Source: Ruminococcus sp. (GTDB taxonomy: Bacteria; Bacillota; Clostridia; Oscillospirales; Ruminococcaceae). From it: a stretch of 64,000 bases of DNA. The position numbers and the translations under genes are program-made. The stretch is from contig NZ_JAILNU010000112.1 of assembly GCF_024691275.1 (NCBI RefSeq), positions 1-64,000 on the forward strand, given 5' to 3'. This document shows, piece by piece, positions 1 to 64,000 of the stretch. Numbering within the stretch: the first letter of the stretch is position 1; each line of letters opens with the position of its first letter. The notes below the pieces were generated by a model. The model was not told the DNA's origin. It ran no database searches and saw nothing but the letters and a program-made list of their open reading frames with translations.

Positions 1-354
1 AGCAATTATCTTCTGCTCAATGCCGGAGATATCTTTCTGACGCTTCTTTACGACCTTTGGCTCAAAACTGCCGTCACGATCCTGCGGCACTTCAATTTCA
101 GTTTCTCCGAAGTTTCCGCGAATCTTCTTTGTTTTCTTACCATTGCGGGAATCGGGATTATCGGAACGCTCATATTCCTGATATCCCAGGTGCTCGTCCA
201 TTTCAGACTCAAGCATTTCCTGGATCGTGCCGCCAAGAAGGTCTTTTAGGGCATCCTCAATATCCTTAGCCGACTTGATATCGTATTCCTCAAGCAGCAT
301 TCCTATGATGTTCTTCTTGCCCTCACTCATCGGTTCTCTTTTTCTTCTTGCCAT
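1..354 (-). mobile_element. IS256/Mutator-type transposase, N-terminal part, truncated by the window edge
   Basis: Reverse complement from ATG at 354 reads MARRKREPMSEGKKNIIGMLLEEYDIKSAKDIEDALKDLLGGTIQEMLESEMDEHLGYQEYERSDNPDSRNGKKTKKIRGNFGETEIEVPQDRDGSFEPKVVKKRQKDISGIEQKIIA; the 'MLESEMDEHLGY...NSRNGK..K' pattern is typical of IS256 transposases. Not in the ORF track because it runs off the edge. Confidence 0.9.
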
Positions 355-436
355 AAAAAATCAGCCTCCTGTGATATTAATTCTATTTTATCACAGTTAG
401 CTGACTTTTTACAGACTTTTTTTCAGAGGCTCTGCT

Positions 437-2773
437 TTATACAGTAACAGTTTTTGTTATGCTGAGGTTGCCATTTTCAATATCTATCTTTACACTATCT
501 CCGTCCGAAAGTTCCGAATCAACTATCATTTGCGCAAGACGGTTTTCGATAAGCTCAGAAACCTTGCGCCTGATGGATCTTGCACCGTATTTTTTTGTCT
601 CTTTGGTTTCGGCGATAGTTTTTGTAACGTTTTCTGTGAATTCGATCTCTATTCCCAGCGATGCAGCTCGTTTTCGCAGTTCTCTCAGTGCAAGAGAGCT
701 TATCTTGACAAGGTCTTCATCTGTAAGCGGACGGAAGACTATTATTTCGTCGATGCGATTGATAAGCTCGGGAGAGAAACTGCGCTTTATAGTCTCAACT
801 GACCTTTTATAGCCAGTATTTTCGTCATTTTCTGTGAAACCTATGGCAGTTCCTGCTGTAAGCTTAGAAGCTCCTGCATTTGATGTCATTATTATAATGC
901 AGTTCCTGAAGCTGATGCGGCGCATTGATGAATCGGTGATAATACCGTCATCAAGGATCTGAAGGAGTATATTCAGCACATCATGCTCGGCTTTTTCGAT
1001 CTCATCGAAGAGAATGAGCGAGTACGGATTACGCCGCACTCTTTCGCATAGATTGTTGTCACAGTTATCATATCCTGTGTATCCGGGAGGAGCTCCGATA
1101 AGCTTTGAAACAGAGTGCTTTTCCATATATTCGGACATATCAATGCGTATCAGACTGTTCTCGCTGTCGTAAAGATATTCTGCAAGGACCTTTGCAAGTT
1201 CAGTCTTGCCCACCCCTGTCGGACCCGCAAACATAAATGATGCAATTGGTCGGCGTTCATCTCTCAGACCTGATTTTGCGCGATAAACGGCTTCTGTTAT
1301 TTTTTCGATAGCTTTTTCCTGTCCGATGATGTGTTCTGAGAGCTCTGTCCGAAGCTTTGCGGTCTTTTCGGCTTCTTCTATGCATATTTTATTTATCGGT
1401 ATCCCAGTTTTCATGGATATCACATCGTTTATGTCTTTTTCAGAAACAGCATTCTCACAGCTGTCTTCGAGTGCTTTGCTGAGATTTGTCAATTTCAGAT
1501 GTTCTATCCCTATATATCCTGAGTTATGGGAAAGCTTTCGGTCACAGTACCTGATTTTGGCGCAGGCACAGGCTTCATCGAGTACATCAAGGGCTTTATC
1601 AGGCAAAAAACGGTCTGTGATATAACGCTTTGAGAGCAAAACAGAGCTCCTTATTATATCGTCGCTTATATGCAACCCATGGAACTTTTCATAATTGCGT
1701 TTAAGCCCTTTTATTATTTCAATGCAGCTTTCTGTATCAGGTTCATTGATTTTTATGGGCTGAAAGCGGCGTTCAAGGGCGGGATCTTTTTCTATCGACT
1801 TCCTGTACTCGTCGAAAGTTGTCGCACCTATAAGCTGTAACTCTCCCCTTGCGAGCTGGGGCTTCATAATATTTGCAGCGTCTATGGCACCTTCAGCTGC
1901 TCCTGCACCAACTATGGTGTGTATTTCATCAATGAATAGTATTATATTTCCCGAATTTACAGCCTCGTCAATACAGGATTTGACTCTCTCCTCAAAATCT
2001 CCGCGGTATTTAGCGCCTGAGAGCAATGCCGCGAAGTCAAGGGAGAAGATATATTTGTTTTTCAGTCCGTCGGGAACAAGATTTCTTGTAAAAAGTTCGG
2101 CAACGCCTTCGATCACAGCTGTTTTTCCAACACCTGCTTCACCGATAAGACATGGATTATTTTTGTTTCTTCGTGATAGTATCTGCAAGACCCTTTTCAC
2201 TTCTTTGTTTCTTCCTATAAGAGGATCATTTTTTCTTACAGCTGTAATATCTGTCATATTTCTTCCGAATCTGAATAGATTAGGATACTTTGACTGTTTA
2301 GGCTCACTTGCTTCTCTCATGCTTTTGTATAACTCATCATCTGTGAGCAGCTCCAGCCTTTCACATATCTTTATAATATCGACTCCGAGGTTTTTCATTA
2401 TCGTACAGGCTGTACAGGAGCTTTCTTTTATTATCGCAGCAAGAATATGCTCCGTGGCAGCCTGTTTTTTCCCTGTATTATGTGCTGATCTGTACGCTGT
2501 TTCGAGGATATTCTTTGTTGCCGTTGTAAAGAATCGCTGATTCAGTATAGATGGAGTTCCGTTACCGACCATACTTATTATTTCCTTTTTCAGGTCGTCG
2601 AAGGAGATACCGCTTTCTATGAGCAGCTCAGCTGCTTCGGTAGTGCCTTCTCCCGAGATCGACAAAAGAATATGTTCGCTTCCGACATAGGTGTGTCCGA
2701 GTTCTGATGCGTATTCGACGGCTCCGTCGATCACAGCGGAAGCCTTTTTAGAGAATTTATCATTGTATGACAC
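437..2773 (-). CDS. clpC: ATP-dependent Clp protease ATP-binding subunit (ClpC/ClpA family)
   Basis: Two N-terminal Clp repeats, two AAA modules ([18 protein letters not shown]), C-terminal ClpB-D2-small domain. Confidence 0.9.
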   Translation of the reverse strand: MSYNDKFSKKASAVIDGAVEYASELGHTYVGSEHILLSISGEGTTEAAELLIESGISFDDLKKEIISMVGNGTPSILNQRFFTTATKNILETAYRSAHNTGKKQAATEHILAAIIKESSCTACTIMKNLGVDIIKICERLELLTDDELYKSMREASEPKQSKYPNLFRFGRNMTDITAVRKNDPLIGRNKEVKRVLQILSRRNKNNPCLIGEAGVGKTAVIEGVAELFTRNLVPDGLKNKYIFSLDFAALLSGAKYRGDFEERVKSCIDEAVNSGNIILFIDEIHTIVGAGAAEGAIDAANIMKPQLARGELQLIGATTFDEYRKSIEKDPALERRFQPIKINEPDTESCIEIIKGLKRNYEKFHGLHISDDIIRSSVLLSKRYITDRFLPDKALDVLDEACACAKIRYCDRKLSHNSGYIGIEHLKLTNLSKALEDSCENAVSEKDINDVISMKTGIPINKICIEEAEKTAKLRTELSEHIIGQEKAIEKITEAVYRAKSGLRDERRPIASFMFAGPTGVGKTELAKVLAEYLYDSENSLIRIDMSEYMEKHSVSKLIGAPPGYTGYDNCDNNLCERVRRNPYSLILFDEIEKAEHDVLNILLQILDDGIITDSSMRRISFRNCIIIMTSNAGASKLTAGTAIGFTENDENTGYKRSVETIKRSFSPELINRIDEIIVFRPLTDEDLVKISSLALRELRKRAASLGIEIEFTENVTKTIAETKETKKYGARSIRRKVSELIENRLAQMIVDSELSDGDSVKIDIENGNLSITKTVTV

Positions 2774-2942
2774 AGTTGATCCCTCCTTAGTTCTGTATAT
2801 ATTATGCCATATTTTTACTGCGATAATTGTCGAAGGGAAACACTTGAATAAAAAAGTAACACTTTTTTATGCGCAGCATATTATGTACTATGAAACGCAG
2901 ATAAAACGTTTCAAATACATCATTTTTAAGGAGTTGTCTTAT

Positions 2943-3086
2943 ATGTGTAATTCATGTTTTGGAGGAAATAACTGCTGGTGCATCATTCTTTTAGTTCTTC
3001 TTTTCGTTATTCTTTTTTCGGGCTGCGGCAATAATGGTTGCGGCTGTGACTGCGGCAACAATAACGGCTGCGGCTGTGGCTGCTGA
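2943..3086 (+). CDS. Cys/Asn/Gly-rich small single-TM peptide (47 aa), 'high-cysteine' type
   Basis: MCNSCFGGNNCWCIILLVLLFVILFSGCGNNGCGCDCGNNNGCGCGC; AAGGAG RBS about 9 nt upstream; terminator directly downstream. Start revised from the 2691 ORF. Confidence 0.75.
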   Translation: MCNSCFGGNNCWCIILLVLLFVILFSGCGNNGCGCDCGNNNGCGCGC

Positions 3087-3089
3087 TAT

Positions 3090-3124
3090 AACAAAAAAGG
3101 GACTGCATACGCAGTCCCTGAATT
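3090..3124. terminator. Bidirectional intrinsic terminator
   Basis: aaaaaagGGACTGcatacGCAGTCCctgaatttt between convergent genes. Confidence 0.75.
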
Positions 3125-4411
3125 TTATTCAGCTTTAAGAAGTTGATTCCTTCTGTTTATAAGAAGCGGCTGTGTACCGTTAATAACACAATCAGCTGTA
3201 ACAGTTACCTTTGCGATGCTTCCGTCGGAAGGAACTGTGAACATGGTCTTCATGAGGATAGATTCGAGGATAGAGCGTAATCCACGCGCACCTGTTTTCT
3301 GAGCAATAGCCTTTTTAGCGATCTCAATAAGTGCGTCATCGTCGATTTCAAGCTCGATATCATCGTAGTGGAAGAGCTTCTTATACTGTTTGATAAGAGC
3401 ATTTTTTGGTTCGGTGAGGATCCTTACGAGAGAAGGCTCATCAAGCTCTTCAAGTACTGATATAACCGGAAGTCTGCCGACAAACTCAGGCACCATGCCG
3501 AATTTAACAAGATCCTTCGGTACGACCTTCTTGAAGATGTTATTGGCTTCTTCCTTGTGAGCAGTTATTTCACCGCCGAATCCTATAGGAGCCTTGCCGA
3601 TACGCTTCTGTATCTGCTTTTCAAGACCATCGAAGGCACCGCCGCAGATAAAGAGTATATTCTTTGTATTGATCTGGATAACTTCCTGATTTGGGTGTTT
3701 TCTGCCGCCCTGAGGAGGAACGTTCGAGACAGTTCCTTCAATTATTTTGAGGAGAGCCTGCTGAACGCCTTCACCGCTTACATCTCGAGTAAGAGAAGTA
3801 TTTTCAGATTTTCTTGCGATCTTGTCGATCTCATCAATATATATTATTCCTTTTTCTGCTGCTTTTATGTCAAAATCAGCAGCCTGAATAAGTCTGAGGA
3901 GTACATTTTCAACGTCATCGCCTACATAACCCGCTTCTGTAATTGTAGTAGCATCTGCAATTGCGAAAGGTACATTGAGAAGCTTGGCAAGTGTCTGGGC
4001 AAGGAAAGTTTTACCCACACCTGTAGGTCCGAGAAGGAGGACATTACTCTTCTGAAGCTCTACGCCGTCGCGTTCAGAACCGTCTTTATCGTTTTCCTGG
4101 CTCATTATTCTCTTATAATGATTATAAACAGCCACAGCAAGCGATATTTTTGCCTCATCCTGACCTATAACATATTCGTCCAGATAAGCTTTGATCTCCA
4201 CAGGCTTCATGAGCTTTATTGAAGATATATCATTTTCTTTTTCTGATTTTGCAGCTTTTCTATGTGCTTTAGCTACTCCCGGACCATAGAGCATCTCGTA
4301 GCAATACGTTACGCATTCATCGCATATGTTTGATGAGCCTGCTGAAAACATACTGCGTACCCTGTTTTCCCCTTTGCCGCAGAAGCTGCACGATTTAAAC
4401 GTTTCAGCCAT
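3125..4411 (-). CDS. clpX: ATP-dependent Clp protease ATP-binding subunit ClpX
   Basis: N-terminal zinc finger [18 protein letters not shown]; ClpX-specific [10 protein letters not shown]. Confidence 0.97.
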
Positions 4412-4427
4412 CTATTTTACCCCTACC

Positions 4428-5018
4428 TTACCTTTTTGTTATTACCTTATCAATAAGTCCGAATTCAAGAGCTTCCTGAGCACTCATGTAGTTATCTCTT
4501 TCGCAGGCATTGTGCATTTCTTCAACGCTCTTGCCTGAATTGTTTGCCATGATCTCTTCAAGACGATCTCTTGTTCTCTGCATATTTTTAGCGTGTATCA
4601 TGATGTCTGTCTGCTGACCGCCGAGGCCTCCGCTGATGAGTGGCTGGTGGATCATTATCTCACTGTTGGGGAGAGCTATTCTCTTTCCCTTAGCACCTGA
4701 TGAAAGCAGAAAAGCACCCATGGAAGCAGCCATACCGATACATATAGTCGAAACATCGCACTTGATATAGTTCATTGTATCGTATATTGCCATACCTGCC
4801 GTAACAGATCCGCCGGGGCTGTTAATATATAATGAGATATCTTTTTCAGAATCCTGGCTTTCAAGATAAAGAAGCTGGGCAACTACTACACTTGCTGTTG
4901 CATCATTTACCTGATCTGAAAGCATGATGATTCTGTCATTGAGCAGACGCGAGTATATATCGTATGATCTTTCTCCTCTGCTGGTCTGTTCAACGACGTA
5001 AGGTACTAATACGCTCAT
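4428..5018 (-). CDS. clpP: ATP-dependent Clp protease proteolytic subunit
   Basis: [32 protein letters not shown] catalytic Ser/His motifs. Confidence 0.98.
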
Positions 5019-5105
5019 AATTCATCGTCCTTTCTTTAAAAACAGTTGTCCCACAAAAAAGCTGCGGGACAACATTAAGTCTATGATTATTTGTCGAATA
5101 ATGGA

Positions 5106-6413
5106 TTATTCAGCCTTTTCCTCAGCAACAGTGTTGTCAACAACAGCATTTTCCTTAACGAGCTCTACAGCCTTCTGAACTCTGAGGTCTGTAGTATACT
5201 CATTAACAGGGATAAATCTCTTTACTGTATCAACGTCGATGTTGTTAGCAGCAGCGATCTCGCCAAGGCTGTTGTTGAGGTCTTCCTCTGTAACCTCGAT
5301 ATTTTCAAGATCAGCGATCTTCTCGAGAGCAAGTCTGAGCTTAACTTCGTTAACAGCTCTGTCTCTGTAAGTCTCTCTGAAGGAATCCTCGTCCATACCT
5401 GTGTACTGGAAGTAAAGCTTGAGATCCATGCCCTGAGACTTGAGCTGCTGCTCGAAGGATCTCATAAGAGCGTCGATTCTCTGCTCATACATACAATTAG
5501 GGATAGGGCAGTCAACCTTCTTGATAAGAGCGTTCATAACAGCGTTCTCAAAACCAGACTCAGCCTGCTGAACAGCAGCCTCTTCAAGCTTAGTCTTGAT
5601 GTCATCCTTGTACTCAGCAACTGTCTCGAATTCTGTTGCGTCCTTTACGAGGTCGTCGTTGATCTCAGGGAGCTCTTCATAGCTGATAGCCTTGAGCTTG
5701 CACTTGAATGTAGCGTCCTTGCCGGCATAGTCAGCCATCTGATAATCCTCAGGGAACTTAACGTTTACGTCAAACTCGTCGCCGATGTTATGACCAACGA
5801 TCTGATCCTCGAAGCCGGGGATAAACTGACCGCTGCCAAGACGAAGAGGATGATCCTCGCCCTTGCCGCCTTCAAATGCCTCATCGCCGAAGAAGCCTTC
5901 AAAGTCGATGATAACTTCATCGTCGAGCTGTGCAGCTCTGTCTTCAACAGAAACTATACGAGCGTTCTTCTTTCTGATAATGTCGATCTGCTTGTCGATA
6001 TCCTCGTCAGTGATCTCCTTAACTTCCTTAGGAGCCTTGATACCCTTATAGTCAGTGATCTCTATCTCAGGCTTTGTAACGCAGATAGCCTTGAGCTCAA
6101 CGCCCTCTGTCTTATCAATAGAAGTGATCTCAACATTTGGTCTGTCAACGAGAACAAGACCTGTCTCATTTACAGCAGCGTCGATCTCAGGACCGAGGAG
6201 AGAGTTGATAGCGCCCTCATAGAATGCGCCCTCACCGAATTCTCTTTCAGCAAGCTTACGGGAAACCTTGCCCTTTCTGAAGCCCTTGATCTGGATGTTC
6301 TTCTTCTGGCGCTGATATTCTCTTTCAACAGCTGCCTCAAATGCAGCAGCATCAATAGAAATAACCAGCTCTGTAGTATTCACATCTGTTTTGTTTGATG
6401 ATTTTAAACTCAT
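5106..6413 (-). CDS. tig: Trigger factor
   Basis: N-terminal ribosome-binding motif GFRKGKVSR; FKBP-like and C-terminal domains; upstream of clpP/clpX. Confidence 0.96.
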   Translation of the reverse strand: MSLKSSNKTDVNTTELVISIDAAAFEAAVEREYQRQKKNIQIKGFRKGKVSRKLAEREFGEGAFYEGAINSLLGPEIDAAVNETGLVLVDRPNVEITSIDKTEGVELKAICVTKPEIEITDYKGIKAPKEVKEITDEDIDKQIDIIRKKNARIVSVEDRAAQLDDEVIIDFEGFFGDEAFEGGKGEDHPLRLGSGQFIPGFEDQIVGHNIGDEFDVNVKFPEDYQMADYAGKDATFKCKLKAISYEELPEINDDLVKDATEFETVAEYKDDIKTKLEEAAVQQAESGFENAVMNALIKKVDCPIPNCMYEQRIDALMRSFEQQLKSQGMDLKLYFQYTGMDEDSFRETYRDRAVNEVKLRLALEKIADLENIEVTEEDLNNSLGEIAAANNIDVDTVKRFIPVNEYTTDLRVQKAVELVKENAVVDNTVAEEKAE

Positions 6414-6514
6414 TTTAATACGTCCTCCAATATTTATATAACATACTTGGTATATTATACCACATTTAAGAATTTTTTTCTACTGATTTTCCACACTTCT
6501 GTGCAATGCACAAT

Positions 6515-7213
6515 TTACAGAACTTTTTCAGGGATAAATTGTAGATAATCACCTGATATCAAGTGGAAATTAACATCATCATATGTATTAGTAACACATA
6601 ATTCATGAGCTGACCGACCGTGAATGTGTCCGTAATAGCAGTCACGTATCTTATAGCGGTAAAGTATCTCCAGTATGTCGTAATTAAAGTTTGCGGCGAA
6701 AATAGGCGGATAATGCAGAAAAACGATCGGGATAAGATTTTCTGCAAGTGCGGACTTTATTGAAGTTTCAAGACGCTGGACTTCTCTTCTGAGCACCTTT
6801 TCGTCTTGAGTCTCACCCGGCATATTTACCCAGCCGCGGGTGCCGCATATGCCGTATTCACCGTATTTATAGTGGTTGTTATGCAATATTTTTATTGAAT
6901 CACAGCCTTCCGCCGCAAGAAAATCCTCCATTTTTTTCATAGTTGTCCACCAGTAATCGTGGTTTCCTTTTATGATGATCTTCCTTCCGGGGAGCCTTTC
7001 AATAAAATGGAAATCGGGAGCAGCTTCCGCAAGAGACATTCCCCATGAGATATCTCCCGGAAGCACTACCGTATCATTATCTTTTATAAGCTCAAGCCAG
7101 TGCTTTTCGATCCGCTCCTGATAATCATGCCAGCCAGAAAAGATACTCATGGTCTTTTCGGGATTTCCCTGACACAGATGCAGATCAGCAAGTACGAACA
7201 AGCTCATGCTCAC
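6515..7213 (-). CDS. Metallophosphoesterase
   Basis: DLHL..., GDISWG, GNHD, GHIHG calcineurin-like motifs. Confidence 0.9.
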   Translation of the reverse strand: MSMSLFVLADLHLCQGNPEKTMSIFSGWHDYQERIEKHWLELIKDNDTVVLPGDISWGMSLAEAAPDFHFIERLPGRKIIIKGNHDYWWTTMKKMEDFLAAEGCDSIKILHNNHYKYGEYGICGTRGWVNMPGETQDEKVLRREVQRLETSIKSALAENLIPIVFLHYPPIFAANFNYDILEILYRYKIRDCYYGHIHGRSAHELCVTNTYDDVNFHLISGDYLQFIPEKVL

Positions 7214-8703
7214 ACACTCAGTGTTCTGAGCACATAATCCTTCTGCTCTGTCTTGTCGATTACGTCATTGAAGCGCTCAGGCTTGTTTTTAAGGTCTGCA
7301 AGAGCTGCCGGAACAGGGATATCGGAAAGCTCAGCGATCTTGTCAACTTTGTCGTATTCGTCTATATCGGACTTTTTGCCTTCAAGAGCTTCAAGAACAG
7401 CTGCACTGAACTTATAAGGGCTTGCAGTTGAAGCGATGACAGTTTTTGTTGTATCGCCTGTCGTTTCCTTATAATCCTTGTATACCTTTACAGCGACAGC
7501 TGTGTGTGTATCACAGGTGTAGGAATACTTCTCATAGATTGAGTGAATTGTAGCCTTTGTCTGGCTGTCGTCGCAGAATCCTGCCGAAAATTCTTCCTTG
7601 AGCTTAGCCTTTACATCATCGCTTACCTCATACCTTCCCTCAGATGAAAGCTTGCCGAACCATTCACGGATAAGAGCATCGTTCTTATCTGTCATGAGGT
7701 AGAGAAGTCTTTCGAGGTTGCTTGAAATGAGGATATCCATTGAAGGTGAAACAGTTGCATAGAACTGTCTGTTTCTGTCGTAGATACCTGTATTGATGAA
7801 GTCAGTGAGCACGTTGTTGATGTTTGAAGCGCAGATAAGCTTGTTTACAGGGATCCCCATGTGCTTAGCATAGTAAGCAGCAAGGATATTACCGAAGTTG
7901 CCTGTCGGAACAACGATATTGATCTTGTCGCCCAGCTCTACTTCGCCATCTTTAACCAGTTCTGCGTAAGCGGAGATATAGTAAACGATCTGAGGAACAA
8001 GTCTGCCCCAGTTGATAGAGTTCGCACTTGAGAACATCATACCCTTGTCGTCAAGAGCCTTCTTGACATCGTCATTTGTGAATATAGCCTTAACGCCGTT
8101 CTGGCAGTCATCAAAGTTGCCCTTGATAGCGCATACTCCCACGTTTGAGCCTTCCTGTGTCTTCATCTGACGCTTCTGCATCGGGCTTACGCCGTCCTCG
8201 GGATAGAATACAAGTATAGATGTACCTTCAACGTCCTTGAATCCTTCGAGTGCAGCCTTGCCTGTATCGCCTGAAGTTGCAACGAGAATAACGATCTTCT
8301 TGTCAAGCTTGATCTTCTTTGCAGATGTTGTAAGGAAGTAAGGAAGTATCTGAAGTGCCATGTCTTTGAATGCACAGGTCGGACCGTGCCAAAGCTCAAG
8401 CATATATGTTCCGTCAAAAAGATGAGCGATCTCAGCAATGCTTTCGGTCTCAAAATTTGCGGTGCTATAAGCATTGTCAGTACAATAATGTATTTCGGCA
8501 TCAGTAAAGTCAGTGAGATACTTTGCGAATACATAAGCAGCTCTGTCAGCATACTTCATATCGCCGATAGCTTTTATCTCATCAAGAGTAAGCTGCGGAA
8601 TGCTTTCCGGAACGAAAAGTCCTCCGTCAACAGAAATACCCTGAGTAATAGCTTCAGCGCTGTTTACTTTGACATCGCTGTTTCTTGTGCTGTTATAGAA
8701 CAT
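7210..8703 (-). CDS. thrC: Threonine synthase
   Basis: PLP motif HGPTCAFKDMALQ and ATSGDTGKAALEGF. Confidence 0.95.
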   Translation of the reverse strand: MFYNSTRNSDVKVNSAEAITQGISVDGGLFVPESIPQLTLDEIKAIGDMKYADRAAYVFAKYLTDFTDAEIHYCTDNAYSTANFETESIAEIAHLFDGTYMLELWHGPTCAFKDMALQILPYFLTTSAKKIKLDKKIVILVATSGDTGKAALEGFKDVEGTSILVFYPEDGVSPMQKRQMKTQEGSNVGVCAIKGNFDDCQNGVKAIFTNDDVKKALDDKGMMFSSANSINWGRLVPQIVYYISAYAELVKDGEVELGDKINIVVPTGNFGNILAAYYAKHMGIPVNKLICASNINNVLTDFINTGIYDRNRQFYATVSPSMDILISSNLERLLYLMTDKNDALIREWFGKLSSEGRYEVSDDVKAKLKEEFSAGFCDDSQTKATIHSIYEKYSYTCDTHTAVAVKVYKDYKETTGDTTKTVIASTASPYKFSAAVLEALEGKKSDIDEYDKVDKIAELSDIPVPAALADLKNKPERFNDVIDKTEQKDYVLRTLSV

Positions 8704-8714
8704 ATTATCACCCT

Positions 8715-9092
8715 TTAAAATATGAAATTGTAGCCTGTTGTGTCATAGGCATTTATGATATAATCAATGCTGAGCACCTTGCCCTCTGCGATGATGACTT
8801 GTGCGACATCGAATCGCGGCTGAAGCATATTTGGGTGCTTGCAGCAATAATCAGCTGCGGTCTTTATTATAAGACCTCGTTTTCGTTTGTTCACCGCTTC
8901 AAAGCCTGTTACCATGCTGTCAGGCTTGCGGGATTTTACTTCGACAAAGGCGATATAGTCGCCGTTTTCGGCAATAATATCAATTTCGCCGCCCTTTATG
9001 CGGTAATTCCTTGCCGTTATGGTATAACCTCTTTCGATAAGGTAGCTGCATACGCTTTCCTCACCGAGCCTTCCTGTTTCGTTGTTAGTCAT
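8715..9092 (-). CDS. yraN: YraN family protein (UPF0102, endonuclease-like)
   Basis: [25 protein letters not shown]...GEIDIIA...FVEVKSR. Confidence 0.92.
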
Positions 9093-9702
9093 AGAGCTTT
9101 TTCAGGAATGTCTTCCTGTGGACATCGGATATGCCGTATTCAGCAAGCTTTTCATAGTGCAGTTTGGTTCCGTAGCCCTTGTGCTGCGAGAAGCAGTACT
9201 GCGGATACTTTTCGTCGAGACTGCGCATATATCGGTCTCTGGACACTTTTGCAAGCACAGAAGCTGCGGCGATCGAAGCTGAAATGGCATCGCCGTGAAT
9301 GACGTATCTGCTTTCACAGTCAAGCTCAGGCAGACGGTTGCCGTCTATAAGAGCCAGATCAGGCTTTATGCCAAGACCCTTCACAGCTCGTTTCATGGCG
9401 AGCATAGTTGCCTGAAGGATATTCATTTCGTCGATTTCCTGCACACTGGCTGTTGCTATACAGTAAGCGTCAGCTTTTTCGATTATCTCGTCGTAGAGCA
9501 GTTCGCGCCGCTTCTCGGAGATTTTTTTGCTGTCATTAAGGTAATTTATAAGTGTATTGTCGTTGAGTATCACTGCGGCAGTATAAACGTCCCCTGCCAG
9601 AGGACCTCTGCCGGCTTCGTCGACTCCGCATATAACGGGATATTCCCTGCGGAGTTCGGTATCATGATCGAAAAGTTCCTGATGAAGGATTATTCTTGCC
9701 AT
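9085..9702 (-). CDS. rnhB: Ribonuclease HII
   Basis: [37 protein letters not shown]. Confidence 0.97.
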
Positions 9703-10583
9703 TATTTCTCCCTCTGCTCCGGAGCTTCAAGCGTTATCCTGCCAAGCTTGCCGCTTCTGAACTCGTCAAGTACGGTTATGGCAGCGCGTTCGGTATTGAT
9801 CTTGCCGCCTGAGATCATCATGCCGCGTTTTCTTCCCACGTTTTCCAGCAGCTCAAGTCCTGTTTCATCACCTGAAAGCACTAATTTATAGCGTTCTGTG
9901 AGTGAATTTGGATAATTCTCTGCAAGATAATAGAGAAGCTTCATTGCAAGTGTCTCTATATCGAGGATATCGTCGCTGATCGCTCCTGTGAATGCAAGTC
10001 GTACAGCAACTTCCTGATCCTCGAATTTTGGCCAGAGCACTCCGGGCATATCGAGAAGCTCTGTATTATTGTCGAGCTTGACCCATTGCTTTGTACGTGT
10101 TACGCCCGGTCTGTCCTCGACCTTAGCTCGCTTAGAGCCTGCTAACTTGTTAATAAGCGATGATTTTCCCACATTAGGGATACCGACGATCATCAGTCTT
10201 ATTGCCGCGCCTGACATACCATTCTGCGCTCTTTTAGACATAAGCTCTTTCAGAACAGTATTTTTAAGCGCAGGTAGTATGGATTTCAGTCCTTTGCCTG
10301 ACTTGCAGTCAACGGCAAGGGCTTCGCTGCCGTTTCTTCTGAAATAGTTTATCCATTTCTGAGTTGTTTTATCGTCGGCAAGATCACTTTTATTGAGCAG
10401 AACAAGTCTTGGCTTGCCTTTTGTCATATGATCCATCTCGGGATTTCTGCTGCTCAGCGGAGCTCTTGCGTCAACGATCTCAACGACTGCATCTACCAAA
10501 GAGATATTGGCAGCAATCAGCCTTCTTGTTTTTGCCATATGTCCAGGAAACCACTGGATCTGCTTCATTTCGGTATTATCCAT
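9702..10583 (-). CDS. ylqF: Ribosome biogenesis GTPase YlqF/RbgA
   Basis: [12 protein letters not shown]; circularly permuted GTPase motifs [26 protein letters not shown]. Confidence 0.95.
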
Positions 10584-10633
10584 AATTGCCTCCTGTAACT
10601 GATATGTGATTTATCGGATCGTCCTGTAATTCA

Positions 10634-11401
10634 TCAGAAGAGCAGGAACTTGAAATTCTTGAACGGTGAATATCTTAATACAGCTTTTCCGTATATCTGA
10701 TCTTTTTTGATAAGACCGATATCGGAAACACGGCTGTCAGAAGATTCGCGTCTGTTATCACCCATTACAAAGTAGTATCCTTCCGGGATAGTTATCGGGT
10801 AATCGAAAGCTTCATATGCATTGTTTACAGTCTTCCTGATGTATGGTTCGTCGAGGACCTTGCCGTCAACTATGACCTGTTCTTTTTCAGCATCAATTTC
10901 GATCGTCTGACCCGGTTCGGCGATAACTCTCTTGATGATGCATTCTTTAAGAGGTGAACCTGTTATATCTCTTTCAACGACCTTGTTGTTTTCGTCGAGG
11001 AGATAAGCCATATCGTTATTTATAACGACGATATCACCGTAGTGCGGACCGCCGTATACGGTAGTCATGAATATTCTGTCATTTTCTTTAAGCGTATTCT
11101 TCATAGAACCGCCGACAACGTTTACAGGGTGGAGCAGATATGTAAATATCATAACGATAACGAATACAGTAAGCAGCGTTGATTCAACTATCTCAAGGAT
11201 ATCGTCAACGAGCTTGCTTTCTTTTTTTTCTGCATCGCTTTCGCTGTTTTCGCTGCCATTTTCGTTTGTGTTTTCATTTTCTTCGTCTTCAGCGACAACG
11301 CTTTCATTTTCTTCAGCAGCTTCTTCCGTTACTCCTTCGACTTCTTCTGCATCGTTTGTTACTTCTGTATTTTCTGTTGTATTTTTGATTTCATCAGCCA
11401 T
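10634..11401 (-). CDS. lepB: Signal peptidase I with long acidic N-terminal extension
   Basis: GGSMKNTL (Ser), IIKRVIAEPGQ (Lys), GDNRRESSDSR; about 65-residue Glu/Asn-rich N-terminus before the TM helix. Confidence 0.94.
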   Translation of the reverse strand: MADEIKNTTENTEVTNDAEEVEGVTEEAAEENESVVAEDEENENTNENGSENSESDAEKKESKLVDDILEIVESTLLTVFVIVMIFTYLLHPVNVVGGSMKNTLKENDRIFMTTVYGGPHYGDIVVINNDMAYLLDENNKVVERDITGSPLKECIIKRVIAEPGQTIEIDAEKEQVIVDGKVLDEPYIRKTVNNAYEAFDYPITIPEGYYFVMGDNRRESSDSRVSDIGLIKKDQIYGKAVLRYSPFKNFKFLLF

Positions 11402-11435
11402 AATGCTGCCTCCAGACTTTTAAATATTAATATGT

Positions 11436-11465
11436 AGCAAAAAAGGGACTTTAAGTCCCTCAAGG
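11436..11465. terminator. Intrinsic terminator/hairpin downstream of rplS
   Basis: aaaaaAGGGACTttAAGTCCCTcaagg hairpin. Confidence 0.55.
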
Positions 11466-11516
11466 AAAGAAGATGAGTCAGCCGATTTTATTCGGCTGAA
11501 CTCAGTCTGCAACCTG

Positions 11517-11861
11517 TTAGCGGATCTGTTCCTTAACCTTAGCAGCCTTACCAACTCTGTCTCTGAGGTAGTAGAGCTTGGCTCTGCGAACCTTACCGTA
11601 TCTTACGACCTCAACCTTGTCAACAACAGGTGAGTGAAGTGGGAATACTCTTTCGATACCGCAGCCGTGTGCAACACGTCTTACAGTAAAGGTCTCGCTG
11701 ATTCCGCCGTGCTTCTTAGCAATTACAGTACCCTCAAAGATCTGGATACGGCTCTTATCGCCTTCCTTGATCTGAACGTGAACCTTTACGGTATCACCTA
11801 CGTTGAACTGCGGAACATTTTCCTTCATGCTTGATTCGCTGATTAACTTGAGTGCATCCAT
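11517..11861 (-). CDS. rplS: 50S ribosomal protein L19
   Basis: [32 protein letters not shown]...ERVFPLHSP. Confidence 0.98.
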
Positions 11862-11895
11862 TGTTTTTTCCTCCTAAAATTTCCGAACATTCTTA

Positions 11896-11935
11896 CCTGT
11901 CCCGCATAAACCGTTCAGCATTCGGCAGATGCAGG
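11896..11935 (-). ncRNA. Candidate L19 leader (r-protein autoregulatory element)
   Basis: Just upstream of rplS: CCTGCATctgccgaatgctgaacggtttATGCGGGACAGG, stem-loop resembling the Firmicutes L19 leader; recalled from memory, no covariance search. Confidence 0.5.
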
Positions 11936-12066
11936 AATAAAATAAATGTACCTAAGCACATGGGCTCGATAAACGAGCATCAGGCAGCGGACTATCCGAT
12001 TTAATGTCTTTCGGCATTAACCCTCATTCGGGCATAACTGTCCGAACGGATTTCAAATGCTTTTAT

Positions 12067-12095
12067 ATCATACCATACTTTAACATAAAATGCAA
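12067..12095 (-). promoter_or_regulatory. Sigma-A promoter of the rplS leader
   Basis: TTGCAT-17 bp-TATGAT on the minus strand; predicts a ~200-nt 5' UTR. Confidence 0.7.
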
Positions 12096-12129
12096 GTGTT
12101 TTTTTGAAAAAACTTAAAAATTAATATTT

Positions 12130-12789
12130 TTATTCAAACACCAAATTATCTTCGCAGAGTATTGCTGTTCTGCGTATATTACACGGTTCAAAGCTGATAT
12201 CTGCAGCGCGTCTGAGTGCTTCTATAAAAAGCGTAGGATTATAATTAGTCTGAGTTCCTGCGGGCAGATACATGGTGACATCAACGGATTTTTCACCTTT
12301 TGTGCAGCTGAGGATCTCCATATCAGGTTTTATGTCAACGGTTTTTATGCCTTTTTTAGTTTTCTTTTCGATAAGTATCTCAGGACTTGCGATAAGCTCC
12401 TGTACAGCTTCAAAAAGTCCGTCTGCTTCATCAGAAACAAGCGAGAAGCTGTATTCTGCCTTTGCGATAGCGGTTATCTTCTGCTTCTGCTCTGCGACCT
12501 TGACGATTCGCATACCTTCGGGCATTACAGCGTTGAGTTTATCTTTTATCTCGTCGAAAGGCAGCTCCTCGTTTAGGTTGAAGTCAAGTATCTCGCAGCT
12601 GCTCTCAAATCCCAGAGAAAGAGCCAGCGCAAAGCTGTAATACGGGTGTGGATTGAAGCCCTCCGTATACCATATCGGCAGCCTTGATCGTCTGAATGTT
12701 CTCAGCATACAGCGGTTAAGATCAAGGTGGGAGATATATTTTGCGCGTCCGCACTTTTCAAATGTAGCTCTTACACGTATCAAAAGCAT
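12130..12789 (-). CDS. TIGR03936 family radical SAM-associated protein (DUF2344)
   Basis: RVRATFEKCGRAKYISHLDLNRCMLRTFRRSRLPIWYTEGFNPHP. Confidence 0.9.
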   Translation of the reverse strand: MLLIRVRATFEKCGRAKYISHLDLNRCMLRTFRRSRLPIWYTEGFNPHPYYSFALALSLGFESSCEILDFNLNEELPFDEIKDKLNAVMPEGMRIVKVAEQKQKITAIAKAEYSFSLVSDEADGLFEAVQELIASPEILIEKKTKKGIKTVDIKPDMEILSCTKGEKSVDVTMYLPAGTQTNYNPTLFIEALRRAADISFEPCNIRRTAILCEDNLVFE

Positions 12790-14618
12790 TCCCTCCCGAC
12801 TTTCTTATTCACTCCGCAGCCCGAACATCTCAGGCGGCAGTTAGGCGTGGTTTTCGACTGGTGAGCTGTTTTGTTCTCACGTATCAGGAACTCTTTTGTG
12901 ACAAGATAGTCAAAGTGATCCCATGGAAGTATCTCATCGTATTCAAATCTACGGTTTGCATAGAAAGAAGTGTCTATACCGCATTCTTTAAATGCCTCAA
13001 GCCACTTGTCGAAATGGAAGTGCTCCTCCCAGCTGTCAAATTTACAGCCCTTCTTCCATGCAGTGTACACGACCTTGCAAAGCCTGCGGTCACCTTTTGC
13101 GAGTATGGCCTCGAGCATACTTACATCAGGGTTGTGATAGCTGACCTTGATTTTCTTTGTCTTTACGGAATCAAGCAGCAGTTTCTGCTTATGTTCTATC
13201 ATTTCACGGGTATCCTGCGGTTCAAACTGGAACGGAGTGAACGGTTTCGGTACAAATGTTGCACAACTGATTGATATTTGTACTCCCCTGCCTTTTGGAC
13301 GGTTCTCGATGCTGTAGTACAGGTCGATTATCCTGTTTGCAAGCTCGGCGATACCCACGATATCTTCATCAGTCTCGGTAGGAAGTCCCATCATAAAGTA
13401 TAGCTTTACCGCGGAATAACCGCCTTCAAAAGCTATTCGGCAGGTATTCATGATCTCCTCTTCGCTGACATTCTTGTTTATAACATCACGCAGACGCTGT
13501 GTGCCGCCTTCTGCTGCAAATGTGAGACCGCTCTTGCGCACTCGTTTTATTTTTTCGAGGAGTTCCTCCGAGAAATTATCAACTCTGAGAGAAGGAAGTG
13601 AGAGATTTATGCGTTCGCTCACTGTATAATCAAGGAGTTTTGTTAGCATCGGGTCAATTTCAGAGTGGTCACTGGTACTTAACGAGGCAAGTGATACCTC
13701 GTCATAGCCTGTGTTTTCGCAAAGAGCCTTTACTTCTCGGGATATCGTTTCGGTGTGCTTTTCTCTGAATGGGCGGTAGATAAAGCCTGCCTGACAGAAA
13801 CGGCAGCCTCGTATACAGCCGCGGAGAACTTCCACTGACACTCTGTCCTGAACGATTTCAGTAAAAGGTACTACAAAGTTTTCGGGATAGTATACCTTGT
13901 CGAAATCTTTGATTATCCTCTTGCGTATGATCTTGGGAGCTCCGTCGGATACCTCGAGTTTCTCGATAGTACCGTCGCTTTTATACTTGAAGCAGTAGAA
14001 GCGTGGAACATAAACTCCTTCTATCTGAGCAGCTTTTCTGAGGTAGTCCGTTTTTGAAGCGCCTTCCTTTTTCATTTTTGTATAAAGATCCATGAGTTCG
14101 AGGTTTACTTCTTCACCTTCGCCAAGCACGAATATATCGAAAAAGTCCGCGAGCGGTTCGGGATTGCAGACACACGGACCGCCTGCAATGACTATCTGTG
14201 TCAGCTCATCTGTTCTGTCCTTTGCAAATACAGGGATACCTGCAAGATCAAGCATATTCAGAACATTCGTGTATGAGAGCTCATACTGCATCGTAAAGCC
14301 GATAAAATCGAAATCACGTATCGGGTCAAGACTTTCAAGAGCATACAGCGGTATATCGTTTTCGCGCATTATCGCTTCAAAGTCCTCACCAGGGGCGAAG
14401 CAGCGTTCGCACCAGTAGTTTTCGCGCTCATTGGTAAGTGAGTAAAGTATCTTCATTCCCAGATGAGACATTCCGATGTCATATGTATCAGGAAAGCAAA
14501 AGGCAAATCTCACGTCGATCACGGACTTGTCCTTTATGATGCTTCCGACCTCGCCTCCGATGTATCTCGACGGCTTCTGGACTTCCAGAAGATGTTTTTC
14601 TATTTTTTCTCTGAGCAT
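12780..14618 (-). CDS. TIGR03960 family B12-binding-domain radical SAM protein
   Basis: RGCIRGCRFCQAGFIYRPFREK radical SAM motif; overlaps its DUF2344 partner. Confidence 0.92.
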   Translation of the reverse strand: MLREKIEKHLLEVQKPSRYIGGEVGSIIKDKSVIDVRFAFCFPDTYDIGMSHLGMKILYSLTNERENYWCERCFAPGEDFEAIMRENDIPLYALESLDPIRDFDFIGFTMQYELSYTNVLNMLDLAGIPVFAKDRTDELTQIVIAGGPCVCNPEPLADFFDIFVLGEGEEVNLELMDLYTKMKKEGASKTDYLRKAAQIEGVYVPRFYCFKYKSDGTIEKLEVSDGAPKIIRKRIIKDFDKVYYPENFVVPFTEIVQDRVSVEVLRGCIRGCRFCQAGFIYRPFREKHTETISREVKALCENTGYDEVSLASLSTSDHSEIDPMLTKLLDYTVSERINLSLPSLRVDNFSEELLEKIKRVRKSGLTFAAEGGTQRLRDVINKNVSEEEIMNTCRIAFEGGYSAVKLYFMMGLPTETDEDIVGIAELANRIIDLYYSIENRPKGRGVQISISCATFVPKPFTPFQFEPQDTREMIEHKQKLLLDSVKTKKIKVSYHNPDVSMLEAILAKGDRRLCKVVYTAWKKGCKFDSWEEHFHFDKWLEAFKECGIDTSFYANRRFEYDEILPWDHFDYLVTKEFLIRENKTAHQSKTTPNCRLRCSGCGVNKKVGRECF

Positions 14619-14632
14619 ATTTCCTCCAGATA

Positions 14633-15130
14633 TCAGAACCTCTTATCTGACGGGATAAGTGACATGAATGGTCTGTGCTCACCTCTCCAGCCGATAGGGA
14701 CAAAATTTTCAAAATTCTCAGGTTTTGGGAACTGAGAATACATTCTGTTTCTGTCAAAATCAATATACAATGATGCATCGTAGTCTTTTTTACGGTCATC
14801 ACGCGCTACCATTTTCAGTAAATGGAGCTCATCGGACGAATATCTGCACTTGAAAAGATGTGCGAGGAAGTGGCTTGCGGTAAAACCGTCCAGCACTTCT
14901 ATCCCCCAGCGCTTTTCGCAGAATTTTTCATAGCTGCCAATGTCGTTTTCGAGCTGTGACAATGTTCTGCCGGTGCGTTCATAGAGCATCTTCCATATCG
15001 TATAAAGCTTTTTATAATCCATTTTCCATAGATTTTTCGGAGCAACATACCATTCAAAATGGTTCTTGTACATTACGCCTGCTATTATGTTTTCACCGTA
15101 TTTCGGCAATACCTTCTCTATCTGTTCCAT
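14633..15130 (-). CDS. Hypothetical protein
   Basis: MEQIEKVLPKYGENIIAGVMYKNHFEWYVAPKNLWK...; start chosen at internal Met (track ORF starts at 15154); no family recognised. Confidence 0.6.
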   Translation of the reverse strand: MEQIEKVLPKYGENIIAGVMYKNHFEWYVAPKNLWKMDYKKLYTIWKMLYERTGRTLSQLENDIGSYEKFCEKRWGIEVLDGFTASHFLAHLFKCRYSSDELHLLKMVARDDRKKDYDASLYIDFDRNRMYSQFPKPENFENFVPIGWRGEHRPFMSLIPSDKRF

Positions 15131-15587
15131 AATATTCGGAAAGCTCCTTTTCAAAACATATCATATCACATAATTGAACGCCCGCTTCGATGATCGGGTG
15201 GTCATAGTTATCAATAAAAAAATTTTTGATAACGTCGTATTTCCTGAATCCGCATTTCTCGTAAAAAGGCACCGTGAGCGGACTGTCACCTGTTCCGAGT
15301 ATAAGTCTTTTGTATCTTCCTGCAAATTTGTTCTGTATGAACTCGAGCATCTCACGTCCGATGCCGCATCTCTGATACTGCGGCAGAACTGCTATATTCT
15401 TGACTTCAAGTGTGTCGCAGCCTTCGTCGGTCACAACGCATACAGCACATGGAGCCGAATCGGCTGTCTTTACAAAAAGTCTGCCTATGTCAAGATATTT
15501 CATTATCATATCTTCCTGCTCGTCACCGATCAGCAGAAGCTCCATAAAACGTTCTTTGCCTGATGTGATCTCAGTTATGCAGTTCAT
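15093..15587 (-). CDS. GNAT family N-acetyltransferase
   Basis: VKNIAVLPQYQRCGIGREML acetyl-CoA binding motif. Confidence 0.88.
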   Translation of the reverse strand: MNCITEITSGKERFMELLLIGDEQEDMIMKYLDIGRLFVKTADSAPCAVCVVTDEGCDTLEVKNIAVLPQYQRCGIGREMLEFIQNKFAGRYKRLILGTGDSPLTVPFYEKCGFRKYDVIKNFFIDNYDHPIIEAGVQLCDMICFEKELSEYYGTDREGIAEIR

Positions 15588-15976
15588 TTCATACTGTCCT
15601 CGCTGAAACGCCTGGGCAGAAAGTCGGAAAGCCTGTATTCGCCGTCGGAAAGTATAATGCGAAAATCGCTCCCGCAGAACTCACTGAGGACCTGCAAACA
15701 CGCTCCGCAGGGAAAACATGGCTTCGAGAAGTCCTTATTCGGGCTTCCTGCGATGGCGATAGCCGTGAAATCGGTATATCCCTCGGAAACTGCCTTGAAT
15801 ACAGCGGTACGCTCCGCACAGTTAGTCAGCGAATACGAAGCGTTTTCGATATTGCAGCCCTTGAAAAGCTTCCCATCGGCTGTAAGGAGAGCCGCTCCCA
15901 CAGAAAAGCCCGAATACTTTGAATATGAATTATCAGCAGCCTTTACAGCAGCCGCAAAGAGCTCCTCATTGGTCAT
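15584..15976 (-). CDS. cdd: Cytidine deaminase
   Basis: NCAERTAVFKAVSEG and PCGACLQVLSEF zinc motifs. Confidence 0.96.
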   Translation of the reverse strand: MTNEELFAAAVKAADNSYSKYSGFSVGAALLTADGKLFKGCNIENASYSLTNCAERTAVFKAVSEGYTDFTAIAIAGSPNKDFSKPCFPCGACLQVLSEFCGSDFRIILSDGEYRLSDFLPRRFSEDSMK

Positions 15977-15980
15977 GGCT

Positions 15981-16184
15981 TCACCTTCCTTTGCCGACCT
16001 TACGCTTTTTGCCGTCAGGTGTCATGATGTATGTATTTTCGAGCTGTGCAGCAAGGTTTCCCGTAACAGCTCTGCGGTATTCATTGCGCAGTTCGGTCTG
16101 TTCAGCTTTTTCGGCTTCGGTAAGTCCCTCAGCCTTTGTTTTTCTTGCAAGTTCGTTTATACGGTCGATTTTTTTCTGATCCAA
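15981..16184 (-). CDS. DUF896 domain protein
   Basis: KKIDRINELARKTKAEGLTEAEKAEQTELRNEYRRAV. Confidence 0.9.
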   Translation of the reverse strand: MDQKKIDRINELARKTKAEGLTEAEKAEQTELRNEYRRAVTGNLAAQLENTYIMTPDGKKRKVGKGR

Positions 16185-16315
16185 AATTAAACACTCCCAG
16201 ATAAATATATTTTCATTGTATCATGATTTGCTATGAATTTCAAGTACAATACTGGATTTTTAAATTATTCTGTGTTATAATCATTAAATATAAAGCTGAT
16301 GAAAGGAAGAATAAT

Positions 16316-17020
16316 ATGAAAACTGCACTTGTTACAGGCGGCGCAGGCGGCATAGGAGAGGCAATTTGCCGTGAGCTGGCTGCTGACGGATACATGGTAT
16401 ACGTTAATTATTCAAGATCACGGGAAAAAGCCGAAGCCATTGCGGCAGAAATAAACGGTAAAGCTTTAGGATTCGATGTATCGGACGCGAATTCGGTCAG
16501 GGAAGCATTCTCATCGGTCGGAAGACTTGACCTTCTCGTGAATAATGCGGGCATTTCGGAGATAGATCTTTTTACGTCGATACCTTACGAAAAAGCTGTC
16601 CGTATACTTGATGTCAACCTCAAAGGTGCTATGAACTGTGCGAGAGCGGCTCTTCCTGCTATGATAAATGCCAAGAGCGGAAGTATCATAAACATTTCTT
16701 CGATGTGGGGACAGTGCGGAGCTTCCTGCGAGGTGGATTATTCCGCTTCAAAAGCCGGACTTATCGGCTTCACAAAGGCACTTGCAAAGGAAGTTGCTCC
16801 ATCGGGCGTAAGAGTGAACTGTGTTGCTCCCGGATTCATAATGACGGAGATGAACAGCCGTTTTTCTCAGGAAGACCTTGATCTGATACATGAGGATATC
16901 CCCCTCGGGATATTCGGAGAACCGCGTCACATAGCCGATGCGGTTGCATTTCTTGCCTCTCCTAAGGCAGAGTACATAACAGGTCAAATATTAGCTGTAA
17001 ACGGCGGAATGGTGATTTAA
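16316..17020 (+). CDS. SDR family oxidoreductase (3-oxoacyl-ACP reductase-like)
   Basis: MKTALVTGGAGGIGEAI, NNAGIS, YSASKAGL; start revised to ATG 16316 after AAAGGAAG RBS. Confidence 0.92.
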   Translation: MKTALVTGGAGGIGEAICRELAADGYMVYVNYSRSREKAEAIAAEINGKALGFDVSDANSVREAFSSVGRLDLLVNNAGISEIDLFTSIPYEKAVRILDVNLKGAMNCARAALPAMINAKSGSIINISSMWGQCGASCEVDYSASKAGLIGFTKALAKEVAPSGVRVNCVAPGFIMTEMNSRFSQEDLDLIHEDIPLGIFGEPRHIADAVAFLASPKAEYITGQILAVNGGMVI

Positions 17021-17032
17021 GGAGGTATTATC

Positions 17033-17617
17033 ATGAACGAAAGACTAAAAAAACAAGTGGATTTTATCCTTGAACTCGATAAAATGAAAAATTTATACCG
17101 TCAGACCTATGTTCTTCACGAGAACAGGAAAGAAAATGATGCGGAACACAGCTGGCATATTGCGATCATGGCATTCATGCTTGCGGAGTACTCAAATGAG
17201 CCTGTTGACGTATTTCATGTCGTAAAAATGCTGCTTCTGCATGATGTGGTGGAAATTGATGCAGGCGATACATATTGCTACGATAAAAACGGTTACAAAA
17301 CAAAGGCGGATCGCGAGGAAAAGGCTGCCAGACGTATTTTCGGACTGCTTCCCGATGACCAGAGAGATGAATACTACGCTCTGTGGCGTGAATTTGAGGA
17401 TTCCGAAACACCCGAAGCACGTTTTGCAGCTGTCCTTGACAGAATGCAGCCGCTTTTCCTGAATTATACCAAGAACGGCATATCGTGGCAGGAGCACGAA
17501 GTTTACAAGGAACAGGTACTTGAACGAAATCGTTCGTATTTTTCGGTGTCAGATGAAATTGCTGATGCTATAAAAGCCGTTATCAATGATGCATATGACA
17601 AAGGCTGGTTGAAATAG
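17033..17617 (+). CDS. HD domain-containing hydrolase
   Basis: ENDAEHSWHIAIMA...LLHDVVEIDAGDT. Confidence 0.9.
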   Translation: MNERLKKQVDFILELDKMKNLYRQTYVLHENRKENDAEHSWHIAIMAFMLAEYSNEPVDVFHVVKMLLLHDVVEIDAGDTYCYDKNGYKTKADREEKAARRIFGLLPDDQRDEYYALWREFEDSETPEARFAAVLDRMQPLFLNYTKNGISWQEHEVYKEQVLERNRSYFSVSDEIADAIKAVINDAYDKGWLK

Positions 17618-17803
17618 CATTTTGACAAAATGCACAAATAAAACAAGTTTTTCACGTACACTATTACTAAAGCGATGAATTTCGTGAATAAATGATGATA
17701 TTTTTTCCCTTGAACTTGCACTTACCGCTTGATTATGCTATATTAAGAGTGTACTGTCAATTAATATAGATATTATTACTAAACAACAGAAGGATGATGG
17801 CTA

Positions 17804-19741
17804 ATGTCAAAAAAGTCTAAAATGAGCGTCAAAGAGTCAGTTAACGGAACTGAAAATAAGATGCTCAAAAACGCAGCTGATCCGATCGAAGCAGCGCTCG
17901 CACCGGCTGAAGAAAAGAAAACACGCTTTCCGAAATTAAAAAGATTCAATGCAAAACGTGATGAAAATTCGACAAAATACAGTAAGTTAAATATATTCCT
18001 GATGTTTATCTTCCCTGTTTTCATATGCAGCATGGCTGAGATAACTCAGTCAAAATATTTTTCATCGTATTTCAACTTTCTTACCGAAAGACCGTCGGTC
18101 ATTCTTTTTGATATAATCCTGACAGCTGTGATCTTTGTTTTCCTGCTGGGGATTTTCAGAAAAGGCTGGCTTGCAATGACCGTTCACGGAGTTATTTTCA
18201 TGGCGCTCAGCACCACGGAGCTTTTCAAGTACGGAACTAACGGAAACCACCTTATCCTCTCGGATATGAAGCTCGTAAAAAGCGTAAAGAGTCTTACATC
18301 TTTTGCTTACATCAAGATAACTCCAAAGCTGATAATATGTTACCTTATCGTTATCGCTTTTCTCGCACTGGCGATCTACTTCAATCCTAAGGTGAAATCA
18401 TCTCCGCTTCGCCGACTGACTGCTTCGTGCGTTTGTGTACTCTCTTTATCTGCACTTGTTGTTTTGCCGAAATTCTATTCGCCTGTATATAAAGCTTTCG
18501 GTATTGATACTACAAGTGCTACAAATGCGTTCCTTCTCAATGAAAAATTTGAGAACAACCACTTCCTTGCATTCCTTATTCAGACTGCTACGGAAAGCTT
18601 TGAAAACAGACTTGTTGTTCCTGATGGATACAGCGAGGAGTATATTGACGAGATCATGAACATACCTGTGGATACAGAGGAAGACTTCAACGGCGGCAAG
18701 AAGCCGAACGTTATTGTTATTATGAGTGAGTCTTATGCTGATTTCCGTGCATTTGACGAATTGAACGTAGACGATAAGTACTATAAGTACTTCGACAGAG
18801 CGATTTCAGAGGGCAAGGGCGGTACTGCTATCACCCCTACATATGCAAGCTGGACAGTCCGCTCTGAATTTGAGCTTCTTTTCGGACTTCCCGTAAGAGG
18901 TATCAATACTCCTAATATGCCTCAGCGTGAGCTTGCAGACCGTGAACAGCCTGCACTTGCGCAGTATTATAAGGACTGGGGCTATGAAACAGTTTATGTT
19001 CATCCTTTCCAGAGCGGTTTCTACAGCCGTGCAAGGATATACGGTCACTTTGGCTTTGAAAAGATGATATACCATGATGACCAGTCTGCTACTACCGATT
19101 TCACAGTTCCGATACAGCACTTTGGTACATATGTTGACGATTCATCGGTTTTCAATCAGATAATCTCCGAGATAAAAACTTCTGACAGACCGATATATCT
19201 CCACACAACTACTATGCAGAACCACCAGCCTTACAATCAGGGCGAGGATCCTGATGACGAATTCGGCAATTATCTTACATGGGTTCAGCATACAAATGAA
19301 GGACTTAAAAAGTTCCTTAATGAACTGAAGGATATAGACGAACCCACACTTGTATTCTTTGTAGGCGATCACTTCCCATCTCTCAGAGGCGAAACAAGTG
19401 TATATAATCAGCTCGGACTTAACGGCGACAACTGCGATGCGCTTTATCAGCAGAAGTATTTCTTCTGGAGCAATTATAACGCTGATCTGTCAATTGTTCC
19501 CGATAAGGAGATCTCATTCTTCTATATTCCATATGTGATATTGAATATCATAGACGCTCCAAGAGATCAGTTTATTGAGAAAATGAACGATTTTATGGAA
19601 AAACTTCCTGTTTACTCAACGGAGTATGACAGCGATACACCTAAAAATGACGAGCTTGATATTCTGACTATAGACAGAGTAGTTATGGAGGAGTATTCTC
19701 CTTCGCCTATCCCTGAGGAAGAACTTGCAACCCACAACTAA
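17804..19741 (+). CDS. LTA synthase family sulfatase-like membrane protein
   Basis: Multi-TM N-terminus, then NVIVIMSESYADFRAF...TPTYASWTVRSEFELLFGLP...FFVGDHFPSL. Confidence 0.9.
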   Translation: MSKKSKMSVKESVNGTENKMLKNAADPIEAALAPAEEKKTRFPKLKRFNAKRDENSTKYSKLNIFLMFIFPVFICSMAEITQSKYFSSYFNFLTERPSVILFDIILTAVIFVFLLGIFRKGWLAMTVHGVIFMALSTTELFKYGTNGNHLILSDMKLVKSVKSLTSFAYIKITPKLIICYLIVIAFLALAIYFNPKVKSSPLRRLTASCVCVLSLSALVVLPKFYSPVYKAFGIDTTSATNAFLLNEKFENNHFLAFLIQTATESFENRLVVPDGYSEEYIDEIMNIPVDTEEDFNGGKKPNVIVIMSESYADFRAFDELNVDDKYYKYFDRAISEGKGGTAITPTYASWTVRSEFELLFGLPVRGINTPNMPQRELADREQPALAQYYKDWGYETVYVHPFQSGFYSRARIYGHFGFEKMIYHDDQSATTDFTVPIQHFGTYVDDSSVFNQIISEIKTSDRPIYLHTTTMQNHQPYNQGEDPDDEFGNYLTWVQHTNEGLKKFLNELKDIDEPTLVFFVGDHFPSLRGETSVYNQLGLNGDNCDALYQQKYFFWSNYNADLSIVPDKEISFFYIPYVILNIIDAPRDQFIEKMNDFMEKLPVYSTEYDSDTPKNDELDILTIDRVVMEEYSPSPIPEEELATHN

Positions 19742-19751
19742 GGAGATCAAT

Positions 19752-20141
19752 ATGAAAGAAATTACAAAAGGTATCACAGGAACATCTGAACTTACTGTTT
19801 CGGATAAGGAGCTTGCCGTAAATGTTGGCAGCGGAAGTCTTGAAGTATTTGCAACACCTGTTATGGTAATGCTCATGGAAAAAGCTGCCTGCAACTGTAT
19901 TTCCGATTATCTACAGGGCGATGAAACTACTGTAGGTACTGAAATGAACGTAAAGCACACCTCTGCAACACCTAATAAAATGAAGGTGTGTGCTGAAGCA
20001 GAACTCATCGAGATAAACGGAAGAGAGCTTGTTTTTTCGGTAAAGGCTTATGATGAAGCAGGCGACATCGGTGAAGGAATACACAAAAGATTCCTTGTTT
20101 ACGGTGAGAAATTCACTGCTAAAACGTATTCAAAGCTATAA
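19752..20141 (+). CDS. Thioesterase family protein (FlK-like hot-dog)
   Basis: TSELTVSDKELAVNVGSGSLEVFATPVMVMLMEKAA...GDETTVGTEMNVKHTSATP; ATG 19752 after AAGGAG. Confidence 0.85.
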   Translation: MKEITKGITGTSELTVSDKELAVNVGSGSLEVFATPVMVMLMEKAACNCISDYLQGDETTVGTEMNVKHTSATPNKMKVCAEAELIEINGRELVFSVKAYDEAGDIGEGIHKRFLVYGEKFTAKTYSKL

Positions 20142-20143
20142 TA

Positions 20144-20176
20144 AGAAAGGACTTCCATGTACGGAAGTCCTTTCTT
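20144..20176 (+). terminator. Intrinsic terminator
   Basis: AAAGGACTTCCatgtacGGAAGTCCTTTctttg. Confidence 0.8.
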
Positions 20177-20229
20177 TGTTGCATTTTTTATAATAATATG
20201 TTATTATATAAAAGGAAAGAGGTGTTCTT

Positions 20230-20745
20230 ATGTCTGAAAAAGCTTTACTGGTTATTGATATGCAGAATGATTATCTATGGGAAAAAAGAAAAAATAAGTT
20301 TGCTTACGATACACCACATCTCGTTAATAAAGTAAATGATACTATCATTGAATACAGCAGAAATGGCTGGGACATTATCTATATTTTACAGGTATTTCCA
20401 AATATCGTCACGAATCGTTGGTTTATAGGCTTTTCGATAAGCGGTACAGAAGGTGCCGAGTTATATAAAGGAGTAGAATTGGTATCAGAATATTGTTTTG
20501 AGAAGAATTTTCCCGATACATTTACTTCCAAGCTTTTCAGAGAGCATATAAAAAAGACGGGCTGTACCGAGTTCGCTATATGTGGGATAGATGAATGCGG
20601 ATGTGTTGGCGCAACGGCAATGGGAGCTGTAAAAGCAGGTTACAAAGTCAAAATGATAAAAGATGCCATTGGCTGTAGATTTTCAAATGAAAAGCTTGAG
20701 AAAAAGCGCAATAAGCTTATTTCTCTCGGAGTCGAATACATATAA
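20230..20745 (+). CDS. Cysteine hydrolase (isochorismatase family)
   Basis: ALLVIDMQNDY...CGIDECGCVGATAMGAVKAGYKV. Confidence 0.9.
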   Translation: MSEKALLVIDMQNDYLWEKRKNKFAYDTPHLVNKVNDTIIEYSRNGWDIIYILQVFPNIVTNRWFIGFSISGTEGAELYKGVELVSEYCFEKNFPDTFTSKLFREHIKKTGCTEFAICGIDECGCVGATAMGAVKAGYKVKMIKDAIGCRFSNEKLEKKRNKLISLGVEYI

Positions 20746-20751
20746 AAAAGT

Positions 20752-20878
20752 TCACCTTTTAAGGTCGGTACTTATATAAAAAATTTACACGATATTATCG
20801 GGGTAAACCTTTCCTCAGAAAGGTTTACCTTAATATCTCATGTAAAAACTTATATATAAGTACCGCTGTAAAAGGTGA
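20752..20878. repeat. Long imperfect inverted repeat between convergent genes (127 nt, 47 paired positions)
   Basis: Perfect paired blocks: 20752-20760/20870-20878, 20766-20778/20853-20865, 20784-20789/20841-20846, 20791-20797/20831-20837, 20802-20813/20818-20829; loop CTCA. Confidence 0.9.
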
Positions 20879-20883
20879 CTTTA

Positions 20884-22347
20884 TTAGTTTTCTGAAGTTT
20901 TAGAGTTATTTCTGAATGGTTCTTTTTTCTGTTCGGTGATGTTCTTTTTCTCTTCAAGGGTAACGCGGATCTTTATATCCTTACCGTTTCGTGAAACAGT
21001 GAGTGTTATCGTATCGCCGGCTTTGAATGTATTTTTAACTTCGTTAAGCTCTTCGGCGTTTGAAATTGCCTTGCCCTCGATGTCAATTATAACATCGCCT
21101 TCTTCGATGCCTGCGATATCGGCAGCACTTCCCTCTTGTACTGCTATGACATAAACACCCACGGGAAGATTCCAGTATCTTGACTTAGCTTCGCTGATAT
21201 CGTTTGTAGAAATGCCTATCTGCGGTCTTCCTGTAACATAGCGATAATTGATAAGATCATCTATTATCGTTTTTGCTTCCTTCATGGGGATAGCAAAGCA
21301 CAGACCCTCAACGCTTGCAGTATTGCTGCTATAGCTTGCAGACATTTTCGCTGAGTTTATACCAATGACCTGACCGCAGCTGTTAAGCAGCGGACCACCT
21401 GAATTACCGCTGTTTATTGCAGCATCAGTCTGGATAAGGTTCATTTTTTTCTCATTTATATCAATCTTTCGGTTAAGAGCTGAAACGATGCCGCTTGTAA
21501 CTGTACCGAAAAGATCAAATCCCAAGGGGTTGCCGACTGCTATAACAAGCTCACCAACTCGGAGTTCATCGCTGTCACCGAGAACTGCCGGTTTAAGATC
21601 TTCTTCATCGACCTTCAGAACGGCAATATCAGTTTCAGCGTCATATGCAATAACAGTTGCATCGTGTTCGGTCTCATCGCTGAATAACACCGAAACCTCT
21701 GTAGCCTCACCTGCGTTATACTGTTCGTCATAGACAACATGAGCGTTTGTTACGATATAACCGTCTTTAGTGATTATAAATCCTGTACCTGTAACTCTTA
21801 TATTTTGGGTCTCGGGTTCATTGCTCCAGCCCCACATACTGAATGTCTGCGGCTGTTCAAACTCAAAGGTCGAAGCGATACCAACTACCGAAGGCATTAT
21901 GGAATCAACGATGTCGGGAAGCGGCTTTGCATCTGAACGTGATGCAAGTTCAATAAGGCTTGGAATCTTTTCCTTTTCCACGGGATCACCTTGTGATGCA
22001 TGAAGTTCTTTTGATACAGGCTTCTGAGAATCACTTGAAGAAAATTCAGCCAGTTCGTCGCGGGTTTCCTTGAGGAATTTATAGACCTGCACCGTAGCTG
22101 CGCTGACTACAATAAGCATAAGGAAAGCAGCTGCTGTTTTAAGTGCGAAGAAATTTTTCTTTTTCTTTGTTTTTTCTGCATTTTCCGATGTATACGCATA
22201 TGATCCGTTCATGTCAGTGTTAAGGTCTTTAGTTTCATCAATAATATTCTGATCTGTATCTGGGTATCTTTTTTTATCGAACAAGTCGTCTGAACTATAA
22301 TTATCATTTTCGTTATAATTACCTGACAATTTACTCATCCTTCCCAT
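20884..22347 (-). CDS. HtrA/DegP-like trypsin-like serine protease with PDZ domain
   Basis: N-terminal TM; GTGFIITKDGYIVTNAHVV, DAETDIAVLKV, TDAAINSGNSGGPLLN; PDZ domain. Confidence 0.95.
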   Translation of the reverse strand: MGRMSKLSGNYNENDNYSSDDLFDKKRYPDTDQNIIDETKDLNTDMNGSYAYTSENAEKTKKKKNFFALKTAAAFLMLIVVSAATVQVYKFLKETRDELAEFSSSDSQKPVSKELHASQGDPVEKEKIPSLIELASRSDAKPLPDIVDSIMPSVVGIASTFEFEQPQTFSMWGWSNEPETQNIRVTGTGFIITKDGYIVTNAHVVYDEQYNAGEATEVSVLFSDETEHDATVIAYDAETDIAVLKVDEEDLKPAVLGDSDELRVGELVIAVGNPLGFDLFGTVTSGIVSALNRKIDINEKKMNLIQTDAAINSGNSGGPLLNSCGQVIGINSAKMSASYSSNTASVEGLCFAIPMKEAKTIIDDLINYRYVTGRPQIGISTNDISEAKSRYWNLPVGVYVIAVQEGSAADIAGIEEGDVIIDIEGKAISNAEELNEVKNTFKAGDTITLTVSRNGKDIKIRVTLEEKKNITEQKKEPFRNNSKTSEN

Positions 22348-22442
22348 AATTAGTCACTATATCTATTATAAGCACTTTTGTGATAAATATATGATAACCA
22401 AAGGAAAATACAAATTTTTTTAATATTTAATAAGAAGACAAC

Positions 22443-22472
22443 AAAAGCCCCGACCACATGATCGGGGCTGAA
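22443..22472 (-). terminator. Intrinsic terminator of the 22.4-23.07 kb ncRNA unit
   Basis: Minus strand CAGCCCCGATCatgtGGTCGGGGCTTTTGTTG. Confidence 0.85.
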
Positions 22473-23069
22473 CCTATTCAATTTTTTAAAGCGACTTTCA
22501 TCACTTAGCTAAATTACCCTTTGGACTCACCCTTTCGGATCAGATTTCTAATGTGTACCATTTTTTCATTGTACATCATCCTTTGTCGAAGTAATTAAGC
22601 ATTGCAAAATTTACATCATCGGAATCACCTATATATTGTATTTATTCGGCATCGAAACCACGATCCGAACAGTTTGCAATTCATAAAGTAATAAACCTTT
22701 TATCTCATTGGACTCAACCTCTATTGGAAGAATTTTTTTGCGATATATCTAAAGACTCATTGTCGAAATTTCAGATAACTCTGTATTCAAACTGAGTTTA
22801 GACATGAAGCCGTTTAAATCAGCAATACGTCAGCTTCGTGGTCAGATCTAAGCTTTTTTGAACTTTCAGTCAATGGAACAAGCGTTGCGCCTATATTCCC
22901 TCTTAATCCGATCTTCTCACTCAGCAAGCCCGCCGGCTTCACGCTGCTGACTTGGCTTTTCTTCCATCGGACTCACTCTCCCTTCCGCATTTAGTAATTT
23001 ACATTGAGGTATTCTCCTCAGTCCAAGTAAATTCAGCTTGGAGTTTTCTTTCGATCTCTCCTTTTCTTT
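22443..23069 (-). ncRNA. Candidate large structured ncRNA (~625 nt), family not identified
   Basis: No meaningful ORF; bounded by promoter (TTGACA at 23099-23104, TAATAT at 23076-23081, 17-bp spacer) and intrinsic terminator; multiple internal hairpins and four copies of a GKTGAGTCCRAWG-like motif. Confidence 0.7.
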
Positions 23070-23075
23070 GATTAT

Positions 23076-23104
23076 ATATTACCACAGCTTATGTGAATTG
23101 TCAA
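23076..23104 (-). promoter_or_regulatory. Sigma-A promoter of the large ncRNA
   Basis: TTGACA-17-TAATAT on the minus strand. Confidence 0.7.
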
Positions 23105-23284
23105 TAGAAAATTGGAATATTCTTTATAGTTTTAGTATAAATCGGCGTATAATACAAAGAGGAGTATCTTTTGTTGTGCATTTTAACAACAAAAATATCA
23201 CCTTGATTTTTCCTCTTGCTTTTTCCGATAAATTAGTGTATAATAGTAATATCATATGGTACAATGCCAGTTAGGAGAAATGAT

Positions 23285-23578
23285 ATGTCCGAAATGAACG
23301 AATATACTCCCGATCTTTTTGAGCTTATTGATGAAGAAGGAAATAAGAAGCATTTTGAGCTTTTTGATGCTGCTGAGATCAATGGTGAACAGTATTTTGC
23401 AATGCTGCCTGCGGTTGAAGATGATGATTTCCTGAATTCTGATTGCGATCTTGTTATACTTAAATCTATCGAAGAAGATGGCGAGGAGATCCTTGCATCT
23501 ATTGATGATGACGATGAGTTTGAAAGTGTATCAAGATTCTTCCTCGAAAGACTTCAGGACGCATTTGAAGAAGAATAA
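23285..23578 (+). CDS. DUF1292-like acidic protein
   Basis: LFELIDEEGNKKHFELFDAAEINGEQYFAMLPA...CDLVILKSIEEDGEEILASIDDDDEFE. Confidence 0.8.
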   Translation: MSEMNEYTPDLFELIDEEGNKKHFELFDAAEINGEQYFAMLPAVEDDDFLNSDCDLVILKSIEEDGEEILASIDDDDEFESVSRFFLERLQDAFEEE

Positions 23579-23617
23579 AGAATTTACAAATTTTAATAAT
23601 TTTACATAAAAATACTA

Positions 23618-23646
23618 TTGATTTTTTGATTTCTTTATGCTATAAT
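23618..23646 (+). promoter_or_regulatory. Promoter of probable 6S RNA
   Basis: TTGATT-17-TATAAT (-10 at 23641-23646). Confidence 0.7.
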
Positions 23647-23652
23647 ATATAC

Positions 23653-23900
23653 AGACAAAAGAATTTCTGCCTTGTTCGGTGAATTATAGTTTTTATAATC
23701 CAACACATAATCCAAGGGAATTCGACTCCGTATGTGGACTGCAGACCTCCCGTACTGCGGAAGAAGGGAGCGAGAAGCATAAGGGCGTTTACCCACCTGC
23801 TTCGTGCGGGTTTTATGCACTATATGACGGCAAGGCGGATATTTTATTTGGATCTATATTAAAAGTCCGAAAGTGATATTACATCGCTTTCGGACTTTTT
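23653..23900 (+). ncRNA. ssrS: Probable 6S RNA (ssrS)
   Basis: Closing stem GCCTTG...CAAGGC, long helix with central bubble region, GGGCGTTTACCCACCTGC...GCGGGTTTTATGC; own promoter and terminator GTCCGAAAGtgatattacatCGCTTTCGGACTTTTTT. By pattern only. Confidence 0.72.
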
Positions 23901-23902
23901 TG

Positions 23903-24943
23903 TTATGCTGCCTTCTTTTCTGACATCATATTGCTTTTCCAGCTTTTGATCTCATTAAGTAAGCCATCAAGATTTGTATGATGCAGGTAGTGTTCGCCTT
24001 CTATTACAACGACCTTGCCTTCGTCTGAAGTAACCAGATCCTTATGTATTCCTTCCCATGACGGCATTGTATCACAGTTGGCTTTTGCAAGAACGTAAAG
24101 TACAGGAACTTCTTCAGGAAACTTCATATCGTAGCATTTTTTCATATTTTCAGCCAACTCTGCCATTTCGTTCATCTGTGTGTCGGTCATTGATGCAGTA
24201 CAATAAAGAGCAAGCATTTTATCTCTATCAGCATCAGTAAGAGTTGGTATCTGCTTCATTATTTCGTCGAATGAAAGCTCTGTAAGAAGTCTCTGGATTC
24301 CTGATTTGACATAAACGATCCTGAGGACCTTATACAATTTATTTGTGTTCTCGGGCTTTGCTATCCACTGCGCGTCGTCTGTCTGGTGAGGTACTGATGC
24401 ATCTATACCGATAAATGCTTCGACCTCATCGGTATATTTATTTGCATAGTATAAGCTGTAAAGACCGCCAAGCGAGTGTGCCATAAGAGTATATTTATCG
24501 TAGTCGAGATACTCCATAAGCTCGTGAAGTTCTTCGCAGTAATTTTCGACGCTTCTTACTCTGTCAGTACCGTCGCTGAGACCTACTCCCAACGGCTCGA
24601 CTATGAGTATCTTGTAGTCATCTTTAAGTCTGTCAGCAAATGTGTCGAACTCATAATGAGCAGTATAGCAGCCGTACCCCGGTAAGATAACTGCAAGGTC
24701 ATCTGAGGGGCTGTCATAGAAGGTGTAGTTGATCTTCTCACCGTGAGATGTCGTAAAGTATTCGCCGTATGCGTCAGCAAATATCTCCCTGTCGCTCTTA
24801 CATTTGATGTGATGACGAACTGTGAGTACCGCTACAGCGATTAGGATTATCAGCAGTAAAATACCAAAGAATCTGAGTATTTTCCTTCCGATGCTGCGAG
24901 GCTTCTTTGTTTTTGTTTCGTTTGATGTTTCAATGTTGGGCAT
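23903..24943 (-). CDS. Alpha/beta hydrolase, membrane-anchored
   Basis: N-terminal TM; LMAHSLGGLYSLYYA nucleophile elbow. Confidence 0.9.
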   Translation of the reverse strand: MPNIETSNETKTKKPRSIGRKILRFFGILLLIILIAVAVLTVRHHIKCKSDREIFADAYGEYFTTSHGEKINYTFYDSPSDDLAVILPGYGCYTAHYEFDTFADRLKDDYKILIVEPLGVGLSDGTDRVRSVENYCEELHELMEYLDYDKYTLMAHSLGGLYSLYYANKYTDEVEAFIGIDASVPHQTDDAQWIAKPENTNKLYKVLRIVYVKSGIQRLLTELSFDEIMKQIPTLTDADRDKMLALYCTASMTDTQMNEMAELAENMKKCYDMKFPEEVPVLYVLAKANCDTMPSWEGIHKDLVTSDEGKVVVIEGEHYLHHTNLDGLLNEIKSWKSNMMSEKKAA

Positions 24944-25020
24944 GATAGCGCTCCTTTATAAATATATTTTATATGTTTATTATATTCCATATGTCAAAAT
25001 AAGTCAATTATAAAAAATAA

Positions 25021-25052
25021 ATACCTTCGACAAAACATCGAAGGTATTTAAG
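25021..25052 (-). terminator. Intrinsic terminator downstream of nrdG
   Basis: AATACCTTCGAcaaaacaTCGAAGGTATT. Confidence 0.7.
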
Positions 25053-25054
25053 AA

Positions 25055-25555
25055 TTATGGTTCTGTTTCGACTGCCCGTCCTTCTTCAAGACTCTTTTGA
25101 CAGTCGATATATCGTTGATTTGAGCTTCCGCGGAACTTTATCTCCCAGTCCTTTTGTGCAAGGATAAAAGGACCGTCTATCAAATAGTCCGTAACTTTCA
25201 GAAGCTCTCCCCAGTAGTTTTTTTCGCGGCTATCCAAAAGCTGCTCAAATGTATAACCTGTATACGTAATAACGTTGAGTCCAAGTTCTTTGATCTGCTT
25301 TCCGAGTTCTGCAAGAGCTTCAGCCTGACAGAACGGTTCTCCCCCACTGAATGTCACGCCATCAAGCAGAGGATTTCCCTTTATCTTTTCAAGAAGCTCT
25401 TCTGTAGTCGTTACAGTTCCGCCGTTAAAATCATGGGTCTGGGGATTATGACAGCCCTCACAGTTGTGAGGGCAGCCCTGTACAAATATCGTAAACCGTA
25501 TTCCGGGACCGTCAACTATTGAATCATTGACAGTTCCGGCAATTCTGAGTTCCAT
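25055..25555 (-). CDS. nrdG: Anaerobic ribonucleoside-triphosphate reductase activating protein
   Basis: FTIFVQGCPHNCEGCHNPQTHDFNGG radical SAM motif. Confidence 0.96.
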   Translation of the reverse strand: MELRIAGTVNDSIVDGPGIRFTIFVQGCPHNCEGCHNPQTHDFNGGTVTTTEELLEKIKGNPLLDGVTFSGGEPFCQAEALAELGKQIKELGLNVITYTGYTFEQLLDSREKNYWGELLKVTDYLIDGPFILAQKDWEIKFRGSSNQRYIDCQKSLEEGRAVETEP

Positions 25556-25567
25556 TATATCACCTTA

Positions 25568-27886
25568 TCAAACGTTATGCTTTACGCGGTCATGCTCCTC
25601 GGCACGTTTACCGTTGTTGAAGCGGTCGAGAGTACCTACGAGATAGCCTGTGATACGGCGTATCCTGTCAAAAGCAACATTGTTTGTATGTTCCTTTCTG
25701 CCGCAGCACGGACAGGTCTCGCCGATGATACCCGTGTATCCGCAGCAAGGATCGCGGTCAACAGGGTGGTTTATAGCTCCGTAACCGATTCCCGACTCCT
25801 TCATGCAGCGGACAATTTTTTCAAATGCTCCGAGGTTTTCGAGGGGATCGCCGTCAAGCTCAATATAGCTTATATGACCTGCGTTTGTAAGCTCGTGGTA
25901 TGGAGCTTCTATCTTTATCTTTTCAAATGCGCTTATAGGATAGTATACAGGCACATGGAATGAGTTTGTGTAGTATTCGCGGTCTGTAACACCCTCGATT
26001 ATGCCGTACTTCTTAGCGTCCATACGAACAAAACGTCCCGAAAGGCCCTCAGCAGGAGTTGCGAGAAGTGAGAAATTGAGACCTGTTCTCTTTGATTCTT
26101 CGTCGAGGCGCTTCCTCATTGCGGAAACTATCTCAATACCAAGCTCACGGGCTTCTTCGCTTTCGCCGTGATGTGCTCCTATAAGAGCTTTTAATGTCTC
26201 GGCAAGACCGATAAAGCCTACTGAAAGTGTACCGTGCTTCAGTACCTCTCCAACGCAGTCATCAGGAGAAAGCTTGTCCGAATCTATCCAGATACCCTGT
26301 CCCATAAGGAACGGGTAGTTTCTTACTCTTTTCTGTGACTGTATCTTGAAGCGGTGCATGAGCTGATCTATAACCAGGTCAACCTTTTCTTCAAGCATCT
26401 CAAAGAAGAGTCCAACGTTGTGATCTGCCTTGATAGCAAGTCTCGGGAGATTTATGGAGGTAAAGCTGAGGTTTCCTCTGCCTGTTACGATCTCTCTTGA
26501 CGGGTCATAATTATTGCCGATAACTCTTGTACGGCAGCCCATATATGCGATCTCGGTATCAGGATTGCCTTCCTTGTAATACTGGAGATTAAACGGTGCA
26601 TCTATGAATGAGAAATTCGGGAAAAGTCTCTTTGCAGAAACTCTGCACGCGAGTTTGAAAAGATCATAGTTAGGATCGGTAGGATTATAGTTGATACCGT
26701 CTTTTATCTTGAAAATGTGTATCGGGAAAATAGGTGTTTCGCCGTTTCCGAGACCTGCTTCCTGTGCGAGAAGGACGTTCTTGATGACCATTCTTCCCTC
26801 AGGAGATGTATCGGTACCGTAGTTTATGGAGCTGAAAGGTGTCTGAGCACCTGCACGGCTGTTCATGGTATTAAGGTTATGGATAAGAGCTTCCATAGCC
26901 TGATAAGTTGCTCTGTCTGTTTCCTTTTCGGCATTTCTTGTGGCGAAAGCCTGTATCTTCTCGGCAATATCCTTATCTGTGTACTTGAGAAGCATCTCAA
27001 GTTCCTTTTCCTTATAGCCGTTATTATTTGCGAGTATCGGTTTCAGTCCGTAATTTTCTGCTAATTCTTTTTTTATCTTGTCTGCGATCTCAAATTCATT
27101 TTCGGCTCCGCCTATAAGTGATAAAGCTCTTGCAATGTTTTGTATATACCTTGAGGCGTAAGTTTTCTTAACACCGTCAGCCATTGCATAATCGAATGTT
27201 GGAACGCTCTGTCCGCCATGCTGGTCATTCTGGTTTGACTGGATAGCGATGCAGGCAAGAGCAGAATAGCTTGCTATATCATTAGGCTCTCTGAGGAAGC
27301 CGTGACCTGTTGAGAAGCCGTTTGTGAAAAGCTTTTTCAGGTCGATCTGAGTACAAGTAGTAGTGAGTGTATAGAAGTCGAGATCATGTATATGTATATC
27401 TCCTTCGCGGTGAGCCTTGGCGTGTGCAGGCTCAAGGACGTACATCTCATAGTATTCCTTAGCTGATACCGAACCGTATTTGAGCATTGTACCCATAGCA
27501 GTATCGCCGTCGATATTTGCGTTTTCACGTTTTATATCGCTGTCCTTTGCAGGACTGAAAGTAAGCTCGTTGAGTACGCACATCAGATTTGTCTTCATCT
27601 CACGGGAGCGTGTACGCTCATATCTGTAGAGAATGTAAGCCTTAGCTGTTTTTGCGTGACCTTTTTCTATAAGGACCTTCTCGACGAGATCCTGAATTTC
27701 CTCGACAGTGGGGGTCTTTCCCGGATTCTGTTCCTCATAAAGCTTACAGACCTCTACGGCAACGTCCATTGCTACGTTGAAATCCGTACCTCCGCGGGAC
27801 TGTGCAGCCTTAAAGATAGCGTTTGCGATCTTTTCTATATTAAAAGGAACTTTTCTTCCGTCTCTTTTAATAATATGTATTATCAT
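25568..27886 (-). CDS. nrdD: Anaerobic ribonucleoside-triphosphate reductase
   Basis: ATP-cone MIIHIIKRDGRKVPFNIEKI; C-terminal CCGYTGIIGETCPCCGR; start revised to 27886 with GGAGG RBS. Confidence 0.97.
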   Translation of the reverse strand: MIIHIIKRDGRKVPFNIEKIANAIFKAAQSRGGTDFNVAMDVAVEVCKLYEEQNPGKTPTVEEIQDLVEKVLIEKGHAKTAKAYILYRYERTRSREMKTNLMCVLNELTFSPAKDSDIKRENANIDGDTAMGTMLKYGSVSAKEYYEMYVLEPAHAKAHREGDIHIHDLDFYTLTTTCTQIDLKKLFTNGFSTGHGFLREPNDIASYSALACIAIQSNQNDQHGGQSVPTFDYAMADGVKKTYASRYIQNIARALSLIGGAENEFEIADKIKKELAENYGLKPILANNNGYKEKELEMLLKYTDKDIAEKIQAFATRNAEKETDRATYQAMEALIHNLNTMNSRAGAQTPFSSINYGTDTSPEGRMVIKNVLLAQEAGLGNGETPIFPIHIFKIKDGINYNPTDPNYDLFKLACRVSAKRLFPNFSFIDAPFNLQYYKEGNPDTEIAYMGCRTRVIGNNYDPSREIVTGRGNLSFTSINLPRLAIKADHNVGLFFEMLEEKVDLVIDQLMHRFKIQSQKRVRNYPFLMGQGIWIDSDKLSPDDCVGEVLKHGTLSVGFIGLAETLKALIGAHHGESEEARELGIEIVSAMRKRLDEESKRTGLNFSLLATPAEGLSGRFVRMDAKKYGIIEGVTDREYYTNSFHVPVYYPISAFEKIKIEAPYHELTNAGHISYIELDGDPLENLGAFEKIVRCMKESGIGYGAINHPVDRDPCCGYTGIIGETCPCCGRKEHTNNVAFDRIRRITGYLVGTLDRFNNGKRAEEHDRVKHNV

Positions 27887-27905
27887 GTCTTGATCATACC
27901 TCCAA

Positions 27906-27921
27906 CCACAATATATAGTGT
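27906..27921. promoter_or_regulatory. Candidate NrdR box in the nrdD 5' UTR
   Basis: CCACAATATATAGTGT, near match to ACACTATATATAGTGT-type NrdR boxes. Confidence 0.65.
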
Positions 27922-27944
27922 CTATCTTTCTTTCGTTCTTTATA

Positions 27945-27973
27945 AGTATAAAACAAAATGCAACCAATGTCAA
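27945..27973 (-). promoter_or_regulatory. nrdD promoter
   Basis: TTGACA-17-TATACT on the minus strand. Confidence 0.8.
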
Positions 27974-28107
27974 TGGTGCATTTTCTACAATGAGAGCGAT
28001 GGATAACATATGGCTTATTGTAGAAAATGTATATAAATTATTTAAAAAAGTGCCTTTTTGCGATATAACGACGTTTCAAGGCAGTCTACAAAATGTAATC
28101 AACCCAA

Positions 28108-28123
28108 ACACTATATATAGTGT
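28108..28123. promoter_or_regulatory. Second candidate NrdR box, perfect palindrome
   Basis: ACACTATATATAGTGT within a 32-bp perfect palindrome CAACCCAAACACTATATATAGTGTTTGGGTTG (28100-28131). Confidence 0.6.
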
Positions 28124-28135
28124 TTGGGTTGAAAA

Positions 28136-28999
28136 TTATACTGTATGACAAAGTATATAATCGGCGATAGTTTTGTATGCCGATTCTGTGAGAGCACCTG
28201 TTTCACTGTTCCTGAATTTTTCCGGAAGTGTGCCGTCTACATCTTTCAGAGCTGTATTTGTATCTATGCAGTACACGTTATTTGAATTAGCTATTCCAAG
28301 GAGTTTGGTATTGAACTCGTTTATCATGCTGTTATTGACAGCAGCACCCTCCTCGTCACGAACAGGCGGCAGCTGCATAAGATATATAGCAGAATCGGGA
28401 AGATAACCGCGCAGGTTCTTAACGAGCTCGGTATAGCTCGTTATCATATCGTTAACGCTGCTTGTTCCGATGTCGCTTCCGAGCATGATATATATGCAGG
28501 AAGGCTTTTTTGCCTTCAGCAGCTCGTAAACGGTATTGTTACCGTATACGCTCTCCACATTTGTTTTATTGCAGCCTGAGGCATTGAGCTCTGCGCTGCC
28601 GATGATATCCTTCAGCTCTGTGTACTTACCTATATCGAGCAGCGTGGAATCCGTAACAAGGCAGCACGTTTCAAGGTAAGAACTATCCTTTGCCTCGGAT
28701 TTGGAAATCGGATTGGTCGATTTATTGCTCGTATCGGTCTGAACATCGCTATTATCAGTTTTTTTGCTGCCTGATGACTGTGTGTCGTCTGTTTCACCGC
28801 TCTTTCCATCTTCAACGACTATATTATCGAATTCATCCTCGAAGAAATTTTCGTTGAAGTTTGCAGCGATCATATATAATGCAAAGCAGCCGCCGAAAGA
28901 AAGCATGAATATGAGAATAAGCCCCCATATGCTGAATCTCACCTTTGGTCTGCCGCGTTTTTTATTTGATATTCTTGTAATACTTTTATTTTTAGCCAT
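28136..28999 (-). CDS. SGNH/GDSL hydrolase family protein, membrane-anchored
   Basis: N-terminal TM; CLVTDSTLLDIG; YIMLGSDIG; overall SGNH-like layout. Confidence 0.7.
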   Translation of the reverse strand: MAKNKSITRISNKKRGRPKVRFSIWGLILIFMLSFGGCFALYMIAANFNENFFEDEFDNIVVEDGKSGETDDTQSSGSKKTDNSDVQTDTSNKSTNPISKSEAKDSSYLETCCLVTDSTLLDIGKYTELKDIIGSAELNASGCNKTNVESVYGNNTVYELLKAKKPSCIYIMLGSDIGTSSVNDMITSYTELVKNLRGYLPDSAIYLMQLPPVRDEEGAAVNNSMINEFNTKLLGIANSNNVYCIDTNTALKDVDGTLPEKFRNSETGALTESAYKTIADYILCHTV

Positions 29000-29215
29000 T
29001 TTCTCTCCTGCCCAATACAGAATTGCCGTATAACGGTAAGCGGCAAACCGATATGTACCTCAAGTGACATACACATATATTATACCCCTTTTATCTGATT
29101 TTTGCAAGCAGTTTGAGTGTTTTTTTCTAACTTTTTTTTCGTGTATTTACTTGAATTATTACGGCAAATAGTCTATAATTATAAATATGATATTTCAAAG
29201 GAGGGATCGCCCGTG

Positions 29216-29563
29216 ATGCACTGCGGAAAGCAAATGATAAAAGGCGTTTTTAAGATCGAGAAACGCGGTATCCCTACAAAAGGCTCTTCGCTCATCTATC
29301 CTGTTTCGACATTCTATTCCGATAATGAAATGATATGCGAAGTTCCTGTGGATACTACCATTGGTTACTACTGCTCGGAATGCGGTCTGCTCATGGGAGT
29401 ATTTCCTCTGACTCACCCGACAGGTTTCACAGGCAAATATAAAGCCGACTTCGATGATGATATTGATGTTCTCCCTAAGAAAGCCTGTCCCGAATGCGGC
29501 GCGGAAATAGATGTAGACTATCCGCGGTGTCCTTTCTGCGGATACATATTTGAATCTATCTAA
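29216..29563 (+). CDS. Zinc-ribbon domain protein
   Basis: YYCSECGLLMG and ACPECGAEIDVDYPRCPFCGYIFE; GAGGGATCG RBS region. Confidence 0.75.
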   Translation: MHCGKQMIKGVFKIEKRGIPTKGSSLIYPVSTFYSDNEMICEVPVDTTIGYYCSECGLLMGVFPLTHPTGFTGKYKADFDDDIDVLPKKACPECGAEIDVDYPRCPFCGYIFESI

Positions 29564-29614
29564 CGGATTAAACCTGTTTACAGGATTTAATATATCAAAA
29601 CGGAGGTTATATAC

Positions 29615-30268
29615 ATGACTTACAAGGAAAGTTTTATTAAATTTATGGTCGACTGCGGAGTTCTGACATTCGGTGAATTTACGCTTAAAAGCGGCAGAAA
29701 AGCTCCTTATTTTATTAATTGCGGAAATTACAAGACAGGTGCTCAGCTTGCTAAGCTCGGTGAATACTATGCCGAGTGCATAAACGCTAATAACATCCCT
29801 GTTGAGACACTTTTCGGACCTGCATATAAAGGTATCCCGCTGGCTGTTTCCACAGTTGTAGCTCTCAGCAATAAATTCGGCATAGACGTTTCTTACTGCT
29901 TTGACAGGAAGGAAGCCAAGGATCACGGCGAGGGCGGTATGTTCGTTGGCAAGGCCCTTACAGACGGCGAAAAAGTTGTTATTATTGATGATGTTATGAC
30001 TTCCGGAAAGGCTCTGCGCGAGTCGATGCCAAAGCTTATGACAGCTGCTGATGTCAATGTCACAGGTATGGTCATAACAGTTGACCGTATGGAGAAAGGT
30101 ACGGGAGAGCTTTCGGCTGTACAGGAAGTCAAGCGTGATTTCGGCGTTATCGTATACCCAATCGTTACCATGCAGGATATTATTGATGCTATCAAAAATG
30201 ATATCGTTCCCGGTAAGGAATACCTTGATAAGATGCTCGAATACAGAGAAGCTTACGGTGTTAAATAA
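29615..30268 (+). CDS. pyrE: Orotate phosphoribosyltransferase
   Basis: FGPAYKGIPLAVSTV; VVIIDDVMTSGKALRES PRPP motif. Confidence 0.96.
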   Translation: MTYKESFIKFMVDCGVLTFGEFTLKSGRKAPYFINCGNYKTGAQLAKLGEYYAECINANNIPVETLFGPAYKGIPLAVSTVVALSNKFGIDVSYCFDRKEAKDHGEGGMFVGKALTDGEKVVIIDDVMTSGKALRESMPKLMTAADVNVTGMVITVDRMEKGTGELSAVQEVKRDFGVIVYPIVTMQDIIDAIKNDIVPGKEYLDKMLEYREAYGVK

Positions 30269-30269
30269 A

Positions 30270-30307
30270 AATCAAAAGCGCTTCCGTTGGAAGCGCTTTT
30301 GATTTTT
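30270..30307. terminator. Bidirectional terminator
   Basis: AATCAAAAGCGCTTCCgttGGAAGCGCTTTTGATTTTT. Confidence 0.85.
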
Positions 30308-30313
30308 CATGAC

Positions 30314-31525
30314 TTATTTGAATAAGATGATAAGGAACTGTGATACAAGTACGACAGAGATAAGAGCTACAGGATATGTTGCAGCATATGCGGATGCAAC
30401 GTTTTCTGTGCCTGCGGTGCTTATAAGAGTTCCGAGAGCAGGAGTTGATGTCATGCCTCCTGTAATAGAACCGAGATTGTTGAGCAGACTGAGCTTCAGA
30501 ACATACTTTGCGAACAGATAACCTATTATCATAGGAACTACTGTCATTATCATTCCGTAGAGGAAGTATACAGCATCAAAGTACTGAACGAACTTAGCTC
30601 CGCCTGAAACTCCGGCACCGATAAGGAAGAACATGAGTCCAAGCTCACGGAATACCTTTAATGTTGAATCCTTAGGCATTATCGAGAACTTGCCGATATG
30701 TCCGAAGTGTCCGAATATCAGCGAAACAAGGAGACAGCCACCTGTGGTGGAAAGAGAGAAGTTGCCGAACTTAAACGAGCCGATAACGATACCGATAACT
30801 GCTGCAAGTGCAAAAGGCATAATGCCGAAGCTGTCCATTTCAATAGGAGTGAACATTTTCTTTTCCTTTGAATTCTTCTTTGAAGCAGGTGCAAGCAGTT
30901 CTCTTTCCTTTGTCATATCTGCCTTTGTTGCCTTAGGTATTATCTGAACAAAGAGTACAACACCTATAACACCGAAGATATAAGCTATAGCGTAGCCAAC
31001 CGATACGATGCTCTGGAGGTGATCGCTTCCAACAGCGTCTTTTGCAGCTGAGAAGCCCGGGGTGCTTGTAAGAGCACCTGAAAGAATTCCTGTCAGCATT
31101 GCAGTAAACTCTTCGCTTGTAAGTTCAGTGAAGTTTTTGCCCACAGTAATGCAGCCTGCGCAGGCAAGTCCGCCGCTGAGAATGATTATAATTGCAAGGA
31201 GAACATAAGATTTGAAGTTTTTCTTGAAATTTCCGAAGAAATTAGGTCCCGCAATAAATCCGACTGCCGTAACGAAGAGAATAAGTCCGAGGTTATCGAC
31301 GATCTTCAAGGCATTGCCGACAAAGTCGGTATTGATCTCATCTGAAAGCTGCTTATAGAAGACGCAGCCGTATATCAGTGCAATGATGAATACACCTGCT
31401 GTTCCGAGTGAAATGCCCTTTATAGTAATTCTTCCGAGCACATATCCAAGAGCAGCTATTGCGATCACTGAGATCATAAGAAAGGAAACACCGTGGATTG
31501 ACAGAATTCCATTAAACAGATCCAT
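30314..31525 (-). CDS. AAEx (aspartate:alanine exchanger)-family transporter; possible dicarboxylate/succinate exporter
   Basis: About 10 TM segments with internal duplication; GALTSTPGFSAA and GGMTSTPALGTL motifs typical of AspT/YidE-like permeases. Confidence 0.75.
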   Translation of the reverse strand: MDLFNGILSIHGVSFLMISVIAIAALGYVLGRITIKGISLGTAGVFIIALIYGCVFYKQLSDEINTDFVGNALKIVDNLGLILFVTAVGFIAGPNFFGNFKKNFKSYVLLAIIIILSGGLACAGCITVGKNFTELTSEEFTAMLTGILSGALTSTPGFSAAKDAVGSDHLQSIVSVGYAIAYIFGVIGVVLFVQIIPKATKADMTKERELLAPASKKNSKEKKMFTPIEMDSFGIMPFALAAVIGIVIGSFKFGNFSLSTTGGCLLVSLIFGHFGHIGKFSIMPKDSTLKVFRELGLMFFLIGAGVSGGAKFVQYFDAVYFLYGMIMTVVPMIIGYLFAKYVLKLSLLNNLGSITGGMTSTPALGTLISTAGTENVASAYAATYPVALISVVLVSQFLIILFK

Positions 31526-31593
31526 TATATATCACTTTACTTTCTTTTATAAACATATTTCGGGACGCTTTTACAGCGTCCCATATTTTTTAT

Positions 31594-33195
31594 TTATTTT
31601 TTTCTTGAATAATGTGGCAGAAGCATTGGAGAAGCTACGTCGCTTGCAGCGCCTGCTGCTTCAAGCTCCTTGTTGAACTTTTCGATATGAGCAAGTGTCA
31701 GCTTTTCAGGTGAAGCTGTTTCCTTTGCCTTAGCAGCTGCATATATACCTGCATTTCTGCCGAATACGATAACATCAAGGAGTGAGTTGCCCATGAGTCT
31801 GTTTCTACCGTGGATACCGCCGGCTACCTCGCCTGCTGCGTAGAGATTCTCGACACCTGTAGCACAGTCGTCGGATATATCAAGACCACCGTTCTGGTAG
31901 TGGAGAGTCGGGTAAACGAGGATAGGCTCCTTGCGGATATCTATGCCGTATTTGCCGAACATTCTCATCATAGCAGGGATACGCTTCTCGATAGTACCTT
32001 CACCGTGGATAAGCTCGATCATTGGAGTATCGAGCCAGAGTGCCTTGCCGAGATTTGTCTCGACACCCTTGCCGCGCTCTGTACACTCACGAATGATAGA
32101 AGCAGCTGTAACGTCGCGGGTTTCAAGGGGATGCATGAATACATCACCATCGATATTTACGAGCTTAGCTCCCAGTGAACGCACCTTCTCGGTAACGAGC
32201 GCACCAAAGATCTGCTCAGGGTAGCCTGTACCTGTCGGGTGATACTGAAGTGTATCAGCATAAAGCAGCTTTGCGCCTACTCTGTAGCCGAGGATAAGTC
32301 CGTCAGCTGTTGCGCCGTAGTGGTTGGAAGTCGGGAAGCCCTGATAGTGAAGACGACCTGCACCGCCTGTAGCGATGATAACAGTCTTAGCTCTTGCAAC
32401 GAGGAGCTCCTTAGTCTCCATATTCATAAGAACAGCACCTGCTGCCTTACCGTTTTCGTCGAGGATTATCTCAACAGCTGCTGTGAAGTCAACAACAGGG
32501 ATACCGCGGTTGATGACCTCGTCACGGAGAGTACGCATGATCTCAGCACCTGAGTAGTCCTTTGCAGCGTGCATTCTCTTGCGTGAAGTTCCACCGCCGT
32601 GAGTTGTTACCATAGTGCCGTCAGCTTCCTTGTCGAACTCAACACCGAGCTTATTGAGCCACTGTATAGCTTCGGGAGCTTTTGTAACGAGCTTCTTTAC
32701 AAGCTCGGGCTTTGCAGCGAAATGACCGCCGCCGAAAGCGTCGAGGAAGTGTATTGCAGGTGAATCGTTTGGCTTGTCAGCAGCCTGTATACCGCCCTCT
32801 GCCATCATTGTGTTAGCGTCGCCGATACGAAGCTTTGTAACGATCATAGCCTTTACGCCAGCCTCGTCAGCTTCGATTGCAGCTGATGCGCCTGCACCGC
32901 CTCCGCCGATTATAAGTACGTCTGTATCATAATCAGGAGCTGAGAGATCAACGTCGGAAGCGCTGATACGGCTCTTGCCCTGAAGCAGAGCAGCAAGCTG
33001 TGTAGGAACCTTATCGCCCTTGTTTACGCCTGCGGAAAGAACAGTGAATTCTTCCTGCTTATAGTCGGGGTGGAAATGAGCGAGAAGATCGTCCTTCTCC
33101 TCAGCAGTCATTCTTCTGGGTTCGAGAGCTGCATTTTCTGCTCTCTTTGCGGCAACTACCTTTGCCAGTTCATTGAGCTTATCTATTTTGTACAT
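31594..33195 (-). CDS. frdA: Fumarate reductase/succinate dehydrogenase flavoprotein subunit
   Basis: LIIGGGGAGASAAIEADEAG FAD motif, HPTGTGYPEQ active-site region, EVAGGIHGRNRLMGNSLLD; about 70-aa N-terminal extension. Confidence 0.9.
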   Translation of the reverse strand: MYKIDKLNELAKVVAAKRAENAALEPRRMTAEEKDDLLAHFHPDYKQEEFTVLSAGVNKGDKVPTQLAALLQGKSRISASDVDLSAPDYDTDVLIIGGGGAGASAAIEADEAGVKAMIVTKLRIGDANTMMAEGGIQAADKPNDSPAIHFLDAFGGGHFAAKPELVKKLVTKAPEAIQWLNKLGVEFDKEADGTMVTTHGGGTSRKRMHAAKDYSGAEIMRTLRDEVINRGIPVVDFTAAVEIILDENGKAAGAVLMNMETKELLVARAKTVIIATGGAGRLHYQGFPTSNHYGATADGLILGYRVGAKLLYADTLQYHPTGTGYPEQIFGALVTEKVRSLGAKLVNIDGDVFMHPLETRDVTAASIIRECTERGKGVETNLGKALWLDTPMIELIHGEGTIEKRIPAMMRMFGKYGIDIRKEPILVYPTLHYQNGGLDISDDCATGVENLYAAGEVAGGIHGRNRLMGNSLLDVIVFGRNAGIYAAAKAKETASPEKLTLAHIEKFNKELEAAGAASDVASPMLLPHYSRKK

Positions 33196-33209
33196 ATTCT
33201 CTCTCCCCC

Positions 33210-33893
33210 TTACTTCTCGATCTCACGGTGGTTGTACATATCCTTGATCTCTTCGATATTATCGACAGCCTTTGTCATAAGCTCCTCGATCTGCTTGTCA
33301 AAGATACCTTCGTTTACTTCTTTTACGCGGTCGGAGAGATGTCCGCACTCAGGAGCGATATACTTGCCGTTGAGTCTTCTTGCAAGCATAGCTACCTGTG
33401 GGTGTGAGATACCTGCGGGGCAGCGTGATGAGCATACGCCGCACATTACGCAGTCAAAGCTCTCCTCAGCACACTTCTCGTACTCGCCTCTCTGAGCATA
33501 TGCGATATACTGCATAACATTGAGCTCCTGAGTACAAGCCTTTGTGCAGGCATTACAGCCGATACAGCTGTATATCTCAGGATAGAGCTGCATCATTATC
33601 TGCTGATCCGGCTTTATCTCCTCAATGTTGTAAGTTCTCTTTTCAAGGGGGAAGAAAGGAAGCGTAGCAACGTACATACCTTCCTGTACTTCTGTCTGAC
33701 AGGCAAGACAACCGTGAAGCTCTGTCTCGCCCTTTATTCTGTATATTGTTGCGCAGGCACCGCAGAAGCCGTTACGGCAGCCGCAGCCTCTTACGAGGTC
33801 ATAGCCTGCATATTCCATAGCTGTCATTATCGTAAGACCTGCAGGCACTTCGTATTTCTTACCGAACAGGTAAACGTTCAACATATTATCCAT
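33210..33893 (-). CDS. frdB: Fumarate reductase/succinate dehydrogenase iron-sulfur subunit
   Basis: 2Fe-2S CGCRNGFCGAC...CLAC; two ferredoxin-type motifs CIGCNACTKAC and CVMCGVCSSRCP. Confidence 0.87.
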   Translation of the reverse strand: MDNMLNVYLFGKKYEVPAGLTIMTAMEYAGYDLVRGCGCRNGFCGACATIYRIKGETELHGCLACQTEVQEGMYVATLPFFPLEKRTYNIEEIKPDQQIMMQLYPEIYSCIGCNACTKACTQELNVMQYIAYAQRGEYEKCAEESFDCVMCGVCSSRCPAGISHPQVAMLARRLNGKYIAPECGHLSDRVKEVNEGIFDKQIEELMTKAVDNIEEIKDMYNHREIEK

Positions 33894-33908
33894 GCGAAAA
33901 TCTCCTCC

Positions 33909-34736
33909 TTAATATTCGTCAGGCAGTTCGCCGAGCTGATCGAAACGGAAAACAGGACCGTCCTTGCAGACATACTTATTACCGATATTGCAGCGTCCGC
34001 ACTTGCCTACTCCGCACTTCATGCGAAGCTCCATAGTTGTATAGACCTGAGTCTCAGTGAAGCCCAGCTCCTTGAGACCTGCAAGTGTGAACTTAATCAT
34101 TATCGGAGGTCCGCAGACGAGAACAGTCTTTGAAGTTGAAGGATTGAGCTCCTTTACATAGTTAGGAACAAATCCTACGTGACCGTCCCAACCTTCCTGA
34201 GGATTGTCGATAGTCAGGTTTACCTGAATACCTGCATCTGCCATCCACTCGTCGATAATTTCCTTATAGTCAACGAGATCGTCCATTGAACGCGAACCGT
34301 ATATTACCTGAACATCTCCGTAGTTAGCGCGGTTATCACGTACATAATTGATAACGGAACGCAGAGGAGCAAGTCCGATACCGCCTGCGATGAACAGGAG
34401 ATCCTTGCCTTTGAGATCTGTTTCAACAGGGAAAGCGTTGCCGTAAGGTCCGCGGATAGTTATCTGCTGACCTACGTCCATAGCGTGGAGCCATGTTGTA
34501 AGGCAGCCGCACTTCTTTATACTGAACTCCATGAACTCTTTGTTCGTAGGAGAAGATGTTATAGAGAACATAGCCTCGCCAACACCCGGTATGGAAAGCA
34601 TTGCGCACTGTCCGGGCATATGCTCAAATACCTTGCCGCCCTCAGGCGAAACTACTCTGAATGTCTTGACATCGGGAGTATCCTGTCTGATATCGGTAAC
34701 TACTCCAATGTAAGGTATCAATGTATCGTTATTCAT
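33909..34736 (-). CDS. FAD/NAD(P)-binding oxidoreductase (FlxA / AsrB / PyrK-like)
   Basis: RGPYGNAFPV, AGGIGLAPLRSVI, CGPPIMIKF, CGVGKCGRCN 2Fe-2S motif; start revised to 34736. Confidence 0.87.
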   Translation of the reverse strand: MNNDTLIPYIGVVTDIRQDTPDVKTFRVVSPEGGKVFEHMPGQCAMLSIPGVGEAMFSITSSPTNKEFMEFSIKKCGCLTTWLHAMDVGQQITIRGPYGNAFPVETDLKGKDLLFIAGGIGLAPLRSVINYVRDNRANYGDVQVIYGSRSMDDLVDYKEIIDEWMADAGIQVNLTIDNPQEGWDGHVGFVPNYVKELNPSTSKTVLVCGPPIMIKFTLAGLKELGFTETQVYTTMELRMKCGVGKCGRCNIGNKYVCKDGPVFRFDQLGELPDEY

Positions 34737-35755
34737 CACTTTACCTCCAATGCTTTCATTACCTTGACGATATTCATGGATATAGGGCACTTTGAAAGGC
34801 ATCTTCCGCAGCCCACACAGCCGAATTCGCCATTGTTGTTTGCAGGGAAATATACCAGCTTATGCATGAATCTCTGACGGAAGCGCTCAAGCTGAGTAAG
34901 TCTCGGGTTGCCGTGAGCCATCTTCGTGAAGTCGGAATACATACATGAATCCCAGCAGCGGAAACGCTTGATGCCGTGACCTGTATTGAAGTCCTTGATG
35001 TCATAGCACTGACAGGTAGGACAAACAAATGTACAGGTTCCGCATCCGAGACAGCTCTGTGAAAGCTCTCCCCACTTGTCGGAGTTAAAGTATTCATTGA
35101 GCTTGTCGCCGCCGAAATTATCTGTAGTAAGGTTTGCAAGAGGAAGCTTCTTGAGGATATCTCTAGTCTTTTCGCGTACTTCGTCAAGCTTTGCGGCATC
35201 TCCTTCTTCGAGGAGTGAAGCAACTGAGTCGATGAACTTCTGTCCTTTTTCGTTGTGAGCTTCGATGAACAAGCTCTCGCCGTCGCTGTAGCAGGCAGCA
35301 TCTCCCTCGGGAGCAGCTGCGTCGATGCCGAAAGTACCGCAGAAGCAGGTCTCGGCAGGACGTGTACAAGCCATCGTAACGACTGTACCGTGGTCGCGGC
35401 GGTTCTTGTAGTAGCTGTCTACAGGATCAGCAAGGAAAACTTTATCAAGGATAGTGAAGCTTCTTGCGTCGCAGGCACGAACTCCGAAGATCACGAAGTC
35501 CTCAGACTCTTCACGAACGTCGATGACCTCGATATTCTTGCCTTCCATTTTGAAATCGACAAGATTCTCGGTCTGCGGGAAAAAGAAGTCCTTTGCACTG
35601 CGGAGAGTATTGAGGTTATTGCTGAGCTTCATGCCGCTCTCGTACTTCTTATACTCAGCAGCGCCGTCCTCGCGGTCTGTAGGGATATAGAGAGTCTGCG
35701 AAGCTGAAATTGCTTCAAAAAGCTTACCGAGCTTGTCAAGTGATATCTTCAGCAT
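34736..35755 (-). CDS. 4Fe-4S dicluster protein (AsrA/FlxB-like)
   Basis: CLGCGTCTFVCPTCQCYD and CVGCGRCLSKCP. Confidence 0.85.
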   Translation of the reverse strand: MLKISLDKLGKLFEAISASQTLYIPTDREDGAAEYKKYESGMKLSNNLNTLRSAKDFFFPQTENLVDFKMEGKNIEVIDVREESEDFVIFGVRACDARSFTILDKVFLADPVDSYYKNRRDHGTVVTMACTRPAETCFCGTFGIDAAAPEGDAACYSDGESLFIEAHNEKGQKFIDSVASLLEEGDAAKLDEVREKTRDILKKLPLANLTTDNFGGDKLNEYFNSDKWGELSQSCLGCGTCTFVCPTCQCYDIKDFNTGHGIKRFRCWDSCMYSDFTKMAHGNPRLTQLERFRQRFMHKLVYFPANNNGEFGCVGCGRCLSKCPISMNIVKVMKALEVK

Positions 35756-36726
35756 TATTCAACTCCCCTTTCGTGAACGATACTTGCTTCGCAGTCGTCC
35801 TGTTTATAATCGTTGAGAGGAGCGCGTGAAGTTGTGTCCTCGCCAGCCTGATAATCGCCGTAAAGCGAATTGATATCCTTTATGAATTTGCGGTTGAGCA
35901 GATGAAGTGGTATGTTCTGCGGGCATACTCTTGAACACTCGCCGCAGTCCGTACATCTTCCTGCAACGTGGAACGCACGGATAATATGGAACATATTCTC
36001 CTCGAAGCTGTCTGTTGCAGCCTTGTTCTCAACGCCTGAATCAGGGTTATCGAATACGCACTTTTCACAAGTGCAAGCAGGACAGACATTACGGCAGGCA
36101 TTGCAGCGTATGCACTTTGAGAGCTGCTCACGCCAGAAGTCGTAACGCTCCTGAGCAGTCATATTTTCAAGCTTCTCCACCATGTCAAAGCGGTTGGAAT
36201 CGAGTATATCGCCGTCTTCACCGATAAGTTCGTCGTATACAACGTGCTTCTTGCTCTTGCAGTTCAGGCACTTAACGCTGAGAGCTTCGTAATAAGGCAT
36301 TTTCTCCTCACCGTAGACAGTGTCGATAATGAGAGTGCCGTTATCGTTCTTAGCTCCAAGAATTCCTGTGATGCCATTTGCCTTGATCCTCTCGGCATCG
36401 AGCTTAGGACCACCTGGGATACCGATGACATAGATATTCTCACGTACTATTCTGTGCTCCTTGATGAGCTGATTGAAGCTGTAAGTGTCGCAGGGCTTCA
36501 GGAAAGCGAGTATCTTTCCTTCCTTCTTGCTCTCTTTTACGAGGTATTTGGAAACATTTGCAGCTGTAAAGTCATCGTATACAAAATCAGCGTCGAGTTC
36601 CTCTGCCGATGTGAAAACAGCAGGAGTGATATCGTATACGAACTCTCCGCGTTTCCAGCCGATAACGCGATCTACGCTACCGTCAGCCAAAAGCTGCTTT
36701 GCTCTGTTTATCATTGCTTCCTGCAT
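35755..36726 (-). CDS. 4Fe-4S dicluster protein (FlxC-like)
   Basis: CIRCNACRNVCPACTCEKC and CTDCGECSRVCP. Confidence 0.83.
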   Translation of the reverse strand: MQEAMINRAKQLLADGSVDRVIGWKRGEFVYDITPAVFTSAEELDADFVYDDFTAANVSKYLVKESKKEGKILAFLKPCDTYSFNQLIKEHRIVRENIYVIGIPGGPKLDAERIKANGITGILGAKNDNGTLIIDTVYGEEKMPYYEALSVKCLNCKSKKHVVYDELIGEDGDILDSNRFDMVEKLENMTAQERYDFWREQLSKCIRCNACRNVCPACTCEKCVFDNPDSGVENKAATDSFEENMFHIIRAFHVAGRCTDCGECSRVCPQNIPLHLLNRKFIKDINSLYGDYQAGEDTTSRAPLNDYKQDDCEASIVHERGVE

Positions 36727-37157
36727 CGTAAATCCTCCAATCTGCGGTTTGGACCGAGTTTTCTGACAGCTTCCGTGAACTCATTCATAGTAGCAGCGAA
36801 TTTTGCTCCCTCAGCTGCTGATACCCACTCTACTCTTGTTCTGTCGCGCTCGATACCAAGGAAATCGAGCATACTGAACAGGAGCGTCATTCTTCTTCTT
36901 GTAAAGTAGTTGCCTGATGTGTAGTGGCAGTCACCCGGGTGGCAGCCGCAAAGTATTACACCGTCAGCACCGCGCTGAAAAGCTCTGAGAATGAACATGG
37001 GATTAACTCTGCATGAGCAGGGCACTCTTATGATCTTTACATTTGTAGGGTAATTAAGTCTGTTTGTTCCCGACAGATCGGCTCCTGCGTAAGAGCACCA
37101 GTTGCAGCAGAAAGCAACGATCAGCGGCTGAAACTCTTTATTATCATTTACTTGCAT
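36711..37157 (-). CDS. MvhD/FlxD-like hydrogenase iron-sulfur subunit
   Basis: FQPLIVAFCCNWCSYAGADLSG...RVPCSCRVNPMFILRAFQRGADGVILCGCHPGDCHY. Confidence 0.93.
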   Translation of the reverse strand: MQVNDNKEFQPLIVAFCCNWCSYAGADLSGTNRLNYPTNVKIIRVPCSCRVNPMFILRAFQRGADGVILCGCHPGDCHYTSGNYFTRRRMTLLFSMLDFLGIERDRTRVEWVSAAEGAKFAATMNEFTEAVRKLGPNRRLEDLRCRKQ

Positions 37158-39139
37158 ATCGCGTCAACCTCCGCCATTATCTGACTGTTTGAGAAGCCGT
37201 TGAGATCCATAGCTCCCGAAGGACAAGCAACGGTACAAGCACCGCAGCCCTGACATACAGCAGGGTTGACGTTTGCAACTCTGCGTACAGCAGTTGTTCT
37301 GTCAGGCATTCTGAATTCCTTGTCAATGTATGTGATAGCTCCGTAAGGACAAACCTTTTCACAAGACGAGCAGCCGTTGCACATAAGCTCATTTGAATGA
37401 GCAACGCATGGATTGCAGGTTATGCTGTTCTTTACCAGCAGTCCTATAGCCTTTGCAGCTGCTGCACTTGCCTGTGCAACTGTTTCAGGGATATCCTTTG
37501 GTCCCTGACAAGCACCTGAGAGGAATATACCTGCTGTTGCGCTCTCTACAGGACGAAGCTTTGGATGAGCCTCAGTGAAGAAGTCGTTTGTGTCCATCTG
37601 AGTTGTCAGCATAGTTGCGAGAGGACGTGCAGTCTTGTCAGGCTCGATAGCGGCTGCAAGAACGACCATATCTGCGTCGATATGGAGCTGTTCGTTTGCA
37701 AGGAGATCCGAAGCCTGTACATCTATCTTTCCGTCTGAACGAGGAGTTACCTTGCCGACCATACCTTTGATGTAGTGAACATTGTACTGTTCAACTGCTC
37801 TGCGGTAGAACTCGTCAAAGTTTTTACCCGGTGTACGAACGTCGATATAGAATACATATACTTCTGTATCAGGATATTTCTCACGTATGAGCATTGCGTG
37901 TTTTGCAGTGTACATACAGCATATCTTTGAGCAGTAAGGCTTTCCCTTGCTGTCGTCACATCTTGAACCTACACACTGTACAAAAACGATCTTGTGCGGG
38001 TGTGTCTTATCGGAAGGACGAAGCAGAGTACCGCCGTTTGGACCTGCTGCGTTCATCAGACGCTCAAGCTCAAGTGAAGTAACAACGTCAGGGCACTGAT
38101 TATATGCGAATTCGTCATACTTATCGAGATTGATAGGATTGAAGCCTGTAGCAACTACGATAGCGCCGTACTTCTGCTCGATGAACTTGTCCTGCTGCTT
38201 GTAGTCGATAGCGCCTGCCGAGCAGACCTTTGAACAAACGCCGCATTTTCCTGTTTTCATCATCATGCAGTAGTTGGGGTCGATAGTTGCGACCTTTGGA
38301 ACTGCCTGTGCGAATGGGATATATATAGCCGAGCGGTTGTCAAGTCCCATATTGAATTCGTTGGGTACCTTCTTCATCGGGCATTTTTCTGTACACAGAC
38401 CGCAGCCTGTACACTTTGTCTCGTCAACGAAACGAGCCTTCTTCTTGATAGTAACTGTGAAGTTTCCTACAAATCCCTTTACATCGGTAACTTCGCTGAA
38501 TGAGTGTATAGTGATATGCTCATTCTGAGAAGCTTCTACCATTTTAGGTGTAAGGATACAAGCAGCACAGTCAAGTGTCGGGAAGGTCTTGTCGATCTGA
38601 GCCATTTTGCCGCCGATAGTTGGATTCTTCTCGACAATATCAACGTCAAATCCTGCCTCTGCGATATCAAGAGCTGTCTGTATACCTGCGATACCTCCGC
38701 CGATAACGAGAGCTCTCTTTGCGACAGGGCTTTCGCCTGCTGTCAGAGGTGCGTTGAGGTGTACCTTAGCTACAGCGGCTTTGCCGAGGATTATAGCCTT
38801 TTCGGTAGCTGTAGCGATATCCTTGTGTATCCACGAGCACTGCTCACGGATATTTGCGATCTCCACCATGTAGGAATTGAGTCCTGCTGCAGCAGCAGCC
38901 TTTCTGAATGTGTTTTCATGCATTCTCGGAGAGCATGAGCAAACAACAACTCCTGTGAGGTTGTGCTCCTTGATAGCGTTCTTAACGAGATTCTGACCCG
39001 ATTCGGAACACATATACTGGTAATCCTGGGAGATAACGACTCCTGGCTCATGTCCGAGAGCTTCTGCAACTGTCTTTACATCAACCGTTGCGGCAATATT
39101 GGTACCGCAATGACAGACAAATACGCCTATTCTCTGCAT
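37148..39139 (-). CDS. hdrA: HdrA-like heterodisulfide-reductase FAD subunit
   Basis: VFVCHCGTNIAATVDV; ALVIGGGIAGIQTALDIAEAG; multiple 4Fe-4S motifs. Confidence 0.95.
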   Translation of the reverse strand: MQRIGVFVCHCGTNIAATVDVKTVAEALGHEPGVVISQDYQYMCSESGQNLVKNAIKEHNLTGVVVCSCSPRMHENTFRKAAAAAGLNSYMVEIANIREQCSWIHKDIATATEKAIILGKAAVAKVHLNAPLTAGESPVAKRALVIGGGIAGIQTALDIAEAGFDVDIVEKNPTIGGKMAQIDKTFPTLDCAACILTPKMVEASQNEHITIHSFSEVTDVKGFVGNFTVTIKKKARFVDETKCTGCGLCTEKCPMKKVPNEFNMGLDNRSAIYIPFAQAVPKVATIDPNYCMMMKTGKCGVCSKVCSAGAIDYKQQDKFIEQKYGAIVVATGFNPINLDKYDEFAYNQCPDVVTSLELERLMNAAGPNGGTLLRPSDKTHPHKIVFVQCVGSRCDDSKGKPYCSKICCMYTAKHAMLIREKYPDTEVYVFYIDVRTPGKNFDEFYRRAVEQYNVHYIKGMVGKVTPRSDGKIDVQASDLLANEQLHIDADMVVLAAAIEPDKTARPLATMLTTQMDTNDFFTEAHPKLRPVESATAGIFLSGACQGPKDIPETVAQASAAAAKAIGLLVKNSITCNPCVAHSNELMCNGCSSCEKVCPYGAITYIDKEFRMPDRTTAVRRVANVNPAVCQGCGACTVACPSGAMDLNGFSNSQIMAEVDAICK

Positions 39140-39154
39140 AGTCCTATCTCCTCC

Positions 39155-39538
39155 TTACTTTATGTATTTTCTGAATGCTGTAACGATAGCCTGCTGCGGC
39201 AGGTCTTCATCGAGCATTTCAGGTATCTGGTTCGGGTTCATGTGATTATTTCCCTGCTGACGAACAGCAGCAAGGCGTACAGCCTCGACTACCTTTGCAG
39301 GTTCAACGTTACGCGGGCATCTGTCAACACAGGCAAAGCAGGTAAGACACTTGTAAATTGACTTGGAATTCATAAGTGTTTCGATATCGCCGCGCTCGAC
39401 CATGTAGACAAACTGATGCGGATGGTACTCCATCTCGTCATATGAAGGACAAGTTCCCGAGCATTTGCCGCAACGCATACATTTAAGGACATTCACACCG
39501 CTTGAACGCAGCACTTGTTCCTGAAGGTTCTTATTCAT
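39155..39538 (-). CDS. hdrC: HdrC-like 4Fe-4S subunit
   Basis: CMRCGKCSGTCPSY and CLTCFACVDRCPRNV. Confidence 0.92.
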   Translation of the reverse strand: MNKNLQEQVLRSSGVNVLKCMRCGKCSGTCPSYDEMEYHPHQFVYMVERGDIETLMNSKSIYKCLTCFACVDRCPRNVEPAKVVEAVRLAAVRQQGNNHMNPNQIPEMLDEDLPQQAIVTAFRKYIK

Positions 39539-40328
39539 TGTTAGCCTCCTTTAGTCCGAGAGCCTGCGCCAGAATTTCTGTAAAGTAGTATACAGGAAGC
39601 TCTGAGCCTGAATTCTTTTTGAGGTTATAAAGACACAGAGGGCAAGCAGTGATTATCATATCAGCTCCCTGATCTTCTGCGGACTTCATAACAGCTCCGC
39701 TTCTTTTTGCTGCCTGAGCTTTATCTTCAAGGGTTATATAGCCGCCGCAGCATTCGTTTCTCTGTGCATAAATAACAGGTGTACCGCCTATAGCCTTGAT
39801 AAAATCCTCCATAATAGTCGGATTTTCGGGATCGTCCATAGCAAGAGCCTTTGAAGGACGCAGCAGCAGACAACCATAATAAGCAGCAATCTTCTTGCCT
39901 GTAAACGGATTTACAACCTTTTGTGCAAGGTTATCAAAGCCGACTACATCACGAAGCATCTCAAGATAGTGATAAACGGTTGTCTCGCCGTTATATGGTT
40001 CGTCGAGTTTAAGGTAGTTATTCACCTTTGCTGCCATTTCCTCGCTGTTGGCAATATCATAATTTGTCTGCTTTATGACATTGTGGCAGGCAGAACAGAC
40101 AGTTATGAGCGGTCTGTTCAGGATTTTTGCGGAATTAAGCGTTCTTACCGCAGAAAGCTTAGTAGCTATCTCATCCTTGGCTGTAGTATAAGCTCCGCCG
40201 CAGCACTGCCAGTCAGCAGGCTCTTCAAGAGCGATACCGAGAGCTTCAGCGGAGGATCTTGCATATGTATCAAGATCCTTAGCCTTTGTTCTCAGCGTAC
40301 AGCCCGGGTAATATGTATAAGTTTCCAT
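39531..40328 (-). CDS. hdrB: HdrB-like subunit with two CCG (noncubane cluster) motifs
   Basis: YYPGCTLRTKA...CCGGAY...CSACHN; YYGCLLLRP...CCGGYIT...CPLCLYNL. Confidence 0.94.
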   Translation of the reverse strand: METYTYYPGCTLRTKAKDLDTYARSSAEALGIALEEPADWQCCGGAYTTAKDEIATKLSAVRTLNSAKILNRPLITVCSACHNVIKQTNYDIANSEEMAAKVNNYLKLDEPYNGETTVYHYLEMLRDVVGFDNLAQKVVNPFTGKKIAAYYGCLLLRPSKALAMDDPENPTIMEDFIKAIGGTPVIYAQRNECCGGYITLEDKAQAAKRSGAVMKSAEDQGADMIITACPLCLYNLKKNSGSELPVYYFTEILAQALGLKEANNE

Positions 40329-40352
40329 ATGTACGCTTCCTTTCGTAAAAGA

Positions 40353-41729
40353 TCAGACCATTTCCTCTGGGTGGAATACCTCATCGAACTTCTCGGCAGT
40401 AAGGAATCCGAGTTCAACACAGGCTTCTTTAAGGGAAATATTATCCTTGAAAGCTTTTTTAGCTGTCTTTGCAGCATTTTCATAGCCGATGTATGGGTTG
40501 AGAGCTGTTACAAGCATAAGAGAATTATGGAGATTATGGTGCATCTTTTCCTTCTTAGCCTTGATGCCGACAGCACAGTTCTTGTTGAATGAGATGATGG
40601 ATTCAGCAAGAAGTCTTGCAGACTGAAGGAAATTATAAGCACATACGGGCATGAACACATTGAGTTCAAAGTTGCCCTGTGATGCAGCCATACCAACAGC
40701 AACATCGTTGCCCATTACCTGAACAGCGACCATAGTTACCTGCTCACACTGAGTAGGATTTACCTTGCCCGGCATAATTGAAGATCCGGGTTCATTCTCG
40801 GGGATAAGGATCTCTCCAAGACCGTCACGAGGACCTGATGCGAGCCATCTTACATCATTTGCGATCTTCATCATATCCGCAGCAAGAGCCTTGAGAGCAC
40901 CGTGTGTGAAAACGATCTCGTCCTTTGATGTAAGAGAGTGGAATTTATTGGGAGATGTGATAAAGTTCTTTCCTGTGAGCTTGCTGATCTCCTCAGCAGA
41001 TTTCTCGGCAAAGCCCTTAGGAGCGTTAAGACCTGTTCCGACAGCTGTTCCGCCGAGAGCGAGTTCCTTGAGGTCTTCACATGATGCAAGGATCATTTTT
41101 TTGTCCTTTTCAAGAGAAGCTCTCCAGCCGCTGATCTCCTGAGAGAACTTGATCGGAGTAGCGTCCTGCAAATGTGTACGTCCGCTCTTTACAATGCCTT
41201 CGTTTTCAGCTTCAAGGCGCTTGAAGGTCTCGACAAGGGTATCAATTGCAGGAACGACCTTGTCTTCGAGGGCGATCACAGCTGCGATATGCATAGCTGT
41301 CGGGAAAGTATCATTTGATGACTGGCTCATATTGATATCATCATTAGGATGGAGCAGCTTTGAACCTGCTATCTCGTTTCCTCTGTTTGCTATGACCTCG
41401 TTTGCGTTCATGTTGGACTGTGTTCCGCTGCCTGTCTGCCATACAACGAGCGGGAAATGCTCATTGAGAGCTCCACTGATGACCTCATCGCAAGCCTGAG
41501 AAATAGCAGAGAGCTTTTCATCTGTCATTTTTTCGGGTTTGAGCTGATGGTTTGCAAGAGCAGCAGCTTTTTTGAGAATGCCGAAAGCATGAGTGATCTC
41601 ACGCGGCATAGTTTCGATGCCGACACCTATGAGAAAATTCTCATGACTGCGCTCGGTTTGAGCAGCCCAGTATTTGTCAGCAGGAACTTTTACTTCACCC
41701 ATGGAATCGTGTTCGATACGGTAATCCAT
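40353..41729 (-). CDS. fumC: Class II fumarate hydratase
   Basis: GSGTQSNMNANEV; GSSIMPGKVNPTQCE; start revised to ATG 41729 after GGGAG. Confidence 0.97.
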   Translation of the reverse strand: MDYRIEHDSMGEVKVPADKYWAAQTERSHENFLIGVGIETMPREITHAFGILKKAAALANHQLKPEKMTDEKLSAISQACDEVISGALNEHFPLVVWQTGSGTQSNMNANEVIANRGNEIAGSKLLHPNDDINMSQSSNDTFPTAMHIAAVIALEDKVVPAIDTLVETFKRLEAENEGIVKSGRTHLQDATPIKFSQEISGWRASLEKDKKMILASCEDLKELALGGTAVGTGLNAPKGFAEKSAEEISKLTGKNFITSPNKFHSLTSKDEIVFTHGALKALAADMMKIANDVRWLASGPRDGLGEILIPENEPGSSIMPGKVNPTQCEQVTMVAVQVMGNDVAVGMAASQGNFELNVFMPVCAYNFLQSARLLAESIISFNKNCAVGIKAKKEKMHHNLHNSLMLVTALNPYIGYENAAKTAKKAFKDNISLKEACVELGFLTAEKFDEVFHPEEMV

Positions 41730-41867
41730 TTTATATTCACTCCCAAGTTTTTTTTTGAGAAATAAACCGCACGGCATATTTCTCCTTACTTCATTAGTAT
41801 ACAATATAAGTATACCAGTATATCTCATTAAATTCAAATTCACTTTAAGAATATCGCTATTCTGATA

Positions 41868-41885
41868 TTGATATATAATTAACAA
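41868..41885. promoter_or_regulatory. Candidate Rex operator upstream of fumC
   Basis: TTGATATATAATTAACAA versus TTGTTAANNNNTTAACAA (12/14). Confidence 0.4.
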
Positions 41886-42199
41886 AGCGGTGGCACCGTT
41901 TTGAGACCGATGATATATTTGATTCTATATCCCGTGTGCTTAATATATACATATTTAAGAACTCACTGTATAATTTTTGTTGTTTTTGACTTACTATAGG
42001 AGTATGGTCGCTTGAAATGAGCATATACCCCGATAATGCACTGCTATGTATAAAAAATCTTTTGAAAAGAAATGATAAAATTTGTAGTATGTTTTTTATG
42101 CAAAGCATACGAAGTGAGATGCATATTCAGAATACCATAATTCTGTTTTATATATAAAGCTATAAAAAGTTTGATATTTTATTAACATACTTTCGGTGA

Positions 42200-42240
42200 A
42201 AAGACGGTGGAACAAGCTTTTGTTCCACCGCTCAAAATCA
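42200..42240 (-). terminator. Intrinsic terminator downstream of rex
   Basis: ACGGTGGAACAagcttTTGTTCCACCGctcaaaa. Confidence 0.65.
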
Positions 42241-42885
42241 TACACTTTCATTTTCGGTAAGGTTGTTCAAACCGTAAGAAAGAGTTGTCAGGCTGTCGCC
42301 AAGATGAACATTTTCAACTGCAACGCCTTTATGAGTAACTTTAAGGTCATAATGAGTGAAGTTCCAGAATGCTTTGATGCCACATTCTATCAGAGTATTC
42401 ACCAGTTTTTCGGCTGAATTCATGGGTACGCACAGAATAGCAGCCACCGGCTTCTTTTCAGCGCAGAACGTGCCGATTTCATCAATGCTTTTTACTTTCA
42501 GTTCACCCAGTTCCTTACCTATAATATCAGGGTTGACATCAAACGCACCGATAAGATCAAATCCCTTGTTATGGAAATCAATATGCGTAGCGATAGCCTT
42601 GCCAAGATTACCAGCGCCAAGAAGTATCATTGGAGTCTGCTTGTCCAGTCCTAATATTTTACCGATCTCTATGCGGAGATCGCTTACATTGTAGCCGTAA
42701 CCCTGCTGACCGAATTCGCCGAAACAATTGAAGTCCTGTCTTATCTGCGATGCTGTAAGCCCCATTTTTTCTGAAAGCTCACGGGAAGAGATGCGGACAT
42801 ATCCATTGTGTTCCAGTTCGCCGAGAAATCTGTAGTATCTCGGCAGTCTTCTTATAACAGAGTTTGAGATTGAGTTCTTTGACAT
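42238..42885 (-). CDS. rex: Redox-sensing transcriptional repressor Rex
   Basis: RLPRYYRFLGEL, LTASQIRQDFNCFGEFGQQGYGY, LLGAGNLGKAIA. Confidence 0.97.
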   Translation of the reverse strand: MSKNSISNSVIRRLPRYYRFLGELEHNGYVRISSRELSEKMGLTASQIRQDFNCFGEFGQQGYGYNVSDLRIEIGKILGLDKQTPMILLGAGNLGKAIATHIDFHNKGFDLIGAFDVNPDIIGKELGELKVKSIDEIGTFCAEKKPVAAILCVPMNSAEKLVNTLIECGIKAFWNFTHYDLKVTHKGVAVENVHLGDSLTTLSYGLNNLTENESV

Positions 42886-42906
42886 CGTGATATGCCTTCC
42901 CTCTTC

Positions 42907-44118
42907 TTACATTAATTTGTCAAGTCTTATCTTTATTTCATCGAGGAATGTCTTCGAGTCAACTTTCTTCTTGTTATCGAGCTTGGAGATAAGGTAAAGA
43001 TCTCCTGTCATAACGCCTTCCTCAATAGTCTGGATAGTTGCCTTTTCAAGCTTATCTGCAAAGTCGCAGAGCTCAGGTGTATTATCGAGCTCGCCTCTCT
43101 TGCGGAGAGCACCGCTCCATGCGAAGATAGTAGCTACAGAGTTTGTTGAAGTTTCCTCGCCCTTGAGATACTTGTAGTAATGACGCTGAACAGTACCGTG
43201 TGCAGCTTCGTACTCATAGATTCCGTCAGGTGAAACAAGAACAGATGTCATCATAGCAAGGCTGCCGTAAGCAGTTGATACCATGTCAGACATTACATCG
43301 CCGTCGTAGTTCTTGCAAGCCCAGATATAGCCGCCGTTTGAGCGGATAACTCTTGCAACAGCGTCGTCGATAAGAGTATAGAAGTATTCGATGCCTGCTG
43401 CTTCGTACTTCTCCTTGTACTCATTGTCATATATCTCCTGGAAGATATCCTTGAAACGGTGGTCGTACTTCTTTGAGATAGTGTCCTTTGAAGCGAACCA
43501 TACGTCCTGCTTGAGGTCAAGACCGTAGTTGAGACAAGCTCTTGCAAAGCCTGCGATAGAAGCATCAAGGTTGTGAAGTCCCTGAATGATACCGTCACAC
43601 TTTGTGAAATCGTGGATAAGCTCGCGAGTCTCATTGCCGTTCTCGTCAGTTACAACGAGTTCAGCCTTGCTGCCCTTGCTTACGCGCATTTCGGTGTTCT
43701 TGTAAACGTCACCGTAAGCGTGACGAGCGATAGTGATAGGCTTAGTCCAAGTAGGGATATAAGGCTCGATGCCCTTAACGATGATAGGTGTACGGAAAAC
43801 AGTTCCGTCGAGAGCTGCACGTATAGTGCCGTTAGGAGACTTCCACATCTGAGTGAGATTGTACTCAGGCATTCTTGCAGCATTAGGAGTAATAGTTGCG
43901 CACTTTACAGCAACACCGTACTTCTTTGTAGCTTCAGCTGAATCAATAGTTACCTGATCCTTTGTTTCCTCTCTGTGCTTGAGTCCGAGATCGTAATATT
44001 CTGTATTGAGCTCTACATATGGTTCGAGGAGAGCTTCCTTGATCCACTGCCAGAGTATTCTGGTCATCTCGTCGCCGTCCATTTCGACAAGCGGCGTTTT
44101 CATGGTTATTTTAGCCAT
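42907..44118 (-). CDS. icd: NADP-dependent isocitrate dehydrogenase (eukaryote-like subfamily)
   Basis: [54 protein letters not shown]; start 44118. Confidence 0.95.
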
Positions 44119-44454
44119 AGTTTTATACCTCCACAAAAATTAATTAATCAACAGCAATCAGGCATATTAAAACCGCAACAACTGTAACTACAGGAGCTAC
44201 GGTACTCCTTGCCTTTTCCGAAATATTTTTTTTATTACACTGACACCCATATAAGCAGCTACATATGCAACGATGCATACGATAAAGATCATCCAGCCTT
44301 TTTTGCTAGTTGGTATCACTATCCTTCTTGCAGCGTCTGTAAATCCGCGTGAAAAAGGTTTATTTCACTGCATATCGAACTAATATCGTTAAGGATATCT
44401 TTGATGATAGCTATTTATTTCATAATAGTAAACTTTTTTACAGAAAAATTGATA

Positions 44455-46392
44455 TTACTTCATGGACTCTCTTGTAAAGTCGAGAAGTCCGCCTGCAAGC
44501 ATGATATCCTTTGTACGTCCCGAAAGTTCGCAGAGTACAGGGATCTCCTTGCCGTTTGTCTTATTTACAACAGTAAGCTCGCTCTTTCCTTCTTCTACAG
44601 CCTTTCTTACGTCAGCAAGTACGAGCTCGTCGCCCTGAGCGATGCTGTCATAATCAGCTTCGTTCACAAATGTGAGCGGAAGGATACCTGCGTTGATAAG
44701 GTTAGCTCTGTGGATACGAGCGAATGACTTAACGAGAACAGCCTTTACGCCGAGGTAGAGAGGTGCAAGTGCAGCGTGTTCTCTTGATGAACCCTGACCG
44801 TAGTTGGAACCGCCTACGATAATGCTCTTGCCGAGTGACTTTGCTCTCTCAGGGAAGCTCTCGTCACATACAGCGAAGCAGTGCTGTGAGATCTTCGGAA
44901 TATTTGAACGAAGAGGAAGTATCTTTGCACCTGCGGGCATAATGTGGTCAGTTGTGATATTGTCGCCGACCTTGAGTGATACAGGAGCATCAATTGTCTC
45001 AAGGAGAGGTGCAGTTTCAGGGTATGGCTTGATGTTTGGTCCGCGGAGTATCTCTACGCTGTCCATTTCCTCAACAGATGCAGGTGGAACGATCATATTA
45101 TCATTTATTACGAACTCCTCAGGAAGCTTGAATTCAGGCATATCGCCAAGCTCTCTCGGATCTGTAAGGTAGCCTGTAAGAGCTGATACAGCAGCCATTT
45201 CAGGTGATACGAGGTAGATCTGACCGTCCTTAGTACCTGAACGTCCTTCAAAGTTTCTGTTGAATGTACGGAGTGAGATACCCTTTGAGTTAGGTGACTG
45301 TCCCATACCGATACATGGACCGCAGGCACTTTCAAGGATTCTTGCGCCTGCATCAATAAGGATAGAGAGTGCGCCGTTCTGTGCCAGCATATTGAGAACC
45401 TGCTTTGAGCCGGGAGCTATAGCAAGTGATACATCAGGATTTACCGTCTTGCCCTTGAGGATATGAGCTACCTTGAGCATATCCAGCAGTGAAGAGTTTG
45501 TACATGAACCGATACAAACCTGATCTATCTTGAGTCTGCCGATCTCCTCAACGCTCTTAACGTTATCAGGAGAGTGAGGACAGGCAGCAAGAGGAACGAG
45601 CTTGCTGAGGTCGATAGTAAGCTCCTCATCGTATACTGCATCAGGATCAGCAGCAAGAGGAGTCCATACTTCCTCACGCTTCTGAGCTTTAAGGAACTGC
45701 TTTGTAATCTCGTCTGATGGGAATATAGAGGTCGTAGCACCAAGCTCTGCGCCCATATTTGTGATAGTAGCTCTTTCAGGAACTGACAGAGTCTTTACAC
45801 CTTCACCGCAGTACTCGATAACCTTGCCAACGCCGCCTTTAACAGAAAGTCTTCTGAGAACTTCAAGGATAACGTCCTTTGCAGCGACCCATGGCTGGAG
45901 CTTGCCTGTGAGTTCAACTTTTACGACCTTTGGGCAAGTGATATAGTAAGCACCGCCGCCCATTGCAACAGCAACATCAAGTCCGCCTGCGCCGATAGCG
46001 ATCATTCCGATACCGCCGCCTGTAGGAGTATGGCTGTCAGAACCGATAAGAGTCTTGCCTGGGATACCAAAACGCTCGAGGTGTACCTGGTGGCAGATTC
46101 CGTTGCCCGGACGTGAGAAATAAATACCATGCTTCTTGGCAACGCTTCCGATAAATCTGTGATCGTCTGCGTTTTCAAAACCGCTCTGGAGAGTGTTATG
46201 ATCTATGTATGCTACCGAGCGCTCTGTCTTTACGCGTGGAACACCTATAGCCTCAAACTCCAGATATGCCATAGTACCTGTAGCGTCCTGTGTAAGAGTC
46301 TGATCGATACGAATACCGATCTCCTGTCCTTTGACGTACTCTCCGTCTACCAAGTGTGCTTTGAGTATCTTTTCCGTTAAAGTTAAACCCAT
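44455..46392 (-). CDS. acnA: Aconitate hydratase
   Basis: GSDSHTPTGGGIGMIAIGAGGLDVA; IGSCTNSSLLDM; GGSNYGQGSSREHAA. Confidence 0.95.
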   Translation of the reverse strand: MGLTLTEKILKAHLVDGEYVKGQEIGIRIDQTLTQDATGTMAYLEFEAIGVPRVKTERSVAYIDHNTLQSGFENADDHRFIGSVAKKHGIYFSRPGNGICHQVHLERFGIPGKTLIGSDSHTPTGGGIGMIAIGAGGLDVAVAMGGGAYYITCPKVVKVELTGKLQPWVAAKDVILEVLRRLSVKGGVGKVIEYCGEGVKTLSVPERATITNMGAELGATTSIFPSDEITKQFLKAQKREEVWTPLAADPDAVYDEELTIDLSKLVPLAACPHSPDNVKSVEEIGRLKIDQVCIGSCTNSSLLDMLKVAHILKGKTVNPDVSLAIAPGSKQVLNMLAQNGALSILIDAGARILESACGPCIGMGQSPNSKGISLRTFNRNFEGRSGTKDGQIYLVSPEMAAVSALTGYLTDPRELGDMPEFKLPEEFVINDNMIVPPASVEEMDSVEILRGPNIKPYPETAPLLETIDAPVSLKVGDNITTDHIMPAGAKILPLRSNIPKISQHCFAVCDESFPERAKSLGKSIIVGGSNYGQGSSREHAALAPLYLGVKAVLVKSFARIHRANLINAGILPLTFVNEADYDSIAQGDELVLADVRKAVEEGKSELTVVNKTNGKEIPVLCELSGRTKDIMLAGGLLDFTRESMK

Positions 46393-46430
46393 TGAAGATC
46401 ATTCCTTTCAATACATAAGAATACGCTTAT

Positions 46431-46459
46431 ATTTTACAACATTTCGTTCAGTTTGTCAA
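46431..46459 (-). promoter_or_regulatory. acn promoter
   Basis: TTGACA-17-TAAAAT on the minus strand. Confidence 0.75.
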
Positions 46460-46470
46460 GAATTAAACAA
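46453..46470. promoter_or_regulatory. Candidate Rex operator overlapping the acn -35
   Basis: Minus strand TTGTTTAATTCTTGACAA versus TTGTTAANNNNTTAACAA (12/14 informative positions). Confidence 0.6.
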
Positions 46471-46506
46471 AGTATTTTTTATAATTAAAGTCCTTATTAC
46501 ATAAAA

Positions 46507-46552
46507 TCCCCCCGAAAGCAGTTATGACTTATCCGCTTTCGGGGGGATAAAA
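46507..46552 (-). terminator. Intrinsic terminator downstream of the ABC exporter pair
   Basis: CCCCCCGAAAGCggataagtcataactGCTTTCGGGGGGatttt on the minus strand. Confidence 0.75.
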
Positions 46553-46564
46553 TGTTTTCTGTGC

Positions 46565-48304
46565 TTATGAAGCAAACTGGCTGTTGTACAATTCCGAATA
46601 GAAGCCGCCGTTCCGCATAAGCTGCTCGTGGCTTCCCTGCTCTATGATATTTCCGTGCTTCATAACAAGGATAACATCTGAATTTTTTATCGTTGAGAGT
46701 CTGTGAGCTATAACGAAGCTTGTCCTGCCCTCCATAAGTTTGGCGAAAGCCTTCTGGATGCGCTGTTCTGTACGCAGGTCGATAGAGCTTGTTGCTTCGT
46801 CGAGGATAAGCATGGGCGGGTCCATGAGCATGATCCTTGCGATACAGATGAGCTGCTTTTGTCCTTGTGAAAGTCCGCTGTCCTCACTTATGACAGTGTC
46901 GTATCCCTCAGGGAGTCTTTTTATGAAGCCGTGTGCATATACAGCCTTTGCAGCTTCGATTATCTGCTCGCGAGTTGCATTCGGAGCTCCGTAAGCGATA
47001 TTCTCCGCAACTGTTCCTGTGAACACCCATGTTTCCTGCAAGACCATGCCGAAGCAGCTCCTCAGACTGTCGCGTGTGATATCGCTGATATTCCTGCCGG
47101 ATATCTCGATCTTGCCGCTGTCGATATCGTAGAAGCGCAGCAGAAGATTGATTATGGTCGATTTTCCGCAGCCTGTAGGACCGACTATGGCTACACGCTG
47201 GCCTGCTCTTACATCGAGACTGAAGTTTTGTATCAGCTTTGCATCAGGACTATACGAAAAGAACACATCAGAAAATCTCAGGCTTCCGTCGCAGCTATTC
47301 ATAACGTCCTTGCTGCTGTCGTCGGATACCTCATTTTCATTAAGAACATCGAATACTCTCTGTGCAGAAGCTACTGCGTTCTGCAATTCGGCAAAAACTC
47401 CAGATATCTCATTGAACGGTTTTGTATATTGATTCGCATATGCAAGGAAGCTTGAAAGCTTTCCGACGGACATAGTACCGAGGAAGGAGGAATATCCGAT
47501 AACACCGAGAGCTCCGAGCATACCAACTGCTGCATATATTATTCCATTGACAAAACGTGTAGTCGGATTGGTCATGGAGCTGAAAAATGTTGCTTTAGCA
47601 CCGATATCTCCGTATGCCTTGTTTATCTTTTCAAAGCGCTCCTCGGCTCTCTTATCGTAAACAAAAGCCTTGACTATTTTCTGGTTGCCTGCCATTTCCT
47701 CTGCAAGTCCCACCATATCACCGCGGAGCTTCGACTGTTTCATATACGAATCGTGAGAAGCCTTTGTTATTTTTGAAGCTGCAATAAAAGAAAGCGGCGT
47801 GAGTATAACAACAACTACAGCTATTTTTACGTTTATTGTCATCATAAAGACAAGGGTACCGATTATAGTGATGATACCGCTGAAAAACTGAGTAAAACCC
47901 TGAAGGAGACCGTCGGAAACGATCTCGATATCATTGATCACTCGGCTTGACAGCTCACCTTTTGTGTGTCCGTCAATATACTTCAGAGGGACTCTTTCAA
48001 GCTTATTGAAGACATCTGCTCTCAGGTCGCGTATCGTAAGGAAGGCAAGCTTGTTGGTGCACAGGCTCATGAACCACTGAAAAAGCGTACTTGCAATGAC
48101 AGTTGAAGCAAGAGCGATAATAATATCCCTAAGCTTTTCAAAATCAACTCTTCCCTTTCCTGCACAGCAGTCAACCGCTCCACCGATGAATACAGGGACA
48201 GACAATGACAGTGAAACTCCAAGAGCTGCACAGATGACCGTCAGAATAAAGTATTTAAGATACGGGCGGGCATAGGAGAAAACTCTTTTCAATGTTTTAA
48301 GCAT
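46565..48304 (-). CDS. ABC exporter, TMD-NBD half-transporter (catalytic-Glu NBD)
   Basis: VGPTGCGKSTIINLL, LSQGQKQLICIARIM, LILDEATSSID, IAHRLST. Confidence 0.93.
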   Translation of the reverse strand: MLKTLKRVFSYARPYLKYFILTVICAALGVSLSLSVPVFIGGAVDCCAGKGRVDFEKLRDIIIALASTVIASTLFQWFMSLCTNKLAFLTIRDLRADVFNKLERVPLKYIDGHTKGELSSRVINDIEIVSDGLLQGFTQFFSGIITIIGTLVFMMTINVKIAVVVVILTPLSFIAASKITKASHDSYMKQSKLRGDMVGLAEEMAGNQKIVKAFVYDKRAEERFEKINKAYGDIGAKATFFSSMTNPTTRFVNGIIYAAVGMLGALGVIGYSSFLGTMSVGKLSSFLAYANQYTKPFNEISGVFAELQNAVASAQRVFDVLNENEVSDDSSKDVMNSCDGSLRFSDVFFSYSPDAKLIQNFSLDVRAGQRVAIVGPTGCGKSTIINLLLRFYDIDSGKIEISGRNISDITRDSLRSCFGMVLQETWVFTGTVAENIAYGAPNATREQIIEAAKAVYAHGFIKRLPEGYDTVISEDSGLSQGQKQLICIARIMLMDPPMLILDEATSSIDLRTEQRIQKAFAKLMEGRTSFVIAHRLSTIKNSDVILVMKHGNIIEQGSHEQLMRNGGFYSELYNSQFAS

Positions 48305-50030
48305 TTGAACTGTCCTCCTTCTGGTTCATCTGTGAACGATATATCTCATGGTAGACCTCACAGTTTTCGATAAGCTGTTCATGAGTACCCAGTCCAACAG
48401 CTTCGCCGTCGTCCATGACAATAATTTTATCTGCATCTTTAAGAGAAGTCGTTCTCTGAGATATCATTATGACCGTTGTGTTCGGCAGATCACTGTTAAG
48501 TGCTTTTCTGAACGCAAGGTCAGTCTTGTAGTCAAGTGCGCTGGTAGAGTCGTCAAGTATGAGTATATCGGGATCTCCCACAAGAGCACGAGCGATGGAT
48601 ATACGCTGTTTCTGACCGCCTGAGAGGTTCTTTCCTCCCTGTGAGATAGGTGTATCAAGTCCGTCGGAAGTTTTCTTGACGAATTCCCACGCCTGAGCAG
48701 TTTTCAGTGCAGCAATTATCTCTTCATCGGTAGCGTCTTCTTTTCGCCACTTCATATTATCACGGATAGTTCCCGTGAAAAGCATAGCCTTCTGCGGTAC
48801 AGTTCCGATGTGTCGGCGAAGCTCTTCCGAAGAAAGTTCGTTGACATTTATTCCCGAGAACATAACACTTCCCATAGTTGCCTTGTAGAAGCATGGTATG
48901 AGGTTCGCAAGAGTTGATTTGCCGCAGCCCGTACCGCCGATAATACCAAGCATCTGTCCTTTTTTTATTGAAAAGCTGATATTCTTCAGAGAATAGTCGC
49001 CTGCTGCTTCATAGGCAAACGAAACGTCCCTGAACTCGATGATATTTGCTGAGCTTTTATCGTATTCGACGATATCGCCCTGTTCCTCGGGGGGAAGTGC
49101 AAATACCTCACTGATACGGTTTGCAGAAGCAAAAGCTTTGGTAAATATTACTATAAGATTTGCAAGCACCACAAGTGCAAGAAGTATCTGCGTCATATAA
49201 TTTGTAAAAGCTGTAAGCTCTCCTTGTGTAAGTCCTCCGATATCTATTCTTTTGCCGCCAAACCAGATAACGGCTACTATACCAAGATTCATGACCATGA
49301 ATGCTACAGGATTCAGTATCGCAGAAAGCTTGCCTACTGCTATGGAACATTCCGAAATTTCATCGACAGCTTCCCTGAATTCGTTCATTTCTTCCTGCTG
49401 ACGTGAGAAAGCTCTTATAACTCGTGTTCCCTCAAGTGTTTCACGGGTCAGGAGTGCTGCTTTGTCAAGTTTCTGCTGCGTCTTTTTATACATTGGTATG
49501 GTTTTTCTCATTATGATGAAGATTATTGCTGAAATAAGAGGAGCTACCACAAAGAATATCAGCGAGAGCTTCCAATCAATAGTTACAGCCATTACTGCGG
49601 CACCGATAACAAGGAATGGAGCTCTTACAGCGAGACGAATGAACATATTTACGCCGTTTTGTACTGTGTTTGAATCATTTGTAAGACGATTCACAAGCGA
49701 TGACGTACCTATCTTGTCTATGCTGCTGTATGAAAGCGAATTTATATGCTTATACAGGGCGGAGCGAAGCTCGGTCCCGAAACCGTATGCGCATTTTGCG
49801 GCAAGATACTGGCAAGTCAGCGCAAATCCAAGTCCGCACACTCCGAGGACAACGATCAGTCCGCTCATTTTCAGTATATACGCAGAATCGTTATTGCCTA
49901 TGCCCTTGTCGATTATCTTTGCCATAACTACAGGAACAGTGAGCTCGAATATAGCTTCAAGCAGTTTAAAAAACGGACCAAATATCAGCTCCTTCTTGTA
50001 ATTCCTGAGATATTTCAATAACCCTTTCAT
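48297..50030 (-). CDS. ABC exporter, TMD-NBD half-transporter (degenerate NBD)
   Basis: GGTGCGKSTLANL, LSGGQKQRISIARAL, LILDDSTSALD, ISQRTTS; overlaps its partner. Confidence 0.93.
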   Translation of the reverse strand: MKGLLKYLRNYKKELIFGPFFKLLEAIFELTVPVVMAKIIDKGIGNNDSAYILKMSGLIVVLGVCGLGFALTCQYLAAKCAYGFGTELRSALYKHINSLSYSSIDKIGTSSLVNRLTNDSNTVQNGVNMFIRLAVRAPFLVIGAAVMAVTIDWKLSLIFFVVAPLISAIIFIIMRKTIPMYKKTQQKLDKAALLTRETLEGTRVIRAFSRQQEEMNEFREAVDEISECSIAVGKLSAILNPVAFMVMNLGIVAVIWFGGKRIDIGGLTQGELTAFTNYMTQILLALVVLANLIVIFTKAFASANRISEVFALPPEEQGDIVEYDKSSANIIEFRDVSFAYEAAGDYSLKNISFSIKKGQMLGIIGGTGCGKSTLANLIPCFYKATMGSVMFSGINVNELSSEELRRHIGTVPQKAMLFTGTIRDNMKWRKEDATDEEIIAALKTAQAWEFVKKTSDGLDTPISQGGKNLSGGQKQRISIARALVGDPDILILDDSTSALDYKTDLAFRKALNSDLPNTTVIMISQRTTSLKDADKIIVMDDGEAVGLGTHEQLIENCEVYHEIYRSQMNQKEDSSNA

Positions 50031-50069
50031 GCCTTTTACATCACCTGCTTATTTTTCCTCACATAATTA

Positions 50070-50104
50070 GCGACACTTCTGATATATCAAAAGTGCCGCT
50101 TTAA
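50070..50104 (-). terminator. Hairpin/terminator downstream of the UTP-sugar uridylyltransferase gene
   Basis: GCGACACTTctgatatatcAAAGTGCCGCttta. Confidence 0.55.
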
Positions 50105-50105
50105 A

Positions 50106-51338
50106 TCATATTTTTACGCCGTTGGCTTTGAGAAGCTCTCTTGCCGTTTCGACTGAATCAACGCCTGTGGCGTTCTTTACGGGAGCGAATTCCTTCTCAC
50201 GAACAACTTCATAAGCAAGACAGCTGTCCTGCATATGCACCATATCAAGAACAAGTGTCTCGAATTTGTGACCGTTCGGCTTGTCAGGAGTGATAAATTC
50301 GCAGTTTTCATTCATATACGGTATTTTCTTGTCAACGATATGAACAGGCATTTTATTATCACATATCTCCTCCAGTTTTGAAACATTAAAGAGATAATTG
50401 AGTATAACACCGTATTTATATGCGAGTTCGCCGTTTTCGTCAAGGAGAGTACGCATTTCCTCGGTCATTTCATAATACTCCACTATCGAAGGCATTCCGT
50501 CTTCGAGGCAAAGTACGCCAACTCTTTCATCGGGGTCTGCCTTACTTACGACCTTGCCGCCGGACTGAAGTCCGGATTTGATGACCGCACCTATAAAGCC
50601 GGGGTCTGCAATACGCTGGAGAACATTGTCCACAGCGAATACATTTATCCATTCTACGCCCTTTGTCTTTATTTCATCAAGAAGACCTGCTCTCACGAGA
50701 GACGAGAACCATCCGCCGTTTCCGTTAGGCGAAATAGAGATCTTTGACTTGCTCTCCATAAGCACCTTGCCGTTAAAATCTACCGACGGAGCCATATCCT
50801 GTATAAAGAAACGCACATAATCCGGATTATAGCCGAAATAGTTCTTCTCCCTGAAAAAGTTTATGGTATCGCTGTTATTCTTCTCGCTGGTCATGATATA
50901 AAGAGGGACCCATGCATCTGCAAGCTTAACGACATCCATAAGATTATTTATAAGGCACTGGAATATATACAGCTCCTCATCAACGCCGATCCTGAACATT
51001 CCCTTTGGCTTGTCAAAGCCAAGTCTTGTTCCCTGACCTCCTGCCAGAAGGACTGCGGCGGCTTTACCGGCTTTTATTGCTTCAAGACCTGTTTTTATAT
51101 ACTCCTCGCTGTTTTTGGCAATGTCGTTTATAGTAACAGCTCCCAAAGGTGCAAAAGTACCGCGCACGGAATTACTGTTTTTCTCAGCATCAAGATTATC
51201 AAGAACAGAAAAATCAATCAACTCGATCTGTCCGAGAAGCTCTTTCTTTTCATCATCGTTTAGTTCATCATAATATTTCATGATATGTTCCTGTCCGTAT
51301 TCTGAAAGTATACGGATCGCATTTTCACGGTCTAACAT
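50106..51338 (-). CDS. UDPGP-type UTP--sugar-1-phosphate uridylyltransferase
   Basis: AVLLAGGQGTRLGFDKPKGMF; GNGGWFSSLV. Confidence 0.9.
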   Translation of the reverse strand: MLDRENAIRILSEYGQEHIMKYYDELNDDEKKELLGQIELIDFSVLDNLDAEKNSNSVRGTFAPLGAVTINDIAKNSEEYIKTGLEAIKAGKAAAVLLAGGQGTRLGFDKPKGMFRIGVDEELYIFQCLINNLMDVVKLADAWVPLYIMTSEKNNSDTINFFREKNYFGYNPDYVRFFIQDMAPSVDFNGKVLMESKSKISISPNGNGGWFSSLVRAGLLDEIKTKGVEWINVFAVDNVLQRIADPGFIGAVIKSGLQSGGKVVSKADPDERVGVLCLEDGMPSIVEYYEMTEEMRTLLDENGELAYKYGVILNYLFNVSKLEEICDNKMPVHIVDKKIPYMNENCEFITPDKPNGHKFETLVLDMVHMQDSCLAYEVVREKEFAPVKNATGVDSVETARELLKANGVKI

Positions 51339-51454
51339 AAACTCCTCCTTTTCAGCAGCCTAAGGCAGCTGCACTTTTGTTTATTATAACATAATAACAG
51401 AAAATAGTCAACAAAACAAAGAAAGTACACAAAAAATTAACAAAAGCAAAAGAA

Positions 51455-51489
51455 AACAGACAGATACAAACGTATATCTGTCTGTTTTG
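51455..51489 (-). terminator. Intrinsic terminator downstream of pfk
   Basis: CAGACAGATacaaacgtATATCTGTCTGttttgt. Confidence 0.7.
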
Positions 51490-51507
51490 TACATGGTAGA
51501 TCTGTTA

Positions 51508-52725
51508 TCAGATAACGAAATTAAGCGGCATTCCGTTTTTCATTATAGCGTGGAGCTCTCCCTGTATAAGCGGCATAAGGTAGTCGTATGCAGGCGGAAG
51601 AACATTGTTGCCCTTCTCGTTTATCCACTCGCGCGGGAAGAATTTTTCGGAATTAGCAGCCTTTGAAGCATCTACTGTGTCTATCCTGTAGCTGTACGGC
51701 ATATTGGATTCACGTGCAAATACCATCATACAGCCTGATTTTCCCTCAAGACCTGCATTTACCGCAGACATTCCTATAGCCTCCGATGAGCGGATATCTT
51801 CAAGGGACGCAATGTGCGAGCTGCATCTCTGCATAACATTCAGCTCGATAGAACGTACCTTGCAGCCTATCTCGGCACCTACGAGCTTTTCAAGGAATTT
51901 GCCTATTCCCGCAAGATAGCTGTGACCAAATACATCTTTTGCACCCGACTGGAATTCCTCCGCTGCAAATTTGCCCTCTGCTGTCTTTACGCCCTCTGAA
52001 ACTACTACTATGACAGCTCTGTGCTTCTTCATCTCTGCCTTAACATCGGAGAGAAAGCCTTCGATGCTGAATGTTGTTTCAGGGAGATAAATAAGATGAG
52101 GAGCACTTTCACCGTTGGCTCTGATACAGCACGAAGCTGCTGCGAGCCATCCTGCGTGTCTGCCCATTGTTTCGATAATAGTTACAGAAGGTATGCTGTA
52201 AACATTACTGTCTCTTGTGATCTCCTGTACAGTTGCCGCAACATATTTTGCAGCTGAACCGAATCCGGGAGAATGGTCGGTCTCGCAAAGATCGTTGTCG
52301 ATAGTTTTGGGTATGCCGATTATTTTTATGTCAGTGATATTCTTATCCTTTAAATAAGCGGAATATTTTGCAACAGTATCCATTGAATCGTTTCCGCCGA
52401 TATAGAAGAACATACCTATATTACGCTTATGGAGCACATCTGTGATCTGCTCGTACACTTCGCTGTTCTCTCTGTGGTCAGGCAATTTTTTTCTGCATGA
52501 TCCAAGAACAGCAGATGGTGTTCTGAGGAGGAGCTGATAGCTTACATCGCTGTCGATCTTCTCCGAAAGATCAACCATTTCATCTCTGATTATGCCCTCG
52601 ATACCGTTCAGCGCTCCGTAGATCTTCTCGATCTTGTCCGAACGCTGTGCTGCGCTGAATACTCCTGCCAGTGAGGCATTTATAGCGCAGGTAGGACCTC
52701 CTGACTGTGCAACTGCAATATTCAT
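51508..52725 (-). CDS. 6-phosphofructokinase, predicted PPi-dependent
   Basis: AQSGGPTCAINAS; YIGGNDSMDT; GIPKTIDNDL; TMGRHAGWLA; start revised to 52725. Confidence 0.92.
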   Translation of the reverse strand: MNIAVAQSGGPTCAINASLAGVFSAAQRSDKIEKIYGALNGIEGIIRDEMVDLSEKIDSDVSYQLLLRTPSAVLGSCRKKLPDHRENSEVYEQITDVLHKRNIGMFFYIGGNDSMDTVAKYSAYLKDKNITDIKIIGIPKTIDNDLCETDHSPGFGSAAKYVAATVQEITRDSNVYSIPSVTIIETMGRHAGWLAAASCCIRANGESAPHLIYLPETTFSIEGFLSDVKAEMKKHRAVIVVVSEGVKTAEGKFAAEEFQSGAKDVFGHSYLAGIGKFLEKLVGAEIGCKVRSIELNVMQRCSSHIASLEDIRSSEAIGMSAVNAGLEGKSGCMMVFARESNMPYSYRIDTVDASKAANSEKFFPREWINEKGNNVLPPAYDYLMPLIQGELHAIMKNGMPLNFVI

Positions 52726-52918
52726 AAACCTTAATGTAGCCAGACTGATACAACAGACCTGACCGTTCCCTCTCATAATATTTGCCAAAAGGCTTTAATA
52801 TTATTATAACATAGCAGGTTTTCCATTTCAATGAGTATAAAATCCAAAAATAGATTGGTGAAAATCGCAATATTTGACCATTATAGCAATAAACGACTGA
52901 TATAATGTTATCATCTTA

Positions 52919-53707
52919 TCATATAAGTCCGAAATGACTCAGTGCGTTAGCAATACCATCTTCCTCGATAGGAGTTGTGACATATGCGACATACGGATAA
53001 AGCTGTTCTGCACCGCCCATTGCGATACTGTTCGGAACAGCTTCCAGCATTGGAAGATCGTTCATACTGTCACCGATAGCATATGCGTTTTCCATTGGAA
53101 TATCCAGTTCTTTAAGTATTGCCTGTATTCCTGTTGCTTTGGAATATCCCAGCGGTACATTTTCGTAAAATCCGCCGCCGCGGTCTATTATCGAGAAGTT
53201 CTTGCTTATTTCGGAGCGGAACAGTTCCATATCACTGTTTTCGTTCTGCCATATGACGAACTTGTCAAAGCCGAAGTTTTCGTTCTCAACTCTGCCGCTG
53301 ATATCTATTCCCGAATCCACGAATACTTCCATGAATTCTTTTAGTCCGTCAGACATTTGCGCCTTATCATCAAAGAAATAGCCGTCCCTGTGCTCATAAA
53401 CAGGTGTCACATTGCATTTGCGCAAAAAATCGGCTATCCTTCTGCATTCTGACTTTTCAATAGTCCTGTATAACAGCGTTTTACCGCTATACTCTATGTA
53501 TGTTCCGCAGCCGCATATATATCCGTCAAAGCCCAGTTCCTTGACCCTTGGACTTATATTGAATGCTGTTCTGCCCGAATTGATAAATGTAAGGTTTCCT
53601 TTTTCGCGGGTAATTCTTATGGCATCACGGGTGCTCTGTGGAATGACCGACCTTTCGTCCTCTGTTGCTATCGTACCATCAATATCAAAAAAGATTATTG
53701 ACTTCAT
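52919..53707 (-). CDS. Cof-type HAD hydrolase
   Basis: FFDIDGTI; SKATGIQAIL; AIGDSMNDLPML. Confidence 0.94.
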   Translation of the reverse strand: MKSIIFFDIDGTIATEDERSVIPQSTRDAIRITREKGNLTFINSGRTAFNISPRVKELGFDGYICGCGTYIEYSGKTLLYRTIEKSECRRIADFLRKCNVTPVYEHRDGYFFDDKAQMSDGLKEFMEVFVDSGIDISGRVENENFGFDKFVIWQNENSDMELFRSEISKNFSIIDRGGGFYENVPLGYSKATGIQAILKELDIPMENAYAIGDSMNDLPMLEAVPNSIAMGGAEQLYPYVAYVTTPIEEDGIANALSHFGLI

Positions 53708-53817
53708 TAAAACACTCCTTATTATTTTCTATCAATATTATATTCTATTAGGAAATAGCTGTCAAGTATTGATTCTTTATGCGGTATATGTTATTATTTT
53801 ATAAAGGAGTGAGTTAA

Positions 53818-54333
53818 ATGATACACATATATTACGGAAACGGCAAGGGCAAGACTACTGCTGCTGTCGGACTTGCCGTAAGGGCTGTCGGCGCAGGCAT
53901 GAATGTCGGATTTTTCCAGTTTTTAAAAAACGGGAATTCTTCTGAAATAAGCGTACTGAAGTCGCTTGGCAGTATCGCGGTAATGTGCTGCGAAGAATGC
54001 AATAAATTCACGTTTGCCATGAACGAAGGCGAAAAAAGAGCTGTGACCCATAAACATACAGAAATGCTTAAAAAAGCCTCTGCAATGATAGAAAGCGGTG
54101 ATGTACAGCTTATAGTCCTCGATGAATTTATTGATGCATATAACAAAAAAATGATTGATACAGATCTGGCAGAAAGGTTTATTTCGGATACAGCTAAAAA
54201 ATGCGAAGTTGTCATGACGGGCAGAGAGCCATCGGAAATGTTCAGGGGAAATGCCGATTATATCACTGAAATGTCAGCCGTCAAGCACCCTTATGAAAAA
54301 GGTATTACAGCAAGAAAAGGTATAGAATATTAA
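53818..54333 (+). CDS. cobO: Cob(I)yrinic acid a,c-diamide adenosyltransferase
   Basis: IYYGNGKGKTTAAVGLAVRAVGAGMNV P-loop. Confidence 0.93.
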   Translation: MIHIYYGNGKGKTTAAVGLAVRAVGAGMNVGFFQFLKNGNSSEISVLKSLGSIAVMCCEECNKFTFAMNEGEKRAVTHKHTEMLKKASAMIESGDVQLIVLDEFIDAYNKKMIDTDLAERFISDTAKKCEVVMTGREPSEMFRGNADYITEMSAVKHPYEKGITARKGIEY

Positions 54334-54361
54334 AAAAGCCGCAATACTGCGGCTTTTTTTA
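54333..54361. terminator. Bidirectional terminator
   Basis: AAAAAAGCCGCAatacTGCGGCTTTTTTT. Confidence 0.85.
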
Positions 54362-54580
54362 CTTCAGATTTTTAAGCTCTTCCAAGAGTGCCATATCTTC
54401 AGAATTGATCTTCATGTTAGTGACGATGGTCTTGTTATCAGTCGTTATGACTTTTATTTCGATAATGCTTCCCTCCTGCAAAGTTCCTGTTGCAGCCTGA
54501 AAGAACAGCGGAACTTTAGGGTGATTCTCCTTGAATCTTTCCAGGAGAGATTTAAGCTTAAATACGTTCATAGGATTCAT
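54359..54580 (-). CDS. Hypothetical protein (73 aa)
   Basis: MNPMNVFKLKSLLERFKENHPKVPLFFQAATGTLQEGSIIEIKVITTDNKTIVTNMKINSEDMALLEELKNLK, between terminator and eet-like genes. Confidence 0.7.
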   Translation of the reverse strand: MNPMNVFKLKSLLERFKENHPKVPLFFQAATGTLQEGSIIEIKVITTDNKTIVTNMKINSEDMALLEELKNLK

Positions 54581-54635
54581 TTATTTTTCACCTCTGATAT
54601 ATTATAACACACTAAGCAGCATTTTTCAATGCATT

Positions 54636-55136
54636 TTATGTTTTGTCGTCTGTAATATTTCTTTTTATAAGGAGCTGCGCACATATGCCTGTAAAAGCTC
54701 CTGCAATGCAGCCCGCAGCTATAAGGAACGGATAAAATGACAGGACAGTCAGTGTTCCTGTCATGAGTACAGCTGCTGCTATTTGACCTGTGTTATGCAG
54801 GATAGCTCCGAAAATACTGCTAAGCCATATAAAGTTTACAGGTATGGCTCTCTTTATGAGCAGCATTCCTGCAAGGCAGGTAAGAGCTCCTGTCAGACTG
54901 TATGGCAGCGCTGAGATATTGCCGCCAAAAATTGCTCCGAGAACAACTCTTGTCGTAACGATAAGAAAAACGTCCTTTGCGGTGTATTTATATACAGCGT
55001 ATACAGTTATGATATTTGCAAGTCCGAGCTTTACGCCCGGTATCGGTACAATATCAGGAAATTGCAGCTCTATTATAAATATGATAAGTGCAAGCGCGGT
55101 AAGCAGCGCAAGTCTTGTCAGTTTTTTTGTTTTCAT
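54636..55136 (-). CDS. Gx transporter / heptaprenyl-diphosphate synthase component I family (EetB-like)
   Basis: LTRLALLTALALIIFIIELQFPDIVPIPGVKLGLANIITVYAVY...RVVLGAIFGG. Confidence 0.88.
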   Translation of the reverse strand: MKTKKLTRLALLTALALIIFIIELQFPDIVPIPGVKLGLANIITVYAVYKYTAKDVFLIVTTRVVLGAIFGGNISALPYSLTGALTCLAGMLLIKRAIPVNFIWLSSIFGAILHNTGQIAAAVLMTGTLTVLSFYPFLIAAGCIAGAFTGICAQLLIKRNITDDKT

Positions 55137-55137
55137 A

Positions 55138-55494
55138 TCAGGAATCCCTCTTATCGGCATATCTTATGACAAGTCGGTGCGGAAGGCATACTATAGGTAT
55201 CTGCTCGGAACGCAGCACCCCTGTTTTTACGCAGGTGTGGTCGGAGCAGTCTGCGTCAGATATGCATATAGTTCCGTTTTCAATTTTTATGTCGTTCCAG
55301 CCGCCGTCAGGAGCATTGACACGTATAGTCCTGTCCTTTTCCTTAGAAAGGTCGAAAGTATATATCACCTTGTTGTTCTGTACGACTTCAACGATCGTAC
55401 TGTCGGAGTCCCTGAAACTCAGCAATATCCATACTAATGAGCCGACAAACAGCAAAGCTGCTGCTGCGATAAGTATTTTTACCCCTTTAGTCAA
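55138..55494 (-). CDS. NusG domain II-containing membrane-anchored protein (EetA-like)
   Basis: TM anchor, then INAPDGGWNDIKIENGTICISDADCSDHTCVKTGVLRSEQIPIVCLPHRLVIR. Confidence 0.88.
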   Translation of the reverse strand: MTKGVKILIAAAALLFVGSLVWILLSFRDSDSTIVEVVQNNKVIYTFDLSKEKDRTIRVNAPDGGWNDIKIENGTICISDADCSDHTCVKTGVLRSEQIPIVCLPHRLVIRYADKRDS

Positions 55495-56527
55495 TTGCTG
55501 TCACCTCCGCAGGCATATCGCTTATATTGGTAAACTTATCACTCAGTCCGCTTGAATAGTATATCTTCCTGTCGTCAGTCACAAGTATAACATCATTCTC
55601 CGGATTATCCGCAAGATATTCCTTTATTTTATCTAAGCCCATTACAAAAAATGCCGTAGACAGTGCATCACATTCAAGTCCGTTATCACCGATGACTGTT
55701 GCCGAAACGATACCGTTATCAGCAGGAAAACCGTCTTTCGGATCAAGAATATGCCAGTAGTTCCTGCCGTCATCTCCTGTGAAAAATCGCTCGTAATTTC
55801 CCGAAGTTATAACGGCTTTTCCGGAAATCTCCACGACGCACATATCTTTTTCAGGAGAAAACGGATCACGTACTGCCACCTTCCAGCTGCTTCCGTCAGG
55901 CTTGCTTCCCAGAGCCTGCACATTGCCGCCAAGGCTTACTATAGCAGAACTAACACCGTGAGACTTCATGATATCTATTACTTCGTCACCTGTGTAGCCC
56001 TTTGCAAGTGCACCAAGGTCTATTTCAGCGTTTTCGGACAGCTCTGCTTTATTGCCGTTCAGCTTTATCCGTTCATATCCGACATTTTTAAGGAGCTCAT
56101 CTATCCTTTTTTTATCCGGGATACTGTACTCGCCTGTTGTAAAGCCCCACTCTCTGACCAGCGGATAAAGTGTTATATCAAGTGCTCCGTTGGTCATGCT
56201 GCCTATATCAACAGCCTTCCTGATTATTCTTGCCGTATCATCAGATATATCGGCATTTTTATTATGATCCAGTACCCACACATCACTGTTTTCAGAAGTA
56301 ACGGACAGTTCTTTTTCGAGCTGATATATACGCTCCTCTGCTTCATTCAGAACAGTTTCGGCATCATCGCTGTACACTTTGAGATTCATGTATGTGTCCA
56401 TTGCAAATACATCACGAGTCACAGCCTCGTTGCTGCTTTTAGTACCTGTATTCTGTTTATCGTTACAGCTGCACAGCGAAAGGATAACAGCTGTAAGCAA
56501 TACCAAGTTGAGTTTCTTTATGGTCAT
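55487..56527 (-). CDS. apbE: FAD:protein FMN transferase (ApbE), lipoprotein
   Basis: Lipobox LCSC; FAMDTYMNLKVY; DLGALAKGYTGDEV; start revised to 56527. Confidence 0.93.
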   Translation of the reverse strand: MTIKKLNLVLLTAVILSLCSCNDKQNTGTKSSNEAVTRDVFAMDTYMNLKVYSDDAETVLNEAEERIYQLEKELSVTSENSDVWVLDHNKNADISDDTARIIRKAVDIGSMTNGALDITLYPLVREWGFTTGEYSIPDKKRIDELLKNVGYERIKLNGNKAELSENAEIDLGALAKGYTGDEVIDIMKSHGVSSAIVSLGGNVQALGSKPDGSSWKVAVRDPFSPEKDMCVVEISGKAVITSGNYERFFTGDDGRNYWHILDPKDGFPADNGIVSATVIGDNGLECDALSTAFFVMGLDKIKEYLADNPENDVILVTDDRKIYYSSGLSDKFTNISDMPAEVTAID

Positions 56528-56607
56528 TTTTATTCTCCTAACTAAAGCTTCAATAATTATATCATCTTTTGTTAGTATTTGCAACACGTTAATGTAAACT
56601 CAATGCA

Positions 56608-56641
56608 ACAAAAGAGCGGATCAGATGATCCGCTCTTAATA
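56608..56641 (-). terminator. Intrinsic terminator downstream of gpmI
   Basis: AAGAGCGGATCAgaTGATCCGCTCTTaatatta. Confidence 0.75.
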
Positions 56642-58162
56642 TTACTTTTTAAGAAGACTCTTGCCTGTCATTTCAGCTGGCTGTGGCACTCCCATGATAT
56701 CAAGCATTGTTGGTGCAAGATCAGCAAGTACTCCGCCTTCAGCAAGCTCTCCGTCTACTCCGACTGCAATGAGCGGAACAGGATTTGTGGTATGAGCTGT
56801 GAAAGGACTTCCGTCTGCTTCCATCATCTTGTCAGCATTACCGTGATCGGCAGTGATAAGTGCAGCACCACCCTTAGCAAGGATAGCATCGACCATGCGC
56901 CCAACGCAGGTATCGGTTGCCTCAACAGCCTTTACAGCTGCATCAAATATTCCTGTATGACCTACCATGTCGCAGTTAGCATAGTTGAGAATGATAACAT
57001 CATACTTGTCAGCTTCGATAGCCTCACAAACTGCATCACATACTTCATAAGCGCTCATTTCAGGTTTGAGATCGAATGTTGGAACGTCAGGAGACTTGAT
57101 AAGTATTCTGTCTTCACCCTCGAACTGCTTTTCCTCGCCGCCGTTGAAGAAGAAAGTAACGTGTGCGTACTTCTGTGTTTCAGCAATGCGGAGCTGTGTC
57201 TTACCAAGCTTAGCAAGATACTCGCCCATAGTCATTGTGAGCTGCTCAGGAGGATATGCAACTGTTACATTAGGCATTGTTGCATCGTACTGAGCCATAC
57301 ATACGAAGTTAACGTTAAAGAAGCCGTTCTTTCTCTCGAAACCGCTGAAATCAGGGTCAACGAAGGAACGTGTGATCTGTCTTGCTCTGTCAGGACGGAA
57401 GTTGAAGAAGATAACGCTGTCGTCAGCCTTTATCTGTGCGCCGCCTTCGATAACTGTAGGAAGCATGAACTCGTCTGTAACTTCGTTAGCATAGGAGTTC
57501 TTTATTGCCTGAACAGGATCGGACTCCTTAACGCCTTCGCCGTAAACGAGAGCTGCATAAGCCTTTTCAACTCTGTCCCATGCGTTGTCTCTGTCCATTG
57601 CATAGAAACGGCCTGAGATCGTAGCGATCTTACCAACACCGATCTTGCTGAGCTCTGCTACAGCTTCTTCCATATACTCGGCAGCTGATGACGGAGGAAC
57701 GTCACGTCCGTCAAGGAAAGCGTGGATGTAAACCTTGTCAAGACCGTTCTTCTTTGCCATTTCTACGATGCCGTAGAGGTGTTCCATGTGGCTGTGAACG
57801 CCGCCCGGTGAGAGAAGTCCCATAAGGTGGAGGGCGCTGCCCTTTTCCTTGCAGTTGTTCATTGCGCCGAGGATAGCCTTGTTGTTGAAGAAAGTGCCGT
57901 CCTTGATATCCTTGGATATCTTAACGAGCATCTGGTATACTATACGTCCTGCACCAATATTTGTGTGGCCAACTTCAGAGTTACCCATCTGTCCGTCAGG
58001 AAGACCTACATCGAGACCGCTTGCGCCGATGATTGTGTTCGGACACTCAGCCATGTACTTGTCGATGTTAGGCTTCTTTGCAGCAGCGATAGCGTTGCCG
58101 TATGTATCAGGGTTATAGCCGAAGCCGTCCATGATTATAAGTGCTACAGGTTTTTTTGACAT
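56642..58162 (-). CDS. gpmI: 2,3-bisphosphoglycerate-independent phosphoglycerate mutase
   Basis: ALIIMDGFGY; MGNSEVGHTNIGAGR; ITADHGNAD; start revised to 58162. Confidence 0.97.
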   Translation of the reverse strand: MSKKPVALIIMDGFGYNPDTYGNAIAAAKKPNIDKYMAECPNTIIGASGLDVGLPDGQMGNSEVGHTNIGAGRIVYQMLVKISKDIKDGTFFNNKAILGAMNNCKEKGSALHLMGLLSPGGVHSHMEHLYGIVEMAKKNGLDKVYIHAFLDGRDVPPSSAAEYMEEAVAELSKIGVGKIATISGRFYAMDRDNAWDRVEKAYAALVYGEGVKESDPVQAIKNSYANEVTDEFMLPTVIEGGAQIKADDSVIFFNFRPDRARQITRSFVDPDFSGFERKNGFFNVNFVCMAQYDATMPNVTVAYPPEQLTMTMGEYLAKLGKTQLRIAETQKYAHVTFFFNGGEEKQFEGEDRILIKSPDVPTFDLKPEMSAYEVCDAVCEAIEADKYDVIILNYANCDMVGHTGIFDAAVKAVEATDTCVGRMVDAILAKGGAALITADHGNADKMMEADGSPFTAHTTNPVPLIAVGVDGELAEGGVLADLAPTMLDIMGVPQPAEMTGKSLLKK

Positions 58163-58164
58163 AT

Positions 58165-58572
58165 TTATCCTCCTATAAAACTTTTTAAATACCAATCGCT
58201 TTTATCAACATAATAATTTATGCCGTTTTTTTCACACCAGTCAATGATCTTCTTCAAGGAGTATTTATCCTCGAAGATACGATAATCCGTAAGATTCTGT
58301 CCGCCGTCATCAACAGTTCCCCAGAACCGGTTCAGAAATTCCTTTTCATCTGTTATACTTTCAAAAAACTTTGCCAGCTTTTTATCGAATGTCTTAGTAT
58401 AGGCTTTTTCGGCTTCGTTTTTTTCAGTGAACGGAAACGGTATGGGATCTTCTATAAAATCGGCCTCATCACTGTCCTTATCAACGATAAGGTAAGTATA
58501 TGGATCAAACCAAAACTTTTCAGACTCAGCTCTGACAAGTTTAAAAACTTCATAATCTATTTTCAGTATCAT
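58165..58572 (-). CDS. Hypothetical protein
   Basis: 135-aa acidic ORF between tpiA and gpmI, co-directional; no family recognised. Confidence 0.65.
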   Translation of the reverse strand: MILKIDYEVFKLVRAESEKFWFDPYTYLIVDKDSDEADFIEDPIPFPFTEKNEAEKAYTKTFDKKLAKFFESITDEKEFLNRFWGTVDDGGQNLTDYRIFEDKYSLKKIIDWCEKNGINYYVDKSDWYLKSFIGG

Positions 58573-58625
58573 ATCATAATGCGAAGTTAAAATAGGGGCG
58601 GATAAAATCCGCCCTTCAGTTTATC

Positions 58626-59402
58626 TTAGCCGTTTACAGCAGCCTGAACGATTGTATTGAAGTCAGCAGCCTTGAGTGAAGCACCGCCGATAAGACCTCC
58701 GTCGATATCAGGCTGTGCAAGAAGCTCAGCAGCATTGCCTGCGTTCATAGAACCGCCGTACTGGATAGTTACAGCATCAGCTGTTGCCTGATCGTACTTC
58801 TTAGCAAGCTGAGCACGGATAAATGCACATACTTCCTGAGCCTGGTCAGGTGTAGCTGTAAGACCTGTACCGATAGCCCATACAGGCTCGTAAGCAATAA
58901 CAACGTTCTTAACCTGCTCAGCAGTTACGTCCCAGAGATCAAGCTTGATCTGACGAGCGATAACTTCCTCAGTGATGTTGCACTGACGCTCCCACTTGAG
59001 CTCGCCAACGCAAACGATAGGCTTGAGACCGGCATTAAGAGCTGCAAGAGTTCTCTTGTTTACAGTCTCGTCTGTCTCGCCGAAATACTGTCTTCTCTCG
59101 CTGTGACCGATAACAACGTACTCAACGCCGAGCTCTGTGAGCATATCAGCAGAAATTTCGCCTGTGAAAGCGCCGCTCTTCTCAAAGTGAACGTTCTCAG
59201 CACCAACCTTTACGTTGCTGCCTGCTGTTGTATTGATAGCTGTTTCGAGGTTTGTGAAAGGTACGCAAGCGATAACTTCGATCTTGCCCTCAGCATTAGC
59301 TACGAGAGGCTTGATAGCTTCGAGAAGCTCCTTAGCCTCGGGACGAGTCTTGTTCATCTTCCAGTTACCTGCAATGATTGCTTTTCTAAGATTCTTGTTC
59401 AT
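58626..59402 (-). CDS. tpiA: Triose-phosphate isomerase
   Basis: AGNWKMNK; IGHSERRQYFGE; AYEPVWAIGTG; YGGSMN. Confidence 0.98.
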   Translation of the reverse strand: MNKNLRKAIIAGNWKMNKTRPEAKELLEAIKPLVANAEGKIEVIACVPFTNLETAINTTAGSNVKVGAENVHFEKSGAFTGEISADMLTELGVEYVVIGHSERRQYFGETDETVNKRTLAALNAGLKPIVCVGELKWERQCNITEEVIARQIKLDLWDVTAEQVKNVVIAYEPVWAIGTGLTATPDQAQEVCAFIRAQLAKKYDQATADAVTIQYGGSMNAGNAAELLAQPDIDGGLIGGASLKAADFNTIVQAAVNG

Positions 59403-59420
59403 TGTAATTAACTCCTTAAA

Positions 59421-59645
59421 TCAGAATTTTATTTCTTCATCATCGTAATAAGGCAGCTTCTTTGGCTCATTATTGCAATTATTATTGCCGTTATTGCAGC
59501 CTATTTTTACACCCTTCTTTATAGGCGCGATAAAGAAGCCCACGATGATACCTATGAGGAAGCTGCAAACAGCAAACAGCCAAAATGCTATAGAGCTGTT
59601 CTTTATCTCCTCATTTATTTTGCATAGACAATTACATTTCTTCAT
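59421..59645 (-). CDS. Small single-TM Cys/Asn-rich membrane protein
   Basis: MKKCNCLCKINEEIKNSSIAFWLFAVCSFLIGIIVGFFIAPIKKGVKIGCNNGNNNCNNEPKKLPYYDDEEIKF; GGGGG RBS before ATG 59645. Confidence 0.75.
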   Translation of the reverse strand: MKKCNCLCKINEEIKNSSIAFWLFAVCSFLIGIIVGFFIAPIKKGVKIGCNNGNNNCNNEPKKLPYYDDEEIKF

Positions 59646-59680
59646 AACATTATCCCCCTTAGGAAAAAATACGGAATATT

Positions 59681-60133
59681 CTATCCAAAAAACAGCATGG
59701 ATTCGATGAGAATAATGAGGGAAGCGATGAAAATACATGAAAAAGCTGCTTCCTTGCTCAATGCGGGTTTAGGAATGAATTCCTTGACAACTGTTGGATC
59801 TTTACGTGAAACGTATATCATAGCTTTGTTGCCATATACAGTGAATCCATCTATTTCAGCCGAATATTCTACATTATCATAGTAATACCGCGTTTGATAT
59901 AACTCAGTATCCTCATTCTGCACAACATCCGCTCTTGTTCTGAACCATTTTCTTCTGGAAGGCGGCAGATTCAGAGTTTTATTGAAAATGCTCCGAAAGC
60001 CGAACCATAACATTTTGAATAGAAAAACATTGAAGCAGATCAAGACTATGAGTGTGATAATTAAGCCACAAATATCTTGTATGCCATCAATTTCTTTTAT
60101 ATAGTCTTCAAGCTCTTTCATATTAGCAATCAA
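59681..60133 (-). CDS. Hypothetical membrane protein
   Basis: Two TM segments flanking a soluble beta-rich part; between tpiA and pgk. Confidence 0.65.
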   Translation of the reverse strand: MIANMKELEDYIKEIDGIQDICGLIITLIVLICFNVFLFKMLWFGFRSIFNKTLNLPPSRRKWFRTRADVVQNEDTELYQTRYYYDNVEYSAEIDGFTVYGNKAMIYVSRKDPTVVKEFIPKPALSKEAAFSCIFIASLIILIESMLFFG

Positions 60134-60169
60134 GGGCGAATATCTCTATCCGCCCTATTGATTATAAAA

Positions 60170-61390
60170 TTACTTTTCAGCGATAGCTGCAACACCAGGA
60201 AGAACCTTACCCTCGAGGTATTCGAGAGAAGCACCGCCGCCTGTTGAGATGTGGCTCATCTTATCAGCAAAGCCGAGCTGGATAGCAGCTGTAGCAGAAT
60301 CGCCGCCGCCGATGATAGTTGTAGCATCAGCCTGTGCGAGAGCCTCACATACAGCAACTGTACCCTTCTTGAGTGTTGGGTTCTCAAATACGCCCATAGG
60401 TCCGTTCCAAACAACTGTCTTAGCAGACTTAGCAGCGTTTGCGAAGATCTCAGCTGTCTTAGGTCCGATATCAAGACCCATCATATCAGCAGGGATCTTG
60501 TCAGAGTCAACATACTCTACAGAGATCTCAGCGTCGATAGGATCAGGGAATGAAGGAGCGATAGCTGTATCTACAGGGAGAAGGATCTTCTTGCCGAGCT
60601 TCTCAGCCTTAGCAAGCATTTCCTTACAGTAGTCGAGCTTCTCGTCGTCAACGAGTGACTTACCGATAGAACCGCCCTGAGCCTTGATGAATGTATATGC
60701 CATACCACCGCCGATGATAAGTGTATCGCACTTCTCAAGGAGGTTAGAGATAACATTGAGCTTGTCAGCTACCTTAGCGCCGCCGAGGATAGCAACGAAT
60801 GGTCTCTCAGGAACTTCTACTGCATTACCGAGATACTGGATCTCCTTCTGCATGAGGTAACCTACAGCTGTTTCCTTAACGAACTTTGTAACGCCTGCTG
60901 TTGAAGCATGAGCTCTGTGAGCTGAACCGAAAGCGTCCATAACGAATACTTCGCCGTCAACGAGATCAGCAAGCTCCTTTGAGAACTCCTCGCCGTTCTT
61001 TGTCTCCTCGTTTCCGCGGAAACGTGTATTCTCAAGAACAACGATCTCGCCGTCGCTCATAGCAGCTACAGCCTTCTTTGCGTTTTCGCCGACAACTGTA
61101 TCATCAGCAGCAAAAGTAACCTTTGTGTTTACGAGCTCACCAAGTCTTGCTGCAGCAGGAGCGAGTGAGAACTTAGCCTCAGGGCCATTCTTTGGCTTGC
61201 CGAGGTGTGAGCAAAGAACTACCTTTGCACCATTCTCTACGAGCTTATTGATAGTTGGGAGTGCAGCCTGGATTCTGTTGTCGTTTGTGATAACGCCGTC
61301 CTTCATAGGAACGTTGAAATCAACTCTTACGAGAACCTTTCTGCCCTTAACGTTAATGTCTTCTACAGTAACCTTGTTTAAACCTGCCAT
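60170..61390 (-). CDS. pgk: Phosphoglycerate kinase
   Basis: [38 protein letters not shown]. Confidence 0.98.
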
Positions 61391-61554
61391 TGGTATGACA
61401 TCCTTTCGTAATAAGATACATTGATAGCTGTTGTTATATTATTAACAACGTACAATACTATTTTACACTATTCTGAGAAAATTTGCAAGCGTTTCCGTAA
61501 TATTTTTCTTTAGAAATCGGAAAATTTTTTGTAAAGTTTTTTATTAGTATGGTA

Positions 61555-62325
61555 TTATGTATTCCGCGTAAGAAAATCCATACTGATATCATAAAATTCA
61601 TCAGCATTCGTAAGCATTGCAGGATGATCTCCGTTTTCAAAAAGATACATTCTGCCGTTTGGTATTTTTTGAAGCATTTTCGAAAACACCTGTTCGTAGT
61701 AATCATCATAAACACTATACATGAAACTATCTTTTTTACTGCCTGTCAGAAGTATATCTGCTTTGATATCACTGAGCGGTCTATGATAGAAATTCGCTGT
61801 TTTCTTTTCATGTCTAATAATTGCAGAGGTATCATTGACGACGATCTTTTACCAGTCGTCACCGTGCATATATTCATAAAATCCTCTTGCAGACGGATTT
61901 TTCAAGGCGTTTTCTCTGTCAGAAACAAGGCGTTCTACAAACTTTTTATCTGCTTTTTCTCCTTTAAAGCTGTCCGCTATGATCTTTTCAACAAGCTCAG
62001 GGACTTCAAGAGCGACATTTAGTGCGGCAATAGCTCCGCCGCTGCTGCCGATAATGTACACATCTTTATACTTTTTATGTCTAAGAAAGGATATGACCTG
62101 CTGTGCCTCATAAAACCAGAAATCAGAAGGAAATACATCAAGTCTGTCCGACTTGCCGTGCCCCAGAAAATCAATCAGCACAACTTTAAAGCGGCTGCTG
62201 TATTTGTTTGCAAATTCACTGAACATTTTTGACGAAGCTGTATTGCCGTGCAGAAATATCAGCGGCGTACCACTGCCGAACTCTTCATAATATATATTTT
62301 TATTACGGAATCTAAAAAAGCTCAT
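61555..62325 (-). pseudogene. Alpha/beta hydrolase interrupted by one in-frame TAA
   Basis: ORF to 61849 ends ...YMHGDDW*; the same frame continues KIVVNDTSAIIRHEKKTANFYHRPLSDIKADILLTGSKKDSFMYSVYDDYYEQVFSKMLQKIPNGRMYLFENGDHPAMLTNADEFYDISMDFLTRNT* (stop 61555-61557), supplying the expected C-terminal Asp/His region. Confidence 0.85.
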
Positions 62326-62393
62326 GATAGATACTCCTGTAAATCTAACTTATAAACTGATTATACATGATACAATGAACCATGTCAATAAAA

Positions 62394-62434
62394 AGCCGCA
62401 GTATTCCAGGTTGTAACAGAATACTGCGGCTTAT
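62394..62434 (-). terminator. Intrinsic terminator downstream of the decarboxylase beta subunit gene
   Basis: AAGCCGCAGTATTccaggttgtaacagAATACTGCGGCTT. Confidence 0.7.
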
Positions 62435-62457
62435 TAAATTATAAACTCATCAAGTTA

Positions 62458-63675
62458 TCACTTGAAAACAGCAAGTAAGAAGCCTGCTGCGATTGCAGAG
62501 CCGATAACACCTGCAACGTTCGGTCCCATAGCGTGCATGAGAAGGAAGTTTGAAGGATTAGCCTTCTGACCTTCCATCTGAGATACACGGGCAGCCATAG
62601 GAACAGCGGATACACCAGCTGAACCGATGAGCGGATTGATCTTTCCGCCTGAGAGCTTGTACATGATCTTGCCGACAAGAAGTCCGCCGATCGTTGAGAA
62701 GCAGAATGCTGTAAGACCAAGAACGATGATCTTGATAGTCTCAAGTGAGAGGAATCTCTCAGCAGCTGTTGTAGCGCCTACTGAGATTCCGAGGAATACA
62801 GTTACGATGTTCATAAGAGCGTTCTGAACTGTATCGGAAAGTCTCTCTGTAACTCCGCACTCTCTCCAGAGATTGCCGAGCATAAGGCATCCTACGAGAG
62901 GAGCTGTTGAAGGGAGAAGAAGGATAACGAACATAGCAACAATGATTGGGAAGATGATCTTCTCTGTCTTTGAAACTACACGAGTCTGCTCCATCTTTAC
63001 CTCTCTCTCCTTCTTTGTTGTGAGGAGCTTCATAAGAGGCGGCTGGATCATAGGGATAAGAGCCATATAAGAATAAGCTGCTATAGCGATCGGTCCAAGG
63101 AGCTCAGGAGCAAGTCTTGTTGTAAGGAAGATAGCTGTAGGACCGTCTGCACCACCGATGATACCGATGGAAGCAGCCTGATTTCCGCTGAATCCGAGAC
63201 ATACAGCTCCGAAGAATGCGAGGAAAACGCCCATCTGAGCAGCAGCTCCGAGGAGGAGGCTCTTAGGATTGGAGATAAGCGGACCGAAGTCTGTCATAGC
63301 ACCAACACCCATGAATATGAGTGAAGGATAAACGCCTGCCTTAACGCCTATGTAAAGAATGTCAAGGAGTCCTCCGTGAGCCATTATAGCTCCGTAGCTG
63401 TGGTAATATTCGCTTGACGGATCAAGGAACTCGTCCCAGAGATCCATGTGATAAAGTGCATCTGTTGAGCCTGCACCGAAGTAAGAAAGGTTTACGAGCA
63501 GACAGCCAAATGCGATACCAACGAGAAGGAGCGGTTCAAATTTCTTTTTGATTCCGAGGTAGAGAAGAACACATGATATAAATATCATGATAAGATTCTT
63601 CCAGCCCCCGTCAACGAAAAAGCTCTGGAAACCTGAATCGTTCCACAAAGTTTTCAGGGTTTCAAGAATATCCAT
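62458..63675 (-). CDS. Na+-translocating decarboxylase beta subunit (OadB/GcdB/MmdB family)
   Basis: GIIGGADGPTAIFLTTRLAPELLGPIAIAAYSYMALIP; MHAMGPNVAGVIGSAIAAG. Confidence 0.95.
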   Translation of the reverse strand: MDILETLKTLWNDSGFQSFFVDGGWKNLIMIFISCVLLYLGIKKKFEPLLLVGIAFGCLLVNLSYFGAGSTDALYHMDLWDEFLDPSSEYYHSYGAIMAHGGLLDILYIGVKAGVYPSLIFMGVGAMTDFGPLISNPKSLLLGAAAQMGVFLAFFGAVCLGFSGNQAASIGIIGGADGPTAIFLTTRLAPELLGPIAIAAYSYMALIPMIQPPLMKLLTTKKEREVKMEQTRVVSKTEKIIFPIIVAMFVILLLPSTAPLVGCLMLGNLWRECGVTERLSDTVQNALMNIVTVFLGISVGATTAAERFLSLETIKIIVLGLTAFCFSTIGGLLVGKIMYKLSGGKINPLIGSAGVSAVPMAARVSQMEGQKANPSNFLLMHAMGPNVAGVIGSAIAAGFLLAVFK

Positions 63676-63688
63676 CTATGTGCCCTCC

Positions 63689-64000
63689 TTATGCTATTAC
63701 AACAAGAGGAGCGCCTGTGTCAACTACAGAACCCTTGCTTGTAACGACCTGAGCAACTGTGCCGTCCTTTGGAGCAACTATCTCGTTTTCCATCTTCATA
63801 GCTTCGAGGATAACGAGTATCTGACCAGCCTTTACTGTATCACCCTGAGCAACATCGACTCTGATGATATTACCTGGCATTGGAGCTGTAACAGTCTCGC
63901 CTGCTGCAAGATTTACAGGAGCAGCAGGAGCGGGAGCAGCCGCCGGTGCAGGTGCTGCTGCTGCAGCAGGAGCAGCAGGAGCTGCCTGAGCGGGTGCAAG
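63689..64000 (-). CDS. Biotin/lipoyl carrier protein of the decarboxylase (truncated at window edge)
   Basis: Biotin motif VILEAMKMENEIVA; open upstream through an Ala/Pro linker (APAAPAAAAAAPAPAAAPAPAAPVNLAAGETVTAPMPGNI), so the track ORF start at 63880 is internal. Confidence 0.9.
   Translation of the reverse strand, partial: LAPAQAAPAAPAAAAAPAPAAAPAPAAPVNLAAGETVTAPMPGNIIRVDVAQGDTVKAGQILVILEAMKMENEIVAPKDGTVAQVVTSKGSVVDTGAPLVVIA

Follow-up and report, generated by a model that had tools for sequence, protein, structure and literature searches.

The window, i.e. the whole stretch of 64,000 nucleotides that was analysed, contains at positions 20752–20878 a long intergenic hairpin, which is very probably a non-autonomous MITE that entered a terminator loop at a TA dinucleotide, the terminator being the putative bidirectional, intrinsic one shared by an htrA-like gene and a convergent isochorismatase-like gene. 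The element belongs to a family of short, non-coding sequences dispersed in multiple copies, with terminal inverted repeats of defined ends, TA duplication, and empty sites.

Folding of positions 20752–20878, the sequence and coordinates of which were correct in an earlier note on this DNA, resulted on both strands in a single long interrupted hairpin with a 4-nt loop. The minimum free energies were −60.9 and −62.1 kcal/mol on the two strands against shuffled means of about −22 (z = −11.6 and −11.0), and none of 200 shuffles was as stable. The plus-strand fold comprised helix blocks of 9, 13, 6, 7 and 12–13 bp plus a 2-bp helix, in agreement with the five blocks (9, 13, 6, 7 and 12 bp) and the loop previously read from the letters, and extra outer pairs extended the hairpin to about 20744/20885. 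The gap between the two genes is filled by the hairpin, as had also been described, the ORFs ending at 20745 and 20884. The description as a single hairpin held for the fold, but the structure is a composite of two nested parts, a 107-nt element (20762–20868) within a short terminator hairpin (arms 20747–20759 and 20871–20882), and both the outer part as the host terminator and the terminator loop as the target had been missed. The features of the junction are the following.

20230–20745, plus strand: isochorismatase-like gene (PF00857, Isochorismatase, E-value 8e-24), which ends at the terminator.
20747–20759, no strand assigned: putative host terminator, left arm (AAAGTTCACCTTT); the minus-strand reading enters the T tract TTTTTT (20744–20749).
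20760–20761, no strand assigned: TA, left copy, presumed target duplication; the duplication proper was seen at an orthologous pair in relatives, at another locus.
20762–20868, minus strand: MITE copy of the short form, 107 nt, with outer arms and one inner AACCTTTCTGAGGAAAGGTT hairpin, homologous to about 57 loci.
20869–20870, no strand assigned: TA, right copy, presumed target duplication, from the sequence of the rebuilt site.
20871–20882, no strand assigned: putative host terminator, right arm (AAAGGTGACTTT), from sequence and fold.
20884–22347, minus strand: htrA-like gene (Pfam Trypsin_2 and PDZ, trypsin-like protease and PDZ), the stop codon of which abuts the terminator.

The left end of the window copy (CGGTACTTATA...) lies at 20868, and the left-to-right orientation of the element is therefore that of the minus strand. 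Both ends of this copy have drifted (TA-CAGCGGTAC and GACCT-TA), the interruptions of its stem are conserved among other copies of the family, and no ORF of at least 80 amino acids was found across 20762–20868. Removal of the element together with one TA rebuilt the site AAAGTTCACCTTT-TA-AAAGGTGACTTT, a hairpin with the loop TTAA and with TTTTTT next on the htrA strand. By sequence and predicted fold, the outer part thus has the make-up of an intrinsic terminator, a stem containing GC with a T tract after it, directly downstream of a gene. The base of the hairpin (20747–20759/20871–20882) is assigned as the putative intrinsic terminator shared by htrA and the isochorismatase-like gene that converges on it.

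In the source genome (3.41 Mb, 117 contigs), BLAST returned 47 matches to a 141-nt stretch, and merging with end-pattern matches gave about 57 distinct loci, some of them fragmentary. The BLASTN search suggested earlier thus turned out multicopy, as predicted for a MITE. The two end patterns (up to 3 mismatches) occurred at 34 and 31 sites, and the reversed patterns at none. The ends are distinct and face inward, the left being (T)TA-AGCNCGGTRCTTATACAGAAG... and the right ...TTCTATATGAGTACTCCGCT-TA(A), with the family consensus (T)TA-AGCNCGGTRCTTATACAGAA ... TTCTATATGAGTACTCCGCT-TA(A) and the end signatures AGGGCGGTACTCTTATAGAAG / AGAGTAGTACTTATATAGAAG. Lengths between the core ends were about 77–360 nt in this genome, with size classes between the ends of roughly 100, 120, and 250–310 nt. 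The family was found in 31 of 60 sampled genomes of the genus, and searches of plasmid and phage collections gave no match to the element. One copy (L031/L092) is nested within another, where it occupies the loop CCCCTTTGTA...TACAAAGGGG of an inner terminator, and long copies contain other palindromic modules.

The outermost stem differed in sequence at every locus in the initial folds. Pairing between the left and right flanks of the 35 two-ended copies of the source genome was assessed by a position-constrained permutation, unconstrained duplex energies having been a weak control owing to A/T tracts. Flanks of the same copy paired with a mean of −18.8 kcal/mol, versus −8.6 kcal/mol with the flanks of other copies, and in 20,000 permutations no mean this favourable was obtained. 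The true partner ranked among the top three of 35 in 27 copies and below third in the remaining 8, as expected from decayed terminators. When the element and one TA were removed from copies with clear ends, hairpins with mostly 3–9 nt loops and a T tract were obtained, and in the structures predicted with the element in place, 33 of the 35 copies kept their outer stem paired. The 3′ end of an ORF (ORFs of at least 100 amino acids, not curated genes) was at most 245 nt away in all 35 copies, in most of them less than 60 nt; 19 were located between convergent ORFs and none of these 35 inside an ORF. Selection alone is not an easy explanation for this distribution, because a copy landing just outside a terminator, by a few bases, would do equally little harm, yet the copies sit in the loops.

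In R. flavefaciens SAb67 (G069), a sister element has multiplied in a recent burst; many copies are exactly 286 nt long, and the left ends are mostly 94–97% identical to a query taken from G001. Both ends were examined for 16 of these copies, 15 of which lay clearly in terminator loops (example flanks aaaaaagcccgcttaa[...]agcgggctttttt), the remaining one (L257) having a degenerate stem. Nearly all of 15 further SAb67 loci from related subfamilies, read by eye, had the same arrangement. The joined flanks of the 16 copies were searched in G001, G043, G045 and G047, and uninterrupted orthologous terminators were present at many of the 16 sites in G043, G045 and G047. One pair was exact, the empty site reading GCGGCACAG-TA-AAACTGTGCCGC (L275) and the filled site GCGGCACAG-TA-[AAGGCGG...CTACTCT]-TA-AAACTGTGCCGC (L255). 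The TA duplication agreed except for one base at L269/L283 and was consistent at L259/L276. In most of the other pairs the terminator loops had diverged, and for this reason an exact duplication is limited to one pair, with a few others compatible with it. From the filled and empty orthologous sites it follows that the element inserts at the loop TA and duplicates it. The MITE-like insertion listed among the possibilities of the earlier note was thereby borne out, by the multiple copies, the two distinct ends, and the occupied and empty orthologous sites in relatives.

The same pairs bear on the idea that the feature is an ordinary, unusually long bidirectional terminator, which grew by local duplication and never moved. 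The outer arms do form, with their T tract, a genuine hairpin of the terminator type, but only the inner 107 nt, and not the outer arms, recur at dozens of loci, and empty and filled orthologous sites exist for the family. For the inner part this explanation is already refuted, and as a whole it is extremely unlikely.

At the htrA junction, a plain short terminator hairpin without the element follows the htrA stop codon in 15 named Ruminococcus relatives, which are too distant for their terminators to be aligned with the window. The nearest relatives are about 78% identical in htrA, and the empty-site proof was consequently drawn from SAb67 and its relatives rather than from the window locus. 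No empty site was found at the junction of the window itself, the isochorismatase-like gene not being beside htrA in relatives. Inspection of orthologous junctions, as proposed earlier, thus yielded empty sites for family copies in relatives, whereas the window junction lacks an alignable relative. With respect to window positions 19725–20745, several relatives have htrA directly convergent with a homologue of the ORF at 19725–20141; here the isochorismatase-like gene intervenes between the two, and the junction has therefore been rearranged.

G001 (MAG RGIG2886) was rejected as an empty-site genome, as its size differences near htrA were not the element and its matches to the 16 joined SAb67 flank pairs amounted to two weak ones, despite an htrA region 98% identical between SAb67 (L148) and this MAG (L149). 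A recent exchange of the htrA region between the two could account for this, or the MAG may not be a close sister overall.

The full-length element is about 285 nt long and has four arms, namely an outer stem, a hairpin AACCTTTCTGAGGAAAGGTT, a long central stem, and a hairpin ACCCTTTTTCAAAAGGGT. In an alignment of 15 long copies from six genomes, 94.2% of the cells paired and 30 of 67 pairs changed on both sides, values which no shuffle reached, and slid versions of the alignment paired at 44–58%; as the aligned copies are related to one another and also served to derive the structure, these figures are support rather than proof. Of the four arms, the window copy has kept the outer stem and a single hairpin, and it is a deletion form of the element of about 285 nt. 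The suggestion of a decayed mobile palindrome was in that sense partly right, the window copy being a shortened element.

Strong folding on both strands and the covariation of the full-length form would also suit an RNA encoded by the host, either structured or double-stranded and regulatory, which is expressed between the genes and processed by RNase III. The same sequence, however, is found at about 57 unrelated loci with different outer stems and is absent at orthologous positions in relatives. Rfam contains no family for it: matches of element copies were chance ones far below the cut-off, and the window has a 6S RNA elsewhere and no other match. In a near-palindrome, moreover, covariation is equally explicable by a role in transposition or by arm-to-arm conversion, which could be an alternative source of palindrome upkeep. 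A host RNA is accordingly highly improbable, and the RNase III-processed double-stranded RNA offered among the original possibilities is unsupported by the present sequence evidence and is not needed.

For the MITE, the element ends and the TA duplication together suggest that it is transposed by an enzyme supplied in trans. A TA duplication is typical of IS630/Tc1-mariner elements, and this part was found, whereas a DDE_3 transposase with matching ends was not. DDE_3 (PF13358, IS630) gave no match in G000, G047, G031 and G044, and the matches listed included none for G069 and G007. IS630 loci do occur in other genomes of the genus, with no element ends near them, and an IS630 transposase was thus rejected as the parent. 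Among DDE_3 and Y1 loci taken together, neither an autonomous copy nor a transposase with matching ends was found. In SAb67, no left and right ends were paired at an IS-like distance besides one chance match inside a gene, which had first resembled a 2.7-kb autonomous element (C12:312156 and 314815) and was discarded.

As multicopy intergenic hairpins, and with two Y1_Tnp matches in the source genome, the copies could be taken for REP/RAYT-type palindromes moved by a Y1 (HUH) transposase. This is very unlikely in view of the 2-bp target duplication, the absence of element ends near any Y1 gene, and the absence of Y1 transposase from the element-bearing genomes G047 and G007; Y1 was set aside as a parent for lack of matching ends.

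The closest published targeting that was found is that of IS1272 (IS1182 family), which reportedly targets stem-loops irrespective of sequence and proceeds by "stem-loop replacing" transposition without target duplication (PMC5678879). The enzyme moving the MITE might accordingly be named as an IS1182/IS1272-like transposase that recognises stem-loops, since in both cases the target is an inverted repeat chosen irrespective of sequence. The attribution is doubtful, as IS1272 reportedly removes the target stem-loop, makes no duplication and encodes its own transposase, whereas the present element keeps the stem on both sides and duplicates TA.

The mechanism proposed for the MITE begins with a transposase which, in trans, would recognise the element ends and pick a TA in a hairpin loop, the hairpin probably being extruded or single-stranded. 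The inserted hairpin is predicted to stack on the terminator stem, and the terminator would be expected to keep working, so that insertion would be nearly harmless and copies could accumulate; on the folding models, terminator function probably survives insertion. A broader reading, put forward tentatively as a possibility, is that the four-arm element of about 285 nt is what an undescribed transposition system acts on, in which terminators would be recognised by structure (extruded DNA, single-stranded DNA or nascent transcript), insertion would take place at the loop TA, and the hairpin form would be selected for intact termination.

ERIC and Correia elements are MITEs with TA target duplication. 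The IS630 group targets NTAN with TA duplication (PMC5678879), and RUP has been proposed as moved by IS630-Spn1 (PMC3049150). The present family resembles IS630-type MITEs in being short, multicopy, non-coding, palindromic from end to end, and intergenic with TA duplicated, and differs by entering intrinsic terminator loops, by the four-arm full-length form, and by the lack of a detected IS630 transposase in element-rich genomes; sequence kinship was compared via Rfam only. Group IIC introns are associated with terminators and insert beside the stem. They share with the present element a terminator or hairpin as target, and differ in carrying a ribozyme and in their position beside the stem. 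Structured (stem-loop) DNA targets are attacked by these introns (PMC10190682). No group II intron match to Rfam was obtained in the window or in the long copies L186, L026 and L200. The SPRITE repeats of pneumococcus are terminator-like and enriched between convergent genes, no empty site having been found for them, and SPRITE, BOX and RUP repeats insert into one another (PMC3049150). Positions between convergent genes and nesting of copies are likewise seen here; SPRITE, however, is itself terminator-like, whereas the present element occupies the loop of a terminator that belongs to the host. Taken singly, there is precedent for MITEs, for TA duplications, for structure-directed insertion and for terminator-like repeats, and a limited literature search (open-licence PMC papers) found no report of a MITE family located in terminator loops with the stem intact.

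Insertion into terminator loops may be regarded as a "safe haven" strategy, as all 35 two-ended copies lie 3′ of ORFs and a hairpin insert probably spares termination, judging from the models. The natural empty and filled pairs provide a test of how a transposase chooses a hairpin over a sequence, and they also probe how far a terminator loop may be stretched before termination fails. Long intergenic palindromes in Ruminococcus need not be regulatory RNAs but can be mobile elements, and such mobile palindromes affect annotation and assembly, several contigs ending in these element repeats.

Further repeats were observed in and around the copies. On contigs C113, C18 and C99 of the source genome (L102, L145 and L128), repeated GTGGCTCA...TTTTTTATT units resemble insertion sequence ends; located where the contigs end, they split element copies or lie next to them. 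Many copies, among them L193, L201, L305, L316 and the own-genome copies L019 and L021, contain a further palindromic module (GTGACTCCCCGCAGTGCGGGGAGATGTCACGCAGTGACAGAGGGG or a close variant) beside an inner hairpin, probably another nested mobile palindrome. In two loci from other genera of the bacterial family (L326 and L327, in G260 and G403), the three inner arms are found again, joined to entirely different outer arms, as if hairpin, long stem and hairpin were a conserved cassette carried by several element families. Elsewhere in the window, a 6S RNA gene (23661–23845, plus strand) scored above the Rfam gathering threshold, and an imperfect inverted repeat (27902–28127) has 41-nt arms around ACACTATATATAGTGT, 144 nt apart.
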